A stretch of 64,000 bases of DNA from Luteibacter jiangsuensis. Its GTDB lineage: Bacteria; Pseudomonadota; Gammaproteobacteria; Xanthomonadales; Rhodanobacteraceae. Shown in pieces: positions 1-64,000 of this stretch; within the stretch, counting starts at the first letter, position 1, and every line of letters starts with the position of its first letter. The stretch spans positions 310,001 to 374,000 of the forward strand of contig NZ_JAUSSK010000003.1 of NCBI RefSeq assembly GCF_030812295.1, given 5' to 3'. Under the pieces are notes generated by a model. That model searched no databases, had not been told where the DNA came from, and saw nothing but the letters and a program-made list of their open reading frames with translations. The translations under genes were made by a program, and so were the position numbers.

Positions 1-457
1 CGAGCAGTTTCGCCACGTCGCGGTCGTAGGCGGCCCAGCCGGTGAGCCACTGCGCGCCGTAGCCCAGGGCCTGCGCGCCGAGCAGGATGTTGTAGGCGAC
101 ACAGCCGGCGGCGAGGTCCTGTTCGAGCTCGGGAACCTTGCTTTCTTCGTCGATCCTGGCCGAAACGACCAGCACCAGCGGCGCGTGTTCGTAACGGCGC
201 TGTTCCTTCTCGCGCTTCGCTTCTGACAGGTCAGGGTTTGCCTCGACGGCGCGCTTCGCCAGCTTGCGCCCGAAGGCCCGTTTTGCCTCGCCGCGCAGGA
301 TGCGTATGCGGAAGGGCTCGAGCTTGCCGTGGTCGGGCACGCGGATGGCGGCCTCGAGCAGGCGGCGCAGCGTGGTGTCGTCGGGAGCCGGTTCGCCGAG
401 CTGGCGCGAAGGCACGGAGCGGCGGGTGTCGAGGAAAGCCAGGGCGGTCTGGGTCAT
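1..457 (-). CDS. Nitroreductase family protein (5' part only)
   Basis: Reading the minus strand from an ATG at 457 gives 152 codons running off the left edge without a stop. The N-terminus (MTQTALAFLDTRRS, then RVPDHGKLEPFRI) has the look of YdjA-type FMN nitroreductases, in which the RRS segment and the P-H-G-K-x-x-P-F-R segment bind FMN phosphate and line the active site. A GAQALGYGAQWLTG stretch near the cut end fits the conserved helix before the flavin loop. A cytosolic, NAD(P)H-dependent, FMN-dimer enzyme is expected; the substrate cannot be named. The C-terminal third is outside the window. Confidence 0.85.
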   Translation of the reverse strand, partial: MTQTALAFLDTRRSVPSRQLGEPAPDDTTLRRLLEAAIRVPDHGKLEPFRIRILRGEAKRAFGRKLAKRAVEANPDLSEAKREKEQRRYEHAPLVLVVSARIDEESKVPELEQDLAAGCVAYNILLGAQALGYGAQWLTGWAAYDRDVAKLL

Positions 458-520
458 CGCCCTAGTTTACCTGGGTGGGACGGTGCCAAGCGCCTTGGTG
501 GGAAATGGCCAGGCACCATG

Positions 521-622
521 GTGGGAGCCGACACCTTGGTGGGAGCCGACTTTGTCGGCGATCCCGCGGCAGCGGGCCAAGTTACGGCAAGCACCCATCG
601 CCGACAGGGTCGGCTCCCACCT
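521..622. repeat. REP-like pair (BIME) with conserved spacer
   Basis: Two direct copies of GTGGGAGCCGAC (521 and 538) are followed by GTCGGCGAT, a 34-base spacer containing a CCCGC/GCGGG hairpin, and then the inverted copy ending in GGCTCCCACC at about 622. The same spacer recurs, in either orientation, at about 30449-30483 and in a diverged form at about 12490-12524. It lies between the nitroreductase start and the DUF3106 stop. The rest of 458-692 shows nothing else convincing. Confidence 0.75.
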
Positions 623-692
623 TAGGGGGCTGCCACCGTGGAAGGGACAGCCACAGTCAAAGGGGCGGCAGCCACGGTCAACGGCCCCGCCG

Positions 693-1280
693 TCAGTCGC
701 CGGGAGGAGGCCTGGGGCCATCCGGAGGCGGCCTGTGCCCATCGGGCGGTGGCGGTGGCGGGGGCAACGCATCGTTCGGTCCCAGGTGGTCGATCGCTTC
801 GCGCTGCTGTTCCGGCGACTGTTGCCGCCACTTGTCCATCAGCTGGCGGCGCTGTTCCGGCGAGAGGTTACGGAAGCGCTCGAAGGCATCGTGCAACTTC
901 GCGCGCTGCTCGGGCGTGAGGTCCTGAAACTTCTGCCGGTTCCTGCGCGCTTCGGCACGCTCCTCGGGTGTCATGTGTTGCCACCGCTCTATGCGCTCGC
1001 GGATTTCGGCGCGGCGCTCCGGCGGCAGGCCGCGCCAGCGCTGCGCCTTGTCGAGCATCCTCGACTGGCGCTGGGGTGGAAAACCGTCCCATTCACCGGC
1101 AAGCGGCGAGAGGATGTCTTTCTCGTCGGCTGACAGCGCGCTCCAGGGACGCGGTGGCGGGAGCGGCTCCCCCTCGCCCGGAGGCGGGGGCGGCGGACGA
1201 TCCTGCGCCGATGCGGCCACGGGGGCCGTCAGTGCGAGAAACATGGCGAGGACGAGCGAAACGCGGCGCATGGGAGTCAC
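693..1280 (-). CDS. DUF3106 domain protein, exported
   Basis: 195 residues. An N-terminal signal peptide (MRRVSLVLAMFLALTAPVAA) is followed by a proline-rich stretch and a Glu/Arg/Gln-rich helical region with repeated 'L(S/T)PEQR' units at about residues 95-160, then a proline-rich tail. This repeat pattern is typical of DUF3106, a periplasmic family of unknown function. The GTG at 1280 overlaps the stop of the preceding gene (GTGA); the ATG at 1271 is an alternative start that places the signal peptide at the very N-terminus. It is the last gene of the sigma factor operon, so its expression probably depends on that sigma factor. Confidence 0.8.
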   Translation of the reverse strand: MTPMRRVSLVLAMFLALTAPVAASAQDRPPPPPPGEGEPLPPPRPWSALSADEKDILSPLAGEWDGFPPQRQSRMLDKAQRWRGLPPERRAEIRERIERWQHMTPEERAEARRNRQKFQDLTPEQRAKLHDAFERFRNLSPEQRRQLMDKWRQQSPEQQREAIDHLGPNDALPPPPPPPDGHRPPPDGPRPPPGD

Positions 1281-1648
1281 TTGCGGGACGAGGACGGGGT
1301 GTCGTTGTAGGCCAGCCAGCTATAGAACTGGAGGTCCTTGTACAAGGCCGGATCGGCGACATCGGCATCCGGCGGCAGGTCGTTCGGATCCGTATCCGCC
1401 GCCTGGCTGGCAACGGGCGGCGCCGATGGCGTCACGCCAGGCTGCCAGACCATCAACGTGGCCAGGGCGAGCACCGCGAACGCCCCCGCCGGCAGCAACA
1501 GGCGGCGAACCGCCGACTCGTGTGGCTGGGCCAGCGCGTTGCGGCGGGCGGCGCGCAGGCGGCCGGCCACCGCCGGGTCCACGTCGCGGCTGGCGCGCAG
1601 GTACAGGTCCCTGGCGCGGCGTTCCAGTTCCCGATCGTGCTGGCTCAT
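1277..1648 (-). CDS. Small single-pass membrane protein coupled to ECF sigma factor (DUF3619/anti-sigma-like)
   Basis: 124 residues. A hydrophilic N-terminal helix (MSQHDRELERRARDLYLRAS) is followed by a single membrane segment at about residues 46-65 (LLLPAGAFAVLALATLMVW) and a short, acidic, presumably periplasmic tail. The start ATG at 1648 overlaps the sigma factor stop (ATGA), which indicates translational coupling; an ATG two codons upstream (1654) is possible. Topology and position fit a small anti-sigma factor or a DUF3619-type protein, the latter being known beside sigma factor and DUF3106 genes. No zinc-binding anti-sigma HxxxCxxC motif is present. The functional assignment rests on context. 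Confidence 0.65.
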   Translation of the reverse strand: MSQHDRELERRARDLYLRASRDVDPAVAGRLRAARRNALAQPHESAVRRLLLPAGAFAVLALATLMVWQPGVTPSAPPVASQAADTDPNDLPPDADVADPALYKDLQFYSWLAYNDTPSSSRK

Positions 1649-2268
1649 CGCCATGCCTCCAGTTGGTCGCGCAGCGCATGCATCGCGCGCGAAAGATGGG
1701 TCTTCACACTGCCGTCGGAGCAACCCATGGCTGCCGCCGTTTCGGCCACGTCCAGGCCTTCCATGATGCGAAGCATGAAGGCTTCGCGCTGACGCCGGGG
1801 CAGGTTGCGCAGGGCCGCCACGATATCCGCGTAGGCCTGGGAATCCTGCAACCGGGCCGATGGATCGGGGCTGTCGTCGGCCGGTTCCCAGCTCGGCAGT
1901 TCGTCGCCGTCGTCGTCCTTGCCGCCACCCAGCCAGCCCACCACGATCGAGCGCACCTTGCGCCGACGTTGCAGGTCGACGATGCGCCTGCGCAGGATGC
2001 CCCAGAACAACGGGGTCCATTCCTCCGCGGGCTTCTCGCCGTAATGGCGGACCAGCCGCAACATGGCGTCCTGCACCGCATCCAGCGCGTCCTCGCGGTT
2101 GCCTAGGTGAATCTCGGCCATGCGCCAGGCGCGGCGCTCGATGGATGCGAGGAAGGCATCCATGCTCGCGGGCACGTCGCGCAGGCCGTCGAGCGATGCG
2201 CTGTCGATCGCGATAGAGGCGTTCACGGCCTTCCCCGCGTCGTCGGTCTTCGCATCCTCGTGCTCCAT
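1645..2268 (-). CDS. RNA polymerase sigma-70 family (ECF) sigma factor
   Basis: About 207 residues from the ATG at 2268; an ATG at 2163 is also possible, and the frame stays open upstream to 2346. Region 2 is visible at NREDALDAVQDAMLRLV, where the acidic DAVQD helix contacts core polymerase. Region 4 is visible at LPRRQREAFMLRIMEGLD followed by a helix-turn-helix (VAETAAAMGCSDGSVKTHLS). An acidic, glycine-containing linker separates them. It heads a coupled three-gene operon with a small membrane protein and a DUF3106 protein. The target regulon and inducing signal cannot be read from the sequence. Confidence 0.88.
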   Translation of the reverse strand: MEHEDAKTDDAGKAVNASIAIDSASLDGLRDVPASMDAFLASIERRAWRMAEIHLGNREDALDAVQDAMLRLVRHYGEKPAEEWTPLFWGILRRRIVDLQRRRKVRSIVVGWLGGGKDDDGDELPSWEPADDSPDPSARLQDSQAYADIVAALRNLPRRQREAFMLRIMEGLDVAETAAAMGCSDGSVKTHLSRAMHALRDQLEAWR

Positions 2269-2366
2269 ACGGCCTGATCTACTCCGGTTAACGCGGTCGG
2301 CGACCGCCGGTTGACTGCTTGTTTCGCGCAATATCTTCCGGGGCAAGGGATTTACGGCTTATGAAG

Positions 2367-2813
2367 TCAATAGGTGCGACGGCCGCGAGCACGCAGGGGC
2401 CAGGCGACAAGGGCCGCCAGTACCGCGCCCGCCAGGGCCAGGACGATGTCACCCGGACCCTGGGCCAGGCGGGCCAGGTCGATCAGCATGGCCGGCCCGG
2501 CATCGCTCATGGCCTGGGCCATACCCACGCCCATCATTCCCGAAATAGTCGCGGCAGCCACCAGGCAAGCCGTGTAGGCGGCGGCGATCAAGGTGGCCAC
2601 GGCGGCCAGCAGCGCACCCGCGGCACCGCGGAAACGCAACCAGCGGCGCACCACCACGCCTAGTATCCAGCCGGCCGGCAGCACCAGGGCGGGCAGGGCG
2701 CGGCCGAACATCATCGACGGCACCATCCAGACGGCGCCCACGGCGAAGCCGAACATGACGGCACATAGGGCGCCGAAAAGGAAGCCGGGAAGATGAATGC
2801 GCTCAGTCGGCAT
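2367..2813 (-). CDS. Hypothetical four-helix integral membrane protein
   Basis: 148 residues, start ATG at 2813. Four hydrophobic segments are apparent, at about residues 9-30, 40-57, 63-90 and 122-140, with positively charged RR and RGRR loops suggesting cytoplasmic sides. I recognise no catalytic or transport motif. It stands alone between the sigma factor operon and the divergent sufT gene, with no overlap. Only 'membrane protein of unknown function' is supported. Confidence 0.65.
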   Translation of the reverse strand: MPTERIHLPGFLFGALCAVMFGFAVGAVWMVPSMMFGRALPALVLPAGWILGVVVRRWLRFRGAAGALLAAVATLIAAAYTACLVAAATISGMMGVGMAQAMSDAGPAMLIDLARLAQGPGDIVLALAGAVLAALVAWPLRARGRRTY

Positions 2814-3004
2814 GGGTATCGGTCAGGTCGCGCATGGGATCCTGGATCGGGCAAAGCGGCCATGATAGCGGGCGGGACGGCGCGGTGCTCTTGAGGGCGT
2901 AGGCCGCAGCCCCGACCTTAGAGCCCGTAGACGCTTACCGCCGGCCCGCGGCGGGCGCATAATCGATAACTTTGCGGCCGCGGCGCGGCCTTCACAGGAC
3001 AGCA

Positions 3005-3562
3005 ATGAGCGGTTTCAGCCTCAGCAGCGAGCCCTTCACCCTCGAGCGTGACTGCCAGGCGGTCATGGTCCCGCAGGGCGAGACGGTGACGCTTCCGGCC
3101 GGGCAGATCGGCTACATCACCCAGGCCCTGGGTGGCAGTTTCACCGTGTACGTGGAAGGCAACCTGTTCCGGATCGCGGGAAACGATGCCGATGCACTGG
3201 GCAAGGAACCGCCGAAGGCCATCGAACTGGACGACGACGCGTCCGACGAGGACGTCGAGAAACTGGTCTGGCAGCAACTACGCACCTGCTTCGACCCCGA
3301 AATCCCCATCAACGTGGTCGAGCTCGGACTCGTCTACGACGTGACCCTCGAGACCACGCAGGAGGGTGCCCGCCGCGCCTACGTGAAGATGACCCTGACC
3401 GCGCCCGGTTGCGGCATGGGCGACATCCTCGTTGACGATGTGCGCACCAAGCTCGAACTCATCCCGACGGTGATCGAGGCGGATGTCGACCTCGTCTTCG
3501 ATCCGCCCTGGAACCATTCGATGATGTCGGATGCGGCGAAGCTCGAAACCGGCATGCTCTGA
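3005..3562 (+). CDS. sufT: Fe-S cluster assembly protein SufT (DUF59/MIP18 family)
   Basis: 185 residues from the ATG at 3005 (AGGACAG just upstream). The C-terminal half is a DUF59/PaaD-like domain (LRTCFDPEIPINVVELGLVYD, then the TAPGCGMGDILVDDV loop with the reactive-type cysteine, then VFDPPWNHSMMSDAAK). The N-terminal 75 residues are the beta-rich extension (FTLERDCQAVMVPQGE) typical of SufT. Members help maturation of Fe-S proteins as accessory or carrier factors in the cytosol. No other suf or isc gene is adjacent, so here it is a stand-alone gene. Confidence 0.88.
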   Translation: MSGFSLSSEPFTLERDCQAVMVPQGETVTLPAGQIGYITQALGGSFTVYVEGNLFRIAGNDADALGKEPPKAIELDDDASDEDVEKLVWQQLRTCFDPEIPINVVELGLVYDVTLETTQEGARRAYVKMTLTAPGCGMGDILVDDVRTKLELIPTVIEADVDLVFDPPWNHSMMSDAAKLETGML

Positions 3563-3589
3563 CGCCACCCGCGTCGCATTTTCCTTCGG

Positions 3590-3607
3590 CCTAGGGAAAT
3601 CCCTAGG
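3590..3607. promoter_or_regulatory. Perfect CCTAGG-N6-CCTAGG palindrome
   Basis: An 18-base inverted repeat, two CCTAGG hexamers six bases apart, lies 28 bases after the sufT stop and about 165 bases before the M4 protease start. No T-tract follows, so it is not an ordinary terminator. It could be an operator for the protease gene, but nothing proves this. Confidence 0.35.
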
Positions 3608-3773
3608 TAGTCGACCGCGAGATCTTGCGCTAGGTTGACCGTGACTTGCGGCGGGGAGGCCGCCAAGTCGGAACAAAACGGGCATCGCGCTGCGGCGCGA
3701 ATTCATATCGTTCGGAATGTGGTCCCCACGGCCGCAATGGCTTCGTGCGGCCCGTTCCCGGAGGAGGAACGTA

Positions 3774-5609
3774 ATGGCAAGTCATTTTCGCTTGAAATTG
3801 CTGGTCGCTTCGCTGGCCATCGCGGCTACCTCGGTGGCCACGGCCGGTACCGAGCAGACGCTGCGTGCGCAGAATCTCGGAGCCGTCCCCGCCAATCAGT
3901 TGGCGACAAAGCTCGGCCTTTCCGCGGACAACTCGTTCGTGGCCAGGAATGCGCTGCCGACGGTGAAGGGAACCCAGACCGTACGCATGCAGCAGACGTT
4001 CAAGGGCGTGCCGGTTTATGGCCGCAGCATCGCCGTGGAGCAGGATGCCCAGGGCAATGCGCTGGTCGCCAACGGCGTCGTGGCCACGGACCTGCAGGTC
4101 GACCTCACCTCGGTGACGCCGAAGATCGACCAGGCCAGCGCGATCGCCTTGCTGACGAAGCAGGCGCGCACGCTGGGCGCGGCGGCGGTCAAGCCTGAAA
4201 ACGCCAAGGCCGACCTCTACGTGTATCCGGTGGACGGCGCTCCGGCGCGCCTCGTGTACCTGACCTCGTTCTTCGTCGGCGGCGATCATCCCACGCGCCC
4301 GACCGCGATCATCGATGCCAACACCGGGCAGGTGATCGAACAGTGGGAAGGCCTCACCAACGCCGAGGTGGACGCGACCGGGCCGGGCGGCAACCAGAAG
4401 GTCGGCCAGTACACATGGGGAGCGAACGGCTTGCCCGCGCTGCGCGTGACGCAGTCCGGAACCACCTGTACGGCGCAGAATTCCTACGTGAAGTCGTACA
4501 ACATGAAGAAGGCGACCTCCGGCAGCGGTACGTTGTGGAGCTTCACCTGCTTCAACTCCAGCGGCGATGCGGTGAACGGCGCCTACGGACCGATCAACGA
4601 TGCCCATCACTTCGGTGGCGTGGTTCATGACATGTATACCGCCTACACCGGCGCGGCACCGTTGAACCAGGTGCTGATCATGAAGGTGCACTACGGCAAC
4701 AACTACGAGAACGCGTTCTGGGACGGCAGCTCGATGACGTTCGGCGACGGCGCCAGCACGTTCTATCCGCTGGTCGCGCTCGACGTCACCTCGCACGAGA
4801 TCAGCCACGGCTACACGGAACAGCACTCGAACCTCGCCTACAGCGGCCAGTCCGGCGGCATGAACGAAGCCTATTCGGACATCGCGGGTGAAGCGGCGGA
4901 ATACTACGATCGCGGCAGCAACGACTTCCTGGTCGGTTCGGACATCGTCAAGACCAGCGCCGGCATCGGCGACGCGTTGCGCTACATGTGCAACCCGACC
5001 CAGGACGGTGGTTCGATCGACAACGCGGCCGATTACTACAGTGGCCTGGACGTCCATTACTCCTCGGGTGTGTATAACAAGGCGTTCTGCGTACTGGCCA
5101 AAACCAGCGGCTGGGATACGGTCAAGGCGTTCAAGGCCTTCGCACGCGCCAATGCCCTCTACTGGACCGCCAGCTCCACCTTCAACAGTGGCGCGTGCGG
5201 CGTGGCGAGCTCGGCGACCGACCTGGGTTATTCGGCGACCGATGTCGCCGCGGCGTTCACGGCGGTGGGCGTGACCTGCTCCACCGGTGGCGGCGGCACG
5301 CAGTTGCAGAACGGCGTGGCCAAGACCGGCCTGGCCGGAAGCTCGGGCACGGAGCTCAGCTACACGGTCGTCATCGCGGCCGGTGCGTCGAACCTTTCCA
5401 TCGTCACCAGCGGCGGCACGGGTGATGCGGATCTCTACGTGAAGTTCGGCTCCGCGCCGACGACCTCGAGCTACAACTGCCGTCCGTACCTCAACGGCAA
5501 CAACGAGACCTGCACGTTCGCGGCACCGCAGGCCGGCACCTACTACGTCAAGGTTCGTGGCTATACCACGTTCTCCGGCGTCTCCCTAAAGGCGACCTGG
5601 ACGCCGTAA
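3774..5609 (+). CDS. Secreted M4 (thermolysin-like) metallopeptidase with PPC domain
   Basis: 611 residues from the ATG at 3774, preceded by a strong GGAGGAGG ribosome site. Order of parts: signal peptide (1-24), FTP/PepSY propeptide (about 30-195), M4 catalytic domain, and a bacterial pre-peptidase C-terminal (PPC) domain (about 520-611). The zinc site is HEISH at 341-345, with the third ligand in GGMNEAYSD (E365). Several cysteines suggest disulfides in the mature enzyme. It is expected to be secreted, cleaved from its propeptide and active as an extracellular neutral protease; PPC domains are usually removed or aid secretion. It is followed by a strong terminator, so it is monocistronic. 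Confidence 0.95.
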   Translation: MASHFRLKLLVASLAIAATSVATAGTEQTLRAQNLGAVPANQLATKLGLSADNSFVARNALPTVKGTQTVRMQQTFKGVPVYGRSIAVEQDAQGNALVANGVVATDLQVDLTSVTPKIDQASAIALLTKQARTLGAAAVKPENAKADLYVYPVDGAPARLVYLTSFFVGGDHPTRPTAIIDANTGQVIEQWEGLTNAEVDATGPGGNQKVGQYTWGANGLPALRVTQSGTTCTAQNSYVKSYNMKKATSGSGTLWSFTCFNSSGDAVNGAYGPINDAHHFGGVVHDMYTAYTGAAPLNQVLIMKVHYGNNYENAFWDGSSMTFGDGASTFYPLVALDVTSHEISHGYTEQHSNLAYSGQSGGMNEAYSDIAGEAAEYYDRGSNDFLVGSDIVKTSAGIGDALRYMCNPTQDGGSIDNAADYYSGLDVHYSSGVYNKAFCVLAKTSGWDTVKAFKAFARANALYWTASSTFNSGACGVASSATDLGYSATDVAAAFTAVGVTCSTGGGGTQLQNGVAKTGLAGSSGTELSYTVVIAAGASNLSIVTSGGTGDADLYVKFGSAPTTSSYNCRPYLNGNNETCTFAAPQAGTYYVKVRGYTTFSGVSLKATWTP

Positions 5610-5635
5610 GCGACGACATCGACGTGCGTTCGACG

Positions 5636-5670
5636 AGGCCCGGGCGGTAGCGCCCGGGCCTCTTTCGTTT
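5636..5670 (+). terminator. Rho-independent terminator of the M4 protease gene
   Basis: A 10-bp GC-only stem (GGCCCGGGCG / CGCCCGGGCC) with a GTAG loop is followed by TCTTTCGTTT, 27 bases after the stop codon. Confidence 0.88.
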
Positions 5671-5785
5671 GCGGTCGTTTTTCCTACGTGTTCCCGTGGG
5701 CAGGGTCGGATAGGACCTCCATCGTCGCGGCCTTACGTTCGTTCGACCTCCGCAGCTTTGCTGCGCCATCGAAGGAACGTCCCCC

Positions 5786-7102
5786 ATGCGATTGGCTCTC
5801 CTCGCCGCTTTCATCCTGTTCGCTTTCCCTCCGCGCGTCCGTGCGGACGAGGCTCGTTACATCGTTCATTTTGTCGACGCGGAATCGGCGCGTGCCGCGC
5901 GCATGCCCCGTTCGATGACCGGCACCGCGCGGCTCGATGTGCCACGTCATGTACGTTCGCTGGCGGCGGGCGGCGAACTCTTCGAGGTACACGGCGGCGA
6001 CGTGTCCCGGCTTGCCGGTTTGCCGGGCGTCGCCGCCGTCGAGGAGGACCTCGTCCTCACCGCCACGGCCGTCGTCGACCCGCTATGGAAGCGGCAGTGG
6101 TACATGCACGATCCCAAAGTCGGCGTGGACGCGGAAGTGGCGTGGCGCTACACGCGCGGGACGGGAGCGGTGGTGGCGGTGCTCGACACAGGCATTACCC
6201 CGCATCCCGAGTTCGATGGCCAGTTGCTGCCTGGCTACGATTTCGTGAGCGACGCCGCCGCCGCGCGCGACGGTGACGGCCGCGATGCGAATCCCGCCGA
6301 CGAAGGTGACTGGAGGGACGCCGGCGACTGTGGTTCGCCGCGCGTCGCCTCGTCGTCGTGGCACGGATCGCATGTGGCCGGCCTCGTCGTGGCGCGTTCC
6401 GGCAACCGGCCAGGCATCGTGGGGCTCGCGCCCGAGGCGAAGCTGTTACCTGTGCGCGTGCTCGGTCATTGCGGTGGGCGGCTTTCGGATGTTGCCGATG
6501 CGGTCGTCTGGGCCAGCGGCGGCACGGTGCCGGGCGTGCCGCCGCTCGAACATCGTGCCGATGCGATCAACCTGAGTCTCGGCGGGCCGGGCGCCTGCGG
6601 TATCGCCATCGCACGGGCCATCGAACAGGCACGTGGGCGCGGCACGGTGGTGGTCGCCGCCGCAGGCAACGATCAGGCGAAGGCCTCGACCAACGTGCCC
6701 GCGAACTGCCCGGGCGTGGTCACGGTCGCGGGCCTGGCGCGTGACGGCTCGATGGCGTGGTACTCCAATCACGGTGAACGCGTCACGCTCTCCGCACCCG
6801 GTGGCAGCTTGCGCGAGCGTGGGGCAGACGACATCGTGTCCACGATCGATGCGGGCAAGCGCGGTCGAGAGCGCCCCATCTTCGCGTATCACGCAGGCAC
6901 CTCGATGGCGGCACCGCAGGTGGCGGCGCTCGTCGCGCTGATGCGTTCGGCCGATCCCGCCATCGGTGTCGACGACGTGACGCGGCAGCTGGTCGATAAT
7001 GCGCGGCCTTTGCCGGGAGCTTGCCCGAAGGGTTGCGGAGCGGGCCTGATGGATGCCGGTGCGACCGTCGACGCGGTGGTCGAGGATCGCGCGCGGCGTT
7101 GA
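5786..7102 (+). CDS. Secreted S8 subtilisin-like serine peptidase
   Basis: 438 residues, start ATG at 5786, signal peptide to about residue 20. A short I9-like propeptide (YIVHFVDAESARA through VEEDL, about 25-90) precedes the peptidase domain. The catalytic triad is visible: D134 in VAVLDTGI, H193 in SSWHGSHVAG, S373 in GTSMAAPQ; the oxyanion Asn is N295 in AAAGN. Cysteine pairs fit the extracellular protease group of Xanthomonadales. There is no C-terminal extension. It is adjacent to, but separated by a terminator from, the M4 protease, so the two form a protease locus rather than an operon. Confidence 0.93.
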   Translation: MRLALLAAFILFAFPPRVRADEARYIVHFVDAESARAARMPRSMTGTARLDVPRHVRSLAAGGELFEVHGGDVSRLAGLPGVAAVEEDLVLTATAVVDPLWKRQWYMHDPKVGVDAEVAWRYTRGTGAVVAVLDTGITPHPEFDGQLLPGYDFVSDAAAARDGDGRDANPADEGDWRDAGDCGSPRVASSSWHGSHVAGLVVARSGNRPGIVGLAPEAKLLPVRVLGHCGGRLSDVADAVVWASGGTVPGVPPLEHRADAINLSLGGPGACGIAIARAIEQARGRGTVVVAAAGNDQAKASTNVPANCPGVVTVAGLARDGSMAWYSNHGERVTLSAPGGSLRERGADDIVSTIDAGKRGRERPIFAYHAGTSMAAPQVAALVALMRSADPAIGVDDVTRQLVDNARPLPGACPKGCGAGLMDAGATVDAVVEDRARR

Positions 7103-7115
7103 GCGTGTCCCGGCC

Positions 7116-7601
7116 TCAGACGGCTTCGAAACGATTCGCGTCACGGTTCTTGCGGACCGTGGCCGGATCCCACACGCGGCCGTTCATGGCGATGTAGACG
7201 CCGTCGGCCAGTGTCTGTACCGCACCCACGGCGCAACCGATGTTGAACACCGCGTCGGATCCCTGGAAGCGCGCTGGGTTGAGCGCGCCGGTGAGTACGA
7301 TGACCTTGCCGGGAATGCCGGCCAGCACGCGGGCTGTCTCGACCATCGTGTCGGTACCGTGCGTCACCAGCACATGACGATGCGGCTGTGCCTCGATCGT
7401 GCTGCGGATCAGGGCGCGATCCTCGTCGGTCACATGCAGGCTGTCCTTGCGCAGGATGGGGATCACGTCGAACCGGAACGCGACGCCCAACTGGTGGAGG
7501 ATCTCGCCGATTTGCGGCGAGCCGATCTGGTAGTCCGACTTGTCGTCGAAATACACCTTGTCGATGGTGCCGCCGGTGGTGACGATGGTGAGCTGCTGCA
7601 T
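7116..7601 (-). CDS. Short L-asparaginase (N-terminal domain only)
   Basis: 161 residues. Both nucleophile signatures of bacterial asparaginases are present: TTGGTID (residues 8-14) and VTHGTDTM near residue 80. The protein ends after VRKNRDANRFEAV, so the roughly 150-residue C-terminal domain that completes the tight dimer in E. coli-type enzymes is absent. The reading frame closes normally and the next gene is intact, so this is a compact family member rather than a recent truncation. L-asparagine hydrolysis is the family reaction, but activity of the isolated domain should not be assumed. Confidence 0.8.
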   Translation of the reverse strand: MQQLTIVTTGGTIDKVYFDDKSDYQIGSPQIGEILHQLGVAFRFDVIPILRKDSLHVTDEDRALIRSTIEAQPHRHVLVTHGTDTMVETARVLAGIPGKVIVLTGALNPARFQGSDAVFNIGCAVGAVQTLADGVYIAMNGRVWDPATVRKNRDANRFEAV

Positions 7602-7667
7602 GATTGACCTGGGAAGCGGGGTGGAGCGGAGCGGGCATTCTACATCGCATGTCCCGGATGAGCCGCC

Positions 7668-9326
7668 TCAGCGATGAAGGCTTGTCGCCAGCGCGTCCGA
7701 GGCAAGGGCCATGTCCTGGTCGTTTGCCGGTAGCGCCAGCCGGTCCAGGCCGTGCGCGATGAACCGCCGGGCAGCGGCGGCAGGCCGTGAATCGCCCGAG
7801 GTGGCCGCCCAGGCCGCCGATCGCAGGAGGAGCGCGGCGGCCATCGTACGCGCGAGGGTAAAGGCGATCCCGCGTGCGGAGGCCTCGAGTGCGGCGCGAT
7901 CCGCCGCGATATCGCCCAGCAAGGCTTCCGTCGCGTCGATCGTGGCCACGATGGCCCCGCGCTCCGGCGCCCCCTCCGGCACCAGCGCGCCAATGGCCTG
8001 CCTGAGCGGTTCGAGGCCGCTGGCCAGCGCACGCAGCATGTCCAGCGAGAGCACGTTCGTGGTGCCTTCCCAGATCGCATATACCTGGGCGTCCCGCAGC
8101 AGTTGTGGAAGGCCGGTGTCCTCGATGTAGCCCGCGCCGCCGAAGCATTCCAGGGCCTCGGACACCACGCGGATCGAGACCTTCGCGGTCCACAGTTTCG
8201 CCAGGGGCGTCAGCAGCCGCAGCAGGGCCGCATCCTGGGCCTCGCCTTCGCCCTGTTCCGTGCGGCCCAGCAGCTCCGCAACGTGGAAGGTGAGGGAGAA
8301 GGCGGCTTCGTATTCCGCCTGCATATCGGCGAGCGTCCGCGCATGCAGGGGATGGTCGATGAGGCGGTGACCGAAGGCACTGCGCCGCAGGGCGTAGTCG
8401 CGAGCGAGGGCGATCGCCCTGGCCATGCTCGCCACCGCGCACACGGCGTTCCAGGTGCGCGTGACGTTGAGCATCGGGGCGATCTGGCGAACGCCATGGT
8501 CCAGCGGGCCGACGGGTGTCGCGGGCAGGCCGTCGAGGTGGATCTCGGCGGTGGGCAGTTCATGGGTGCCGAGCTTCTTCTTGAGCCGGTCGATGGTGAT
8601 GCCACGCCATGCACCGTGTTCGTCCTTGGTCTCGACGTAGAAGAGCGCCAGCGCCGCCGTGCCCGTGGCCGCCCCTTCCGGACGCGCCAGCGCGAGCGCC
8701 GCCTCGCCGACGACGGCCGAACTGAACCACTTGCGGCCATACAGGCGCCACTGACCGTCGGCGTCCTGCCGGGCCGTGGTTTCGGTACGACCGACATCGG
8801 AGCCGCCGGGCGTTTCCGTCATCCATTGGCCCGACAGCCAGAAGTTGGCCGGATCGCGGCTGAGGAAATGTGGCAGCGCGCGCTCGATCAGGCGTGCGTT
8901 ACCCGAGGCGCGCAATGCCGTCGCCGCGCCATCCGTCATCGCCAGCGGGCAGCAATAGAATTCGCTGGCCACGTGATAGAGGTAGACGCGCGCGAATTCC
9001 TCGACGCGTGCCCAGCGCGACGGTTCGTGCCCCGCGGCCAGTACCGCATGTTTCGTCGTCAGGCCGGGGCCTTCCTCCCAGGCGGGCGTCAGGGCGATGC
9101 GATCGACGCGGGAGCCCCACGCATCCCACTGGGTGAGGATGGGTTCCCCACGTGGCGTGCGTCCACGACGATCCCAGGCCATGACGGCGTAATCGGCCAG
9201 CGCCTCCAGGTCCGGGCGCACCGGCGCCAGGCGGTCGGCGGGCAGCGTATGGCCCAGCCATGCGTTGAGTACGCGGTCGTCGCGGAAGGGATGCGCCAGC
9301 CGCGGCGCTTCCTGCACAAAACCCAT
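7668..9326 (-). CDS. AidB/AcdA-like acyl-CoA dehydrogenase
   Basis: 552 residues from the ATG at 9326, with GAGGA seven bases upstream. The open frame continues further upstream but overlaps the DUF2069 and wrbA genes. The architecture is that of AidB: an extended N-terminal helical part (about 1-170), a beta domain with the FAD-contacting WMTETPGGSDVG segment, and the C-terminal helical dehydrogenase domain with the WEGTTNVLSLDML motif. E. coli AidB is a DNA-binding flavoprotein induced by alkylation; other homologues act as acyl-CoA dehydrogenases, so the role here is open. Downstream lies the short asparaginase gene (66-base gap). Confidence 0.85.
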   Translation of the reverse strand: MGFVQEAPRLAHPFRDDRVLNAWLGHTLPADRLAPVRPDLEALADYAVMAWDRRGRTPRGEPILTQWDAWGSRVDRIALTPAWEEGPGLTTKHAVLAAGHEPSRWARVEEFARVYLYHVASEFYCCPLAMTDGAATALRASGNARLIERALPHFLSRDPANFWLSGQWMTETPGGSDVGRTETTARQDADGQWRLYGRKWFSSAVVGEAALALARPEGAATGTAALALFYVETKDEHGAWRGITIDRLKKKLGTHELPTAEIHLDGLPATPVGPLDHGVRQIAPMLNVTRTWNAVCAVASMARAIALARDYALRRSAFGHRLIDHPLHARTLADMQAEYEAAFSLTFHVAELLGRTEQGEGEAQDAALLRLLTPLAKLWTAKVSIRVVSEALECFGGAGYIEDTGLPQLLRDAQVYAIWEGTTNVLSLDMLRALASGLEPLRQAIGALVPEGAPERGAIVATIDATEALLGDIAADRAALEASARGIAFTLARTMAAALLLRSAAWAATSGDSRPAAAARRFIAHGLDRLALPANDQDMALASDALATSLHR

Positions 9327-9418
9327 CGTGGCGTCCTCATCGTCGTCGGATTCGATGCCTAGCCTGCGCCGGCCTCGTCCGTCCGTCGATACGCTGCGCA
9401 ACATGCGCCGCGCGGGGA

Positions 9419-11704
<2,286 letters not shown>

Positions 11705-11708
<4 letters not shown>

Positions 11709-12172
11709 TCCCTCGCCTGCTTGCCATCGCGGCCCTTGCCATCGTCACGCCGGCGATCGCCGCCACGGCAGCCAAACCCGAACTCAAGGTCACCACGCTC
11801 GATGGCAAGCCGTTCGACCTTGCCGCGCAGCGAGGCAAGTGGGTGGTGGTCAATTACTGGGCCACCTGGTGCGTCCCCTGCATCAAGGAAATGCCAGACA
11901 TCTCCAACTTCGTGAAGAGCCGCAAGGACGTCTCCGCGATCGGCCTCGCGTTCGAGGATACCGAGGCCAGCGATATCTCCGCCTTCCTGCGCAAGCACCC
12001 CGTCGTGTATCCCATCGCGCAGGTCGACGTCACCGCGCCACCGAAGGATTTCGATTCGCCCAAGGGCTTGCCCACCACCTACCTGATCGCGCCGGATGGC
12101 CATGTCGCCCAGCGTTTCGTGGGCCCGGTCACGGCGGAAAAGCTCAACGAGGCCATCGCCAAGGGGTCGTGA
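11705..12172 (+). CDS. Exported TlpA-like thiol:disulfide reductase
   Basis: 155 residues with a signal peptide (about 1-20) and a thioredoxin fold. The redox motif is WCVPC (C56, C59), and the cis-proline region is at LPTTYLIAPDG. It is most like periplasmic TlpA/ResA reductases, which keep apo-cytochrome c or copper-site thiols reduced. The start overlaps the yihY stop, and acyP follows after one base, making a three-gene operon. The PCuAC and Sco genes nearby are on the opposite strand, so a link to cytochrome oxidase assembly is only suggestive. Confidence 0.88.
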
Positions 12173-12173
12173 C

Positions 12174-12443
12174 ATGAAAGCCGCGCGATTCGTCGTCAGG
12201 GGAAAGGTGCAAGGCGTGTTTTTTCGCGCGTCGGCGCGCGAGCAGGCGATGGCGCTGGACCTCACCGGCTATGCGCGCAATCTTGTCGACGGCAGCGTGG
12301 AGGTGGTCGTGTACGGCGAGGCCTCCGCGATCGACCGCCTCGAAACCTGGCTGCGCGACGGCCCCGACGCGGCCGAGGTCGACCAGCTCTACCGAGAGGA
12401 GATCGGCGCGCATGACGTGCCGGCGGAGTTCCTGGTCAAGTGA
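12174..12443 (+). CDS. acyP: Acylphosphatase
   Basis: 89 residues, normal family length. The catalytic pair is present: R18 within GKVQGVFFRASA and N36 within GYARNLVDGSVEV. The enzyme hydrolyses carboxyl-phosphate bonds of acylphosphates in the cytosol. It is the last gene of the yihY-tlpA-acyP operon and is followed by REP-like repeats. Confidence 0.95.
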   Translation: MKAARFVVRGKVQGVFFRASAREQAMALDLTGYARNLVDGSVEVVVYGEASAIDRLETWLRDGPDAAEVDQLYREEIGAHDVPAEFLVK

Positions 12444-12464
12444 TGTCGGGACGAGCCCCCCGTT

Positions 12465-12549
12465 TGTGGGGGAGCCGCTTCAGTGGCGATCCCGCGCCAG
12501 CGGGCCGGGTTGAGGCAAGCACCCATCGCCGCTGAAGCGGCTCCCACAA
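12465..12549. repeat. REP-like pair (BIME), CCGCTTCAGCGG variant
   Basis: GGGGGAGCCGCTTCAGTGGCGAT, a spacer close to the one at 563-595 (CCCGCgccaGCGGG, then GGCAAGCACCC), and the inverted GCCGCTGAAGCGGCTCCCACA. This variant differs in the palindrome core but keeps the outer GTGGGAGCCG and the spacer. Confidence 0.75.
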
Positions 12550-12550
12550 G

Positions 12551-12622
12551 AGCTTGCTCCACGGAAGTGGGTTAGTCCTCCACAGAAGCTTGCCCCACGG
12601 AAGTGGGCCAGCCTCCACAGAC
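12551..12622. repeat. 36-bp tandem duplication
   Basis: Two direct copies starting at 12551 and 12587 (AGCTTGCTCCACGGAAGTGG and AGCTTGCCCCACGGAAGTGG) each end in CTCCACAGA. Each contains a CCAC/GTGG inverted repeat. They lie between the REP pair and the stop of the PCuAC gene. Confidence 0.75.
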
Positions 12623-12630
12623 TGGCTTTA

Positions 12631-13086
12631 TCAGTCCGTCGGGCCGCTGGCGTTCGCCGGTCGCGCGATCAGTGTCGCCGGGATCGTCCCGCCGTCCGAC
12701 AGCTTGAACGTGATCGTCACCTTCTCGCCCGGTTTCACCGGATGCTTGGCCTGCATCAGCATCACGTGGTATCCGCCGGGAGCGAACGTGAGCTTGGCCT
12801 TCGGCGGTAGCGCCACGGTATCGACCATCTCCATCCGGCCCATGCCGCCTTCGGTGCTGCTGCGGTGGATCATCGCCTCGGCGTAGTCCGGGCTTTCCGC
12901 GCCGACGATCGTCAGTGCGCGATCCGTGGTGTTATCGAAGGTGACATAACCACCGGCGGGCAGGCTGCCCGGCAGGACACGCAACCAACCCCCGGTCACC
13001 TGCACGCCGGCGGTATCCGCGGCGTGCGAGGTGCCGGCGGTTCCGGCAAGCAGGAACAGGGCGACTGCGAGCGAGCGGTACCTCAT
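12631..13086 (-). CDS. Periplasmic copper chaperone PCu(A)C
   Basis: 151 residues with a signal peptide cleaved near AHA (about residue 22). The defining copper motif H(M)X10MX21HXM is exact: H74, M85, H107, M109. PCu(A)C proteins bind Cu(I) in the periplasm and deliver it, with Sco, to the CuA site of cytochrome c oxidase. The start at 13086 overlaps the stop of the upstream Sco gene by four bases, supporting a shared copper-delivery role. Confidence 0.93.
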   Translation of the reverse strand: MRYRSLAVALFLLAGTAGTSHAADTAGVQVTGGWLRVLPGSLPAGGYVTFDNTTDRALTIVGAESPDYAEAMIHRSSTEGGMGRMEMVDTVALPPKAKLTFAPGGYHVMLMQAKHPVKPGEKVTITFKLSDGGTIPATLIARPANASGPTD

Positions 13087-13700
13087 GGGCGGGTCTCCAT
13101 CGATGTAAGCAGGTGAAGGTCGTGAACGATGTCGTCCTGCGAGGCGGACGGCGTGGCCAGCAGGCGCGCCTTGCCTTCGGCGTCGAACAGGTAGATGGCG
13201 GAACTGTGGCTGACCTCGTAGTTCCCGTCGGCGCGATCGGGCTCACGGGTGAAGGCCGAGCGGTAACGCTTCGCCAGCGCCTCCACGTCGCCATCGGAAC
13301 CGACCAGCCCCACGGCGCGCTTGTCGAAGGCGTTCACGTAGTCGTGCATGATCGCCGGCGTGTCGCGCTTGGGATCCACGCTGACGAACAGGATGCGCAC
13401 CTTGTCCGCCGGCGCGCCGAGGCGGTCGAGCACCACGTGCAACTGGGTCAACGTCAGCGGACAGACATCGGGACAGTGCGTGTAGCCGAAATACATGAGC
13501 ACCACCTTGCCCTTGTAGTCCGCGCCGGTGACACTCTTGCCGTTATCGTCGGTCAGCTTGAAATCGAGGTCCGGAAGATGGCCCGATACGTCGGTAAGAC
13601 GCCATTCGGGCTGCGGCTCCCGTTGGCATGCGCTGAGCGCGGCCAGGGCGAGCAAGGCGATCAGGGCCAGGACGAACCGGCGGCAGGTGGACGGCTTCAT
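13083..13700 (-). CDS. SCO1/SenC family copper chaperone lipoprotein
   Basis: 205 residues from the ATG at 13700. An N-terminal hydrophobic segment ends in a lipobox-like LSAC (C25), followed by a thioredoxin-like domain with the copper motif HCPDVC (C76, C80) and the distal histidine in YEVSHSSAIY (H165). Sco proteins act as thiol reductase and copper donor for cytochrome oxidase subunit II. It is translationally coupled to the PCu(A)C gene and divergent from the DUF423 gene. Confidence 0.93.
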   Translation of the reverse strand: MKPSTCRRFVLALIALLALAALSACQREPQPEWRLTDVSGHLPDLDFKLTDDNGKSVTGADYKGKVVLMYFGYTHCPDVCPLTLTQLHVVLDRLGAPADKVRILFVSVDPKRDTPAIMHDYVNAFDKRAVGLVGSDGDVEALAKRYRSAFTREPDRADGNYEVSHSSAIYLFDAEGKARLLATPSASQDDIVHDLHLLTSMETRP

Positions 13701-13781
13701 GCGACACTCCGCGAGATATCCCGCGCAGGATACGCCACCCGTGCCGGCGAACAGGCACGCCCGCCAAGGAAACCCCCGCTC

Positions 13782-14204
13782 ATGCGACAACATGTCAGTA
13801 CGGCCGCCGCACTGCTCGCCGGCCTGGCGGGCGCGTCCGCCGTGGCCCTGGGCGCCTTCGGCGCGCATGCGTTGCGTGGCGTCCTGGATGCATCGGCGCT
13901 AGCCACCTGGCATACCGGCGTGGAATACCACTTCTGGCACGCACTGGCCTTGCTCGTCGCGGCAGCGTGCCTGCCCGAAGGAAAGGCACGCGCCGCCGCG
14001 GTGGGCTTGTTCGCCGTGGGTATCGTGTTGTTCTCGGGAAGTCTCTACGCCCTGGCGCTCGGTGCGCCGCGTGTGGTCGGCGCGATCACCCCGATCGGCG
14101 GCGTGGCCTTCATCGCCGGCTGGGTCGCCATGAGCGTTTCGCTCCGTCAACGCGGTCGCGTCAATCCTCGGGATCGTCCACCGGCTGGACCTTCGTCGGC
14201 TTGA
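13782..14204 (+). CDS. DUF423 membrane protein
   Basis: 140 residues with four transmembrane helices. The signature GAFGAHALRGVLDA followed by WHTGVEYHFWHALALL matches DUF423 (YwdK/YgdD family), small inner-membrane proteins of unknown function. The last 44 bases overlap, convergently, the 3' end of the ribbon-helix-helix-like gene. Confidence 0.9.
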   Translation: MRQHVSTAAALLAGLAGASAVALGAFGAHALRGVLDASALATWHTGVEYHFWHALALLVAAACLPEGKARAAAVGLFAVGIVLFSGSLYALALGAPRVVGAITPIGGVAFIAGWVAMSVSLRQRGRVNPRDRPPAGPSSA

Positions 14205-14346
14205 GACGTCCCGCGCGTCGCAGCGCGTCGCGCAGCACGTACTCGATCTGCGCGTTGAGCGAGCGCAACTCGTCCTCGGACCACGCCTGCATGGCCTGCA
14301 GGACAGTGGCGCTCACACGCAACGGATAAGCTTTCTTCTCGCTCAT
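14161..14346 (-). CDS. Small Arc/ribbon-helix-helix-like protein
   Basis: 61 residues. The sequence [20 protein letters not shown] then [20 protein letters not shown] resembles the Arc/MetJ fold: a short strand, then helix A, a turn with N-A-Q-I-E, and helix B. In Arc-type proteins the strand contacts DNA. It lies 54 bases downstream of the SPFH gene on the same strand and is probably co-transcribed. Its targets, if any, are unknown. Its 3' end overlaps that of DUF423. Confidence 0.75.
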
Positions 14347-14400
14347 CGTGCGCCCCCGGACTTTAGTGCGACACGTTTGCTTACCGTCGCCACCATACGT

Positions 14401-15267
14401 TCAGTTGTATAGCGAACCGGCGTTGACCACCGGTTGTGTCGAGCGGTCGCCGCAGAGGACGACGAGCAGGTTGGAGACCATCGCCGCCTTGCGCTCCTCG
14501 TCCAGTTCCACGACACCTTGTGCCCGAAGCTGGTCGAGTGCCATGGCCACCATGCCCACGGCGCCTTCCACGATGCGCTCGCGGGCGGCGACGATGGCGC
14601 TCGCTTGCTGGCGTTGGAGCATCGCCTGCGCGATCTCCTGCGCGTAGGCGAGGTGGCTGATCCGGGACTCGATCACCTGGACGCCCGCCTTCGTGAGGCG
14701 CGCCTCCACCTCCTGGCGCAAGTGGTTGTTGATCTCATCGCCGTGGCTGCGCAAGGAGGGCTTCGAATCGTCGTGGGCATCGTAGGCATAGCTCTGCGCC
14801 ATCTGCCGCAGCGCCGATTCGCTCTGGATCTGCACGAAGTTCTCGTAGTCATCGACGCAGAACACCGCTTCGGCCGTATCCACCACCTGCCATACGACGA
14901 TCGCCGCGATCTCGATCGGGTTGCCGTCGTTGTCGTTGACCTTCAGCCGGCTGCTCTCGAAATTGCGCACGCGCAGGCTCACCGGGCGGCGGGAATAGAA
15001 CGGGTTGGTCCAGCGCAGGCCCTCGCGCCGTTCCGTGCCGGCGTACTTGCCGAAGAGTTGCATCACCTGGCCCTGATTCGGCTGGACCTGGAAAAAACCC
15101 TTGGCGAGGAAGGCGAAGATCGGTATCAGGACAACGGCACCCGCGACCGCCGGGTTGCCCCCGGGCGTCACCTGCGACAACACCCCCATGCCCGTCAGCA
15201 GGACGATGACGATCAATACGAGGGCGGCCGGGATCCCGGGCAGGGAGGAGGCGGGACGTTCGTTCAT
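14401..15267 (-). CDS. SPFH domain (prohibitin/stomatin-like) protein
   Basis: 288 residues. Two hydrophobic segments near the N-terminus (about 13-31 and 41-57) are followed by an SPFH/Band-7 domain ([15 protein letters not shown], then [19 protein letters not shown]) and a coiled, alanine/glutamine-rich region (about 190-240). SPFH proteins oligomerise into membrane rings and scaffold proteases or raft-like microdomains; the partner is not evident here. A ribbon-helix-helix-like gene follows it. A short A/T-rich palindrome (ATGATATCAATGTGATATCA) lies just upstream, at 15299-15318. Confidence 0.88.
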
Positions 15268-15336
15268 GACGGAATGACCCCTGGAATGGTGGGATCATAT
15301 GATATCAATGTGATATCAAAATCAAGGTGTCTTGCG

Positions 15337-16830
15337 TCATGGAGCTCCGCGCCCGCCTGCCACCGGACCGCTTGCGTTGCTCGGTGGGGGCAGGTCGAGA
15401 AGCGCCGCGCCCGGCATGGCGCGGTCGATTCTGATCTTGCCCAACGCGTTCATCGCGGCGAAGAAACGCCAGGGTTCGCCGTTGCCGGTGCCCAGGGCGA
15501 TATGGCTCGAATCGAAGCGGCGCTGCGCCGAATCGAAGCTGATCCAGCGATTGTCGATCCATGCCTGCGCCCACGCGTGGGGAACGAATACGCGGCTGGC
15601 GCCGCCCATGCGATCGGCATAGACGACGCCGGTCACCACACGTGCGGGAATGCCGAGGGCCCGCGCCATCGCGGTGAGGAGGACGGCGTGTTCGGTGCAA
15701 TCCCCGCGCCGCGTCGCGATCGTCTCGAGGGCCGAGGCGTAGCCCACGTCAAGTCCCTTGACGTTGATGTAATCGGATAGGAAGGAGCGTAGGCGGCGCA
15801 TGCGTTGCAGGTCGGTCGTCGCATTGCCCGCGGCGCGTTGGGCCAGTGAGCGCACTTCGTTGGAGTCCGATTGCACCCACGCATTGGCGGCCGTGTCCTC
15901 GGCCAGCGGGCCGGGTTCGTCGCCGTGCCGTGAGCCGAACCCGACGTCGACGATATACACCCCATCGCCCAATGGCTTCACCCGCTGCTCGTCGGTGTCG
16001 ATGAACGGATTCGGGATCGCCCCGCGCACGGTGATCGTGTAGCGGATGGGAGCCACGCGCATCGCCGCGACGATAGGGCGGGGCGCCGAGATCATCGCGG
16101 CGCGCAGCAGGTCGATGTCCTGGTCGGGCGCCTGTGCGCAGGCGATGTCGCAGGCCGCCATTTCCAGGCGGAAACCCAGAAGCGGAGCGAGGCTGCGATG
16201 GATGAAACCGTTGTCGTCGACCCAGATGTCGACACTGCGATCGCTCGCTGCGCCCGCGATCGACTGGCGCAGGTGATGGAGGGTCCGCCGGGTCTCGTCC
16301 GGCATGATGACGACTTCGTCGCCGATGACCTCTACGTCGACATTCGCCACCTGCTGCCTGATCGAGTCGAAGTTGCGCAGGCGATACGACGTGCCCGGCT
16401 TGAAGCCATGGGCCGCCATGGTGAGGCGCTGGCCTTCGGCGAGCGTCGCCCCGGTCGGCCAGATGAGCAGGTTGACCTTCGATTGCCCGCCAACGGTATT
16501 CGCCACCTGGAACGTACCGTCGTCACGCGCTTCACCGGTCGCCAGGTTCTCCTGGGTCGACATCCGGGTACTGGCGTAGAAGGCGAGGGGCGTTCCGCTC
16601 TCCGATTCCGTGGAGCGCAGTTCGGTGCGCAAGGCCAGCGGCGTGCGCGCCCGCGTCAGCCGGAAATCCAGCACCTGCGAGGTGACCACGCGATCGCCCT
16701 GGATCTGGCGGTCGATCCGCAGGCTCCCCACTTTCCGGCCATCCAGCAGGACAGTCATCCAGCGCTCCTCCGCCCGGAGGGTCGAAGGGGCCAGGCACAG
16801 TACGGCGAGGACGGCAAGATAGCGTCTCAT
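15337..16830 (-). CDS. Periplasmic transglutaminase-like cysteine protease family protein
   Basis: 497 residues with a signal peptide (about 1-20). The N-terminal 300 residues form a beta-rich domain without recognised motif. The C-terminal transglutaminase-like fold carries the triad C378 (RRGDCTEHAVLL), H418 (FVPHAWAQAW) and D433 (ISFDSAQRR). Such domains act as peptidases or amidases; the substrate is unknown. The gene stands alone, divergent from purT. Confidence 0.88.
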   Translation of the reverse strand: MRRYLAVLAVLCLAPSTLRAEERWMTVLLDGRKVGSLRIDRQIQGDRVVTSQVLDFRLTRARTPLALRTELRSTESESGTPLAFYASTRMSTQENLATGEARDDGTFQVANTVGGQSKVNLLIWPTGATLAEGQRLTMAAHGFKPGTSYRLRNFDSIRQQVANVDVEVIGDEVVIMPDETRRTLHHLRQSIAGAASDRSVDIWVDDNGFIHRSLAPLLGFRLEMAACDIACAQAPDQDIDLLRAAMISAPRPIVAAMRVAPIRYTITVRGAIPNPFIDTDEQRVKPLGDGVYIVDVGFGSRHGDEPGPLAEDTAANAWVQSDSNEVRSLAQRAAGNATTDLQRMRRLRSFLSDYINVKGLDVGYASALETIATRRGDCTEHAVLLTAMARALGIPARVVTGVVYADRMGGASRVFVPHAWAQAWIDNRWISFDSAQRRFDSSHIALGTGNGEPWRFFAAMNALGKIRIDRAMPGAALLDLPPPSNASGPVAGGRGAP

Positions 16831-16955
16831 GAGCGTACTTCCGGATTGTTGGGGACGGCTCCATCACATCACGTTCGCGGCGCGAGTCAATCCCCCCTTT
16901 GGCCGGATGGCAGGGCGGCTAGAATGGCGGCTTCGCCCTCCCTGGATTCCTCCCC

Positions 16956-18137
16956 ATGACGACCTTCGGCACCCCGCATTCCCACACCGCGCTCAAGGTG
17001 CTCCTGCTGGGATCGGGCGAACTAGGCAAGGAAGTGGCGATCGAGTTGCAGCGTTTCGCCGTCGAGGTGGTGGCCGTGGACCGGTATCCGAATGCGCCAG
17101 CGATGCAGGTGGCCCACCGCAGCCATGTGATCGACATGCTCGATGGCGCGGCGCTGCGCGCCGTGATCGAGCAGGAGGAACCGGACCTGGTGGTGCCGGA
17201 GATCGAGGCCATCCACACGCCCACGCTGATCGCGATGGAGAAGGAGGGACTCAAGGTCGTGCCCACGGCGAAAGCCGCGTGGCTCACCATGGACCGCGAA
17301 GGCATCCGCCGGCTCGCTGCCGAGGAACTCGGCCTGCCCACTTCGCCCTACCGCTTCTGCGACACGCGCGAGGACTTCCTTGCCGCGGTCGCGGAGCTGG
17401 GCACGCCATGCGTGGTCAAGCCGGTGATGAGCTCCTCCGGCAAGGGGCAGAGCGTGGTGCGCTCGCCGGACGATGCCCCTGGGGCATGGGAGTACGCGCA
17501 ATCGGGTGGACGCGCAGGGCGCGGTCGCGTCATCGTGGAAGGCTTCGTCGACTTCGACTACGAGATCACCCTGCTGACGGTGCGCCATCGCGACGGCGTA
17601 TCGTTCTGCGCGCCCATCGGTCACCGCCAGGAGGATGGCGACTATCGCGAGTCGTGGCAGCCCCAGCCGATGAGCGATGCCGCACGTGCCGACGCCGAAC
17701 GCCAGGCCGACGCGGTCACCGCGGCCCTTGGCGGCTGGGGCGTTTTCGGCGTGGAATTCTTCGTGCGCGGCGACGAGGTGATCTTCTCGGAGGTGAGTCC
17801 GCGTCCGCACGATACGGGGCTGGTCACGCTTATCTCGCAGGATCTCTCGGAATTCGCCCTTCACGCGCGCGCCATCCTCGGCCTGCCGGTGCCCGAGATC
17901 CACGCCTTCGCTCCCGCGGCATCGTGCGCGGTGCTCGTCGAAGGCGAGGGCAGTGCGCCGAAGTACCACGGCGTCGGCGACGCACTGGCCGAGACGGGCA
18001 CGATGCTTCGCATCTTCGGCAAGCCGGAAGTCCACGGCCGCCGGCGCATGGCGGTGACGCTGGCGCGCGCGGCCACGGTCGAAGAGGCCCTGGAGAAAGC
18101 CAAGCGGGCGGCCAGCCGCATCCGCGTGGAGCTCTGA
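16956..18137 (+). CDS. purT: Formate-dependent phosphoribosylglycinamide formyltransferase
   Basis: 393 residues, full length. It is an ATP-grasp enzyme: the N-terminal GAR-binding part is seen at [18 protein letters not shown], the nucleotide loop at [11 protein letters not shown] and metal ligands at [25 protein letters not shown]. It converts GAR, formate and ATP to FGAR, the THF-independent third step of de novo purine synthesis. It is monocistronic, and no other purine gene is nearby. Confidence 0.96.
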
Positions 18138-18207
18138 CGATCCTGCCTACAACGGCCGTTCACGCCCGAATGTTAAGCTGCGACGCTCCTATGGAAGATG
18201 CCTTGCC

Positions 18208-19917
18208 ATGAGCGGACGCAGAGACGATAACGACCGCGCATCGCGCGGTCGCACCGAACCCACGCTGGGCCGGCTCGACGACCTCGACGCACCGGCCCAG
18301 CCGGTCGACGACGGCTTGCCGCATATGGTCGTCGACACGCCTCGACGCCGTGGCGGCACGCAGCCGCCTTCCGCGCCGCGCCGCCCGCGCAAGCGCGGCT
18401 GGTTGATCCCGGTGCTCGTGCTCGTTCTGATCGGCGCGGCGACAGCCCTGTGGCTGCAGCAGGACAGGCTGCGCAACATGGTGCCGGCCACCGAACTCAA
18501 CGACACACTCGCCCAGGCCAACCATGCGCTGGACGAGGGGCACCTCGACGGTACCAACGGCGACAGTGCCCGCGAACTCTTCGAGAAGGCGCGCGACCAG
18601 CAGCCCGACAGCGACGTGGCCCGCGATGGCCTGCGCCGCGTGGGGCAGGCGGAAGTGGCCAAGGCGGACGCGGCCCTCAATGCGGGCAAGCTGGACGAGG
18701 CGGAAGCCGCGCTCAACGTCGCCCGCGAGTTGCTCGGCGGCGGCAACGACGTCGAGCGCATCGCCCAGCGGTTGTCGCAGGCGCGCAATCCGCAGGGACG
18801 CACCGAATCGCTGGTCGACCAGGCGCAGCAGGCCTACGCCGCCGGGAAGTTCGATGGCGACGACGGCGCCGGCGCTTTGTACCGGCGCGTGCTGGACGCG
18901 GACAAGACCAATGCGGTGGCGGCGCGCGGGCTCGACAAGGTGGGCGATGCGCTTGCGGCGCAGGCACGCCAGGCCATCGCGGCGGGTGACAAGGCCAAGG
19001 CCAACGCACTGGTGGATCGCATCGCCCTCCTTGTACCGGGTTACGGCGACCTGCCATCGCTGCGGGCGGCGCTCGCGGAAACGAAGAAACAGGACGACCA
19101 GGCGGTCAACGCGCTGATCCAGCAGGGCAATGACGCGATGCGTGCGGGCCGCTTCATCGGTGAAGGCGATGACAACGCCCTGGCGCGGTTCCGTGCCGCC
19201 CTCGCCGCGGATCCTGACAACGCCGACGCCAAGGCGGGGCTCGGCCGGGTGGCGCAGGCGCTGATCGTCCAGGCCAATGCCGCGCTCGACAGCGAGGACG
19301 ACGTCCAGGCGACGCGCTTGCTCGACCAGGCGGCGAAGCTCGCGCCGAAGTCGGCGGAACTGGCCGCCGCGCGAGCGCGTATCGGTGGGGGCGAAGCGAA
19401 GGCGGGCACACCGGCCATGGCAGGGCAGCCCACGGGTGACGACGCGATGCCGGAAACCTCCATGGAGGTCACGCCGGAGCAGAAGGCCAAGGTCGCCGAT
19501 CTCGTCCGTCGCGCCCAGGCCGCCGCGTCGCGCGGCGACATCATGGATCCGCCGGGCGACAGCGCCTACGACCTGTACCGCAATGCCCTGGCCATCGATG
19601 GCAACGACGCCTCCGCACGTGCGGGGTTGCAGGGCCTGCCCACCCAGGTGGAGAAGCAGATGCAGCAGGCGGTTGCCAGCGGCAACGTCCAGCGTGCCGA
19701 GAACCTCTACGCCACCCTGTCCGATCTCGCGCCCGGTGGCACCTCGCAGGCCGACCTGCGCCACCGGCTGGGTAGCGCCTGGATCGACAACGCCCTCCAG
19801 CGGGCCGGTCAGGGCGACCGTCAGGGCGCTTTCCAGGCGCTTGACCACGCGCGCCGCTACGCGCCCGACGATCCGCGTCTGCAGAGCGCGTACGAGCGCA
19901 TCGCGACCGGCCGTTGA
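18208..19917 (+). CDS. TPR-like repeat protein with single transmembrane anchor
   Basis: 569 residues. A charged, proline-rich cytoplasmic N-terminus (1-62) precedes one transmembrane helix (about 65-83) and a long periplasmic alpha-helical part. The periplasmic part contains at least five recurrences of a unit like 'A..ALxAGKLDEAEAALNxAREL ... DxxVARDGLxRVGxA', i.e. degenerate tetratricopeptides with 'FxGDDGAxALYRRVL' inserts. This is suited to protein-protein interaction. I do not recognise a named family. The SDR gene starts eight bases after the stop, so they are likely co-transcribed. Confidence 0.8.
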   Translation: MSGRRDDNDRASRGRTEPTLGRLDDLDAPAQPVDDGLPHMVVDTPRRRGGTQPPSAPRRPRKRGWLIPVLVLVLIGAATALWLQQDRLRNMVPATELNDTLAQANHALDEGHLDGTNGDSARELFEKARDQQPDSDVARDGLRRVGQAEVAKADAALNAGKLDEAEAALNVARELLGGGNDVERIAQRLSQARNPQGRTESLVDQAQQAYAAGKFDGDDGAGALYRRVLDADKTNAVAARGLDKVGDALAAQARQAIAAGDKAKANALVDRIALLVPGYGDLPSLRAALAETKKQDDQAVNALIQQGNDAMRAGRFIGEGDDNALARFRAALAADPDNADAKAGLGRVAQALIVQANAALDSEDDVQATRLLDQAAKLAPKSAELAAARARIGGGEAKAGTPAMAGQPTGDDAMPETSMEVTPEQKAKVADLVRRAQAAASRGDIMDPPGDSAYDLYRNALAIDGNDASARAGLQGLPTQVEKQMQQAVASGNVQRAENLYATLSDLAPGGTSQADLRHRLGSAWIDNALQRAGQGDRQGAFQALDHARRYAPDDPRLQSAYERIATGR

Positions 19918-19925
19918 GTGGCGGC

Positions 19926-20759
19926 ATGAGGGTTCTCGTCATCGGCGGTTCGGGTCAGATCGGCCAGTTCCTGCTTCCCCGGCTCGCCGAAGGGGGTACG
20001 GATATCCTCGCGGTCAGCCGGAGGCCGCCGCCGGCGGATCCGCGATGGCTCATGGGGGCGCTGCCGGACGCGATGCCCGAGTTGCCCTCGCTCGACGCCG
20101 TGATCAGCCTCGGGCCGCTCGACCACCTCGCGCCATGGCTCTCCGCCACCCGCCTGGTGGGTACGCCGCATGTCATCGCCACCTCGTCGATGAGCGCCGA
20201 GACCAAGCGCGATTCCGATGTCCCGGAAGAGAGGGAACTCTCGCGCCGCCTGCGCGATGCGGAAACGACCCTGATCGCCACCTGCGCGTCTCGCGGGATG
20301 CCGTGGACGCTGTTCCGTCCGACGTTGATCTACGGCGCCGGTGTCGACAAGAGCCTCACGCCGATCGTCCAGGCGGCGTTGCGCCGCCGGGTGTTCCCGA
20401 TTCCCGCCGGCCGCGGCCAGCGGCAACCGGTGCACGCCGAGGACATCGCGACCGCGATCATGGCCGCGCTCGGCTCGCCCTTCGCCCGTGGCCACACGTT
20501 TCCGATCGGTGGCGGCGAACGCATGAGCGCCGCGGAAATGTTCCGCCGCGTCCATCGAAGCGCGGGCGGCCCGTCGCTGCCTGCGCCGATTCCCCGCCTG
20601 GCCCTCGATCTCGCGGCACTGGTCTCGCCGGCCATGCGTGGCCCGATCCGCCGGCTGGATAGCGACCTGATCGCCGACAATCGGGAGCTCGAGCGGGTCC
20701 TGGGCGTCCATCCGCGACCGTTCCAACCCCGCCCGGAGACCTGGCGGCCGATGCGCTGA
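19926..20759 (+). CDS. NAD(P)-dependent epimerase/SDR (atypical)
   Basis: 277 residues from the ATG at 19926; a TTG at 19914 overlapping the upstream stop is possible. A Rossmann GGSGQIGQFLLPRL fingerprint sits at the extreme N-terminus. The usual YxxxK is not obvious, but RPTLIYGAG and a QPVHAEDIATAI stretch match extended/atypical SDRs of the NAD-dependent epimerase family. The substrate is unknown. Confidence 0.85.
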   Translation: MRVLVIGGSGQIGQFLLPRLAEGGTDILAVSRRPPPADPRWLMGALPDAMPELPSLDAVISLGPLDHLAPWLSATRLVGTPHVIATSSMSAETKRDSDVPEERELSRRLRDAETTLIATCASRGMPWTLFRPTLIYGAGVDKSLTPIVQAALRRRVFPIPAGRGQRQPVHAEDIATAIMAALGSPFARGHTFPIGGGERMSAAEMFRRVHRSAGGPSLPAPIPRLALDLAALVSPAMRGPIRRLDSDLIADNRELERVLGVHPRPFQPRPETWRPMR

Positions 20760-20856
20760 CGCGCGGCGCCACGGTTCCGCCAGCGTTCGTTCAGATGGGC
20801 GCCGGGGGAGTGCCCCTATCATCCGGGTACGTCTCCTTCCCCAGGATTTCCCAGCG

Positions 20857-23187
20857 TTGGCTTTCTTGACCCGTCTCGGCTCCCTCCTGCGTACCAGCTG
20901 GCCCTGGCTGCGCATTCCCTTCTGGCTGGTGATGGGCCTGGTGTTCGGCTTCCTCCTGCCGTACACGCTGATCCTCAACGCGCGCCTGCAGGAACGTTTC
21001 AACGACCTCGTATTCGCCGTGCCCACGCGCGTCTACGCGCGCCCATTGCCGCTGGCCCAGGGCGTGCCGCTGACCCCCGCCGCGCTCGAGCTGGAGCTCA
21101 CCTTCGCCGGCTACACCACCGAAGGCGGGGGCAAGGTACAGGGCAGCTATTCGAAGAACGGCTCGCGCTTCGTGATCGCCTCGCATGGCTACGCCGGACC
21201 CGATGGCGGCGAACTGCCGCATCGCATCCGCGTGGCGCTGTCCGACGGACAGGTCGCCTCGGTGGTGGACGACACCAACAACAAGCCGGTCAAGTCGATC
21301 CACCTGGATCCCGCACGCATCGCCACCTTGTATGGCGCGCAGCAGGAAGAGCGCCGCATCGTCCGCCTGGAGAACGTGCCGCCGCTGCTCGTGCAGGGTT
21401 TGCAGGCCGTGGAAGATCGTGATTTCAAGAACCACATCGGCCTCGATTTCTCCGCGATCGCGCGCGCGTCGTTCGCCAACCTCCGTGCGGGCCACACCGT
21501 GCAGGGCGGCTCGACGCTCACCCAGCAGCTCGTGCGCAACCTGTTCCTCGATCGCAGCCAGAACATGCTGCGCAAGGTGAACGAGGCGATCCTGTCGCTG
21601 CTGATGGAGGCGCATTACTCCAAGGGCCGCATCCTCGAGGCCTACGTCAACGAGGTCTTCCTCGGCCAGCAGGGCAACCAGGCCGTGCACGGTTTCGCCG
21701 CCGGTGGCGAGTTCTTCTTCGGCCGCCGCCTTGAAGACCTTCGGCCGCAGGAGATCGCGTTGCTTATCGGCCTGGTGAAGGGGCCGAGCTACTACGACCC
21801 GCGCCGTTATCCGGATCGTGCGCTGGCGCGGCGCAACCTCGTGCTCCAGCAGTTCCACGATACGGGGTTGCTGGACGATGCGCAGACCAAGGCCGCGCAG
21901 GCGACGCCACTGGGTATCGCGGCCAACGCGCAGTTGCCGCACAACCGCTTCCCCGCCTTCATGCAACTGGTCCGTTCGCAAATCACCGCCGACTTCGACG
22001 AAGCCGCGTTGCGCGACGGCAGCCTCTCGATCTTCACCACGCTCGATCCGTCCGCGCAGTTGTACACCGAGCAGGCAATTCTCAGCACGATGAAAGCGCT
22101 GGGCAAGCGTGGTGCCGCCGCGCAAGCCGCGGCGGTCGTCACCGATACCTCCAATGGCAGCGTGCTCGCCGTGATCGGATCGCGCGATCCCGGCGACCAG
22201 GGTTTCAACCGCGCGCTCGACGCGCGCCGTCCCATCGGTTCGCTGGTGAAGCCGCTGGTCTATCTCGTGGCGCTCGCGCAGCCCTCGAAGTGGTCACTGG
22301 CCTCGATCGTCGACGATTCGCCGATCAATCTTCGCCAGCCCGATGGCAAGCCGTGGACACCGCAGAACGACGATCGCGAGATTCACGGCCAGGTGCCGAT
22401 GCTCGATGCGCTGGTCCACTCGTGGAACCTCGCCACCGTGAACCTGGGCATGCAGGTGGGCGTGCCGCGGATCAAGGGTTTTCTGGAGTCGTTCGGGTTG
22501 GAGGACGTGAACCCGAGTCCGTCCTTGCTGCTGGGCGCGGTGGACCTCTCGCCGTTGCAGGTGGCGCAGTTGTACGAGTACATCGCGGCGGATGGCCACG
22601 CCTTGCCGCTGGTGGCGGTGCGCGGTGTCATGGACGGCAAGGGCCAGGCGATCAAGCGCTATGAGGTGAAGGGTGGGGAGGGCGAGTACCAGACCGCCGC
22701 GCGTCTCACCACCTGGGCGATGCAGCAGGTGGTGAATGGCGGCACCGCCGCGGCCATCGGCAACTCGGGCTTGTCCTGGCTGCACGCGGCGGGCAAGACC
22801 GGTACCAGCGACAGCCAGCGCGACAGCTGGTTCGCCGGTTTCACCGGCGACCGCCTCGCCATCGTCTGGATGGGCCGCGACGACAACAAGCCGACCGGCT
22901 TGTACGGGGCCACGGGCAGCATGCGGGTATGGCAGGAGCTTTTCCGCAAGCTGCCGACGCGCCCGTTGTCGGCCGCGCCCGGCGAAGGCCTGGAGATGGC
23001 CTACGTGAATACGCAGACCGGCAAGCGCACCGATCCCTCGTGTGAAGGCGCCCGCCAGTTCCCGTTCGTCGCCGGTTACGTGCCCGAAGCGGAGGAGGGC
23101 TGTTTCTGGCAGCGATTCAAGGGTATGTTCGGCGGCGGCGATGAGCAGCAGCCCACGCCGGCCGTTCCCAGTAATCCTACGGATTGA
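20857..23187 (+). CDS. mrcB: Penicillin-binding protein 1B (bifunctional)
   Basis: 776 residues from a TTG start at 20857; there is no ATG upstream in frame. One N-terminal membrane helix (about 20-40) and a UB2H-like linker precede the GT51 glycosyltransferase, with its catalytic Glu in LQAVEDRDFKNH and GGSTLTQQLVRN following. The transpeptidase domain has S462 in GSLVKP, SWN near 528 and KTG at 647-649. It polymerises and cross-links peptidoglycan at the inner membrane. It is followed three bases later by a TPR lipoprotein gene. Confidence 0.95.
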   Translation: MAFLTRLGSLLRTSWPWLRIPFWLVMGLVFGFLLPYTLILNARLQERFNDLVFAVPTRVYARPLPLAQGVPLTPAALELELTFAGYTTEGGGKVQGSYSKNGSRFVIASHGYAGPDGGELPHRIRVALSDGQVASVVDDTNNKPVKSIHLDPARIATLYGAQQEERRIVRLENVPPLLVQGLQAVEDRDFKNHIGLDFSAIARASFANLRAGHTVQGGSTLTQQLVRNLFLDRSQNMLRKVNEAILSLLMEAHYSKGRILEAYVNEVFLGQQGNQAVHGFAAGGEFFFGRRLEDLRPQEIALLIGLVKGPSYYDPRRYPDRALARRNLVLQQFHDTGLLDDAQTKAAQATPLGIAANAQLPHNRFPAFMQLVRSQITADFDEAALRDGSLSIFTTLDPSAQLYTEQAILSTMKALGKRGAAAQAAAVVTDTSNGSVLAVIGSRDPGDQGFNRALDARRPIGSLVKPLVYLVALAQPSKWSLASIVDDSPINLRQPDGKPWTPQNDDREIHGQVPMLDALVHSWNLATVNLGMQVGVPRIKGFLESFGLEDVNPSPSLLLGAVDLSPLQVAQLYEYIAADGHALPLVAVRGVMDGKGQAIKRYEVKGGEGEYQTAARLTTWAMQQVVNGGTAAAIGNSGLSWLHAAGKTGTSDSQRDSWFAGFTGDRLAIVWMGRDDNKPTGLYGATGSMRVWQELFRKLPTRPLSAAPGEGLEMAYVNTQTGKRTDPSCEGARQFPFVAGYVPEAEEGCFWQRFKGMFGGGDEQQPTPAVPSNPTD

Positions 23188-23190
23188 CCC

Positions 23191-23703
23191 ATGCATCGCC
23201 TTCGTTTCTGTGCCATCGCCACCGTCGCCCTCGTTGTCGCCTGTAGCCAGCCCGCGCCGCCGCAGGCCACCCGTCCCAGCAAACCCACTTACGACATCGT
23301 CGCTCAGGTCCGCGCGGCGGGTGAGCGCGAGAAGTCGGCGATCGAGGTCGCGCCGCTGCGCGATCCGGGTGTGCAGGGCCTGGAGCACGCCGCCCAGGCC
23401 GACGACCGTGCGGGCAAGTATGCCGACGCCGATGCCAAGCTGGCGCAGGCGCTGAAGATGGCGCCGGATGCCCCGGAACTGATCCAGGACCGCGCCGAGA
23501 TCGCGATTCGCCTGCAGGATTACCTGTTGGCGGAGAAGCTGGCGAAGCAGTCGTTCGACATGGGCCCTAAGTCGGGCAGCCTCTGCGCACGCAACTGGCA
23601 GACGGTGGTGGAGATGCGCTTGCAGGCGGGCGACCAGAACGGGGCGAATGCGGCGCGCGGCGAACTGGCGAAGTGCCATATCGCAGGGCCGAACCGCTTC
23701 TAG
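23191..23703 (+). CDS. TPR lipoprotein, probable PBP1B activator (LpoP-like)
   Basis: 170 residues. The lipobox VVAC gives the acylated Cys18, followed by a flexible Pro-rich stretch and a helical domain (about 65-150) with two TPR-like units (DDRAGKYADADAKLAQALKM and the following helix pair). It starts three bases after mrcB. In Pseudomonas aeruginosa the lipoprotein LpoP, also a TPR protein encoded next to ponB, activates PBP1B from the outer membrane; by position and architecture this gene is a candidate functional equivalent. No LpoB-type fold is apparent. Confidence 0.8.
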   Translation: MHRLRFCAIATVALVVACSQPAPPQATRPSKPTYDIVAQVRAAGEREKSAIEVAPLRDPGVQGLEHAAQADDRAGKYADADAKLAQALKMAPDAPELIQDRAEIAIRLQDYLLAEKLAKQSFDMGPKSGSLCARNWQTVVEMRLQAGDQNGANAARGELAKCHIAGPNRF

Positions 23704-23710
23704 TACCCGA

Positions 23711-23784
23711 ATCGCCGACAGAGTCGGCTCCCACCAAGCCACTGCCACCAGGAAGCTCCGGTGGGAGCCGACCCTGTCGGCGAT
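23711..23784. repeat. REP-like inverted pair
   Basis: ATCGCCGACAGAGTCGGCTC then CCACC (23711-23735) and the opposite copy GGTGGGAGCCGACCCTGTCG (from 23760), separated by 24 unrelated bases. It lies between the convergent ends of the lipoprotein and hemE genes and could serve as a transcript-end hairpin. Confidence 0.75.
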
Positions 23785-23787
23785 AGG

Positions 23788-23816
23788 CCCGTCTCAGCCC
23801 AGTCCCGTCTCAGCCC
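23788..23816. repeat. 13-bp direct repeat carrying the hemE stop codon
   Basis: CCCGTCTCAGCCC occurs at 23788-23800 and again at 23804-23816; the second copy contains the hemE stop (TCA at 23810-23812 on the plus strand). A similar arrangement is found at the msrA end. Confidence 0.7.
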
Positions 23817-24883
23817 GCGCGGATCGCCCGGCCATGCTCGTGCACCGTATCCACGAGCACCTTCACGTTTTCCGGGTCCACTTCCGGCGTGATGCCATGG
23901 CCGAGGTTGAACACGTGCCCCGGATGGTTGCCGAACGCATCCAGCACCGCGCGAGCTTCGCGCGCGACCACCTCGGGCGACGCGCGCAGCACCGCCGGGT
24001 CCAGGTTGCCTTGTAGTGCCACCCGGCCGCCCACGCGGCGGCGGGCCTCGCCGATGTCCAGGGTCCAGTCGACACCGAGGCCGGTGCAGCCGGTATCGGC
24101 CAGTGCCTCGAGTTGGCCGCCCGCGCCCTTGGAAAACAGGATCACCGGAAGATCACGACTGGACGGGTCGGACTTCAACGCATCCACCACCTGTGTCATG
24201 TAGCGCAACGAGAACTCGCGGAACGGCGCCGGGCCGAGCAGGCCGCCCCAGGTGTCGAAGATCATCAGTGCCTGCGCGCCGGCATGCGCCTGCGCGACGA
24301 GATAGGCGGCCACGGAGCGGGCCACGGTGTCGAGCAGGCGGTGGGCGAGGGCTGGATCGTTCCACGCCAGCGCCTTCACCCGAGCGAAGTCACGCGAACC
24401 TTCGCCTTCCACCATGTAGCAGGCGAGTGTCCACGGGCTGCCGGAGAAGCCGATCAGGGGCACGCGTCCGCCGAGTTCCTTGCGGATCAGGCGTACCGCA
24501 TCCATCACGTAGCGCAGTTCGCCATCCATGTCCGGCACGGTGAGCTTGCCGATCGCCGCGGCGTCGCGCACCGGGTTGGCGAAGCGAGGTCCTTCGCCTT
24601 GCTCGAACGAGAGGCCCAGGCCCATCGCGTCGGGAATGGTGAGGATGTCGGAGAACAGGATCGCCGCGTCCAGCTCGAACCGGTCGAGCGGCTGCAGCGT
24701 GACTTCGCAGGCGTATTCCGGATTCGTCGCCAGGCCCATGAAGCTGCCCGCCCTGGCGCGCGTCGCGCGGTATTCGGGCAGGTAGCGGCCCGCCTGGCGC
24801 ATGACCCAGATGGGCGTCGTATCGGTGGGTTCGCGGCGCAACGCGCGCAGGAAGCGGTCGTTGCGGAGAACGTCAGCGGCCAT
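23810..24883 (-). CDS. hemE: Uroporphyrinogen decarboxylase
   Basis: 357 residues from the ATG at 24883. The family motifs are all present: [11 protein letters not shown] near the N-terminus, the acidic active-site loop [27 protein letters not shown], and the C-terminal [16 protein letters not shown]. It removes four carboxyl groups from uroporphyrinogen III in heme synthesis. The start overlaps the 3' end of the upstream WGR-like gene by 11 bases. Confidence 0.97.
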
Positions 24884-25136
24884 GCGCCGACTCCTGTCCC
24901 TGGCTGAACATGAGCTTGAACCCTTTCTTGATCTGGGCGTCGCGCGCCTTGGTGAAAGCGGCCAGTGCGGCATCGCGGTCGACATAGACTTCGCGCTTGA
25001 GCATCGCCTTGCCGCCTTGCACGCCACTTTCGCGGTACAGGGTCCAGCCGCCGAGCAGGTCCTGTTCGAGCGTTATCTGGACGTAGCGGGGCGCTTCCGT
25101 CCCCGCTTCGGGCATGGTTTGCAGGTAGATCCGCAT
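24873..25136 (-). CDS. Small WGR-like domain protein
   Basis: 87 residues from the ATG at 25136. The stretch [20 protein letters not shown], then [27 protein letters not shown], resembles the WGR fold, although the eponymous W-G-R triplet is replaced by ESG. WGR domains are thought to bind nucleic acid. Its 3' end overlaps hemE, and 58 bases separate it from aroB, so aroB, this gene and hemE probably form one transcript. Confidence 0.75.
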
Positions 25137-25194
25137 CGAGCGATCCGGGCTGGCGCAGGGCCGATCATTGTAGGCGGTTTGCCTGACGGCTGCT

Positions 25195-26262
25195 TCAGGC
25201 CAGAACGGCCAGGACATCGGCTTCGGCGACGCCGGAGACGATTTGGGCCTTGCCGATGCCACGCCAGAGGATCAACCGCAACGTACCGGCCGTGTTCTTC
25301 TTGTCCAGGCGCATCAGTTCGAGCAGGCGGCTGGCGGCATGCGCTTTCGACGGCTCGGTCGGCAGGCCGAGCCGTTGGAGCAGGGCGACGAGGCGCGCGG
25401 TATCTCCGCCGGGCGACATGCCCAGGCGCTCGGACAGGTGGGCGGCAAGCACCATGCCGATCGCCACGCCTTCGCCGTGCAGGATCTCGCTGTAGTTGCC
25501 GGCGGTCTCCAATGCATGCCCGAAGGTATGGCCGAGGTTCAACAGGGCGCGCTCGCCTTGCTCGGTTTCGTCGCGCGCCACCACGCCCGCCTTGTAGCGG
25601 CACTTGCGCGCGATCGCTTCGATCAGTGGCGCGGCCTCGCGGGCGGCGAGTTCGTCCGCATGCGCTTCGAGCCAGGCGAAGAAATCCGGGTCGCCGATGG
25701 CCGCGCCTTTCACGACCTCGGCCAGGCCGGCGCGATACTCGCGCTGCGGCAGCGTGGTCAGGACGTCGATGTCGGCAACCACCGCGCGCGGCTGGTGGAA
25801 GGCCCCCGCCAGGTTCTTCCCCACCGGCAGGTTCACGCCGGTCTTGCCGCCGACGGAGGAATCGACCATCGCGAGCAACGTGGTCGGCACCTGGATGAAA
25901 TCGATGCCGCGCATCCAGCATGCGGCGGCGAAGCCGGCGAGATCGCCGACCACGCCGCCGCCGAGCGCGATAACGCAGGCGTCGCGCGTGGCGCCGAACT
26001 CGCCCAACGCTTCCAGCACGCGCTCCACGTTGGCGAACGTCTTGTGGATTTCGCCGTCGCCGATCAGGTAGGACGACCAGTGCAGTCCGTCGAGGCCTTT
26101 CGCCAATGCGTCCAGATACAGCGGAGCCACGGTGGTGTTGCTCACCACCAAGACGTGCCTGCCGCGAATCGCCGCGCGCCAGCGTGCGCTGTCGGCGATG
26201 AGGCCCGGTCCGATCCAGACGGGATAGCTGCGTCCGGCCAGGTCGACGTCGACGGTTTCCAT
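25195..26262 (-). CDS. aroB: 3-dehydroquinate synthase
   Basis: 355 residues. The NAD-binding loop [13 protein letters not shown], the substrate stretch [12 protein letters not shown] and the zinc ligands in [13 protein letters not shown] are intact. It catalyses the second step of the shikimate pathway. The start shares a base with the aroK stop (TGATG), so the pair is translationally coupled. Confidence 0.97.
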
Positions 26263-26801
26263 CAGGTGCGTTTCCAGTGGCGTTCGAGGAGGGCGATCGC
26301 ACGCGGCACCGCATCGTCCACGCTTTCATGGCGGCCGTGGAAGATAAGGTCGGCGATGTCCTCGTAGAGGTAGTTGCGGTGTTCGGCGAGCGCCTTCAGG
26401 CGGCCGAGACGGTCGGGACCCGCGATCATCGGCCGCGCGGTATCGTGTTCGAGCCGGGCGAGCTGTTCCTCCACGCTCACGCCGAGCATGAGCACCGTGC
26501 CGCGCGACATCAGCGCTTGCCGGTTCGCCGGGTCGAGCACGGCGCCCGCGCCGGTGGCGAGCACGATGCCCTCGCGCAGACTAAACTCGTCCAGGTGCGC
26601 ACATTCGCGCGCACGAAACCCCGTCTCGCCCTCGCGTTCGAAAATGTCGGCGATCGTCGTGCCGCAGCGCGCCTCGATCTCCACGTCCAGGTCGACGAAG
26701 GGCAGGCCGTAGTGCGCCGCGAGGCGCTGTCCGATCGAGGTCTTGCCGGCGCCCGTGGGGCCGACCAGGAACAGGTTGGGCGAAGGATTCATCACGCTCA
26801 T
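26262..26801 (-). CDS. aroK: Shikimate kinase
   Basis: About 179 residues. Walker A is [11 protein letters not shown], the shikimate-binding Asp/Arg are in VDLDVEIE and FRARECAHL, and the LID arginine is in HDTARPMI. It phosphorylates shikimate at O3. The ATG at 26801 overlaps the ATG of the divergent epimerase gene within CATG; a second ATG at 26792 is equally plausible. Confidence 0.95.
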
Positions 26802-27642
26802 GCTAGCAACAAGCCCTGCGCAGAGATACGAGACCGTCCTGGTCGCCGGTGCCGGCGATGTCGGCACGCGTCTGGCGCGGCGCCTGGCCGTGGAGGGACG
26901 CCGCGTCTTCGCCCTGCGCCGCGGGGAGACGCCCGCTGGCGATGGCATCGTCTGGTTGCGCGGCGACCTCACCCGGCCGGAGACGCTTGCCGGCTTGCCG
27001 AAGATCGATGCCCTGGTCTTCGCGCCGACGCCGGACGCCCGCGAGGAAGCCGCGTACCGCGCCGTCTTCGTGGATGGGCTGCGGCATGTGATCGAGGCCT
27101 TGCCGGTCATGCCGCATCGCACGGTATTCGTCTCCTCGTCGGCGGTGTATGGCGAGCACGGCGGCGATTGGATCGACGAAGATACGCAGCCGTCGCCGCC
27201 CGGCTTCAATGGCCGTGTATTGATCGAGGCCGAGGCTTGGCTGGCGGCCGGGCCGGTGGGCGGGGTATCGCTTCGACTGGCGGGGCTCTATGGACCTGGC
27301 CGCACGCAACTGTTCGACCGGCTGCGCGAAGGCAAGGTGGCCGTGCCCCGCGGGCGGCAGGTTTACGCCAACCGCATCCATGTCGACGATGCGGCGGCGG
27401 CGATCGCGTGCCTGCTCGATATCGCCGCGCCCGAGCGGGTTTATATCGGCGTGGACGACACGCCCTTGCCTATCGACGAACTCTACGACCATCTCGCGCG
27501 CTTGATCGGCGCGCCACTGCCACCGGACGGTCCGGCACCGGCGGGCGTGGGCAACAAGCGGTTGTCGAACGCACGTCTGCGCGCGACGGGCTTCCGCTGC
27601 GCGTGGCCGGATGCGCGGGATGGTTACGCCGCGCTGGTCTGA
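26800..27642 (+). CDS. NAD(P)-dependent epimerase/SDR, YeeZ-like
   Basis: 280 residues. A Rossmann GAGDVGTRLARRLA motif near the N-terminus is followed by VFVSSSAVYGEHGGDW and a late GNKRLSNARL motif, as seen in the YeeZ group. The catalytic Tyr-x-x-x-Lys is not apparent, consistent with this subgroup. It is divergent from aroK, and the stop codon lies at the edge of the REP spacer sequence (TGAGGCAAGCACCC). Confidence 0.85.
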   Translation: MLATSPAQRYETVLVAGAGDVGTRLARRLAVEGRRVFALRRGETPAGDGIVWLRGDLTRPETLAGLPKIDALVFAPTPDAREEAAYRAVFVDGLRHVIEALPVMPHRTVFVSSSAVYGEHGGDWIDEDTQPSPPGFNGRVLIEAEAWLAAGPVGGVSLRLAGLYGPGRTQLFDRLREGKVAVPRGRQVYANRIHVDDAAAAIACLLDIAAPERVYIGVDDTPLPIDELYDHLARLIGAPLPPDGPAPAGVGNKRLSNARLRATGFRCAWPDARDGYAALV

Positions 27643-27751
27643 GGCAAGCACCCATCGCCGCTGAAGCGGCTCCCACAATCACGGCAGGCAGAGACCAGTC
27701 CCTGTGGGAACCGCTTGTGGGAACCTCTTGTGGGAGCCGCTTCAGCGGCGA
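27643..27751. repeat. REP-like pair, CCGCTTCAGCGG variant
   Basis: GCAAGCACCC spacer remnant, inverted REP (27653-27677), two truncated GTGGGAACC pieces (about 27703-27725) and a direct REP at 27729-27751. The last copy supplies the stop codon of the glycerate kinase gene on the minus strand (TCA at 27742-27744). Confidence 0.75.
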
Positions 27752-28554
27752 CAAGCGCGCCGGTGCTCGTCAAGCCGCAACACCACATCGGCCTTCGCCT
27801 CCAGCGACCGCAATGCCCGCCGGCTGATCCGCTCGTAATGCTGCAGGAACCTCGAAAGCTCCAAGTCATCCATCGCTCGCGGTTCACCGCGCTCCCGCAG
27901 CGGGCGTTCGGCTTCGTCACGCCATGCCGCCACCACGTCCCATGAGGGCGCTTGCAGCACCACCAGGGCGTCGAGGCGTTCCCAGAGGGAGCGGTAGCCC
28001 GAGAGCCGCGCATCGACCCAGCGCCGCCACCGGCCATCGGCATCTTCCCCGCGCTCCAGTGCATTCACCGGCTCGGCGAGCTCGTCCGGCCCGGCCGGCT
28101 CCACGCCCAGGCACCATCCTTCCAGGACCACCAGCCGGGGTGGTTCCGCGATCGTAGGCCACTGCGCTTCCTCGTAGCGGTCGTCGTGCCCCTTGTCGAA
28201 ACGGGGTATCGGTACCGGCCGTTCCGGCGAAGCCTTCTCCAGCGCGCTGAGCGTGGAACCGAGCAGGGCGAGGTCGTGCGTGCCCGGCACGCCGCGGGTA
28301 CGCAGCAAGGGGTGAACCTCGACAGCCAGCGCTTCACGCTCGGCGCGGGTCAGGTAGACATCATCGAGCGACATCGCCACCGCGCCCCAGCCACGCTGGT
28401 GCGCGGCTTCGATCAGCGCCGCGGCGAGGGTGCTCTTGCCACTGCCCTGCAGGCCGGAAATGCCCAGGACGAACGGCCTGGGCGCATGCTCGATCGCTGC
28501 GGCGAAACGTCCGAGGACGGTGGCGGCCAGCGTGCTAGCATCGGTGGATTCCAT
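27742..28554 (-). CDS. D-glycerate 3-kinase-like P-loop kinase
   Basis: About 270 residues from the ATG at 28554 (28566 is an alternative). It has a Walker A at LGISGLQGSGKSTLAAAL, a LDDVYLTRAEREALA stretch and VVLEGWCLGVEP, the pattern of the GLYK/YggC kinase group related to uridine kinases and pantothenate kinase. The plant enzyme phosphorylates D-glycerate to 3-phosphoglycerate; the bacterial substrate is presumed. The C-terminal residues RRACRR and the stop are encoded within a REP element. Confidence 0.85.
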   Translation of the reverse strand: MESTDASTLAATVLGRFAAAIEHAPRPFVLGISGLQGSGKSTLAAALIEAAHQRGWGAVAMSLDDVYLTRAEREALAVEVHPLLRTRGVPGTHDLALLGSTLSALEKASPERPVPIPRFDKGHDDRYEEAQWPTIAEPPRLVVLEGWCLGVEPAGPDELAEPVNALERGEDADGRWRRWVDARLSGYRSLWERLDALVVLQAPSWDVVAAWRDEAERPLRERGEPRAMDDLELSRFLQHYERISRRALRSLEAKADVVLRLDEHRRACRR

Positions 28555-28577
28555 GGCCGACAGCATAGTCCATCGTC

Positions 28578-29165
28578 ATGCTCACCCCAGAGATACTCGA
28601 CACCTTTCGCGGCCTGCTCGACGAGGCCAAGGCCAGTGGCGACCGTGAACCCACGGCGATGAACCTCGCCACGGCGGACCGTACCGGCCGCGTGCACTCG
28701 CGCATCGTCCTGCTCAAGGCCATCGACGAGAAGGGCCCGCGTTTCTTCACCAACTACGAAAGCGCCAAGGCCGGCGAGATCGCGGAGAACGCGCAGGTGG
28801 CGTTGTGCCTGCACTGGAAGCAGATCCGCGAAGGCGTGCAGGTTCGCTTCGAGGGACTCGCCAAGAAGGTTGGCGAGGCCGAGTCGGACGCCTATTTCGC
28901 CAGCCGTCCACGCGGCAGCCAGATCGGTGCCTGGGCCTCGAAGCAGAGCCAGGAACTGCCGGACCGGCAGACCTTCGACGATCGCGTGGCCCACTACGAG
29001 AAGGAATTCGCGGGCCGCGAGGTGGCACGCCCCCCCCATTGGGGCGGATATGTCGTGGAACCGGACCGCATCGAGTTCTGGTATGGCGCCACGTTCCGGT
29101 TGCACGAACGGATCGTGCACGCGGGCGACGGTACAAGTTGGTCCAGCCACCTGCTTTATCCGTGA
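28578..29165 (+). CDS. pdxH: Pyridoxamine 5'-phosphate oxidase
   Basis: 195 residues. FMN- and substrate-binding segments are visible (SRIVLLKAIDEKGPRFFTNY, SRPRGSQIGAWASKQS, RIEFWYGATFRLHER). It oxidises pyridoxine/pyridoxamine phosphate to pyridoxal phosphate in the vitamin B6 salvage pathway. It heads a likely operon with the yjbQ-like and BtuF-like genes. Confidence 0.95.
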   Translation: MLTPEILDTFRGLLDEAKASGDREPTAMNLATADRTGRVHSRIVLLKAIDEKGPRFFTNYESAKAGEIAENAQVALCLHWKQIREGVQVRFEGLAKKVGEAESDAYFASRPRGSQIGAWASKQSQELPDRQTFDDRVAHYEKEFAGREVARPPHWGGYVVEPDRIEFWYGATFRLHERIVHAGDGTSWSSHLLYP

Positions 29166-29178
29166 CCGGAGCCTTCCC

Positions 29179-29619
29179 ATGAGCCGTGCCCAGCCCGTCC
29201 AGCACGTCGCGCAGACCACGTTCACCGTGCATACGCGTGGACGCTCGCTGAGCGAGGTGACCGACCGTATCGCCGAGATCGTCTCGGCCAGCGGGGTATC
29301 CACCGGCATCGCGCACGTCTTCGTGCAGCACACCAGCGCGTCCCTGTTGATCGGCGAAAATGCCGATCCCACCGTCGTCGACGACCTGGAACGTTTCTTC
29401 GCGCGGCTCGTCCCCGACGGCGATCCGCTGTTCCGCCACCGCGATGAAGGCCCCGACGACATGCCTGCGCATGTGCGCTCGGTGCTCACGGGCGTATCGC
29501 TTTCCGTCCCCGTGCACAATGGCAAGCCGTTGCTGGGAACCTGGCAGGGTGTATTTCTCTATGAGCACCGTCACGAAGCGCACCAGCGCAAGATCACCGT
29601 GACCGTTTCGGGCCATTGA
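29179..29619 (+). CDS. YjbQ family (secondary thiamine-phosphate synthase-type) protein
   Basis: 146 residues from the ATG at 29179. The motifs GIAHVFVQHTSASLLIGENAD and LLGTWQGVFLYEHRHEAHQR define UPF0047/YjbQ, a trimeric family; E. coli YjbQ has weak thiamine-phosphate synthase activity, but its real function is uncertain. It lies 13 bases after pdxH, and its stop overlaps the next start (TGATG). Confidence 0.9.
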   Translation: MSRAQPVQHVAQTTFTVHTRGRSLSEVTDRIAEIVSASGVSTGIAHVFVQHTSASLLIGENADPTVVDDLERFFARLVPDGDPLFRHRDEGPDDMPAHVRSVLTGVSLSVPVHNGKPLLGTWQGVFLYEHRHEAHQRKITVTVSGH

Positions 29620-30422
29620 TGTCGGACGCCTACCCGCAACGCATCGTCTGCCTCACGGAAGAACCGACCGAAGTCCTCTATGCCATCGGGGAGGACCATC
29701 GCATCGTCGGCATTTCCGGCTTCACCGTACGGCCGCCGCGGGCGCGCAAGGAGAAGCCCAAGGTATCGGCTTTCACCAGCGCGAAGATCGGCCAGATCCT
29801 CGACCTGAAGCCCGACCTCGCCATTGGTTTCTCGGATCTCCAGGCCGACATCGCCCGGGAACTGATCCGCGCCGGCGTGGAAGTCTGGATCAGCAACCAC
29901 CGCAGCGTGGACGGCATCGTCGCCTACATCCGCCGCCTTGGTGCGATGGTGGGCGCGACGGCGAAAGCCGAGGCGCTGGCGGTGCGTGCCGAAGAAAACC
30001 TGGCCCGGATCGCCGCGCTTGCCGCGGCATTGCCGCGCCGGCCGAAGGTGTATTTCGAGGAATGGGACGATCCCCTTATCACGGGCATTCGCTGGGTGGG
30101 TGAACTCGTGCGCATCGCCGGTGGCGACGATGTCTTCCCCGAATTGCTCGAAGAGCCGCTGGCGAAGCAGCGCATCCTGGCCGATCCACTCGAGGTGGTG
30201 CGGCGTGCGCCGGATATCGTTTTCGGTTCGTGGTGCGGCAAACGCTTCCGGCCGGAGCATGTCGCGTCCCGCTCGGGTTGGAGCGATGTGCCGGCCGTGC
30301 GCGACGGCGAACTGCACGAGATCAAATCGCCGATCATCCTGCAGCCGGGGCCGGCGGCCCTGTTCGACGGCATCGAGGCCTTGCACGCGGTGATCGCGCG
30401 ATGGGCTGTGGGAGCCGCCTGA
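29619..30422 (+). CDS. BtuF-like substrate-binding-protein fold, no signal peptide
   Basis: 267 residues from the ATG at 29619. The sequence RIVCLTEEPTEVLYAIGEDHRIVGIS and IGQILDLKPDLAIGFSD matches the class III periplasmic binding-protein fold of BtuF/FepB. The N-terminus starts directly with the first beta strand, so no export signal or lipobox is visible, and no ABC permease or ATPase gene is adjacent. Either the true ligand role is cytosolic or it is an orphan paralogue. Confidence 0.8.
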   Translation: MSDAYPQRIVCLTEEPTEVLYAIGEDHRIVGISGFTVRPPRARKEKPKVSAFTSAKIGQILDLKPDLAIGFSDLQADIARELIRAGVEVWISNHRSVDGIVAYIRRLGAMVGATAKAEALAVRAEENLARIAALAAALPRRPKVYFEEWDDPLITGIRWVGELVRIAGGDDVFPELLEEPLAKQRILADPLEVVRRAPDIVFGSWCGKRFRPEHVASRSGWSDVPAVRDGELHEIKSPIILQPGPAALFDGIEALHAVIARWAVGAA

Positions 30423-30424
30423 AC

Positions 30425-30509
30425 GGTGGGAGCCGACCCTGTCGGCGATGGGTGCTTGCCGTAACCTGGCCCGCTGCCGCGGGATCGCCGACAGGGTCGG
30501 CTCCCACCT
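30425..30509. repeat. REP-like pair (BIME) with conserved spacer
   Basis: GGTGGGAGCCGACCCTGTCG, then the same spacer as at 563-595 in reverse orientation (GGGTGCTTGCCGTAACCTGG, ending CCGCGGG), then the inverted copy. It follows the BtuF-like stop by two bases. Degenerate TTCCACCTTGGGG pieces continue to about 30570. Confidence 0.8.
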
Positions 30510-30576
30510 CAAGTGGCGGTTCCACCTTAGGGTCAGTTTTCATCTTGGGGGTGGGTTCCACCTTGGGGCTGGGCGG

Positions 30577-31278
30577 TCAGCGCATCGCGATCCAGCGGCC
30601 GTGCTTGCGGATTTCCAGTGGCTGGAAGCGGCGCTTGTAGTCCATCTTGGGATGGCCGGAAATCCAGAAACCCAGGTACACGTACGGTATCCCACGGCGC
30701 TTCGCCAGTTCCACCTGTTGCAGGATGCCGAAGGTGCCCAGGCTGCGGGCGTCTTCCTCAGGGTCGAAAAACGTATAGACGGCCGAAACGCCGGCCAGCG
30801 CCACATCCGTCACGGCGACGCCGAGCAGACGCTGGCCGAGCCGGAACTCGAGGAAGAGGGTGGGACTCCACGGCGCGGCAAGGAATCGCTGGAAGTCCTC
30901 CGCATCCGCCGCATCCATGCCGCCGCCGCTGTGCCGTGCGTGCAGGTAGCGTTGATATAACGCATGCCGTTCGTGGGTGAAGCCGGGCAACTGCTCGGTG
31001 ACCGTGAGATCCGCGTTACGTTTCAGGCAGCGCCGCTGGCCGCGGTCGGCAGCGAAACCTTCGACATCGATGCGGCAAGGCACGCAGGCCTGACAGGCGG
31101 CGCACTGCGGCAGGTAAAGGTGCCCGCCGGCACGGCGGAAACCCTTCGCGAGGGCCGGGCCATAGAGCCTGTCGAGGTGCGGCGCGCCCGGATCGACCAC
31201 GAGGTTTTGCGCCGTCCGCTCGGCGAAATAGCCGCAGGTATGCGGCAGGGTCTGGAACAGGCGGACGCGATCGGTCAT
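30577..31278 (-). CDS. bpt: Aspartate/glutamate leucyltransferase (Bpt)
   Basis: 233 residues. The N-terminal cysteine cluster CAACQACVPCRIDV, and the GNAT-like C-terminal part GIPYVYLGFWISGHPKMDYK, are diagnostic of bacterial arginyl/leucyl-tRNA-protein transferases. Bpt adds leucine to N-terminal Asp or Glu, feeding the ClpS/ClpAP N-end-rule pathway. It is monocistronic. Confidence 0.94.
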   Translation of the reverse strand: MTDRVRLFQTLPHTCGYFAERTAQNLVVDPGAPHLDRLYGPALAKGFRRAGGHLYLPQCAACQACVPCRIDVEGFAADRGQRRCLKRNADLTVTEQLPGFTHERHALYQRYLHARHSGGGMDAADAEDFQRFLAAPWSPTLFLEFRLGQRLLGVAVTDVALAGVSAVYTFFDPEEDARSLGTFGILQQVELAKRRGIPYVYLGFWISGHPKMDYKRRFQPLEIRKHGRWIAMR

Positions 31279-31349
31279 GGCTCGATCTTATAGCGCCATG
31301 GTGCTCGGAGCGTCACCGCGGCGGTGTCGCCGCCGCACCGCCCCTATGT

Positions 31350-31742
31350 TCAGAGCACCTGGGTGGCCTTGAGCACGACCACGAGCATCACCCCGGCGAC
31401 GATCGCCAGCACCATCAGGCGAACGCGCGAGGCCGTGCGTTGGGCGGACGGGCGGCGATCTGGCTGGCGGTGCAACTGGAGTTCCTCCTGGAAGCGGACC
31501 ACCGGCTCGATGCCGATCTCCTTGAGCAGGGCTCGCGCCTTCGGGAAGTCGTCGGCGCTCTGCACCCAGACCTTCGGCCAGGAGTCGCGGTCGTCCTGGC
31601 GCTGCGAATAGCTGAAGCGCTGGTAGGTGGGCCGGTTCCAGCTCGATCGATTGGTCACCGAGGTGTCGATGCCGTTCTCGGTGAGCAGGGCAACGATCCG
31701 GTCGATGTTGTCCTGGCGGGGTGACGTATAGATTTCGCGCAT
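31350..31742 (-). CDS. Xanthomonad 'pathogenicity-like' membrane-anchored protein
   Basis: 130 residues. The N-terminal part (REIYTSPRQDNIDRIVALLTENGIDT) is a DUF2007-like alpha/beta domain, and one C-terminal transmembrane helix (about 109-126) anchors the protein with the domain in the cytosol. Similar proteins are widely named 'pathogenicity-like' in Xanthomonadales without a known function. The gene is monocistronic. Confidence 0.7.
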   Translation of the reverse strand: MREIYTSPRQDNIDRIVALLTENGIDTSVTNRSSWNRPTYQRFSYSQRQDDRDSWPKVWVQSADDFPKARALLKEIGIEPVVRFQEELQLHRQPDRRPSAQRTASRVRLMVLAIVAGVMLVVVLKATQVL

Positions 31743-31777
31743 GGCCGGATTCTACGGGATTTGCCCGTCCGGCGACG

Positions 31778-33040
31778 TCAGTGCCCCGCCGGGGCCAGCG
31801 CCGCCTTCACCCGCTCCAGGCGGCCGTCGTTCGGCAACGGAGCGATGCCGAGCAGGTGGGCCAGCAAGGGGTAGACGTCCACGTTCGGGAAGGGCGCGAT
31901 CGTCACCCCCCGCCCGAAGGCCGGCCCATGCGCCACGAACAGCGCGCGCATGGTCGGGTCGAGGTTGTCGTAGCCGTGCTCGCCACGCGACATGGGCATC
32001 GTCCGCTTGGCCAGCACCGCGTGGCTGATGATCGCCCAGCCGGTATCGGCGAGGCAGATATACGCCGGTACGCGCGGATTCCGGCCGTATTCGAGACGTG
32101 CGGGCAGGTCTTCCTTGCGATAGCAGCGCATGTGTTCGTGCGGGCCCAGGAGACGTGCCACCGCCCGGGAGCCATCGACGCCGGGCTTCGGGTTGAAGGT
32201 GGACACCACGCCATAGGACACGGCGTCGAGTGCGTCGAGATCGGTTTCCTGGTCGGCGAACACGATGTTGCCGCGCGGAACGTCGGCCATGCCGTGATCG
32301 GAGACCACGACGATGTTCATCGTGTCGTATAGCCCGCGCTGGCGCAGCTGCGCGATGAGATAACCCATGGCGTCGTCGACCTCGCGCAGCGCCGCGTTCA
32401 ACGGCTCCGAGTCCGGGCCGGATTCATGGCCGGCGTGGTCCACGGCATCGAAGTACAAGGTATCGAACACCGGCTTCGGGCCGGGCTCGTCGATCCACGA
32501 CATGAGCTTGTCCACGCGCTGGCGCGAAGTCAGCGAATCGTCGAACGGAATCCAGTGGTCCGGACGCACACCGTGGATGGCCGCTTCCGTGCCGGGCCAG
32601 AACATCGTCGCCGTGTGCAATCCCTGTTTCTGCGCCGTCACCCAGATGGGCTCGGCCTCGTCCCACCAGCGCCCGTCGCGCGTGGCCGCGTGGTTGGAAA
32701 GGCTGAAATTGCCCAGCGTCGCGTCCCGCATCGTGTTGTTGACGATGCCGTTGCGATCGGGCACGCGACCGGTCACCAGGGTGTAGTGGTTCGGGAAGGT
32801 GAGCGATGGAAACGACGGCAGCATGTATGGCGCGGTGACGCCATCGCGTGCCATCGCCACGAGATTCGGGGTCAGGCCACGGTCGATGTAGTCGGCGCGG
32901 AAGGCGTCGATGGAGACCAACAGGACGGCTTGCGGTGTCGGCGGCGATACAGCGGGCTTGGCGGAACGCGTGGCGCATCCGGACAGGGCCACCAGGAGCA
33001 GCGCGACAAATGCGCCGCAGCGAGGCAACGTGACGTTCAT
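31778..33040 (-). CDS. Nucleotide pyrophosphatase/phosphodiesterase-type lipoprotein
   Basis: 420 residues with a lipobox LSGC near residue 22. It belongs to the alkaline phosphatase superfamily, type I phosphodiesterase/NPP branch. Metal ligands lie in LLVSIDAFRADYID, the nucleophilic Thr in SLTFPNHYTLVTG, and further ligands in DAVDHAGHESG, VSDHGM and the late GEHGYDN. It should hydrolyse phosphodiester or pyrophosphate bonds in nucleotides outside the cytosol. Confidence 0.92.
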   Translation of the reverse strand: MNVTLPRCGAFVALLLVALSGCATRSAKPAVSPPTPQAVLLVSIDAFRADYIDRGLTPNLVAMARDGVTAPYMLPSFPSLTFPNHYTLVTGRVPDRNGIVNNTMRDATLGNFSLSNHAATRDGRWWDEAEPIWVTAQKQGLHTATMFWPGTEAAIHGVRPDHWIPFDDSLTSRQRVDKLMSWIDEPGPKPVFDTLYFDAVDHAGHESGPDSEPLNAALREVDDAMGYLIAQLRQRGLYDTMNIVVVSDHGMADVPRGNIVFADQETDLDALDAVSYGVVSTFNPKPGVDGSRAVARLLGPHEHMRCYRKEDLPARLEYGRNPRVPAYICLADTGWAIISHAVLAKRTMPMSRGEHGYDNLDPTMRALFVAHGPAFGRGVTIAPFPNVDVYPLLAHLLGIAPLPNDGRLERVKAALAPAGH

Positions 33041-33094
33041 GGGCGGGGACTTACGCTGTATGACAGAACAATCCTCCTATGATGGACGAGTCCC

Positions 33095-33508
33095 ATGACC
33101 AATTCATCACGCAAGATCCTGCTGGCATGGCTGGTCGCCATGCTGCCCGCGCTCGTGGTGGCGCAAACTCAGCCGGCGAAGCCCGCGGCGCCTCCACCGC
33201 GGCCGAAACCGATCGTCATCACCACGCCCACGCCCAACCAGCAATGGCAGCGGCAGGTCGACCGGCAGCAGGTGCAGAACCGCCTGAACCAGAACGCGTT
33301 GCGTGAACAGCTGCGCCAGGACAACCTCGATCGCCAGCGCGCCAATGCCGCCGATCCTGCCCTGCGTAACCAGCTGGATGATGCGGACCGCAGCCAGCAA
33401 CAGCTGTACCGGGCGCGCCAGAACGATGCGGTTCGTCGGTACCAGACCCTGCAGCGGCCGGACGCGACGCAAACCGTGCCCGCGCGGACCGGTTCCGCCG
33501 GCCATTGA
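33095..33508 (+). CDS. Exported Gln/Arg-rich hypothetical protein
   Basis: 137 residues with a signal peptide ending near ALVVAQ (residue 24), a proline-rich segment and a highly charged Q/R/N-rich helical region (about 48-115). No cysteine or known domain is seen. The composition suggests a coiled coil or disordered periplasmic protein. Function unknown. Confidence 0.65.
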   Translation: MTNSSRKILLAWLVAMLPALVVAQTQPAKPAAPPPRPKPIVITTPTPNQQWQRQVDRQQVQNRLNQNALREQLRQDNLDRQRANAADPALRNQLDDADRSQQQLYRARQNDAVRRYQTLQRPDATQTVPARTGSAGH

Positions 33509-33592
33509 GCGGCATTGCTGCGACGCGTATGGCGAGGTGTCGCGGCGCGGGACCATAATCGGCGATTCCCTGGATCGACGGAGTCTCCCCCG

Positions 33593-35266
33593 ATGACCGC
33601 AGTCACGCGCATCGACACCACCCGCACCGTCCGTGCCCCGCGCGGCAGCGAACTGACCTGCCGCAGCTGGCTGACGGAGGCACCGTTCCGCATGCTGCAG
33701 AACAACCTCGATCCGGAGGTCGCGGAGAACCCGGCGGAACTGGTGGTGTATGGAGGCATCGGCCGTGCCGCGCGCAACTGGGAATGCTTCGACGCCATCC
33801 TGCGCAGCCTGCGCGATCTGCGCGACGACGAGACGCTGTTGGTGCAGTCGGGCAAGCCCGTGGGTGTATTTCCCTCGCACCCGGACGCGCCGCGCGTGCT
33901 CATCGCCAATTCCAACCTCGTGCCGGCGTGGGCGAACTGGGAGCACTTCAACGAGCTCGATCGCAAGGGCTTGATGATGTACGGCCAGATGACCGCGGGC
34001 TCGTGGATCTACATCGGTTCACAGGGAATCGTGCAAGGCACCTACGAGACCTTCGTGGAGATGGGCCGCCAGCATTACGGTGGCAACCTCGCCGGCCGCT
34101 GGATCCTCACGGCCGGCCTGGGTGGCATGGGCGGCGCGCAACCGCTGGCCGCCAGCCTGGCGGGTGCCTCGTCGCTCACCATCGAGTGCCAGCAGAGCCG
34201 CATCGATTTCCGCCTCAAGACGCGCTATGTCGATGAGCAGGCCACCGACCTGGACGACGCCCTGGCGCGCCTCGCGCGCTATGCGAAGGAAGGCCGCGCC
34301 GTTTCCGTGGCGCTGCTCGGCAACGCGGCCGACGTGCTTCCCGAGCTGGTCCGCCGCGGCGTGCGTCCGGATGCCGTGACCGACCAGACCAGCGCACACG
34401 ATCCGGTCAACGGCTACCTGCCTTCCGGCTGGACGGTGGAGGAGTGGTTCGAGCGGCGCAAGTCCGACCCCGCCGGTACCTCGCGGGCGGCGAAGGTGTC
34501 CATGCGCAAGCACGTGGAGGCCATGCTCGCGTTCCACGCGATGGGCGTGCCGACGTTCGACTACGGCAACAACATCCGCCAGATGGCCAAGGACGAGGGC
34601 CTGGCCGAGGCGTTCGCCTTCCCCGGCTTCGTGCCCGCGTTCGTCCGTCCGTTGTTCTGCCGCGGCGTGGGCCCGTTCCGCTGGGTGGCGCTGTCGGGCG
34701 ATCCGGAGGACATCTACAAGACCGACGCCAAGGTGAAGGAACTGATTCCGGACGACCCGCACCTGCACCGCTGGCTGGACATGGCGCGCGAGCGGATCAG
34801 CTTCCAGGGCTTGCCGGCGCGCATCTGCTGGGTCGGCCTGGGCCAGCGTCATCGCCTCGGGCTGGCCTTCAACGAGATGGTCCGCAACGGTGAACTGAAG
34901 GCGCCGGTGGTCATCGGCCGCGACCACCTGGATTCCGGGTCCGTGGCCAGTCCGAACCGCGAGACCGAGGCCATGCGCGACGGCAGCGACGCCGTCAGCG
35001 ACTGGCCGCTGCTCAACGCCATGCTCAACGTGGCCGGCGGCGCGACCTGGGTGAGTCTGCACCATGGCGGCGGCGTGGGCATGGGTTACAGCCAGCACAG
35101 CGGCGTGGTGATCGTCTGCGACGGTACCGAGGCCGCGGACAAGCGGCTCGCCCGGGTGCTGTGGAACGATCCCGGCACGGGCGTGATGCGGCATGCGGAC
35201 GCCGGATACGACGAAGCGATCGCCTGCGCGCGGGAGCAGGGGTTGAACCTGCCGATGGTGGGGTGA
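33593..35266 (+). CDS. hutU: Urocanate hydratase
   Basis: 557 residues from the ATG at 33593. Hallmarks: [15 protein letters not shown], the NAD-binding segment from [25 protein letters not shown], the catalytic Cys in LPARICWVG, and [17 protein letters not shown]. It hydrates urocanate in histidine degradation. No hutH, hutI or hutG is adjacent, so the pathway genes are dispersed or incomplete in this organism. It is followed by a REP array. Confidence 0.96.
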
Positions 35267-35267
35267 G

Positions 35268-35548
35268 GGCATCGCCGCTGAAGCGGCTCCCACAGGGGCA
35301 TCGCCGACAGGGTCGGCTCCCACCACCAGGCCAGGGGCATCGCCGACAGGGGTGGCTCCCACCACCAGGTCAGGGGCATCGCCGACAGGGTGGTTCCCAC
35401 CAGGTCAGGGGCATCGCCGACAAGGTTGGTTCCCACCGAGGCCGAGGCTGCATGCTCTGGTGGGAGCCGACCCTGTCGGCGATTCAACCTTGCGGAACCG
35501 CCCCTGCCGCGATGCTCCTGTGGGAGCCGACTCGTCGGCGACTCGGGT
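35268..35548. repeat. Array of seven REP-like palindromes
   Basis: One CCGCTGAAGCGG copy, four successive ATCGCCGACA...CTCCCACC copies joined by a near-identical linker (ACCAGGTCAGGGGC), then two copies in opposite orientation (about 35459 and 35519). The third to fifth copies have accumulated palindrome-breaking changes (GGGGTGGC, GGGTGGTT, AAGGTTGG). It fills the gap between hutU and msrA; nothing else is seen there. Confidence 0.8.
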
Positions 35549-35549
35549 C

Positions 35550-35584
35550 CGCCTCAGCGCCCGCCAGTCTCGCCTCAGCGCCCG
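35550..35584. repeat. 14-bp direct repeat carrying the msrA stop codon
   Basis: CGCCTCAGCGCCCG occurs at 35550-35563 and 35571-35584. The second copy contains the msrA stop (TCA at 35575-35577), and both are next to the REP array. Confidence 0.7.
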
Positions 35585-36246
35585 TTAGCCCAGGCAGCCG
35601 CATACCGCTGCGGATACAGCCGCTGTAGCGCCAGCACCTTCGGCCGGTCGTTCACCACGATGTACATCGCGTCCGGGTTCAGCCGCATGTAGTCCTGGTG
35701 GTAGTCCTCGGCAAGGTAGAACGCCTTGAGCGGCGTCACCTCGGTCACGATGGGCGCCGGAAACGCGTGCGCCGCCGTGAGCTGGGCCACGTACGCCTCG
35801 GCCACTTTCTTTTGCTCCGGCGTGGCGTAGAAGACCGCCGAACGATATTGCGTGCCCACATCCGGCCCCTGGCGGTTCAGCAGGGTCGGGTCCTGGGCCA
35901 CGGAGAAGAACACCTGCAGCAACTGGCCATAGGTGACCTGGGCGGGGTCGTACACCACCCGCACGGATTCCGCATGGCCGGTATCCCCGTCACTGACATC
36001 GTCGTAGTTCGCGTGGGCGGCGTCGCCACCGGCGTAACCGGCGCGCACGCTCTTCACGCCGCGCACGTGCTGGAACACCCCTTCCACGCCCCAGAAACAG
36101 CCGCCGGCGAACACGGCGGTGGCCTCGCCGGTGGCCGGTGAGGCATCGATGGAGGGGGCGGGCAGGGGAACGCCCTCGTCCCGGGCCGAGGCGGCCATAC
36201 AGGCGGTGAGGGCGAAGAACAGGACGGGAAGCAAGGGACGGCGCAT
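35575..36246 (-). CDS. msrA: Exported peptide-methionine (S)-S-oxide reductase
   Basis: 223 residues. An N-terminal hydrophobic signal with a possible lipobox (LTAC, C16) places it outside the cytosol. The MsrA domain follows: nucleophile motif FAGGCFWGVEG, then GYAGG and GTQYRSAVFY. No C-terminal resolving cysteine is present. It repairs oxidised methionine in periplasmic proteins. The gene stands alone. Confidence 0.92.
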   Translation of the reverse strand: MRRPLLPVLFFALTACMAASARDEGVPLPAPSIDASPATGEATAVFAGGCFWGVEGVFQHVRGVKSVRAGYAGGDAAHANYDDVSDGDTGHAESVRVVYDPAQVTYGQLLQVFFSVAQDPTLLNRQGPDVGTQYRSAVFYATPEQKKVAEAYVAQLTAAHAFPAPIVTEVTPLKAFYLAEDYHQDYMRLNPDAMYIVVNDRPKVLALQRLYPQRYAAAWANGR

Positions 36247-36408
36247 GGCGATCTCCGAGGGAGGTGTGGGCCTGCCTATAGGACCGGGGATACGGTCTTT
36301 ACCTCACAGGCGGCTTCAGGATTCCGTGAAGCTGCCGCTAACCGTTGGATAACCGTGCGTGGGCGGCCGCCGCATGGGAACGCAGTGGCTTGGAAGGGGG
36401 ACAGGAGA

Positions 36409-37626
36409 GTGGCGTACGACCTGGTGGAGAGACGCGTGTTCGTGGCCGATCTGGAGGTCGGCATGTACGTGAGCCGTCTCGATTGCGAATGGTCCGACAC
36501 GCCGTTCCCGTTGCAGGGGCTGCCGATCGCCGCGCAGGCCGATATCGACCGCCTGAGCCGGTTCTGCAAGTACGTCTTCGTGGACATGCACCGGCGTGTC
36601 ACGCCCGCGCGCGTCGTGTCCGCCGTGGCGCCCCGGCCGGTACCGAACCCGCGCCTGGTCGCCCGCCACACCTATACGGACACGGTGCCGTTCGAAGAGG
36701 AACTGCCGCGGGCCCGCGAGGCTTTCGACGGCATGTCACGCTTCGCCGAACGATTGGTGGACGACATCCACGGCGGCCGCGCGATCGAGCCGGGCGCGGT
36801 GGAAGAGGCCGTGCGGCCGATGGTCGCCAGCGTATTGCGCAGCGGCGACGCCTTCTTCTGGATCGAAAGCCTGCGCCAGCGCGACAGCTATACCTACCGG
36901 CACGCCGTCGCCTGCAGCACGCTGGCGGCGGCGTTCGGCAGGCACATGGGATTCGCTGGCGAGGCCATCGTCAGTCTTGCCGCGGGCGGCCTGCTGATGG
37001 ACGTGGGCAAGGCCCAGTTGCCGGATGAATTGCTCGGACGCGGCGGCCCGTTGAGCGACGAGGAATGGGAACTGACGCGCCAGCACGTGAGCGAAGGCAT
37101 GGCCATCCTCGACCACGCCGGCGTCAGCGATCCGGAGGTGCGCGACATGGTGCTCACCCACCATGAGCGCTTCGACGGCAGCGGGTACCCCGCGGGACTG
37201 GCCGGCACCGCCATTCCCCTATCCGGCCGGATGGCCGCGATCATCGATACCTATCATGCGATGTCCACCCCGCGCCCGTACCGCCTGGCCGTTTCCCGGC
37301 ACCTTGCCCTCCGCCAGCTCTATGCCGGGCGCGACCGCGAGTTCCAGGGCGAGCTGGTGGAACAGTTCCAGGCCTGCCTGGGGGTCTATCCGACCGGCTC
37401 GCTGGTGGAGTTGAACACGGGCGAGGTCGCGATCGTCATGATGCAGAACCAGGCGCGCCGTCTGCAGCCTCGTGTGGCTATCCTTACGCGAAAGGACAAG
37501 GCAGCGCTGGAGGAATTCCTTATTATCGATCTCATGAACCAATCGGACAGCATCCGCCGTGAGATCCTGCGTACCTTGCCCGCGGGCAGCCATGGAATCG
37601 ATCCCCGGGAGTATTTCGTCCAATGA
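36409..37626 (+). CDS. DUF3391/HD-GYP protein with altered HD motif
   Basis: About 405 residues from a GTG at 36409, with AAGGGGG eight bases upstream; longer in-frame starts exist. An N-terminal DUF3391 domain (FVADLEVGMYVSRLDCEW) is followed by an HD-GYP domain. H165 (YRHA), the paired histidines H251-H252 and GYP (HHERFDGSGYP, 251-261) are kept. The usual HDIGK is instead M197-D198-V-G-K201, so one metal-ligand His is replaced. HD-GYP domains degrade cyclic-di-GMP; this one may be weakened or purely sensory. The stop overlaps the start of the EAL gene. Confidence 0.88.
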   Translation: MAYDLVERRVFVADLEVGMYVSRLDCEWSDTPFPLQGLPIAAQADIDRLSRFCKYVFVDMHRRVTPARVVSAVAPRPVPNPRLVARHTYTDTVPFEEELPRAREAFDGMSRFAERLVDDIHGGRAIEPGAVEEAVRPMVASVLRSGDAFFWIESLRQRDSYTYRHAVACSTLAAAFGRHMGFAGEAIVSLAAGGLLMDVGKAQLPDELLGRGGPLSDEEWELTRQHVSEGMAILDHAGVSDPEVRDMVLTHHERFDGSGYPAGLAGTAIPLSGRMAAIIDTYHAMSTPRPYRLAVSRHLALRQLYAGRDREFQGELVEQFQACLGVYPTGSLVELNTGEVAIVMMQNQARRLQPRVAILTRKDKAALEEFLIIDLMNQSDSIRREILRTLPAGSHGIDPREYFVQ

Positions 37627-38876
37627 GCGAGCGGCGTGCCGACATCCTGCCTGCGGTGCAGGTCATCCTCGACCGGGTCGTTCCCGATTCGGGATGGCGC
37701 GCCGTGCTCGTCGTGCGGCTGCAGGGCATGCGCGAGGCGCAGCTCCGCTTCGGCTACGACTTCGGCAACGCCATCATGCTGGCCGCGCGCGAGCGCCTGG
37801 TGGAAGCGGTTCGCCATGTCGACACGGTGTTCGTCGCCGGTGACGACAGCTTCGTCGTGGTGCTGCCCTCGGTACGCAACCGCACCCATGCCCTGCTGGC
37901 GGCCACGCGCATCGTAGGTGCCTTCGACACGCCCCTGTTGCGCGGTGAACGGCCGTGGCACGGACGGCCCGTGGTCGGCGTGGCGGTGCATCCCGAACAC
38001 GGCACCTCCGCGGAACTGCTCTATCGCCGCGCCGAACTGGCCCATGACGAGGCGCAGCGCGTGGGCGAGCCGTTCGCGCTTTACCAGCCCGACGCCACGC
38101 CCGTGGAGATCCTCTACGGCGAACTCCGCGAGGACATCGAGGCCAATCGCCTGCATGTGGCCTTCCAGCCGCTTCGCGACCTGCGTTCCGGCGAGGTGGT
38201 GCGGGTGGAATCGCTTTCCCGCTGGACCACGACCGCCCAGATCCACGTGGCACCTGCCGATTTCGTGCAGTTCGCCGAGCGCAGCGACCTGATCGTGCCG
38301 CTGACCCGCTGGAGCCTGAATGCCTCGCTGCGCCATGCCGCGGCGCTGCATCGGGGCGGTTGTCCGCTGGACGTCGCGATCAACCTGTCGCCGCGCGTGT
38401 TCGCCGAACAGGGTTTCGCGGAACAGATGATCGGTGCCATGGACATCTGGGGCGTGCCACCGGAAACGGTGATCGTCGAGATCACGGAAACGGCCCTGCT
38501 CACCGACCTGGACATGAGCGTGCGTGTATTGCGCTCCCTGCGCGACCGCGGCGTGCGCGTGGCCATCGACGATTTCGGCACCGGCTACGCGTCGTTCGCC
38601 TACCTGCGGCATTTCCCGGCCACCGAACTGAAGATCGACCGCACCTTCGTCGACGCCATGAACACCGACCGTCGTACCGAACTGCTCGTGCAGGCCATGG
38701 TCGACGTGGCCCACCGCCTGGGCATGGAAGCGGTCGCCGAGGGCGTGGAGAACGAAGAGACCCTGCTGCGCCTGGTCGAGATGGATTGCGACCTGGTGCA
38801 GGGCTACCACATCGGCCAGCCGGTGCGGGCGGAGGACTTCGTCGTGGAGCGGCTGGCGGCCGTGTCGCTGATGTGA
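37623..38876 (+). CDS. Degenerate GGDEF plus EAL domain protein
   Basis: 417 residues. The N-terminal GGDEF-like domain has AGDDSF in place of the active-site motif and should not make cyclic-di-GMP. The EAL domain has E196-S-L, NLSPR, EITETALL, IDDFGTGYASF, KIDR, EGVE and QGYHIGQP, so all metal and substrate residues of an active phosphodiesterase are present. Its ATG overlaps the HD-GYP stop (ATGA), so the two are translated together. No sensor or membrane segment is seen. Confidence 0.92.
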   Translation: MSERRADILPAVQVILDRVVPDSGWRAVLVVRLQGMREAQLRFGYDFGNAIMLAARERLVEAVRHVDTVFVAGDDSFVVVLPSVRNRTHALLAATRIVGAFDTPLLRGERPWHGRPVVGVAVHPEHGTSAELLYRRAELAHDEAQRVGEPFALYQPDATPVEILYGELREDIEANRLHVAFQPLRDLRSGEVVRVESLSRWTTTAQIHVAPADFVQFAERSDLIVPLTRWSLNASLRHAAALHRGGCPLDVAINLSPRVFAEQGFAEQMIGAMDIWGVPPETVIVEITETALLTDLDMSVRVLRSLRDRGVRVAIDDFGTGYASFAYLRHFPATELKIDRTFVDAMNTDRRTELLVQAMVDVAHRLGMEAVAEGVENEETLLRLVEMDCDLVQGYHIGQPVRAEDFVVERLAAVSLM

Positions 38877-38891
38877 GGCGGAGGCTTGGCG

Positions 38892-39494
38892 TCAGGCGGC
38901 CAGTTCGCGATAACGCCGATCCAGCGCCGCCACCTTCGCGTCCAGTGCGGCTTCATCGCCGTCGTTGACGATCACGTCGTCGGCGATGGCCAGGCGACGC
39001 TCGCGGGACGCCTGCGCTTCGATCATCTTCGCGGCCAGGCTGGCGTCGATGCCGTCACGGCGGGTCAGCCGCTCGATCCGCACGTCCTCGGGCGCATCCA
39101 CCACGAGCACGCGATCCACCCACGCGTAATGCTCGCGGTTCTCCACGAGCAGGGGAATCGAAAGGATGCAGTACGGCCCGCGATCGGTCGCCGCGGCATC
39201 GCGAAGCCAGGTGCGGATGCGTGGGTGCAGGATGCTTTCCAACATCGCGCGTGCGGAAGGATCGTCGAAGACACGCTGGCGCATCGCCGCGCGGTCGAGC
39301 CTTCCTTCGGCGTCGAGCGCCCCTGGACCGAACGTTCGCGCCACCTGGGCCAGTGCCTCGGAGCCGGGCTCGACCACGGCCCGCGCCGCCACGTCGGCGT
39401 CGTAGGCGTGGATGCCGAGCGCTTCGAATCGGCGCTCCACGGCGCTCTTGCCCGAGGCGATGCCGCCGGTCAGCGCGACGACGAAGCCGCTCAT
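38892..39494 (-). CDS. coaE: Dephospho-CoA kinase
   Basis: 200 residues from the ATG at 39494, which overlaps the pilD stop (ATGA). P-loop LTGGIASGKSAVE, followed by ALGIHAYDADVAAR. It performs the last step of coenzyme A synthesis. It is co-transcribed with pilD, an arrangement common in gammaproteobacteria. Confidence 0.96.
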   Translation of the reverse strand: MSGFVVALTGGIASGKSAVERRFEALGIHAYDADVAARAVVEPGSEALAQVARTFGPGALDAEGRLDRAAMRQRVFDDPSARAMLESILHPRIRTWLRDAAATDRGPYCILSIPLLVENREHYAWVDRVLVVDAPEDVRIERLTRRDGIDASLAAKMIEAQASRERRLAIADDVIVNDGDEAALDAKVAALDRRYRELAA

Positions 39495-40360
39495 TGGAGG
39501 CCGGTGAAGCGCATGTAGGCGGCGAGCAACCGATCGCCCGCCAGGAACCAGACCCAGCCCGCCGCGGCGATGTATGGGCCGAAGGGGATCGGCACGTCGC
39601 GCTGATGGTTGCGAAACAGCATGAGGCCGCCGCCGACCAGGGCGCCGATCAGCGAGGACAACATGATGATCGGCAGCAGCGACACCGGGCCCATCCACGC
39701 GCCCAGTGCGGCGAGCAGCTTGAAATCGCCGTGGCCCATGCCTTCCTTGCCGGTGAGCAGCTTGAACAGCCAGTACACGCTCCACAGGCTGAGGTATCCG
39801 ATCAGCGCGGCGAGGATCGCCGATGACGGGCCCACGGGCAGCGGCTGCCACGCCGGTATCAGGGTGAGCCCGAGGCCGATCCAGAGCAGGGGATAGGTCA
39901 GTTCGTCCGGCAGCAACTGGGTACGGACGTCGATGCCGGACAGCGCGATGAGGAAGAAGGTGAACAGCAGGCCGGCGAGGGCGGCCGGCGTCGGTCCGAA
40001 GTGCCAGACCACCAGGGCGCTGGCGATGCCCGTGAAGAGTTCCACCAGCGGGTACTGCGCCGAGATCTTCGTACCGCAATAGCGGCAGCGCCCGCGCAGG
40101 AACAACCAACCGAACAGGGGGATGTTGTCGTGGGCGGCGAGGCGATGCTTGCACTGCGGGCAATGCGAGGCCTCGAGCGCGATGCCCGGCGGCTTGGGTT
40201 CGTCGACCGGCTCGAGCGCCAGGACGTCCCGCGCCTGCTTGCGCCACTCCCACTCCATGCGCGGTGGCGTGCGCAGGATGACCACGTTGAGGAAACTGCC
40301 CACGAGCAGGCCGAAGACGGCGGCGAAGGTGATCCAGAGGGCGATGGGTAAGTCGGGCAT
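39491..40360 (-). CDS. pilD: Type IV prepilin peptidase/N-methyltransferase
   Basis: 289 residues, about eight transmembrane segments. The zinc site is a pair of C-x-x-C motifs (CPQC, CRYC) in the first cytoplasmic loop. The two catalytic aspartates lie in ALSGIDVRTQLLPDELT and KEGMGHGDFKLLAALG. It cleaves and N-methylates pilins (both pilin genes in this window have matching leaders) and type II secretion pseudopilins. Confidence 0.96.
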   Translation of the reverse strand: MPDLPIALWITFAAVFGLLVGSFLNVVILRTPPRMEWEWRKQARDVLALEPVDEPKPPGIALEASHCPQCKHRLAAHDNIPLFGWLFLRGRCRYCGTKISAQYPLVELFTGIASALVVWHFGPTPAALAGLLFTFFLIALSGIDVRTQLLPDELTYPLLWIGLGLTLIPAWQPLPVGPSSAILAALIGYLSLWSVYWLFKLLTGKEGMGHGDFKLLAALGAWMGPVSLLPIIMLSSLIGALVGGGLMLFRNHQRDVPIPFGPYIAAAGWVWFLAGDRLLAAYMRFTGLQ

Positions 40361-40376
40361 GGGCTCGGCCGTGGGT

Positions 40377-40412
40377 TAAGAAAAACCCCTCGCCCGCGAG
40401 GACGAAGGGTTC
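40377..40412 (-). terminator. Rho-independent terminator after pilC
   Basis: On the minus strand, a stem with outer arms AACCC/GGGTT and inner CCTCG/CGAGG around a CGGG loop runs directly into TTTTTCTT. It separates pilC from pilD. Confidence 0.7.
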
Positions 40413-40440
40413 GTATTGTGCCTCGCCTGAACGATCGGGG

Positions 40441-41706
40441 TCAGACGGTGCCGGCGAGCTTGAAGATGGGGAGGTAGAGGGAGATGACCATGCCGCCGAC
40501 GAGTACGCCGAGGATGATCATGATGAACGGCTCGAGCAGGCTGCTCAGCGTATCCACCGCCGTATTGACCTCTTCCTCGTAGAACTCCGCGACCTTGAAC
40601 AGCATGGAATCCAATGAGCCGGATTCCTCGCCGATGGCCGTCATCTGTACCACCATGTTGGGGAACAGATTGGTCTGTCGCATGGACAGCTGAAGTTGAT
40701 GGCCCACGGCGATGTCGTCACGCATTTGCTTCACGGCCTCGCCGTAGACGATGCTGCCGGTCGCTCCCGCAACCGCGTCCAAAGCCTCCACCAATGGCAC
40801 GCCCGCATGAAAAGTCACGCCGAGAGTGCGGGCAAAGCGAGCGATGGCGGATTTATGCAGGAGGTCGCCGATCACGGGGATACGCAGTGAAACGCGGTCG
40901 AGAAAATGCGCGAATTTCTGCGATCGTTTCTTGAAGAAGATCAATGCGGCGACCGAGCCGACGATGCTGCCGATCACGACCCACCAGTACGACTGCATGA
41001 ACTTCGACGCGGCCACGACGAACTGGGTCGGGGCGGGCAGTTCGGCCTTGGCTTCCGCGAAAGTCTGCTGGAAGACGGGAACCACGAAGAGCAACAGGAT
41101 CATCGAAACCAGAAGCGCGACCACGAGCACCATGATCGGGTAGAAGAGCGCCTTCTTGATCTTGGACTTGATGCTTTCCATGCGCTCTTTGTAGGTCGCC
41201 ACCGTGTCGAGCACCGTGTCGAGCACGCCCGCCGATTCACCGGCGTGCACCAGGTTCCGGTACAGCTCGTCGAACTGCACAGGGTACTGCGCGAGGGCTT
41301 CGTGCAGGGATGCTCCGCCTTCGATGCCGTTCTTCACATCGTTCAGCATGTTCTTGAAGCGGACGTTCTTCTGGCCGTTCGCAATGATGTCGAAAGCCTG
41401 GACCATGGGCACGCCCGAGGCCATCATGGTGGCGATCTGACGGCTGAAGATCGCCACGTCCCGCGGCTTGACCGAACTTCCGGATGCACCGAACAGGGGC
41501 TTGGCCCTTTCGCGTACGGTCTGCGGGTTCATCCCCTGGCGGCGCAGTTCCGCCTTGACCAAGGCGGCATTCTTGGCCTGCATCTCCCCCTTCATGCGCT
41601 TGCCGCGCTTGTCCAGGGCGACCCATTCGTACATGACCAGCTTGTTGACTTCGGCGCGCGCGACGCCAATGGCGCGTGCGTTCTTCGTGGCGGTGGCGGT
41701 AGCCAT
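40441..41706 (-). CDS. pilC: Type IV pilus platform protein
   Basis: 421 residues from the ATG at 41706. Two T2SSF domains each hold a conserved helix pair, with three transmembrane segments (about 190-210, 240-260 and 390-412). It is the inner-membrane platform that couples the PilB and PilT motors to pilin extraction. It follows pilB with 147 bases between. Confidence 0.95.
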   Translation of the reverse strand: MATATATKNARAIGVARAEVNKLVMYEWVALDKRGKRMKGEMQAKNAALVKAELRRQGMNPQTVRERAKPLFGASGSSVKPRDVAIFSRQIATMMASGVPMVQAFDIIANGQKNVRFKNMLNDVKNGIEGGASLHEALAQYPVQFDELYRNLVHAGESAGVLDTVLDTVATYKERMESIKSKIKKALFYPIMVLVVALLVSMILLLFVVPVFQQTFAEAKAELPAPTQFVVAASKFMQSYWWVVIGSIVGSVAALIFFKKRSQKFAHFLDRVSLRIPVIGDLLHKSAIARFARTLGVTFHAGVPLVEALDAVAGATGSIVYGEAVKQMRDDIAVGHQLQLSMRQTNLFPNMVVQMTAIGEESGSLDSMLFKVAEFYEEEVNTAVDTLSSLLEPFIMIILGVLVGGMVISLYLPIFKLAGTV

Positions 41707-41853
41707 GACGCGGTGTTCCCCCCGGATTGATGCTTCAGTAGGCCGCCCCATCCGGATCGGCCCCTGTTCTTATTCTAGTGTGACCGCTAGGCCGCGTCCC
41801 TTTCTGCCGCCTGGCGCACATCTTCACGTGTCGCAGGTGGCGTGGAGACCGGA

Positions 41854-43581
<1,728 letters not shown>

Positions 43582-43753
43582 GAAGGACCCGTTTCCCCGA
43601 GATACGCGCCTGAATCTACTCCACATTATGGGATTGGTCACGCCTGACCGGTACGGCGCGGCATCGCCCCGCGGAGGTTACGGGGATCGCGCTGCCCTTC
43701 TCGTTTCCACGGCGCGATATCCCTTATGATTCAACGACCATGGGGGAGATCTC

Positions 43754-44608
43754 TTGAGTCGTATAAGCATTATCCTGCCCGCCAAGAATGAGGCGGCCGC
43801 ACTGAAAGACCTGTTGCCCCGCCTGACAGCTGCCCAGCCGGGCGCCGAGATCATCGTGATCGATGATGGGTCCACGGACGATACGCGGGGTGTTTGCGCC
43901 GCCGCGGGGGTCGAATGCCTTTCTTCCCCCTACTCGATGGGAAACGGCGCGGCGATCAAGCGTGGCGCCCGGGCGGCCAAGGGCGACATCCTGGTTTTCA
44001 TGGATGGGGATGGGCAGCACGATCCGCTGGACATCGGGCGTTTGCTGGCTCGGTTGGACGAAGGTTACGACATGGTCGTCGGTGCGCGTGGTTGGGAAAG
44101 CCAAGCCGGTGTGGGGCGTGGAATGGCAAATACCGTTTACAACTGGCTGGCAAGCAAGATGACTGGACAGGTCGTCGCGGATCTCACTTCGGGGTTTCGT
44201 GTCGCCCGTGCCCACCGTTTTCGCGAATTCATCCATTTGCTTCCGAACGGCTTCTCGTATCCGACCACGAGCACGATGGCGTTCTTTCGAAGTGCGTATG
44301 GCGTGGCTTATGAGCCGATCAAGGCAGCAGAGCGTGTAGGCAAGAGCCATATCCGGCCGCTCAAGGACGGCCTGCGTTTCCTGCTGATTATCTTCAAGAT
44401 CGCAACCCTTTACTCGCCCCTGAAGCTCTTCGTACCGGTCAGCTTTGCTTTCTTCCTGCTAGGTACGGGGAACTACGCGTACACTTATTTTTTACACGGT
44501 CGCCTGACCAATGGTAGTGCGTTGATGTGGAGCGCTGCCGTTATCGTTTTTCTCATCGGTCTGGTCTCGGAACAGATCACAGCGTTGACCTATCGGCCCC
44601 ACGAATGA
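43754..44608 (+). CDS. GT2 glycosyltransferase, DPM1-like, with two C-terminal helices
   Basis: 284 residues from a TTG at 43754, well placed after GGGGGAG; the ATG at 43739 meets a stop after five codons. DXD-type motif FMDGDGQHDP and LSSPYSMGNGAAIKRG match the polyprenyl-phosphate-sugar synthase branch of GT2. Two hydrophobic segments (about 220-275) anchor it. It probably makes a polyprenyl-linked monosaccharide, the donor expected for GT-C proteins such as those encoded nearby. Its stop overlaps the next ATG. Confidence 0.88.
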   Translation: MSRISIILPAKNEAAALKDLLPRLTAAQPGAEIIVIDDGSTDDTRGVCAAAGVECLSSPYSMGNGAAIKRGARAAKGDILVFMDGDGQHDPLDIGRLLARLDEGYDMVVGARGWESQAGVGRGMANTVYNWLASKMTGQVVADLTSGFRVARAHRFREFIHLLPNGFSYPTTSTMAFFRSAYGVAYEPIKAAERVGKSHIRPLKDGLRFLLIIFKIATLYSPLKLFVPVSFAFFLLGTGNYAYTYFLHGRLTNGSALMWSAAVIVFLIGLVSEQITALTYRPHE

Positions 44609-45558
44609 CGCGACCTCGGATCAGCGTATGCGTGTCGACGTACAATCATCGCCGTTACATCGCGGACTGCTTGCTCAGCGTCTTGTCGCAAGATGTCGAT
44701 GCTGATGTCGAAGTCTGGGTGGGTGACGATATGTCGGACGATGGTACGTCCGACATCATTGCTGCTCTCGTGAAGGATTGGCCAGGGCAGGTCCATCATG
44801 TCATCCATACCGAGCGACAGGGGCCGATAGGCAACCTGCGGAGCACGATTGCGCTGGCCGATGGCGATTTCATCGCCCATCTCGACGGAGACGACTTTTG
44901 GCTTCCCGGCAAGCTTCGTGAGCAATTGGCCGTGCTGCAAGCGGCGCCCGACTGCGCTGCATGTTGCGCCAATGCCTCGGTGTTCGATGACGAGCGGGAA
45001 CCTGTGGGGATATTCAGCAATGCGAGGTCGCAGCAATTCGATACTTCTGGATTGTTGCGCCGTGGAAACTTCTTGAATCACAGTTCGCTTTTCTATCGCG
45101 GCGGATTTAGGGCGGCAGTGCTGGAGCTAACACCTCCTTTCATCGACTACCGCATACACCTCGCGCTCAGTGCGGCAGGCGGCGTGGCGTATACCTCTAA
45201 ATTACTTGTAGGCTACCGTTCGAATTCGTCAGGCTCCATGCTAGTGCGTGACAACGAGGCAGTTCGTCGCCAGTACTTCGAAGCCATCGAGGCCGCCCTG
45301 CCAGAAGTTTCCGTCACTATCCGAGCGAAAGCCTGCGCGGACTTCATGCGTCGCGTTGCTTTCCGGGCGCTGCGGCTTCGCCGGCTGACGATGCTTCGGG
45401 AGTGGTGGCCAGAGGCTTTGCGTGGGTCTGAGGAAACAGCGCCACGATTTCTCATTCGATGCCTTGCGTGTTTTCTCGCGGAGTCCGCTAGGCAAACCCT
45501 TCAAACTCTTACCGCTTTCGTCCTGCGTGCACAGACGCGAGTGCTCTATTTCCGATAA
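44605..45558 (+). CDS. GT2 family glycosyltransferase
   Basis: 317 residues from an ATG overlapping the previous stop (ATGA). GT-A fold: RISVCVSTYNHRRYIADCL, VGDDMSDDGTSDII and the DXD in FIAHLDGDDFW. There is no transmembrane segment. Donor and acceptor cannot be read. It is the second gene of a three-gene plus-strand set inside the pilus cluster. Confidence 0.9.
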   Translation: MTRPRISVCVSTYNHRRYIADCLLSVLSQDVDADVEVWVGDDMSDDGTSDIIAALVKDWPGQVHHVIHTERQGPIGNLRSTIALADGDFIAHLDGDDFWLPGKLREQLAVLQAAPDCAACCANASVFDDEREPVGIFSNARSQQFDTSGLLRRGNFLNHSSLFYRGGFRAAVLELTPPFIDYRIHLALSAAGGVAYTSKLLVGYRSNSSGSMLVRDNEAVRRQYFEAIEAALPEVSVTIRAKACADFMRRVAFRALRLRRLTMLREWWPEALRGSEETAPRFLIRCLACFLAESARQTLQTLTAFVLRAQTRVLYFR

Positions 45559-45560
45559 TC

Positions 45561-46340
45561 ATGCTGACGCGTCTCGTTAAGCTGGCCAGGGCCGGCATCC
45601 TAGGTTGGCTCATTCCGCGGCGCTACATTTGCGTGGTGTGCGGACATGGCGTCGGCGGCTTTCTGCCGTACCGGAATGGCACGTCATCGCTTTCTGGCGC
45701 GATGCGTCTTCTCCGCTTGAACGGAAGCGATCTCGACCATTTCGAATGCCCGCGGTGCGGCGCAACTGATCGTTTGCGCCATCTAAAGCTCTACATGGAA
45801 GTGGAGGGCTTGTTGACGCGAATAAACGGAGCTAGCGTTCTTCACTTCGCCCCAGAAAAGAAGCTCGTGGAGATGATCCTGGCGGCGTCACCTCATGAGT
45901 ACGTGCGAGCCGATATCCAGCCACTTGCTCCAGACATGATGAAAGTGGATATCACGCAGATGTCCTTTCCAGACGATACCTTCGATGTCTTGATCGCCAA
46001 TCATGTGCTGGAACACGTAGATGACCTTGGGGCGGCCATGAGGGAGATCGAGCGAGTTTTGGCTCCTGGCGGATTTGCTATCCTGCAGACTCCTTACAGC
46101 CTTGTTTTGACGCGAATGTTCGAAGATCGCGGTATTTCCACAGCGCAAGCCCGTTTGGAACTTTATGGTCAGGAAGATCACGTTCGTCTTTTCGGCGGCG
46201 ACATCGTAGAACAGATGACGCAGATGTCCGGATTGGTCTCGTGCGTGCGAACGCATTACGACGCTCTGCCAGCCGTCGACGCGAAGCGTTATGGCGTGAA
46301 TCCGCAAGAGCCGTTCTTTCTATTTAGGAAAGGGCGCTAG
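45561..46340 (+). CDS. Class I SAM methyltransferase with N-terminal zinc-finger cysteines
   Basis: 259 residues. The N-terminus holds two Cys pairs (CVVC and CPRCGA, about 38 residues apart), likely a zinc site. The SAM domain follows: VLHFAPEKKL (motif I, slightly unusual), YVRADIQPL, DDTFDVLIANHVLEHVDD and LAPGGFAILQTPY. Glycan or lipid methylation is likely from context. Its stop and that of the convergent GT2 gene share CTAG. Confidence 0.85.
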   Translation: MLTRLVKLARAGILGWLIPRRYICVVCGHGVGGFLPYRNGTSSLSGAMRLLRLNGSDLDHFECPRCGATDRLRHLKLYMEVEGLLTRINGASVLHFAPEKKLVEMILAASPHEYVRADIQPLAPDMMKVDITQMSFPDDTFDVLIANHVLEHVDDLGAAMREIERVLAPGGFAILQTPYSLVLTRMFEDRGISTAQARLELYGQEDHVRLFGGDIVEQMTQMSGLVSCVRTHYDALPAVDAKRYGVNPQEPFFLFRKGR

Positions 46341-47359
46341 CGAAACCGGGGCAGGCCGTAGCGGGAGAGCAAGACGAACTTGCGCGGTCGCCATGTGAAC
46401 GCCGAGTAGTAATGGCTAGCATCGAGTGCCCGCATTTTCTGCAAGCGCGATCGATGCGCCAGGAGCGACTTCCGCTCCCTCCAGACCGACAGAATGGCCG
46501 TAAGATAGACTTCTTGAAAAAGGCGACGGTCCCGTCGAATGACGGAGAGTATTATTCCCTCGCCGGTCAGGGCTACAACATGCAAAGCAAGCAGCGGGAG
46601 AAACCATGCTCCTGGAGTGAAGAGCAGGAGCAGAAAAGTCTTGTTTCGCTCGCTGAGTCTTCGACGCCGATAGGTTGTGACGAGTTTTCCGTCGGCGGCG
46701 CGATTGCCACCGAAGCTCTGCCCTTGCATGTGGCGGTATCCAGAGACAGGCAGGCAGCGCACCTCATATCCGCGTTGTCGGGCGGCGCAACAGAGATACA
46801 TGTCTTCCGCGATGGACTCAAGCCATGCGGGGAATCCTCCCAACGTATCCCACAACGATCGAGGAACCCACATGCAGGCTCCGATAGTCATCGCGACGTT
46901 TGGATGGCCTTCGGCCTCGACCGGAACAGGATTCATGAAAAGGTCGAGCAGACAGCCCCGATCGACCAGAGCGCCAGTCAGCCAGTCAAACTGAGGAGCG
47001 GTGAGGATAGACGGTCGGGGCGTTCCACGGGATTCCGCTAAGAAGGCAGACAATGCGCCGGGTAGAAGGGCGGCGTCATTGTTGAGCAGGAGGACGAATT
47101 CACCGCGGCTTGCGGCCACCATGCGATTATTGGCTTCGCAGAAGCCGACGTTGGTTTCGCTCTGAATGATCCGAACTTCAGGATGCTGCGAGAGAATCTC
47201 CAATGACGCGTCCGTCGACGCATCATCGTGCACGATGATCTCGAAGGAGTCATCGAGAATCTGTGTCCGCACGGAATCCAGGCATGCATCGAGTATTTGT
47301 TCGCCGTTGTAATTGGCGATACAGATCGACACTACCGGGTCAACGTCTTCTACGGTCAT
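46337..47359 (-). CDS. GT2 glycosyltransferase (rhamnosyltransferase-like)
   Basis: 340 residues from the ATG at 47359. GT-A signatures VSICIANYNGEQILDACLDS, VHDDASTDAS, NVGFCEANNRMV and LLLNNDAALLPG resemble the WbbL/RfbF-type group. A hydrophobic segment at about residues 245-270 suggests membrane association. It is the last gene of the minus-strand glycosylation operon; its start overlaps the stop of the epimerase gene. Confidence 0.9.
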   Translation of the reverse strand: MTVEDVDPVVSICIANYNGEQILDACLDSVRTQILDDSFEIIVHDDASTDASLEILSQHPEVRIIQSETNVGFCEANNRMVAASRGEFVLLLNNDAALLPGALSAFLAESRGTPRPSILTAPQFDWLTGALVDRGCLLDLFMNPVPVEAEGHPNVAMTIGACMWVPRSLWDTLGGFPAWLESIAEDMYLCCAARQRGYEVRCLPVSGYRHMQGQSFGGNRAADGKLVTTYRRRRLSERNKTFLLLLFTPGAWFLPLLALHVVALTGEGIILSVIRRDRRLFQEVYLTAILSVWRERKSLLAHRSRLQKMRALDASHYYSAFTWRPRKFVLLSRYGLPRFR

Positions 47360-48291
47360 ATTCTCGCGTTCCACGCATGCTCCAGCCCTTCGCGAAGCGT
47401 GGTCGTGGGGCTCCAATCGAATAATTCGCATGCCTTCCTGTTGTCGAGCACCACTCTCTCTACATCGTATGGTGTTGCCGCCTGATATTCGCGCATCATA
47501 GGTTTGCCGGTAATATCATCGATCAGGTCGAGCATGTAATTGAGCGATACGGGGAGGCCGCTCGAGGCGTTGAAGACGGCTGTTCCTGGTGCAGCGGATC
47601 GTTCAAGGGCGCTCATGATTAGCTCGATCAGGTCCGACACGTAGAGATAATCGCGAATGGATTCTCCATTGCCTCGTATCACGACGGGCGTCCCCGTCGT
47701 TGCCGAATGAAATGCTGTTGGTACAATGCCGAAGCCCCGCCGGTATGGCTGGCCGGGTCCATATACGTTCGACGGCCGGAGCACCGTGACCGCGTGCTGA
47801 CCTTCATGTGCCCAAGCCGACAAGAAAGCCTCCGCAGCTGCCTTACCCGCGCTGTAATAGGCCTTGGGCTCCAAATGTGAGTCCTCCGTCGCGTTTCGCT
47901 CTCGTACGTCGCCGTAGATGGCACCGCCCGTGGATAGAAAGATCATGCGCTTCGGCGGCAGTCCAATGCTGGCTTCCATGAGATTTAGCAAGGGGCGCAG
48001 GTTGTCGTCGAGTTCCGTGATTGGTTTTCCTGCGCTGGAACTGGGAGTACTGGCCCCAGCGAGCCACACAACACCATCGACGGCCCGGATGAGGTTGGCA
48101 TAGGCGTCAGTGTCTAGACGCCCTGCGATCACGGATTGGACGTTCTCGAAAGTGACGGGTTGCCGGGAGAGGGCTGCTACTCCAAAACCGTCGGCCCGAA
48201 GGCGACGAATCAGGTGCGAGGCAATAAACCCATTCGCACCGACCACCAGCAGAGACGGTTTCGTGGCCGAGGATAGTTCTAAGGATCCCAT
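47356..48291 (-). CDS. NAD-dependent sugar epimerase/dehydratase (extended SDR)
   Basis: 311 residues. Rossmann motif VVGANGFIASHLIRRL and the YxxxK of YYSAGKAAAE are intact, with LRPSNVYGPGQP later. It resembles the UDP-hexose 4-epimerase/dTDP-sugar reductase groups. In this operon it most probably completes a nucleotide sugar precursor. Its specificity is not readable. Confidence 0.88.
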   Translation of the reverse strand: MGSLELSSATKPSLLVVGANGFIASHLIRRLRADGFGVAALSRQPVTFENVQSVIAGRLDTDAYANLIRAVDGVVWLAGASTPSSSAGKPITELDDNLRPLLNLMEASIGLPPKRMIFLSTGGAIYGDVRERNATEDSHLEPKAYYSAGKAAAEAFLSAWAHEGQHAVTVLRPSNVYGPGQPYRRGFGIVPTAFHSATTGTPVVIRGNGESIRDYLYVSDLIELIMSALERSAAPGTAVFNASSGLPVSLNYMLDLIDDITGKPMMREYQAATPYDVERVVLDNRKACELFDWSPTTTLREGLEHAWNARI

Positions 48292-48295
48292 GGCG

Positions 48296-49729
48296 TCAGC
48301 GTATCCTCGACGGAATGAGTTGCAGGAAGCCAGAAATCGCGGGATGTGAGGCGACCCAACCCACCGCCACGTGGACGAGCAAGGCCAGGCCGATGCCTGT
48401 TCCGATGCCCATCCAGGACGCAGGGAGCCAGGCGGCGCAGGCCACCGCGACCACAGTCGTACAGCCTGCTACCAGCAACGTTGGCAGGAGATCGCGTGCC
48501 TGTGCTGTGGCATCGTAGCGAAGCCGCGTTCCTACAAAGTAGGCGTTGAGGAGGTAGGATGCCGCGCTCGTCGCGACAGTGGACCAGGCGATCGCTGTTA
48601 TTCCCCAAGGCGCACTGGCAAGCAGGAGGGCGATCGCCAGGGACTTTTTTGCTACTTCTACCCGTAACACCAGTCGCGGTTCCCCCATGGCGTTCAGCGC
48701 GACCAGACTGAGCACATGGGCTGGCCAAGGAATGGCGCCCAATGCAAGGATCGACAGGAGTGGCCCTGCGGGGGCCCAGCGTGAGCCGTAGACGAAAGTG
48801 ACGATGGGGCTGGCATATACAGCTAGAACGATCATGAGCGGAACGAACGCGAAGAGGCTCATGAAAAGGGCGGCGCGATGTACTCTCTTTACCTCGGTCA
48901 GGTCGTGCCGTGCTGCAGAAAGTAAGGGGAGTCCCAATCGAGTGAGGAGGGCCGCGGCAAACGAAGTTGGTGCTTGCTGGGTGTTCTGTGCCAGTGAGTA
49001 GAAACCGAGGTCGCGAGCGGTGAACCAGCGCCCGATTACAACAGCCTGGAGTCGATTATAAGCCGTGTCGATCAGCCCAGCGGCGAGCATGTAACCGCCA
49101 AACGAAAAGATTGAAAGAGCATCCTTGTTCCGATATCGCCCGACAGGCCGCCAACCCGAAGCGACAAAGAGCATGAAGGCACGCATGCCGATCGACGAAA
49201 TGGCTTGCGCCACCAGTGCCCAGGGCCCGGCACCTGCCATCGCGAACAGAATAGCCACGGCTCCCGATGCCAGCGAACTTCCGACTTCCACGCGGGTTCG
49301 TATCTTGAAGCGCAGTTGCTGGGTCAGCAAGGCGTCCGGAACGACAGCAAGGGCATTCAGCGGAAAGACGGCGGAAAGGACGATGCACATCGCCGCGATT
49401 TCCGGTCGACCATAGAACGACGAAATTGCATGCGAGGCTGCGATCAACGCACCCATGGCTATCGTGGCGATGAAGAGATTGATGACGAATGCCGAGGTCT
49501 CTTCATCTGCCGAAGTGCGTTGCCGCTGAATAAGCGCGAGGCCGGTACCGGAGTCAACGAAGACGTTCCCCAGGGCTGTGAATACCAGCACCATGGCGAC
49601 GACGCCGTACGCCGAGGGGTCGACCAAGTGAGCGAGTACCACGGTCACGCCGAATTGCAATAGGTAGCGAACGCCGATCTCAAGTCCGCTCCAACGCGTC
49701 GCGTGCTTGACAGCGTTCGGTACGCTCAA
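48296..49729 (-). CDS. Wzx-type lipid-linked oligosaccharide flippase
   Basis: 477 residues with about twelve to fourteen hydrophobic segments, starting RWSGLEIGVRYLLQFGVTVV and continuing LVDPSAYGVVAMVLVFTALG, the typical opening of the MOP-family polysaccharide flippases (PST/WzxC type). It would move undecaprenyl-diphosphate-linked glycan to the periplasm. Its presence next to pilin genes suggests that a lipid-linked glycan is the substrate of the pathway. Confidence 0.92.
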   Translation of the reverse strand: MSVPNAVKHATRWSGLEIGVRYLLQFGVTVVLAHLVDPSAYGVVAMVLVFTALGNVFVDSGTGLALIQRQRTSADEETSAFVINLFIATIAMGALIAASHAISSFYGRPEIAAMCIVLSAVFPLNALAVVPDALLTQQLRFKIRTRVEVGSSLASGAVAILFAMAGAGPWALVAQAISSIGMRAFMLFVASGWRPVGRYRNKDALSIFSFGGYMLAAGLIDTAYNRLQAVVIGRWFTARDLGFYSLAQNTQQAPTSFAAALLTRLGLPLLSAARHDLTEVKRVHRAALFMSLFAFVPLMIVLAVYASPIVTFVYGSRWAPAGPLLSILALGAIPWPAHVLSLVALNAMGEPRLVLRVEVAKKSLAIALLLASAPWGITAIAWSTVATSAASYLLNAYFVGTRLRYDATAQARDLLPTLLVAGCTTVVAVACAAWLPASWMGIGTGIGLALLVHVAVGWVASHPAISGFLQLIPSRIR

Positions 49730-49771
49730 GGTGCACCCCGGGATGATGCCTGGTTCACGACGGCAAGCATC

Positions 49772-50410
49772 TCAGCGGGCCCTTGCCGGTACACCCATTA
49801 CGCGAGCACCATCGGCGACTGGACCAGTCACGCACGCGCCAGCGGCAACGAACGCGTTGTCTCCAATCGTCATCGGCTCATCGGCGTTGCCGTTTACGAC
49901 ACTGGCTCCGATGCCTATGAATACATGCGAGCCCACATGGACGCGACCGGCTAGGCGCGTACCGGGAGAAAGTATGGAGTAGTCTCCTATCCGGCAATCA
50001 TGTGAGAGCGATGAAGCCACATTGAGGTGAACATGCGCACCAAGTATGAGATTTACAGTGAGAATCGCACCGGGGAAAAGTATGCAACCTTCGCTAAGTG
50101 CCACGGTACGATGCAATTCCACGCTGGGATCACAGAGCGTTGCCGCCAACATACCGTGCGACATGCAAAGTCGTGCTGCGCGCTCCTTCAGTATCGGGTC
50201 GCCGACTGCGGCTACGAAAGGCCAGCCGTCGCAGTGCCCGGATTCGATCGCGTGTACCTCGATGCCGTTAAGCTCCGTCTCGCGCAGATAGCTTGCCTCT
50301 ACCACGAAGGCCATGGCTTCGGGGGGTACTCCGCAGCGTTCAGCAATGAATGCGACCTCGCGCGCGTGCCCGCCAGCGCCGAAGATCGCCAATTTCCCGT
50401 ATGGTGTCAT
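49772..50410 (-). CDS. NeuD/PglD-type sugar N- or O-acyltransferase
   Basis: 212 residues. The N-terminal LAIFGAGGHAREVAFIAERC is a nucleotide-sugar-binding Rossmann-like half. The C-terminal left-handed beta helix has hexapeptide repeats, with the catalytic His in ASSLSHDCRIGDYSILSPG. PglD, VioB-like and NeuD enzymes acetylate amino sugars with acetyl-CoA. It overlaps the transaminase gene by four bases, which makes the amino group of that product the likely acceptor. Confidence 0.92.
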   Translation of the reverse strand: MTPYGKLAIFGAGGHAREVAFIAERCGVPPEAMAFVVEASYLRETELNGIEVHAIESGHCDGWPFVAAVGDPILKERAARLCMSHGMLAATLCDPSVELHRTVALSEGCILFPGAILTVNLILGAHVHLNVASSLSHDCRIGDYSILSPGTRLAGRVHVGSHVFIGIGASVVNGNADEPMTIGDNAFVAAGACVTGPVADGARVMGVPARAR

Positions 50411-51582
50411 GGATGTTCAATGCCGCGTTCACATGCGAAGGCGATAACGTCGCAGATGAGGTGGACGTCATCGACGGTAAGCGACGGACCACTTGGAAGC
50501 ACAATGTTTCGTTCGGCAACCTGTTCTGTGTGCTGGAGAGATACTGTTGGCGCAGTGCCGGTGTAGGTTTTCATGCGATGGCAGCCTGGCCAGAAATACT
50601 TTCGAGCCAGGATGTTTTCCGCATGCAACACGTCAATGAGCTGATCGCGGGTCACGCGTGACGGTATATCCACAGCAGCCACAATGTAGTGATAATTGTT
50701 TTCTTCGCGCTCGTCGTATAGCACTAGTTCCACTCCCGGCACGTCAGCCAGGCGATCCCGATAGATCTCGTAACGGATTCTGTTTGCTTCGACGAATGAC
50801 GAAAGAGCTTCGAGATTCGTAAGTCCCATGGCGGCGCTGGCTTCCACCATCTTGCCGTTCGTGCCGTCATGAATAACGTTGTCGTAGCCCGCGAAGCCAA
50901 AGTTGCGCATTAGTCGCATCGTATCGGCCAGCACATCGTCGTTTGTAACAACGGCACCGCCTTCCAATGTATTGAAGACCTTGGTCGCGTGGAAACTAAG
51001 CACTTCGCACGCGCCAAAGGAGCCGATGCGCTTGCCGCGGTGCGTGCAGCGATAGGCATGGGCGGCATCGAACATGAGCTGAAGGTCGTGTTCCTCGGCG
51101 ATGTCACTCAGCGCTTCGATATCAGCTGGCCTTCCCCATGTGTGTACGGCGATAATGCCAGTGGTGCTTGGTGTTATAGCGGCTCGCACGGACTCCGGAG
51201 AAAGGTTATGAGTGCCTGGATCGATGTCAGCGAACACTGGCGTAATGCCCTGCCACGCAAGAGCATGCGCAGTCGCGATGAAGGTCCACGACGGTACGAT
51301 GACTTCCCCGGTCAGCCCTAACGCTCGAATCGCTATCTCCAGCGCGACCGTTCCGTTGCACATAGCCACGCAGTGACGCACGCCGAGGTCGCGGGCAACA
51401 CGTTGTTCGAACTCTTGTACCAGTGGACCATTATTCGTGAGCCATTTTCTGTCCAGCATCGCCTCAATGTGCGCGATGAACGTCGACCGATCGCCAGTGT
51501 TGGGTCGCCCTACGTGCACGGGTTCGTGGAAGCGCGGCTGGGCGCCTTGGATGGCGAGTGGGAACCTGGTCTGTGTGGTCAT
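50407..51582 (-). CDS. DegT/DnrJ aminotransferase, VioA-like (4-amino-4,6-dideoxyhexose)
   Basis: 391 residues from the ATG at 51582. The PLP lysine K201 lies in SFHATKVFNTLEGGA, and D172 in FDAAHAY binds the pyridine nitrogen. The WLTNNGP opening and the HATKVFNT motif are the same as those I recall for E. coli VioA, which aminates dTDP-4-keto-6-deoxyglucose to dTDP-viosamine. With the following acyltransferase it would make a dTDP-4-acylamino-4,6-dideoxyhexose. Confidence 0.9.
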   Translation of the reverse strand: MTTQTRFPLAIQGAQPRFHEPVHVGRPNTGDRSTFIAHIEAMLDRKWLTNNGPLVQEFEQRVARDLGVRHCVAMCNGTVALEIAIRALGLTGEVIVPSWTFIATAHALAWQGITPVFADIDPGTHNLSPESVRAAITPSTTGIIAVHTWGRPADIEALSDIAEEHDLQLMFDAAHAYRCTHRGKRIGSFGACEVLSFHATKVFNTLEGGAVVTNDDVLADTMRLMRNFGFAGYDNVIHDGTNGKMVEASAAMGLTNLEALSSFVEANRIRYEIYRDRLADVPGVELVLYDEREENNYHYIVAAVDIPSRVTRDQLIDVLHAENILARKYFWPGCHRMKTYTGTAPTVSLQHTEQVAERNIVLPSGPSLTVDDVHLICDVIAFACERGIEHP

Positions 51583-51643
51583 GGCTTGGTCGCTGTTTGA
51601 GGCAGTGTGACGGTGCGGCGGCCGGTGTTCAATCCCCGCACTG

Positions 51644-52750
51644 TCACGGTACTGGCGACAATAGTCGATATACATCGGCGTAGCGCTTTGCCGCATCATC
51701 CCAGGTACCGAACATGTCGCGAGCACTCGATCGGGCCAGCGCGCCGAATGCCGCATTCGTGGCGGGGTCCTCCAGGGAGGTTATTGCATCGGCATAACTG
51801 GACCTGTCGCGGCACAGGAAGCCATTTTTTCCATGATCGACGACGGTGGCATGCGCGGGCATGTTGGAGGCGACGATCGGGATGCCGGCCGCCTGTGCTT
51901 CGAGCATGGTCTGGGGCCTTCCTTCGGCATGGACGCTAAGTGTTATGAGCCCTTGTGCACGGGGAAACCATACTGACGCAAGTTGACTTGGTGAGGTGGC
52001 GCCGTGCCATTGCACCCAGTCTGGAATTGAAACACGCTCCTGCATCGGACCGAGGAGGTGCAACGTGCGCGGTTGGTCACGGAAAAGCGGTTCAGACCAT
52101 TCGAACAGGGGACCGAGCTTGTTGGCCGTGAGGCGAGTTACGGCAATCCATTCCGGAGTCGTCCGCGGTTGCCGGGCGACGTCATACCAAACCGGATCGA
52201 TACCGAATGATACTGGCACGATCCGGGCGACATCACCGAACGCGGACTCAAGCGTCGGAACCATCCATTCGGCATTAGGGCAGATCGCGACGGGGCGTTT
52301 CCTGAAGGTTCTACGCAGGAATGACCGTACCGTCGGAATGCGGAGAAGGTTGAGGTCGTTACCCAGCACGGCAACCACTACGGGTTTACCGTCGGCAGGT
52401 AACGGTAGCGCGCATTGCAGCCAGTTTACGTGGTAGAGGTCGATATCCTTCTCTCGACGATATGCGTTCCATAGCATGCGGAGGAGGCGTAAGGGGACGT
52501 TGGCGCCGCGCAGGCCACGTTCCCGCATGAGGTGGGATACGCCGCCGGCATCCATCAGTTGGCCTAGCCAGCGAGCTTCCTCAGGGGTAACGGTGCTTTG
52601 CACGTTATCAGGCAGTTCCCCTGGTGGGGCCCACAGACGCAATTTCATCCCTGGAATCCTGCCAAGGCCCCCTGCCAAGTGTCGGATGAACACGCCTCGC
52701 CAGTCCGCGTGGTCCACAGGATAGGATGTGCTGGTCATGAGGGTTTTCAT
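51644..52750 (-). CDS. GT4 family glycosyltransferase
   Basis: 368 residues, GT-B fold. The C-terminal donor site is EGRPQTMLEAQAAGIPIVAS, with PISFGIDP-type linker sequence earlier. There is no membrane helix. Its start overlaps the stop of the upstream GT-C/repeat gene (ATGA). It probably extends the glycan on the cytosolic face. Confidence 0.9.
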   Translation of the reverse strand: MKTLMTSTSYPVDHADWRGVFIRHLAGGLGRIPGMKLRLWAPPGELPDNVQSTVTPEEARWLGQLMDAGGVSHLMRERGLRGANVPLRLLRMLWNAYRREKDIDLYHVNWLQCALPLPADGKPVVVAVLGNDLNLLRIPTVRSFLRRTFRKRPVAICPNAEWMVPTLESAFGDVARIVPVSFGIDPVWYDVARQPRTTPEWIAVTRLTANKLGPLFEWSEPLFRDQPRTLHLLGPMQERVSIPDWVQWHGATSPSQLASVWFPRAQGLITLSVHAEGRPQTMLEAQAAGIPIVASNMPAHATVVDHGKNGFLCRDRSSYADAITSLEDPATNAAFGALARSSARDMFGTWDDAAKRYADVYRLLSPVP

Positions 52751-54753
52751 GTGCTCGCCTTAGCGGGGGCGCCGCCATAGGTCGCCGCCCGTTCCTGTAG
52801 TGACTTGATGGAACCGTCTAAGCGGCCATTGAGATTCAGCCGATGGAGTGCAGCCATGTGCTCGGCGACCACAGCTTCGTGACCGAGCACGAGTGCCTGT
52901 CGCACCACAGTGATGTGGTAGGCGGGCTCCGCGGGCTCCGCGGCGGATGCGGCCTGTGCCATGCGAAATCCGAGATCCCTGTCACCGAGCCCATTCCAGG
53001 CAAAATCTGCATAGGCGGCAAGCAGTCGACCCCGCGGCTTCGGGTGGCTCAGCGCAGCCATGTAAAGCCGTAGCAGTTGGTCTGAAGGAAGATTGCATTG
53101 GCCTTCGAGACTGCACGAACTCAACGACATGATCGAGCTTTCGTCCTCGATCGTGGGTGGTCGCCGCTTCAACTTTCGTTCCATGGAATCCCACCATTCC
53201 ATCCTGATTGGTTGGTGCATTCGGGACGCGAAATAAATGAGCGCCTGTTCAGGCAGCGTGGAGGAGCCAGGGAGCGAGGCTGCTCTTTCCAAAGGCGCCG
53301 CGACAAGCGGGACCACAGGTGAACTGGGCTTGTACCCGGAGACTATGATGTATGTCCGACCCAGTTCATATTGCGCACGCGGGGAATCGGGAGCCCGGAT
53401 GACCATTTCCTGGGCAAGCGATACGGGGTTTCTCCAGCGATAGGCGGAATAGGTAGTCAAAAGGCCCCAGTAAACAAATGCCACGCCGATCGCGACATCT
53501 CGCACGATGGACCGGCGAGTGCCTTGCGCGGGTGTGGCTCCCCTGAGCGTAGTTACCAAGGCGAGGATGATGCCCAAGCTGGCAAAGTAGTTACGGTGTT
53601 CGTAGATCAGCTCGAGCGGAACGATCGTCGCCGTCAGGGTGTGGGCCGCCAGGAACCATGCGATGCCGAGAGACAGCAACGGCGCTCGGCGCCGGGTGGC
53701 GAACGCCAGGCCAGCCAGGCCCAGCAGGCCGGCTATGCTGAGCAGGGTTGTCGGCGGGGACAACAGTCCGGTCGAGATCGTGAAATCGTCGTGGTAGAAG
53801 GATAGGGCGGATGGTGTAGGAACGATGATCCAGGCGACGTAGTCCAAGACGATCCGTGCCTCGCTCAGGAGGCGAGTAGTCATCGTGAAGTTGCGTGTCG
53901 CCCAAGTCGATGCTTGAAAGAGAGCAGGAGCGATCCAGGCGATGCCCAGGATGCCCGGTATGAAAAGAATCAGGGCAAATAGCACCGCGACGGGGCGCGG
54001 AAGACGCTGCCGTGGAGTCTTGTCACGGAAGACTATCCACTCGATGAGAAATGCATAGAGAGGCGTCAGGATCGCCGTCTCCTTCGCAAGCAATCCAATG
54101 CCGGTGCCGAGGACGAGCGATGCCGCGCTTAGCGCGAATCCCGATCCCGAACGTTGCATGCGCTGCCGTCCTGCGACATACCCGTATAGGCCGAGCAGGA
54201 CGAAGATGTTTGCGAGGCTCTCCATTCGCTGTACGACGTAGAGCACAGCGGTGAGATTGATGGGGAGGAGCAACCATGCGCCGGCAACGAGCGCGGCAGT
54301 TCGGCTTTCCCGTTCGTCTGGGACGTCACCCCGGGCGATAAGCCGGCGCGAGAGAAGGAAAACGAGCAGCCCATTCGCCAAATGAATGATGACGTTCGTC
54401 AGCTTCATTGCCATCGGATCGACGCCGCTGACGTAGATATTGAGCGCGAAGCTCAGCGATGCGAGCGGACGCTTGAAGTCGCTGGACGGCGAGGAGAGCG
54501 CCGCAGATGTCAGTTCCGCGAGCGACAGATGCTCGATGTGAAGGTCGGCATTGTCGACGATGTTGGGGTAATCGTCGAACAGCCATGCGCCTTGTAAGCC
54601 TGGAGCATACGCGATGAAAGCGACAAGCAGGGCGATCGCCATCCAAATGGCGGGATGACTGATTATCCGCTGGATACCTCGCGACGTGTTCAACGGAGAT
54701 AACCTTCGGCCGTCGTCATTGCGCGTTTTTCCTACTGTCTTTGGCCAAGGCAT
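52747..54753 (-). CDS. GT-C-like polytopic membrane protein with C-terminal repeats (paralogue 2)
   Basis: 668 residues, about ten to twelve transmembrane helices in the first 440. The first external loop has an acidic motif WLFDDYPNIVDN (D60-D61), the place where GT-C enzymes keep their catalytic Asp. Other shared marks: RPLASLSFALN, TNVIIHLANG, VLYVVQRMESLANIF and PLELIYEHRNYFAS. The C-terminal roughly 220 residues are soluble and helical, TPR-like. It is a clear paralogue of the neighbouring 54716-56680 gene. Resemblance to Tmtc-type O-glycosyltransferases is architectural. Probable pilin or surface glycosyltransferase; function not proven. Confidence 0.85.
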   Translation of the reverse strand: MPWPKTVGKTRNDDGRRLSPLNTSRGIQRIISHPAIWMAIALLVAFIAYAPGLQGAWLFDDYPNIVDNADLHIEHLSLAELTSAALSSPSSDFKRPLASLSFALNIYVSGVDPMAMKLTNVIIHLANGLLVFLLSRRLIARGDVPDERESRTAALVAGAWLLLPINLTAVLYVVQRMESLANIFVLLGLYGYVAGRQRMQRSGSGFALSAASLVLGTGIGLLAKETAILTPLYAFLIEWIVFRDKTPRQRLPRPVAVLFALILFIPGILGIAWIAPALFQASTWATRNFTMTTRLLSEARIVLDYVAWIIVPTPSALSFYHDDFTISTGLLSPPTTLLSIAGLLGLAGLAFATRRRAPLLSLGIAWFLAAHTLTATIVPLELIYEHRNYFASLGIILALVTTLRGATPAQGTRRSIVRDVAIGVAFVYWGLLTTYSAYRWRNPVSLAQEMVIRAPDSPRAQYELGRTYIIVSGYKPSSPVVPLVAAPLERAASLPGSSTLPEQALIYFASRMHQPIRMEWWDSMERKLKRRPPTIEDESSIMSLSSCSLEGQCNLPSDQLLRLYMAALSHPKPRGRLLAAYADFAWNGLGDRDLGFRMAQAASAAEPAEPAYHITVVRQALVLGHEAVVAEHMAALHRLNLNGRLDGSIKSLQERAATYGGAPAKAST

Positions 54754-56680
54754 CGTTCAAATGGGCGGTCTCTTTGCGCCAGTACCCTTGGTGCTCGAGC
54801 ACGCGATCGTGCAACCAGGCCATGGCTGTCCACGGACCTCGCCCTTGAGGATGGGGCAGCGTCTCGAAATAGGCTAGGTGTCGAAGGCCAAGAGCGGGTG
54901 CACCCGCCCTGCCCAGCGCGGCCGCCTGTTCGAGTGCCGCCTGCGGAGTTGGTGACAGCGCCAGCGCCTTGTCGAATTCTACGAGGGCGGAAGCCTGGTC
55001 GCCGCGCGCAAGCGCGAGCTCTCCTCTGGCATGGGCGATGTCCTGCATCCGTCCAGGAATCGATGCGATGACCTGATTTGACGCCGCCGCATTGAGGACG
55101 GTAAGGATGGCTTCGTCGTCAAGACCTGCGCAGCGTTGCGCTACGGCGCTGTCGATGGCTCCGAGGCTCCAATTCAGTAGGATGCGTCCGGGATCGCGCT
55201 TGGCATGTAGCAATGCGCCTTCTCCATAGTGGATATCGTCTTCAGTGACGGCGCCCATCTGGCACCGAAGATTCAGCAGTGTAAGAGCAATCTGCGGTTC
55301 GTCCGGGAAGTCGCTTCGACGCTCGATGAGTCGCTGTATGCCCAAATCCGCCCGGCCTGCGTCCCCCTCGACCTGCGCAGCATACGTTTGGGCCCGTGGC
55401 GAGTCCGGCGACTGCGCTGCCCAGGCGAGAGCTTGCGCAGGGGGATTATTCCAGAGCCTGACAAGCGAAAGAGACAGCAGGCTCATGCCTATCATGATAA
55501 TCACGGCGGCGATTATAGCTGTGCGGGATCGAAGAGATTTCCCTGCAACAAGAGCCGCAGGCCAGAATATCAACATGGCCGGCAGATAATTGCGATGTTC
55601 GAAGTACAGTTCCAGCGGAAGCGACGTGGATTCGATGATATGTCCCGCAAAATAGAAGAGCACCGCCATGGCAAATGCCGGCTGGGCCTTCCGATAGCGC
55701 AATGCTAGGCCAACTACGACTACGCAAGCGAGGATCGCAGGCGCTGTCCAGAAAGGATGCCACAAGTCCGTTGCAGCGGCGTACTGATCGTGAAAGACAC
55801 TGCCAGACGTCGGCAAGATTAGCCACAGCTGCCCCAGGTATATCCAGAGTATTGACGGCTCGGTGAGCAATCGTTGTCCAACGGTCCAACCGCGATAGGC
55901 GACGGACGCATTATCGATGCCTCGGTACGCCAGCCACGCCAGTACAGCCACGACAGCTAGTATCCAGGGCCAGCAACTGATCCGCAGCAGGTGACGGTAG
56001 CGCTTATCGTGTTCAGTCAGCTGTGGAAGGCAGCTGTCTATGGCGATGATCAGGAGTGGCAGCAGGATGCCGTTTGCCTTCGACAGGAGTGCTAGGAACG
56101 TCAGCAAGGGGATGCCAAGGAGGATTCCAACCCCGCTTTTTCCCTCCTCGATGCGAGTTCTTCCAGTCAGCCATAGATGAAGTCCCAACAAGACGAATGT
56201 CGTGGGAAGCATGGCCTCGCGCTGGACCACGTATAGCACCGTGGAAACGAACAGTGGATGGAGTAACCATGCCCCAGCGCCGACGCATGCACCAAAGGCC
56301 TTTGGGAATGCCTGTATTCCCAGAAGGCCGCCGAGGCGAAGAAGCAACCAGGCCAGCAGCACGCCGTTGAATAGGTGGATGAGAACGTTTGTACGTTTGA
56401 ACGGCTCTGCCGCAGTGGGCCAGTCGTGGCCGTCGATAAGGAACGAGAGCAGCGCGAGGGGGCGGCCCGTCGGATCCGCTGTTCCGGACGTGATGAAACG
56501 CAGAAATGTTGCGGTGTTGTCGATTGGGCCTTGTGCACCGAGTGAGGGCAGGTTTGCGTAATCGTCGAAGACGAAACCACCCTTGAGGCCTTGTGTGTAG
56601 ATCCACGCAGTCGCGATGATTGTCGCTAGCACGCAGGCAGCCACGACGAATAGATGGCGATCAGTACGCACGGAATTCAT
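54716..56680 (-). CDS. GT-C-like polytopic membrane protein with C-terminal repeats (paralogue 1)
   Basis: 654 residues, same plan as its downstream paralogue: FVFDDYANLPSLG (D39-D40) in the first external loop, RPLALLSFLID, TNVLIHLFNG, VLYVVQREAMLPTTFVLLG, PLELYFEHRNYLPAM, then TPR-like repeats such as ARGELALARGDQASALVEFD. It follows the pilA terminator by only four bases and overlaps the next gene by 38 bases. The position directly after the major pilin gene is that of pilin-specific glycosyltransferases such as TfpO or TfpW in Pseudomonas, although it lacks the Wzy_C-type motif. Confidence 0.85.
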   Translation of the reverse strand: MNSVRTDRHLFVVAACVLATIIATAWIYTQGLKGGFVFDDYANLPSLGAQGPIDNTATFLRFITSGTADPTGRPLALLSFLIDGHDWPTAAEPFKRTNVLIHLFNGVLLAWLLLRLGGLLGIQAFPKAFGACVGAGAWLLHPLFVSTVLYVVQREAMLPTTFVLLGLHLWLTGRTRIEEGKSGVGILLGIPLLTFLALLSKANGILLPLLIIAIDSCLPQLTEHDKRYRHLLRISCWPWILAVVAVLAWLAYRGIDNASVAYRGWTVGQRLLTEPSILWIYLGQLWLILPTSGSVFHDQYAAATDLWHPFWTAPAILACVVVVGLALRYRKAQPAFAMAVLFYFAGHIIESTSLPLELYFEHRNYLPAMLIFWPAALVAGKSLRSRTAIIAAVIIMIGMSLLSLSLVRLWNNPPAQALAWAAQSPDSPRAQTYAAQVEGDAGRADLGIQRLIERRSDFPDEPQIALTLLNLRCQMGAVTEDDIHYGEGALLHAKRDPGRILLNWSLGAIDSAVAQRCAGLDDEAILTVLNAAASNQVIASIPGRMQDIAHARGELALARGDQASALVEFDKALALSPTPQAALEQAAALGRAGAPALGLRHLAYFETLPHPQGRGPWTAMAWLHDRVLEHQGYWRKETAHLNDALAKDSRKNAQ

Positions 56681-56683
56681 CCA

Positions 56684-56716
56684 AAGAAAAAGGGGCCGCG
56701 AAACGGCCCCTTCTTT
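56684..56716 (-). terminator. Rho-independent terminator after pilA1
   Basis: On the minus strand, GGGGCCG-TTTCG-CGGCCCC followed by TTTTTCTTT. It ends four bases before the start of the GT-C gene, so any expression of the downstream operon from the pilin promoter must be read-through. Confidence 0.9.
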
Positions 56717-56734
56717 TGAAGTGCATGGAGCGTA

Positions 56735-57190
56735 TCAGGTACGGCAGGACGTCGGGAGATAGGCATCCGGCACAGTCGTACCTGCGCTGGACTTGCAGTT
56801 CCAGGTGATCGAACCACCCTGATCCGTAGCCGAAAGCACGACGACCTTGGCACCGCCGGCCGTCAGCTTGCTGTTCACTTCGTTGCCAAAGGTCGCAATG
56901 ATCTTGCCAGGAGTGGTCACACCAGCGTCGACGCTAACGACATACTTGCCCGAGATCGAAGCAGCCTGAGGCAAACCGGCAGATTCGTTCTTGCTCGGAA
57001 AGCGGCCAGTATTGTTGTAGAACTCGGCCACAGCGGTCTTCGCGCCGTCAGCCAGGTTCATGCCTTCCGACACCTGCGTGCGGATGATGTAGTTCTGGTA
57101 CTGCGGGATGGCAATGGCAGCCAGGATCGCGATGATGGCGACCACGATCATCAGTTCGATGAGCGTGAAGCCCTTCTGGACGTTCTTCAT
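56735..57190 (-). CDS. pilA: Type IV major pilin (paralogue 1)
   Basis: 151 residues. Class III leader MKNVQKG is cleaved before F of [20 protein letters not shown], with the +5 glutamate. The rest is a typical pilin: a hypervariable middle and a C-terminal disulfide loop C..C ending YLPTSCRT. The terminal Thr after the second Cys could be an O-glycosylation site. GAGGAAAC precedes the ATG, and the sigma54-like promoter at 57327-57342 lies upstream. Confidence 0.96.
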
Positions 57191-57250
57191 GGAGTTTCCT
57201 CGTTACGTGTGAACTAACCGAAAAAAAGTGACGCCCCCTGAGCCCTAGCA

Positions 57251-57272
57251 CCCTGCCTGTTACCGGGCAGGG
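57251..57272. other. Hairpin in the pilA1 5' leader
   Basis: CCCTGCC and GGCAGGG pair across an eight-base loop, inside the predicted leader of pilA1 (about 60-80 bases upstream of the start). A run of seven T residues follows about 35 bases further downstream on the minus strand. It may affect message stability; not a standard terminator. With the sigma54 element it accounts for the 304-base gap between the pilin genes. Confidence 0.45.
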
Positions 57273-57326
57273 ATGCTCCCTCACTTGCTTTGGTCAGGAA
57301 CCGACCAGGAAGCTCGCCGCAAAGCG

Positions 57327-57342
57327 TGCATTGAACATGCCA
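57327..57342 (-). promoter_or_regulatory. Sigma54-type promoter of pilA1
   Basis: On the minus strand TGGCATG-TTCA-ATGCA, compared with consensus TGGCACG-N4-TTGCA: correct GG to GC spacing and 14 of 16 template positions acceptable. Transcription would start at about 57315, leaving a leader of about 125 bases. Pilin genes of this group are known to be RpoN/PilR dependent. Confidence 0.7.
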
Positions 57343-57494
57343 TTGCGTTCGCGACCGGCATATTCCCTCATATTTGCCGGTGCCGGGATTGTGCATCCGG
57401 TCACGCTTGTGGATCAACAGGAAAATTTCGAGGATTCAGTATATTGCGTGCGTGAAGGAAGGTGACGCTACGGGTCACTATGTGACACGAATCG

Positions 57495-57941
57495 TCAGTT
57501 TGAGCGGCACGACGTGGGCAAATACTTGTCATTGAGCGTCGATCGGCAAGTCCACCCAATAGCACCGACAGTGTCCACCGGAGAGAGCGAAATTGTCTGA
57601 TGCTTTAGCTCTTCATTGGAATCGGGGCGCGCATACGCGATGAGAATGACACCTGAATCTTGAAGCGCTACCGATGAAACGTATTTACCGCTGATGGATG
57701 CGCCGTCAGGAAGTCCCGCCGATCGGTTAGAAGGAGGGAAGTGGCCTGTGTTGTGAAGATACTCCCATACCGCTGCCTTGGCCCCGGCGGCGGTCGCGAG
57801 ACCCTCGGAAGCTTGAGCGCGGATTAGATAGTCCTTGTACTGAGGCACTGCGATGGCCGCGAGGATCGCGATGATCGCCAAGACGATCATCAACTCGATA
57901 AGAGTGAAACCGGACGTCATCCGATTGCTTTTGAGGTACAT
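57495..57941 (-). CDS. Type IV major pilin (paralogue 2)
   Basis: 148 residues. Leader MYLKSNRMTSG cleaved before [23 protein letters not shown] at 57941 or 57920. The N-terminal 60 residues are close to paralogue 1, the middle differs, and the end is again a disulfide loop ending YLPTSCRSN. The terminal Ser-Asn after the Cys may be a glycosylation site. It has its own sigma54-like promoter, so it is not just a partner in an operon. Confidence 0.94.
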   Translation of the reverse strand: MYLKSNRMTSGFTLIELMIVLAIIAILAAIAVPQYKDYLIRAQASEGLATAAGAKAAVWEYLHNTGHFPPSNRSAGLPDGASISGKYVSSVALQDSGVILIAYARPDSNEELKHQTISLSPVDTVGAIGWTCRSTLNDKYLPTSCRSN

Positions 57942-57973
57942 GGCATGGGTCCCTGTATTTGCTGGACGTGGTT

Positions 57974-57989
57974 AGCACGCTTCGTACCA
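57974..57989 (-). promoter_or_regulatory. Sigma54-type promoter of pilin paralogue 2
   Basis: On the minus strand TGGTACG-AAGC-GTGCT, two mismatches to TGGCACG-N4-TTGCT with exact spacing. Transcription would start at about 57963, a 22-base leader to the ATG at 57941, which supports that start. Confidence 0.65.
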
Positions 57990-58017
57990 ACTCTGCGACT
58001 GATCACGGGAATGCACG

Positions 58018-59379
58018 TCAACTGTGATGCCCATCGCGCAAATCTATGGGATCTATAAATCGGCCCCTTCGGGGCCTGTGTTTTTTTGACCAGTTGGCCA
58101 TCGCAACGATTGCCGCGGCGATGGCAACCCACTCGATGCCACGGTAGGGAACGGCGTACCTGGCGTCGGCTTGCAATACAGTGAAGACACATGTTGCGTA
58201 GACGCCAAGGAGTATCGCGAATACTAGTGCAGGTTCTCGCCGTCCCAACGTTGTAAGAATGGCAGCGACACCTGCCAGTGCTAGCAGCATCAGAAACGGG
58301 TTTGCGAAGTAAAGGAGGTCTGTTATTGAGCGCAAGGGGCCGGTGCCGGTCAGCGGCGAGGCAAACGTCGGGTATACGTATATATCGCCTTGGCCAATTC
58401 CGATTGACCATCCCCAGAGCTCCACGGGTTTGGACGCATACCAAGCGAGGTAACGCATTGGTGCACGTTCCATTCGTTCCAGTATTGCTGCCACACCGGC
58501 AAGACGATCGCCGTGCAATCGAGTTATGTCATTGTCGATCAGGCTCAGTGTCGCTTTGGCAGCTGGGTCTCCAGAAATGGCAGCGAACCACGCGCTGTGA
58601 TATTCGGGCCAAGAGCCTTGGACAAAGTTCATGGCAACCCTGCTGGATGAAGTCAGGTTGGGCGGCAGCTGGGAGCTTCGAAGTATCCATGCCGCGCAGG
58701 GAAGAGTGGCCGCAAGGAGTAGGCAAAGCCAGCGCGCGCGGTTTGCCCTGTCACGCCAAGCCATGGCGCCGGCGAAAAGTGGCGCTGCAGGAACTATGAC
58801 GGCATTGGTCAGCCCCGCAGCCGCGAAAGCGATACCGGAAGCGACTATATTCGTTCGGGAACGCCGTTCTAGTCCGAGTTGCAAGCACCAAAGTCCCACC
58901 GCTATAAAAAATCCAACTAGAGTTTCGCTTAGAAGATAGCCTGCGAGCGTTATCGAGTGTGGCCAAAACGTCAAGCCAAGGCCCACTGTCACAGCTGCCA
59001 CAAAGCCGAGCCAACGTCGCGCTAGAAACGTATATAGCGCAACGGTCAGCGCCGATAAAATGGCCTGGATGTCAAGAGTCGTCGTATAGAACGCCTGAGT
59101 ATCGCCGCGCAAGGCAATGATGCCCGCGAGGAAGATTGGGTATCCGGGGTCTCGAAAACTATCAGGCGTAGGAGCTTCCGATTCTGGAGGAGCGATAGAG
59201 AACACCCGGTGGTGAACGACGTTCCACGCGTAACTGAAATACTGAGTTGCGTCTCCTCTCAACGGATGGTCTACGACAGCCGTATGGACGTAATGAAGCC
59301 TGATCGCTAGAGCGAGTAAGGCTATAGCTGCCAGAACGACTACTTGCTGCCATGATTTCGACAACTGGCTTCGGTTCAT
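58018..59379 (-). CDS. GT-C/GT39-like polytopic glycosyltransferase (third GT-C gene)
   Basis: 453 residues from the ATG at 59379 (59409 also possible), about ten transmembrane helices. The first external loop carries RGDATQYFSYAWN, with the catalytic-type Asp43 after the first helix, as in the PMT/ArnT clan. It shares no clear motifs with the two repeat-bearing GT-C proteins. Located directly upstream of the second pilin, so probably transcribed before it. A polyprenyl-phosphate sugar is the expected donor. Confidence 0.82.
   Translation of the reverse strand: MNRSQLSKSWQQVVVLAAIALLALAIRLHYVHTAVVDHPLRGDATQYFSYAWNVVHHRVFSIAPPESEAPTPDSFRDPGYPIFLAGIIALRGDTQAFYTTTLDIQAILSALTVALYTFLARRWLGFVAAVTVGLGLTFWPHSITLAGYLLSETLVGFFIAVGLWCLQLGLERRSRTNIVASGIAFAAAGLTNAVIVPAAPLFAGAMAWRDRANRARWLCLLLAATLPCAAWILRSSQLPPNLTSSSRVAMNFVQGSWPEYHSAWFAAISGDPAAKATLSLIDNDITRLHGDRLAGVAAILERMERAPMRYLAWYASKPVELWGWSIGIGQGDIYVYPTFASPLTGTGPLRSITDLLYFANPFLMLLALAGVAAILTTLGRREPALVFAILLGVYATCVFTVLQADARYAVPYRGIEWVAIAAAIVAMANWSKKHRPRRGRFIDPIDLRDGHHS
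58066..58090 (+). terminator. Terminator-like hairpin inside a coding end, plus-strand orientation
   Basis: GGCCCC-TTC-GGGGCC followed by TGTGTTTTTTTG reads as a rho-independent terminator for plus-strand transcription, yet it lies within the last codons of the minus-strand GT-C gene (encoding RPRRGRF). No plus-strand gene ends here. Confidence 0.45.
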
Positions 59380-59409
59380 CGTGTCCTCGGACTCAAATCG
59401 TGGAAACAC

Positions 59410-59701
59410 ATAGGGCTTTGGGCCGCTCGACCACGTGGGAGAGAAGGTGGGTGGTCATCTGGCACACGATGTGTCGGTAGTTGTCGAAGCGCCTTCGGCG
59501 CAGTGATTTGAGGCATCTCGATTCCCTGCAGACATTGCGCGGTCCGCTCACGGAGGAAGATAAGGACGGCAGAATATGCCATGTTGCCCCGGAACGCGTC
59601 TGAGCATCCCCTAGTGAGGCGCTGAAGTTGCCTTTTTGGTTGCGCAGAGCGCTTCCCGCCCGTACCGTCCCCACCCAAGCACAACCCAAGGGAGCCCCAC
59701 C
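59410..59701. other. Spacer between third GT-C gene and S9 peptidase
   Basis: 292 bases holding divergent control regions. A 98-codon minus-strand frame (59393-59689) ends here but has no recognisable domain and no good start site, so it is not called as a gene. No hairpin or repeat is evident. Confidence 0.4.
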
Positions 59702-61792
59702 ATGAAACCCCTCCTAGCCGCGCTAGCCCTGGCCCTAGCGTCCGGCCCCGTCCTGTCCGCAGACGCCGACAGCACCACCCCCCATCCATTCTCCGTCCGC
59801 GACCTGGTCATGATGGACCGCGTCGGGGATCCCCAGCTGTCCCCCGATGGCCGCTACGCGCTCTTCTCCGTCCGCGCCACGGACTACGCGGCAAACAAGG
59901 GCATCACCTCCCTTTATATCGTCGACCTCAACAAGCCACCGCAACCAGTCATGGTCGTGGAGAAGGGCTCATCCCCCCGCTGGGCGTCGGACGGCAAGTC
60001 GATCTATTACACGGCCCCGAAGGACGGCACGGCCCAGGTCTGGCACCGATCGTTCGACGCCGACAATTCCGGCAAAGGCCTGGCATTGACGGTCCGCGCC
60101 GGTGAAGCGGTCACGGATGCCCCTCTGGACGTCAACGCCTTCAAGCTGTCGCCGGATGGCGCCAAGTTGCTCCTCAGCTACGACGTATTCACCGACTGCC
60201 CCGACCTGGCCTGCACCAAGGAGCGTCTGGACGGCCGCGAGAAGGACAAGTCCACTGGCACCGTCTACGACAAGCTCTTCGTCCGCCATTGGGACACCTG
60301 GGCGGACGGTCGCCGCTCCCAGCTCTACATCGCCGACGCCAACGCGCCTTCGCAGCCGGTACTGCTGAGCCGGGACATCGACGGCGACGTGCCCAGCAAG
60401 CCTTTCGGTGGGGATGACGAGTTTTCCTTCTCGCCGGACGGCAAGACCGTCTACTTCGATGCCCGCATCGCCGGCAAGACCGAACCCTGGTCGACCAACT
60501 TCGACATCTACAGCGTCCCGGCCGATGGCTCGGCCGCACCGGTGAACCTCACCGCGGAAAACCAGGCATGGGACGCCAATCCCTTGGTGTCGCCCGACGG
60601 CAAGACCTTGTTCTACACGGCGATGAAAGAGCCGGGCTCCGAGGCCGACCGCTTCGGGATCATGGCCCTGGACCTCGCCTCGGGCAGCAAGCGGGAAGTG
60701 GCGCCTTCGTGGGATAGCTCCGCCGGCGCCCTCCAGGTTTCGGCCGATGGCAAGACCCTCTACACCACCACCGACGACAAGGGTCAGCATCCGCTGTTCG
60801 CCATCGACGTGGCGACCGGGAAGGCCACTATTCTCGTCACCGACGGCTCCGTGGGCGCGTTCTCGACGGGCAGCTCGAAGATCCTGCTATCCCGCGACGA
60901 CCTCAAGCGCCCGGCGGATCTCTACACGGCCGACCTGAAGGGCAAGGGCCTCAAGCAGGTCACCCACTTCAACGCCAAGCGCATCAAGGGCGCGCAGACC
61001 GGCGACTTCGAGTTCTTCACCTTCAAGGGCTGGAACAACGAAACCGTGCAGGGCTACGTGGTGAAGCCGGTCGGCTACAAGCGTGGCAAGACCTACCCGG
61101 TGGCCTTCATCATCCACGGTGGCCCGCAGGGCGCGATGACCAACAGCTGGAGCTACCGCTGGAACGCCCAGACCTACGCGGGCCAGGGCTTCGCGGTGGT
61201 GACCGTCAACTTCCATGGCTCGACCGGCTACGGCCAGGCCTTCACCGGATCCATCTCGGGCGACTGGGGCGGCAAGCCGCTCGAGGACCTGAAGGCAGGC
61301 TGGAGTGCGGCACTCTCGAAGTACAACTTCCTCGATGGCAACCGTGCCTGCGCCCTCGGCGCCAGCTACGGCGGCTACATGGTCTATTGGATGGCGGGTA
61401 ACTGGAACCAGCCGTGGAAGTGCTTCGTCGACCACGACGGTGTCTTCGACGCGCGCGCCATGTACTACGAAACCGAAGAACTCTGGTTCGAGGAAAAGGA
61501 AAACGGCGGCACGCAGTTCGACCATCCGGAGAACTACGAGCGCTTCAACCCGGTCAACCACGTGAAGGACTGGCGCGTGCCGATGCTCGTCATCCACAGC
61601 GGCAAGGACTTCCGCATCCCCGACACCCAGGGCCTGGGCGCATTCACGGCGCTGCAGCGCCGCGGCATTCCCAGCCAGCTATTGCACTTCCCCGACGAGA
61701 ATCACTGGGTGCTCAAGCCGCAGAACAGCGTGCAGTGGCATGAGACGGTGAATGCTTGGTTGAAGGAGTGGACGGCTCCAGGGGCGAAGTAA
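59702..61792 (+). CDS. Secreted S9 (prolyl oligopeptidase/DPP-like) peptidase
   Basis: 696 residues with a signal peptide (to about 20). A seven-bladed beta-propeller with repeated LSPDG/FSPDGK-type turns occupies residues 30-430. The alpha/beta-hydrolase domain carries S555 (GASYGGYM), D636 (HSGKDFRIP) and H668 (DENHWVLKP). It acts on short peptides in the periplasm or outside. Several N-terminal codons are unusually C-rich. It has high GC, unlike the island before it. Confidence 0.94.
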   Translation: MKPLLAALALALASGPVLSADADSTTPHPFSVRDLVMMDRVGDPQLSPDGRYALFSVRATDYAANKGITSLYIVDLNKPPQPVMVVEKGSSPRWASDGKSIYYTAPKDGTAQVWHRSFDADNSGKGLALTVRAGEAVTDAPLDVNAFKLSPDGAKLLLSYDVFTDCPDLACTKERLDGREKDKSTGTVYDKLFVRHWDTWADGRRSQLYIADANAPSQPVLLSRDIDGDVPSKPFGGDDEFSFSPDGKTVYFDARIAGKTEPWSTNFDIYSVPADGSAAPVNLTAENQAWDANPLVSPDGKTLFYTAMKEPGSEADRFGIMALDLASGSKREVAPSWDSSAGALQVSADGKTLYTTTDDKGQHPLFAIDVATGKATILVTDGSVGAFSTGSSKILLSRDDLKRPADLYTADLKGKGLKQVTHFNAKRIKGAQTGDFEFFTFKGWNNETVQGYVVKPVGYKRGKTYPVAFIIHGGPQGAMTNSWSYRWNAQTYAGQGFAVVTVNFHGSTGYGQAFTGSISGDWGGKPLEDLKAGWSAALSKYNFLDGNRACALGASYGGYMVYWMAGNWNQPWKCFVDHDGVFDARAMYYETEELWFEEKENGGTQFDHPENYERFNPVNHVKDWRVPMLVIHSGKDFRIPDTQGLGAFTALQRRGIPSQLLHFPDENHWVLKPQNSVQWHETVNAWLKEWTAPGAK

Positions 61793-61800
61793 TAACGATA

Positions 61801-61827
61801 GGGATGGTCGCCAATGGCGGCCATCCC
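61801..61827. terminator. Strong hairpin between convergent genes
   Basis: GGGATGG...CCATCCC with an inner CGCC/GGCG (about 12 bp in all, including one G-U pair) around AAT. It lies nine bases after the S9 stop and just before the stop of the convergent MGS-like gene. There is no clear T-run on either side, so it is a weak or factor-assisted bidirectional terminator. Confidence 0.5.
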
Positions 61828-62703
61828 TCATGGTCTGTCACGCACCTCGCGCTCGGCAGCTTCCGCCCATCGATAAGCCACCGCAGCGCCACTGAAATAA
61901 ACAACCTCGGCCGTGCTTGCCGCGATAGCCCGCTCGAGAAGCAACATATCCGCCTCATGCGGATGGCTCACGCGAACATCATGGAAGAAGATCACTCGCT
62001 GGCATTGCCCCGAAAGTACGAGATCGGCAATCTGCGCATCGCCACCCGTTGGACCGCTTTCGTAGCACGTGGCCCACGCCTCATTTCCTGACCAGCCCTG
62101 TTGTCGGACGAGATCATTCAATCGGCGGCCCGTGGTGCCCGTGCAAATTCGGCGAGAAAAGCCGGATAGCAGCGCGAAATGCCTCACGACGAATTCCACC
62201 AGGCAAGGTTTCCATGCGTCATGTGCGATAAGCGCAATGGCTTGGCGTGCAAACTGCTGTCGTAAGCCGTTCGGGGGCCTTGGCGTCAACTCGCAAAGAA
62301 TCCGCTCTGCCTCGATCCACTCCACGGCGGAAGCTGCCGTGATGAGATAAGGCTTGGCATGGACGAGACATAAACGCTTCAGCGCCCGTACTTCGGGGGC
62401 AACGATCGATTCATCGCCGGGTGCGGCCAGATGGATGACGCCGTCCAAGGCATCACTTCCATCGGCATCGAGGATGGCTGCGGCCATTCGTATGATGTCG
62501 TGAAAGCGGTCGCCTGGATAAGACATCAAAGCGGGGCAGTCAGCGAAACCAGAAATGCGTCCGACGGCTTCGTACGTATCGGCAGGAACGCGCAAGGTGA
62601 GTCTCAGCTTGCGTATATCGTCTCCACATCGATGCAGTAGTCGATGGAGCGGGGAGTCCTCACTATCCAGGTATTCGCGACTTGCGATAAGCCCTAGCTG
62701 CAT
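61828..62703 (-). CDS. Tandem methylglyoxal-synthase-like domain protein
   Basis: 291 residues. The C-terminal half (about 150-275) aligns by eye to E. coli MgsA: IALIAHDAWK (H161, K165, equivalent to H19/K23), CTGTTG (T188, T190, T191, phosphate loop), GPTGGDAQIADLV (D222, equivalent to D71), IFFHD, and HPHEADMLLLERA (H249, D252, equivalent to H98/D101). All key residues are kept. The N-terminal half (1-140) repeats the fold pattern (LGLIASRE, YPGDRFHDI, GVIHLAAPGDESI, VRALKRL) but lacks the catalytic His and Asp. MgsA converts DHAP to methylglyoxal; whether this protein does is open. It is divergent from a cqsA-like gene. Confidence 0.8.
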   Translation of the reverse strand: MQLGLIASREYLDSEDSPLHRLLHRCGDDIRKLRLTLRVPADTYEAVGRISGFADCPALMSYPGDRFHDIIRMAAAILDADGSDALDGVIHLAAPGDESIVAPEVRALKRLCLVHAKPYLITAASAVEWIEAERILCELTPRPPNGLRQQFARQAIALIAHDAWKPCLVEFVVRHFALLSGFSRRICTGTTGRRLNDLVRQQGWSGNEAWATCYESGPTGGDAQIADLVLSGQCQRVIFFHDVRVSHPHEADMLLLERAIAASTAEVVYFSGAAVAYRWAEAAEREVRDRP

Positions 62704-62915
62704 GGCTTGTTATCCCGTCCTTGGGCGAAGTCATGCTAAGGGACAGATGTTGCTTAGGGAATATCCATTCCGTCGTAGGCGCGTCTCAAGAACAACTATT
62801 GCGGTCGAAGCCCATAAGTTCCAAATACATAATAGCTCCAAGCATACCGTCGTCAAATGAGGCCGTTCGGAAATGATGTGAAACGCGTCGCTTGCAGAAA
62901 CGAGTGCTTGTCCCG

Positions 62916-62943
62916 TTGACAATCACGCGGCAATAACGATACG
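62916..62943 (+). promoter_or_regulatory. Candidate sigma70 promoter of the cqsA-like gene
   Basis: A perfect TTGACA (62916-62921) is followed after 16 bases by GATACG, a poor -10 match. The start would be near 62950. The rest of the 290-base divergent spacer (62704-62993) shows no hairpin or operator that I can defend. Confidence 0.35.
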
Positions 62944-62993
62944 GAAAGTAGAAAGATTCTAGAGCGGTTTAAGGTTTCACGGAGGGGTTTCTC

Positions 62994-64000
62994 ATGGAAG
63001 ATCGATCCCGCGTCGCGATCGGTGGTCTCCCGGATTTTATGGAGCAGCGGTTGGCGAAATTTAGAAATTTTGTCATGACCGAATGGGGAGGCAGACATGT
63101 CTTTCGGAGTCGACCCTTCACGCCCGGTGCCCTTGTACTTTGCACCAATGATTATTTGAGCATTTCGAACAGTAGGCGCATCGTCGACGCGCAGTGTGCA
63201 TCGTTGAGGGAGCATGGTGCGGGTTTGATGATGTCCTCCCTCTTCAATCAGGATCCGAATGATGCGCTACGACGTGTCGAGCAAACATTAGCGGATGCGA
63301 TAGGTACTGCGGAGGGGGTGCTTACGCAGTCTGGATACTGCGCCAATATAGGGCTAATGCAGGCGATTGCATGCCCAGGTCGTCCGGTCTACATCGATGT
63401 CATTGCGCATGCGTCTCTGCATGCAGGCATACGGTTCGCGGGAGCGACAGCGGTACTCTTTCATCACAATGATATCGGCGACCTGCGCGCCAAGATATCG
63501 CAAAACGGGGCAGGGGTCGTCGTTATCGATTCGATCTACAGCACGAATGGGAGTCTTGCGCCCATACGCGATATCGTAGATTTTGCACGTGCGCATGACT
63601 GTCTAATGGTAGTCGATGAGTCGCATTCACTCGGTACGCATGGTCTGCACGGTCGGGGATTGGTGGCCGACCTGGGGTTGGCAGGAAAGGTTGACTTCGT
63701 AACGGTAAGCCTGGCTAAGGCGTACTGCTCGCGAGCCGGCTTTATCGCGTGCCCAAAAGGATTTCGCGACTATTTCGGATTCGAATCACTTCCGGCCATT
63801 TTCAGTTCTTCGCTTCTACCTCATGACATCGCGGGCATCCGGGCGGCGCACGAGGTAGTGGTCAGCGAGGAATGGCGCAGAGATCGACTTCATAAGTTGA
63901 CAAGACACATCCGGTGCGAGCTGGCTAGCATGGACTACCCTGTCGATACCGATGGTGAGCAGATTATCGCCCTCGAAGTAGGTAGCGATTTGAGAACGGC
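62994..64000 (+). CDS. cqsA: CqsA-type alpha-hydroxyketone autoinducer synthase (5' part)
   Basis: 335 codons from the ATG at 62994 (GGAGGGG six bases upstream) run off the window with no stop. PLP-dependent alpha-oxoamine synthase fold. Shared landmarks with Vibrio CqsA, by memory: TQSGYCANIGLMQAI, YIDVIAHASLHAGIRFA, VVVIDSIYSTNGSLAPI, VVDESHSLGTHG, the PLP lysine K242 in TVSLAKAYCSRAG, and LPAIFSSSLLPHD. These features separate CqsA/LqsA from KBL and BioF. The Vibrio enzyme condenses an acyl-CoA with SAM to make the CAI-1 precursor. Only 1 kb is seen, so partner sensor genes may lie beyond the edge. Confidence 0.9.
   Translation, partial: MEDRSRVAIGGLPDFMEQRLAKFRNFVMTEWGGRHVFRSRPFTPGALVLCTNDYLSISNSRRIVDAQCASLREHGAGLMMSSLFNQDPNDALRRVEQTLADAIGTAEGVLTQSGYCANIGLMQAIACPGRPVYIDVIAHASLHAGIRFAGATAVLFHHNDIGDLRAKISQNGAGVVVIDSIYSTNGSLAPIRDIVDFARAHDCLMVVDESHSLGTHGLHGRGLVADLGLAGKVDFVTVSLAKAYCSRAGFIACPKGFRDYFGFESLPAIFSSSLLPHDIAGIRAAHEVVVSEEWRRDRLHKLTRHIRCELASMDYPVDTDGEQIIALEVGSDLRT

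Follow-up and report, generated by a model that had tools for sequence, protein, structure and literature searches.

A diverged orphan second CqsA-type synthase gene at a variable site of Luteibacter jiangsuensis, whose genome holds a full alpha-hydroxyketone signalling cluster elsewhere

Introduction

Functional studies of alpha-hydroxyketone (AHK) signalling are described for Vibrio, Legionella, and Janthinobacterium in the sources consulted here (PMC3285556, PMC5289986, PMC3566124). The synthase CqsA is described as joining S-adenosylmethionine with octanoyl- or decanoyl-CoA to give an enaminoketone, the precursor of a hydroxyketone that is sensed by a CqsS-type kinase (PMC3285556). A 2017 review names AHK systems in Legionellaceae, Vibrionaceae, Burkholderiaceae, Chlorobiaceae, and Oxalobacteraceae, and describes the Legionella receptors LqsS and LqsT as partly antagonistic (PMC5289986). 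The strings 'Xanthomon', 'Rhodanobacter', 'Dyella', and 'Frateuria' are absent from the text of the 2013 JqsA paper (PMC3566124). Among the matches listed from titles and abstract starts of open-licence literature, there was no second CqsA copy and no AHK system in Xanthomonadales, Luteibacter, Dyella, Rhodanobacter, or Rhodanobacteraceae; one of these sources (PMC6843130) names both CqsA and Xanthomonadales, in unrelated passages of the text seen.

We analysed a stretch of 64,000 nucleotides from L. jiangsuensis (the window; positions 310001-374000 of contig C3 in the source genome, G000). A preliminary description had assigned the gene at its right edge to CqsA rather than to KBL, BioF, or SPT, and had proposed a second, possibly new signalling channel in this lineage. 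Here we compare this gene, designated cqsA2, with described AHK systems and with a main AHK cluster found elsewhere in the same genome.

Results and discussion

The gene runs over the edge of the window, and its extent is as follows.

62994..64000 of the window, plus strand: cqsA2, an orphan second AHK-type autoinducer synthase gene, with 335 of 404 codons inside the window
Full extent of cqsA2: end at the equivalent of window position 64208 (L009:4994-6208; G000:C3:372994-374208)

The frame opens with an ATG at 62994 and is still open at the window edge. Read further into the contig it is complete, closing after 404 codons, so the objection that the frame might be truncated just beyond the window fails. 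The four landmark motifs quoted in the preliminary description are all present in the translation, and the lysine of SLAKAY is residue 242.

KBL, BioF, ALA synthase, and serine palmitoyl synthase share a Pfam fold family (PF00155) with CqsA2, and in principle one of these could have been misread as CqsA. We consider this highly improbable, since NCBIfam cut-offs, structural ranking, and phylogeny all speak against it. CqsA2 scores 470.7 bits with the NCBIfam equivalog for AHK-type synthases (NF005526, cut-off 428) and 221.8 bits with the bioF model (cut-off 426.45), while its scores with the KBL, SPT, and ALA-synthase NCBIfam models all lie far under their cut-offs. In the PDB it is closest to entries for V. 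cholerae CqsA (E ~1e-85), with SPT as the next family (E 2e-42). In a tree of 53 rows, CqsA2 falls within a 45-row group of AHK synthases that is split from KBL, BioF, HemA, and other paralogues with 100/100 support. The tree holds 53 of the 68 extracted proteins, 13 having been dropped as repeat extractions of the same genes and two (L077 and L079) as near relatives of kept rows; SPT, LqsA and JqsA by name, and both copies of genome G100 are absent from it. The earlier choice of CqsA is thus upheld, against KBL and BioF by the tree as well, and against SPT by the profile scores and PDB ranking. Within the group, CqsA2 lies inside a clade formed by 27 AHK synthases of its taxonomic family (support 100/98), on an end branch of 1.46 changes per column versus 0.02-0.18 in 16 CqsA1 rows of the genus, a length that drew a warning from the tree tool that placement may be distorted and that leaves the exact position unsure. 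Taken together, CqsA2 is very probably the maker of a fatty ketone signal of the Vibrio and Legionella quorum-sensing kind, as far as sequence comparison can tell.

Residues K236, H133, D202, and H205 (V. cholerae numbering), which we take to be the PLP lysine, the stacking His, and the site Asp and His common to KBL and BioF, are all kept in CqsA2. Among 74 columns that are near-invariant in 44 other AHK synthases, 69 are likewise kept, at an identity of 53% to CqsA1 (47% of positions changed), which argues that CqsA2 is under constraint and not decaying. When each of the same 44 synthases was left out in turn, Tistrella departed at 9 of 78 such columns, G686 at 8 of 80, G629 at 5 of 78, and every other at 3 or fewer. 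It is conceivable that cqsA2 was recently acquired and is inactive or being lost, with no function in its host. The remaining 5 of the 74 columns are changed, and a second copy above the cut-off occurs in only 2 of 23 genus genomes (G000 and G021), at different places, both of which would fit such a history; the complete 404-codon frame and the retained columns at this level of identity oppose it, and we regard it as unlikely.

Position 137, beside the PLP-stacking His, is His in CqsA2 and Trp in 43 of the 44 other AHK synthases, and position 138 is Ala in CqsA2 and Glu (42), Asp (1), or Gln (1) in the others, an acid at 138 also being present in the KBL, BioF, and ALA-synthase rows. The Trp137-Glu138 pair, which as a family feature is our own description rather than a published defining feature, is thus His-Ala in CqsA2, and it is also altered in G686 (Arg-Asp) and Tistrella (Trp-Gln). 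The activity of CqsA2 could be lost or altered through W137H/E138A. We read CqsA2 as a working PLP-dependent enzyme whose substrate handling is possibly altered.

An altered acyl pocket with a shifted chain length was considered as a further candidate. Seven of the nine acyl-pocket residues of CqsA, as listed in PMC3285556, are the same in CqsA2 as in V. cholerae (H30, F79, F257, I263, F264, P348, and A349), and the changes are V32 to F and C346 to T. Compared with CqsA1, three of these nine sites differ, which is no commoner than the 47% of positions changed over the whole protein, and a shifted chain length is therefore unsupported.

The source genome has another AHK synthase, CqsA1, on contig C1.

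G000:C1:1218494-1222413 (L023:6494-10458): cluster of kinase, LqsR-like regulator, and CqsA1 genes
G000:C1:1221214-1222401: CqsA1 (536 bits), with both the kinase and the regulator upstream of it

The kinase (461 aa) has a HATPase match above the Pfam cut-off and a HisKA match (23 bits) below it, and among the best 25 of 73 curated kinase models it passes none; from residue 40 onward it aligns with Vibrio and Cupriavidus kinases encoded near cqsA. The regulator, a receiver protein of 345 aa, matches PDB 6sy9, presumably LqsR, over residues 9-334 (E 1.9e-50). The C1 locus therefore holds the kinase, LqsR-type regulator, and synthase that together make a complete Cqs/Lqs/Jqs cluster. Each of the 23 genus genomes has one match to the kinase at E 1e-60, and in all 23 it adjoins CqsA1 at a distance of 1.2-1.35 kb. 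In one of these genomes, the CqsA1 match (G017:C1:27022-28215) contains one in-frame TGA. Within the source genome, only one of 28 matches to the C1 kinase is full-length, the other 27 starting at residue 194 or later, and the regulator is matched once; at the search sensitivity used, the genome thus has one receptor and one regulator of the Cqs/Lqs type. AHK signalling genes do exist in the lineage, as the preliminary description had supposed, but the channel is carried by the C1 locus and not by the gene in the window. The genome has a full AHK system without cqsA2, which is an extra, diverged copy.

The surroundings of cqsA2 differ from those of CqsA1. The preliminary description had proposed a look past position 64000 for a kinase and a regulator; the contig continues instead with corA and a gene for a type VI secretion sheath, and the 20 kb read contain neither such a kinase nor such a regulator. 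By eye, the ORFs after the sheath gene resemble T6SS genes. No CqsS/LqsS-type kinase, LqsR-like regulator, or further AHK synthase was found in 33 kb around cqsA2 (L009, L010) or in the window, and no complete cluster stands at cqsA2, the sole full-length kinase being beside CqsA1. The site is made up as follows.

59702..61792, plus strand: S9 peptidase gene (alternative start 59636), the conserved left flank of a variable cargo site
61793 of the window to L009:6216 (G000:C3): variable cargo site, from the S9 peptidase gene to corA, near the T6SS sheath gene
61828..62703, minus strand: methylglyoxal-synthase-like gene, 291 aa, with the domain at residues 152-261 (C-terminal half)
62704..62993: intergenic region of the divergent pair, 290 bases

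Of 22 genus stretches (21 genomes), 14 showed both flanks, the S9 peptidase gene and corA; the weak and incomplete peptidase match of L131 was not taken as one. The gap between them is about 0.1 kb in three of these stretches and 1.8-8.7 kb in the other 11, one of which is that of G000, where it contains cqsA2 and the methylglyoxal-synthase-like gene. To judge from their opening residues, the ORFs of the remaining gaps differ, and no ortholog of cqsA2 was found at the same site in the genus. Several genus relatives have in this gap a gene whose start resembles dihydroxyacetone kinase by eye.

The GC3 of cqsA2 is 0.572 versus 0.81 for CqsA1, and the 39 window ORFs of at least 250 aa, taken with no GC3 filter, have a mean of 0.73 (sd 0.113). 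We rejected the idea that cqsA2 is the lowest-GC3 ORF of the window: none of 49 ORFs is lower in a set whose filter favours high GC3, but three of the 39 are lower without it, the nearby ORF 58018-59409 among them. Given its place in a variable cargo site and its lowish GC3, cqsA2 may plausibly have been gained horizontally, a reading tempered by those three lower ORFs.

Other signals in the region were few. Both promoter-like sites in the 2.6 kb scanned (two found versus 1.8 expected by chance) fall in 62704..62993 on the minus strand, none in that span being directed at cqsA2, and terminator-like sites near cqsA2 occur only in chance number. No phage record resembles the 3.7 kb around cqsA2 or the C1 regulator, there are no repeats of at least 16 bases in the 4.2 kb around cqsA2, and no Rfam family is present in the window. 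Further to the left, two pilin-like ORFs (56735-57190 and 57495-57941), whose N-termini presumably fit the type IV prepilin motif, stand beside large membrane proteins.

The gene divergent from cqsA2 scores 87 bits with NF003559 (cut-off 84) and 75.6 bits with TIGR00160, under its cut-off of 146.9, and it has no Pfam family. By eye, its N-terminal half resembles a degenerate repeat of its C-terminal half. Relatives occur in 4 of the 23 genus genomes. The two genes form a divergent pair in one inserted stretch and are both fairly low in GC3 (0.572 and 0.59), as would be expected if they made up one functional module. We consider a module very unlikely, because seven of the eight other full-length loci of the neighbour, each covered with 12-18 kb (G282, G048, G037, and G260 at L036-L039; G016 at L110; G021 at L112; G010 at L113), have no AHK synthase nearby, and the eighth is in a genome, G057, with no AHK synthase match at E 1e-60. 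The methylglyoxal-synthase-like gene is probably separate cargo.

Second copies of AHK synthases are rare. Of 398 genomes drawn from the phylum, 16 encode an AHK synthase (E 1e-95), and G000 is the sole one with two copies; of 339 drawn from the class, seven encode one, with two copies in G000 and, in G100, a second copy that scores 371 bits, under the cut-off of 428. A search with CqsA2 at E 1e-90 matched 23 of 147 genomes of the family and 28 of 398 of the order, again with two copies only in G000, with a best foreign match of 56% identity, and with G021 not among the matches. These draws overlap, and in the large ones only a few top candidates of each genome are scored. A single CqsA2 query of a named genome collection gave one remote relative (L040, 29%). 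Apart from cqsA2, two second copies could thus be compared: that of G021, with 46% identity to CqsA2, and that of G100, with 32%.

L139:7957-9213 (G100:C13): second AHK-like synthase of G100, a genome of the same class as the source

No kinase or regulator was found near either copy, in 20 kb for G021 and 17 kb for G100, and both genomes also have, at another locus, a synthase adjoining a kinase. The AU test does not reject a common clade of the G000 and G021 second copies (p 0.32), although these are at different places.

It is possible that CqsA2 has left signalling altogether, the same fold and chemistry now yielding another acyl-amino ketone such as a metabolite, an antibiotic, or a product used in competition. 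Such an exit would account for the missing receptor and the lost Trp-Glu pair. The orphan position, the long branch, and W137H/E138A are in keeping with it, as are the G100 orphan, which also has a non-acid residue (Phe) at 138 and Phe at 346, and a cargo site close to the T6SS sheath gene. However, CqsA2 is still above the AHK equivalog cut-off, its acyl pocket largely matches that of V. cholerae CqsA, the third orphan, that of G021, retains Trp and an acid (Asp at 138), and there is no evident biosynthetic neighbour except the methylglyoxal-synthase-like gene. On balance we find this departure from signalling rather doubtful.

Receptors of this kind also occur on plasmids. When the C1 kinase and the C1 regulator were used to search plasmids, pairs turned up in those of Rhodanobacter denitrificans, R. 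thiooxydans, and Dyella sp. BiH032.

NZ_CP088926.1 (L141), 4656-6969: kinase and LqsR-like regulator pair
NZ_CP134868.1 (L142), 4578-6963: kinase and LqsR-like regulator pair
NZ_CP088924.1, 7505-9818: kinase and LqsR-like regulator pair

In the two regions read around such pairs (11 and 13 kb), there was no match to an AHK synthase. LqsR-like proteins are also found on plasmids of Legionella, Polaromonas, Burkholderia, and Massilia, giving 14 records in all, of which six are typed conjugative. When CqsA2 itself was compared with plasmids, the first seven of the best 25 of 76 matches by coverage and identity were AHK-like (38-44% identity; Cupriavidus, Tistrella, and Vibrio), and the rest of these 25 had at most 32%. 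The matches listed from open-licence literature, as titles and abstract starts, contained nothing on AHK plasmids or on plasmid-borne or orphan LqsS/LqsR. Plasmid receptors with no synthase nearby, as in the two regions read, suggest that mobile elements may listen to the AHK channel of their host or of neighbours.

We favour, with a probability of roughly 0.6, the reading that cqsA2 encodes a working AHK-type synthase, a diverged paralogue or xenologue of CqsA1 that is kept under selection as cargo of a variable site and whose product would act on the single kinase. As a member of its family, CqsA2 would be expected to join a medium-chain acyl-CoA to S-adenosylmethionine or a related amino-acid donor, and the resulting enaminoketone would then be converted to an alpha-hydroxyketone. 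With a single CqsS/LqsS-type kinase in the genome, this AHK or enaminoketone variant most likely feeds that one receptor, where it might be a second ligand, whether agonist or antagonist, or might add to the dose of the same ligand; alternatively, it might be sensed by neighbours.

A more specific circuit of two synthases and one receptor can be put forward tentatively. In this circuit, the CqsA2 ketone would differ chemically from the CqsA1 signal and would compete with it or tune it at the single kinase, and cqsA2 would be one of several separately gained genes for extra signals. The plasmids that carry a kinase and a regulator and lack a synthase would be their counterpart, so that mobile senders and mobile listeners would share one channel. 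A conserved AHK cluster in the genus, joined in one member by a diverged second synthase with still one receptor, offers a natural test of how specificity is split between signal and receptor.

Comparison with known systems

CqsA2 resembles the CAI-1 synthases CqsA of V. cholerae and V. harveyi in its fold family, in Lys236, His133, Asp202, and His205, and in 7 of 9 pocket residues, at 40% identity, although Trp137 and Glu138 of the Vibrio enzyme are replaced. Vibrio has cqsA near cqsS, as observed in the V. campbellii locus, whereas cqsA2 has no kinase nearby. The nearest tree group to CqsA2 is CqsA1 of its own genus (53-56% identity), which evolves slowly and adjoins the kinase, while CqsA2 is an orphan on a long branch. 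The Jqs system of Janthinobacterium, described as a kinase, an LqsR-type regulator, and a synthase (PMC3566124), has the same make-up as the C1 cluster. Legionella pneumophila, with one synthase and the two receptors LqsS and LqsT as described in the 2017 review (PMC5289986), is mirrored by the source genome, which has two synthases and one receptor.
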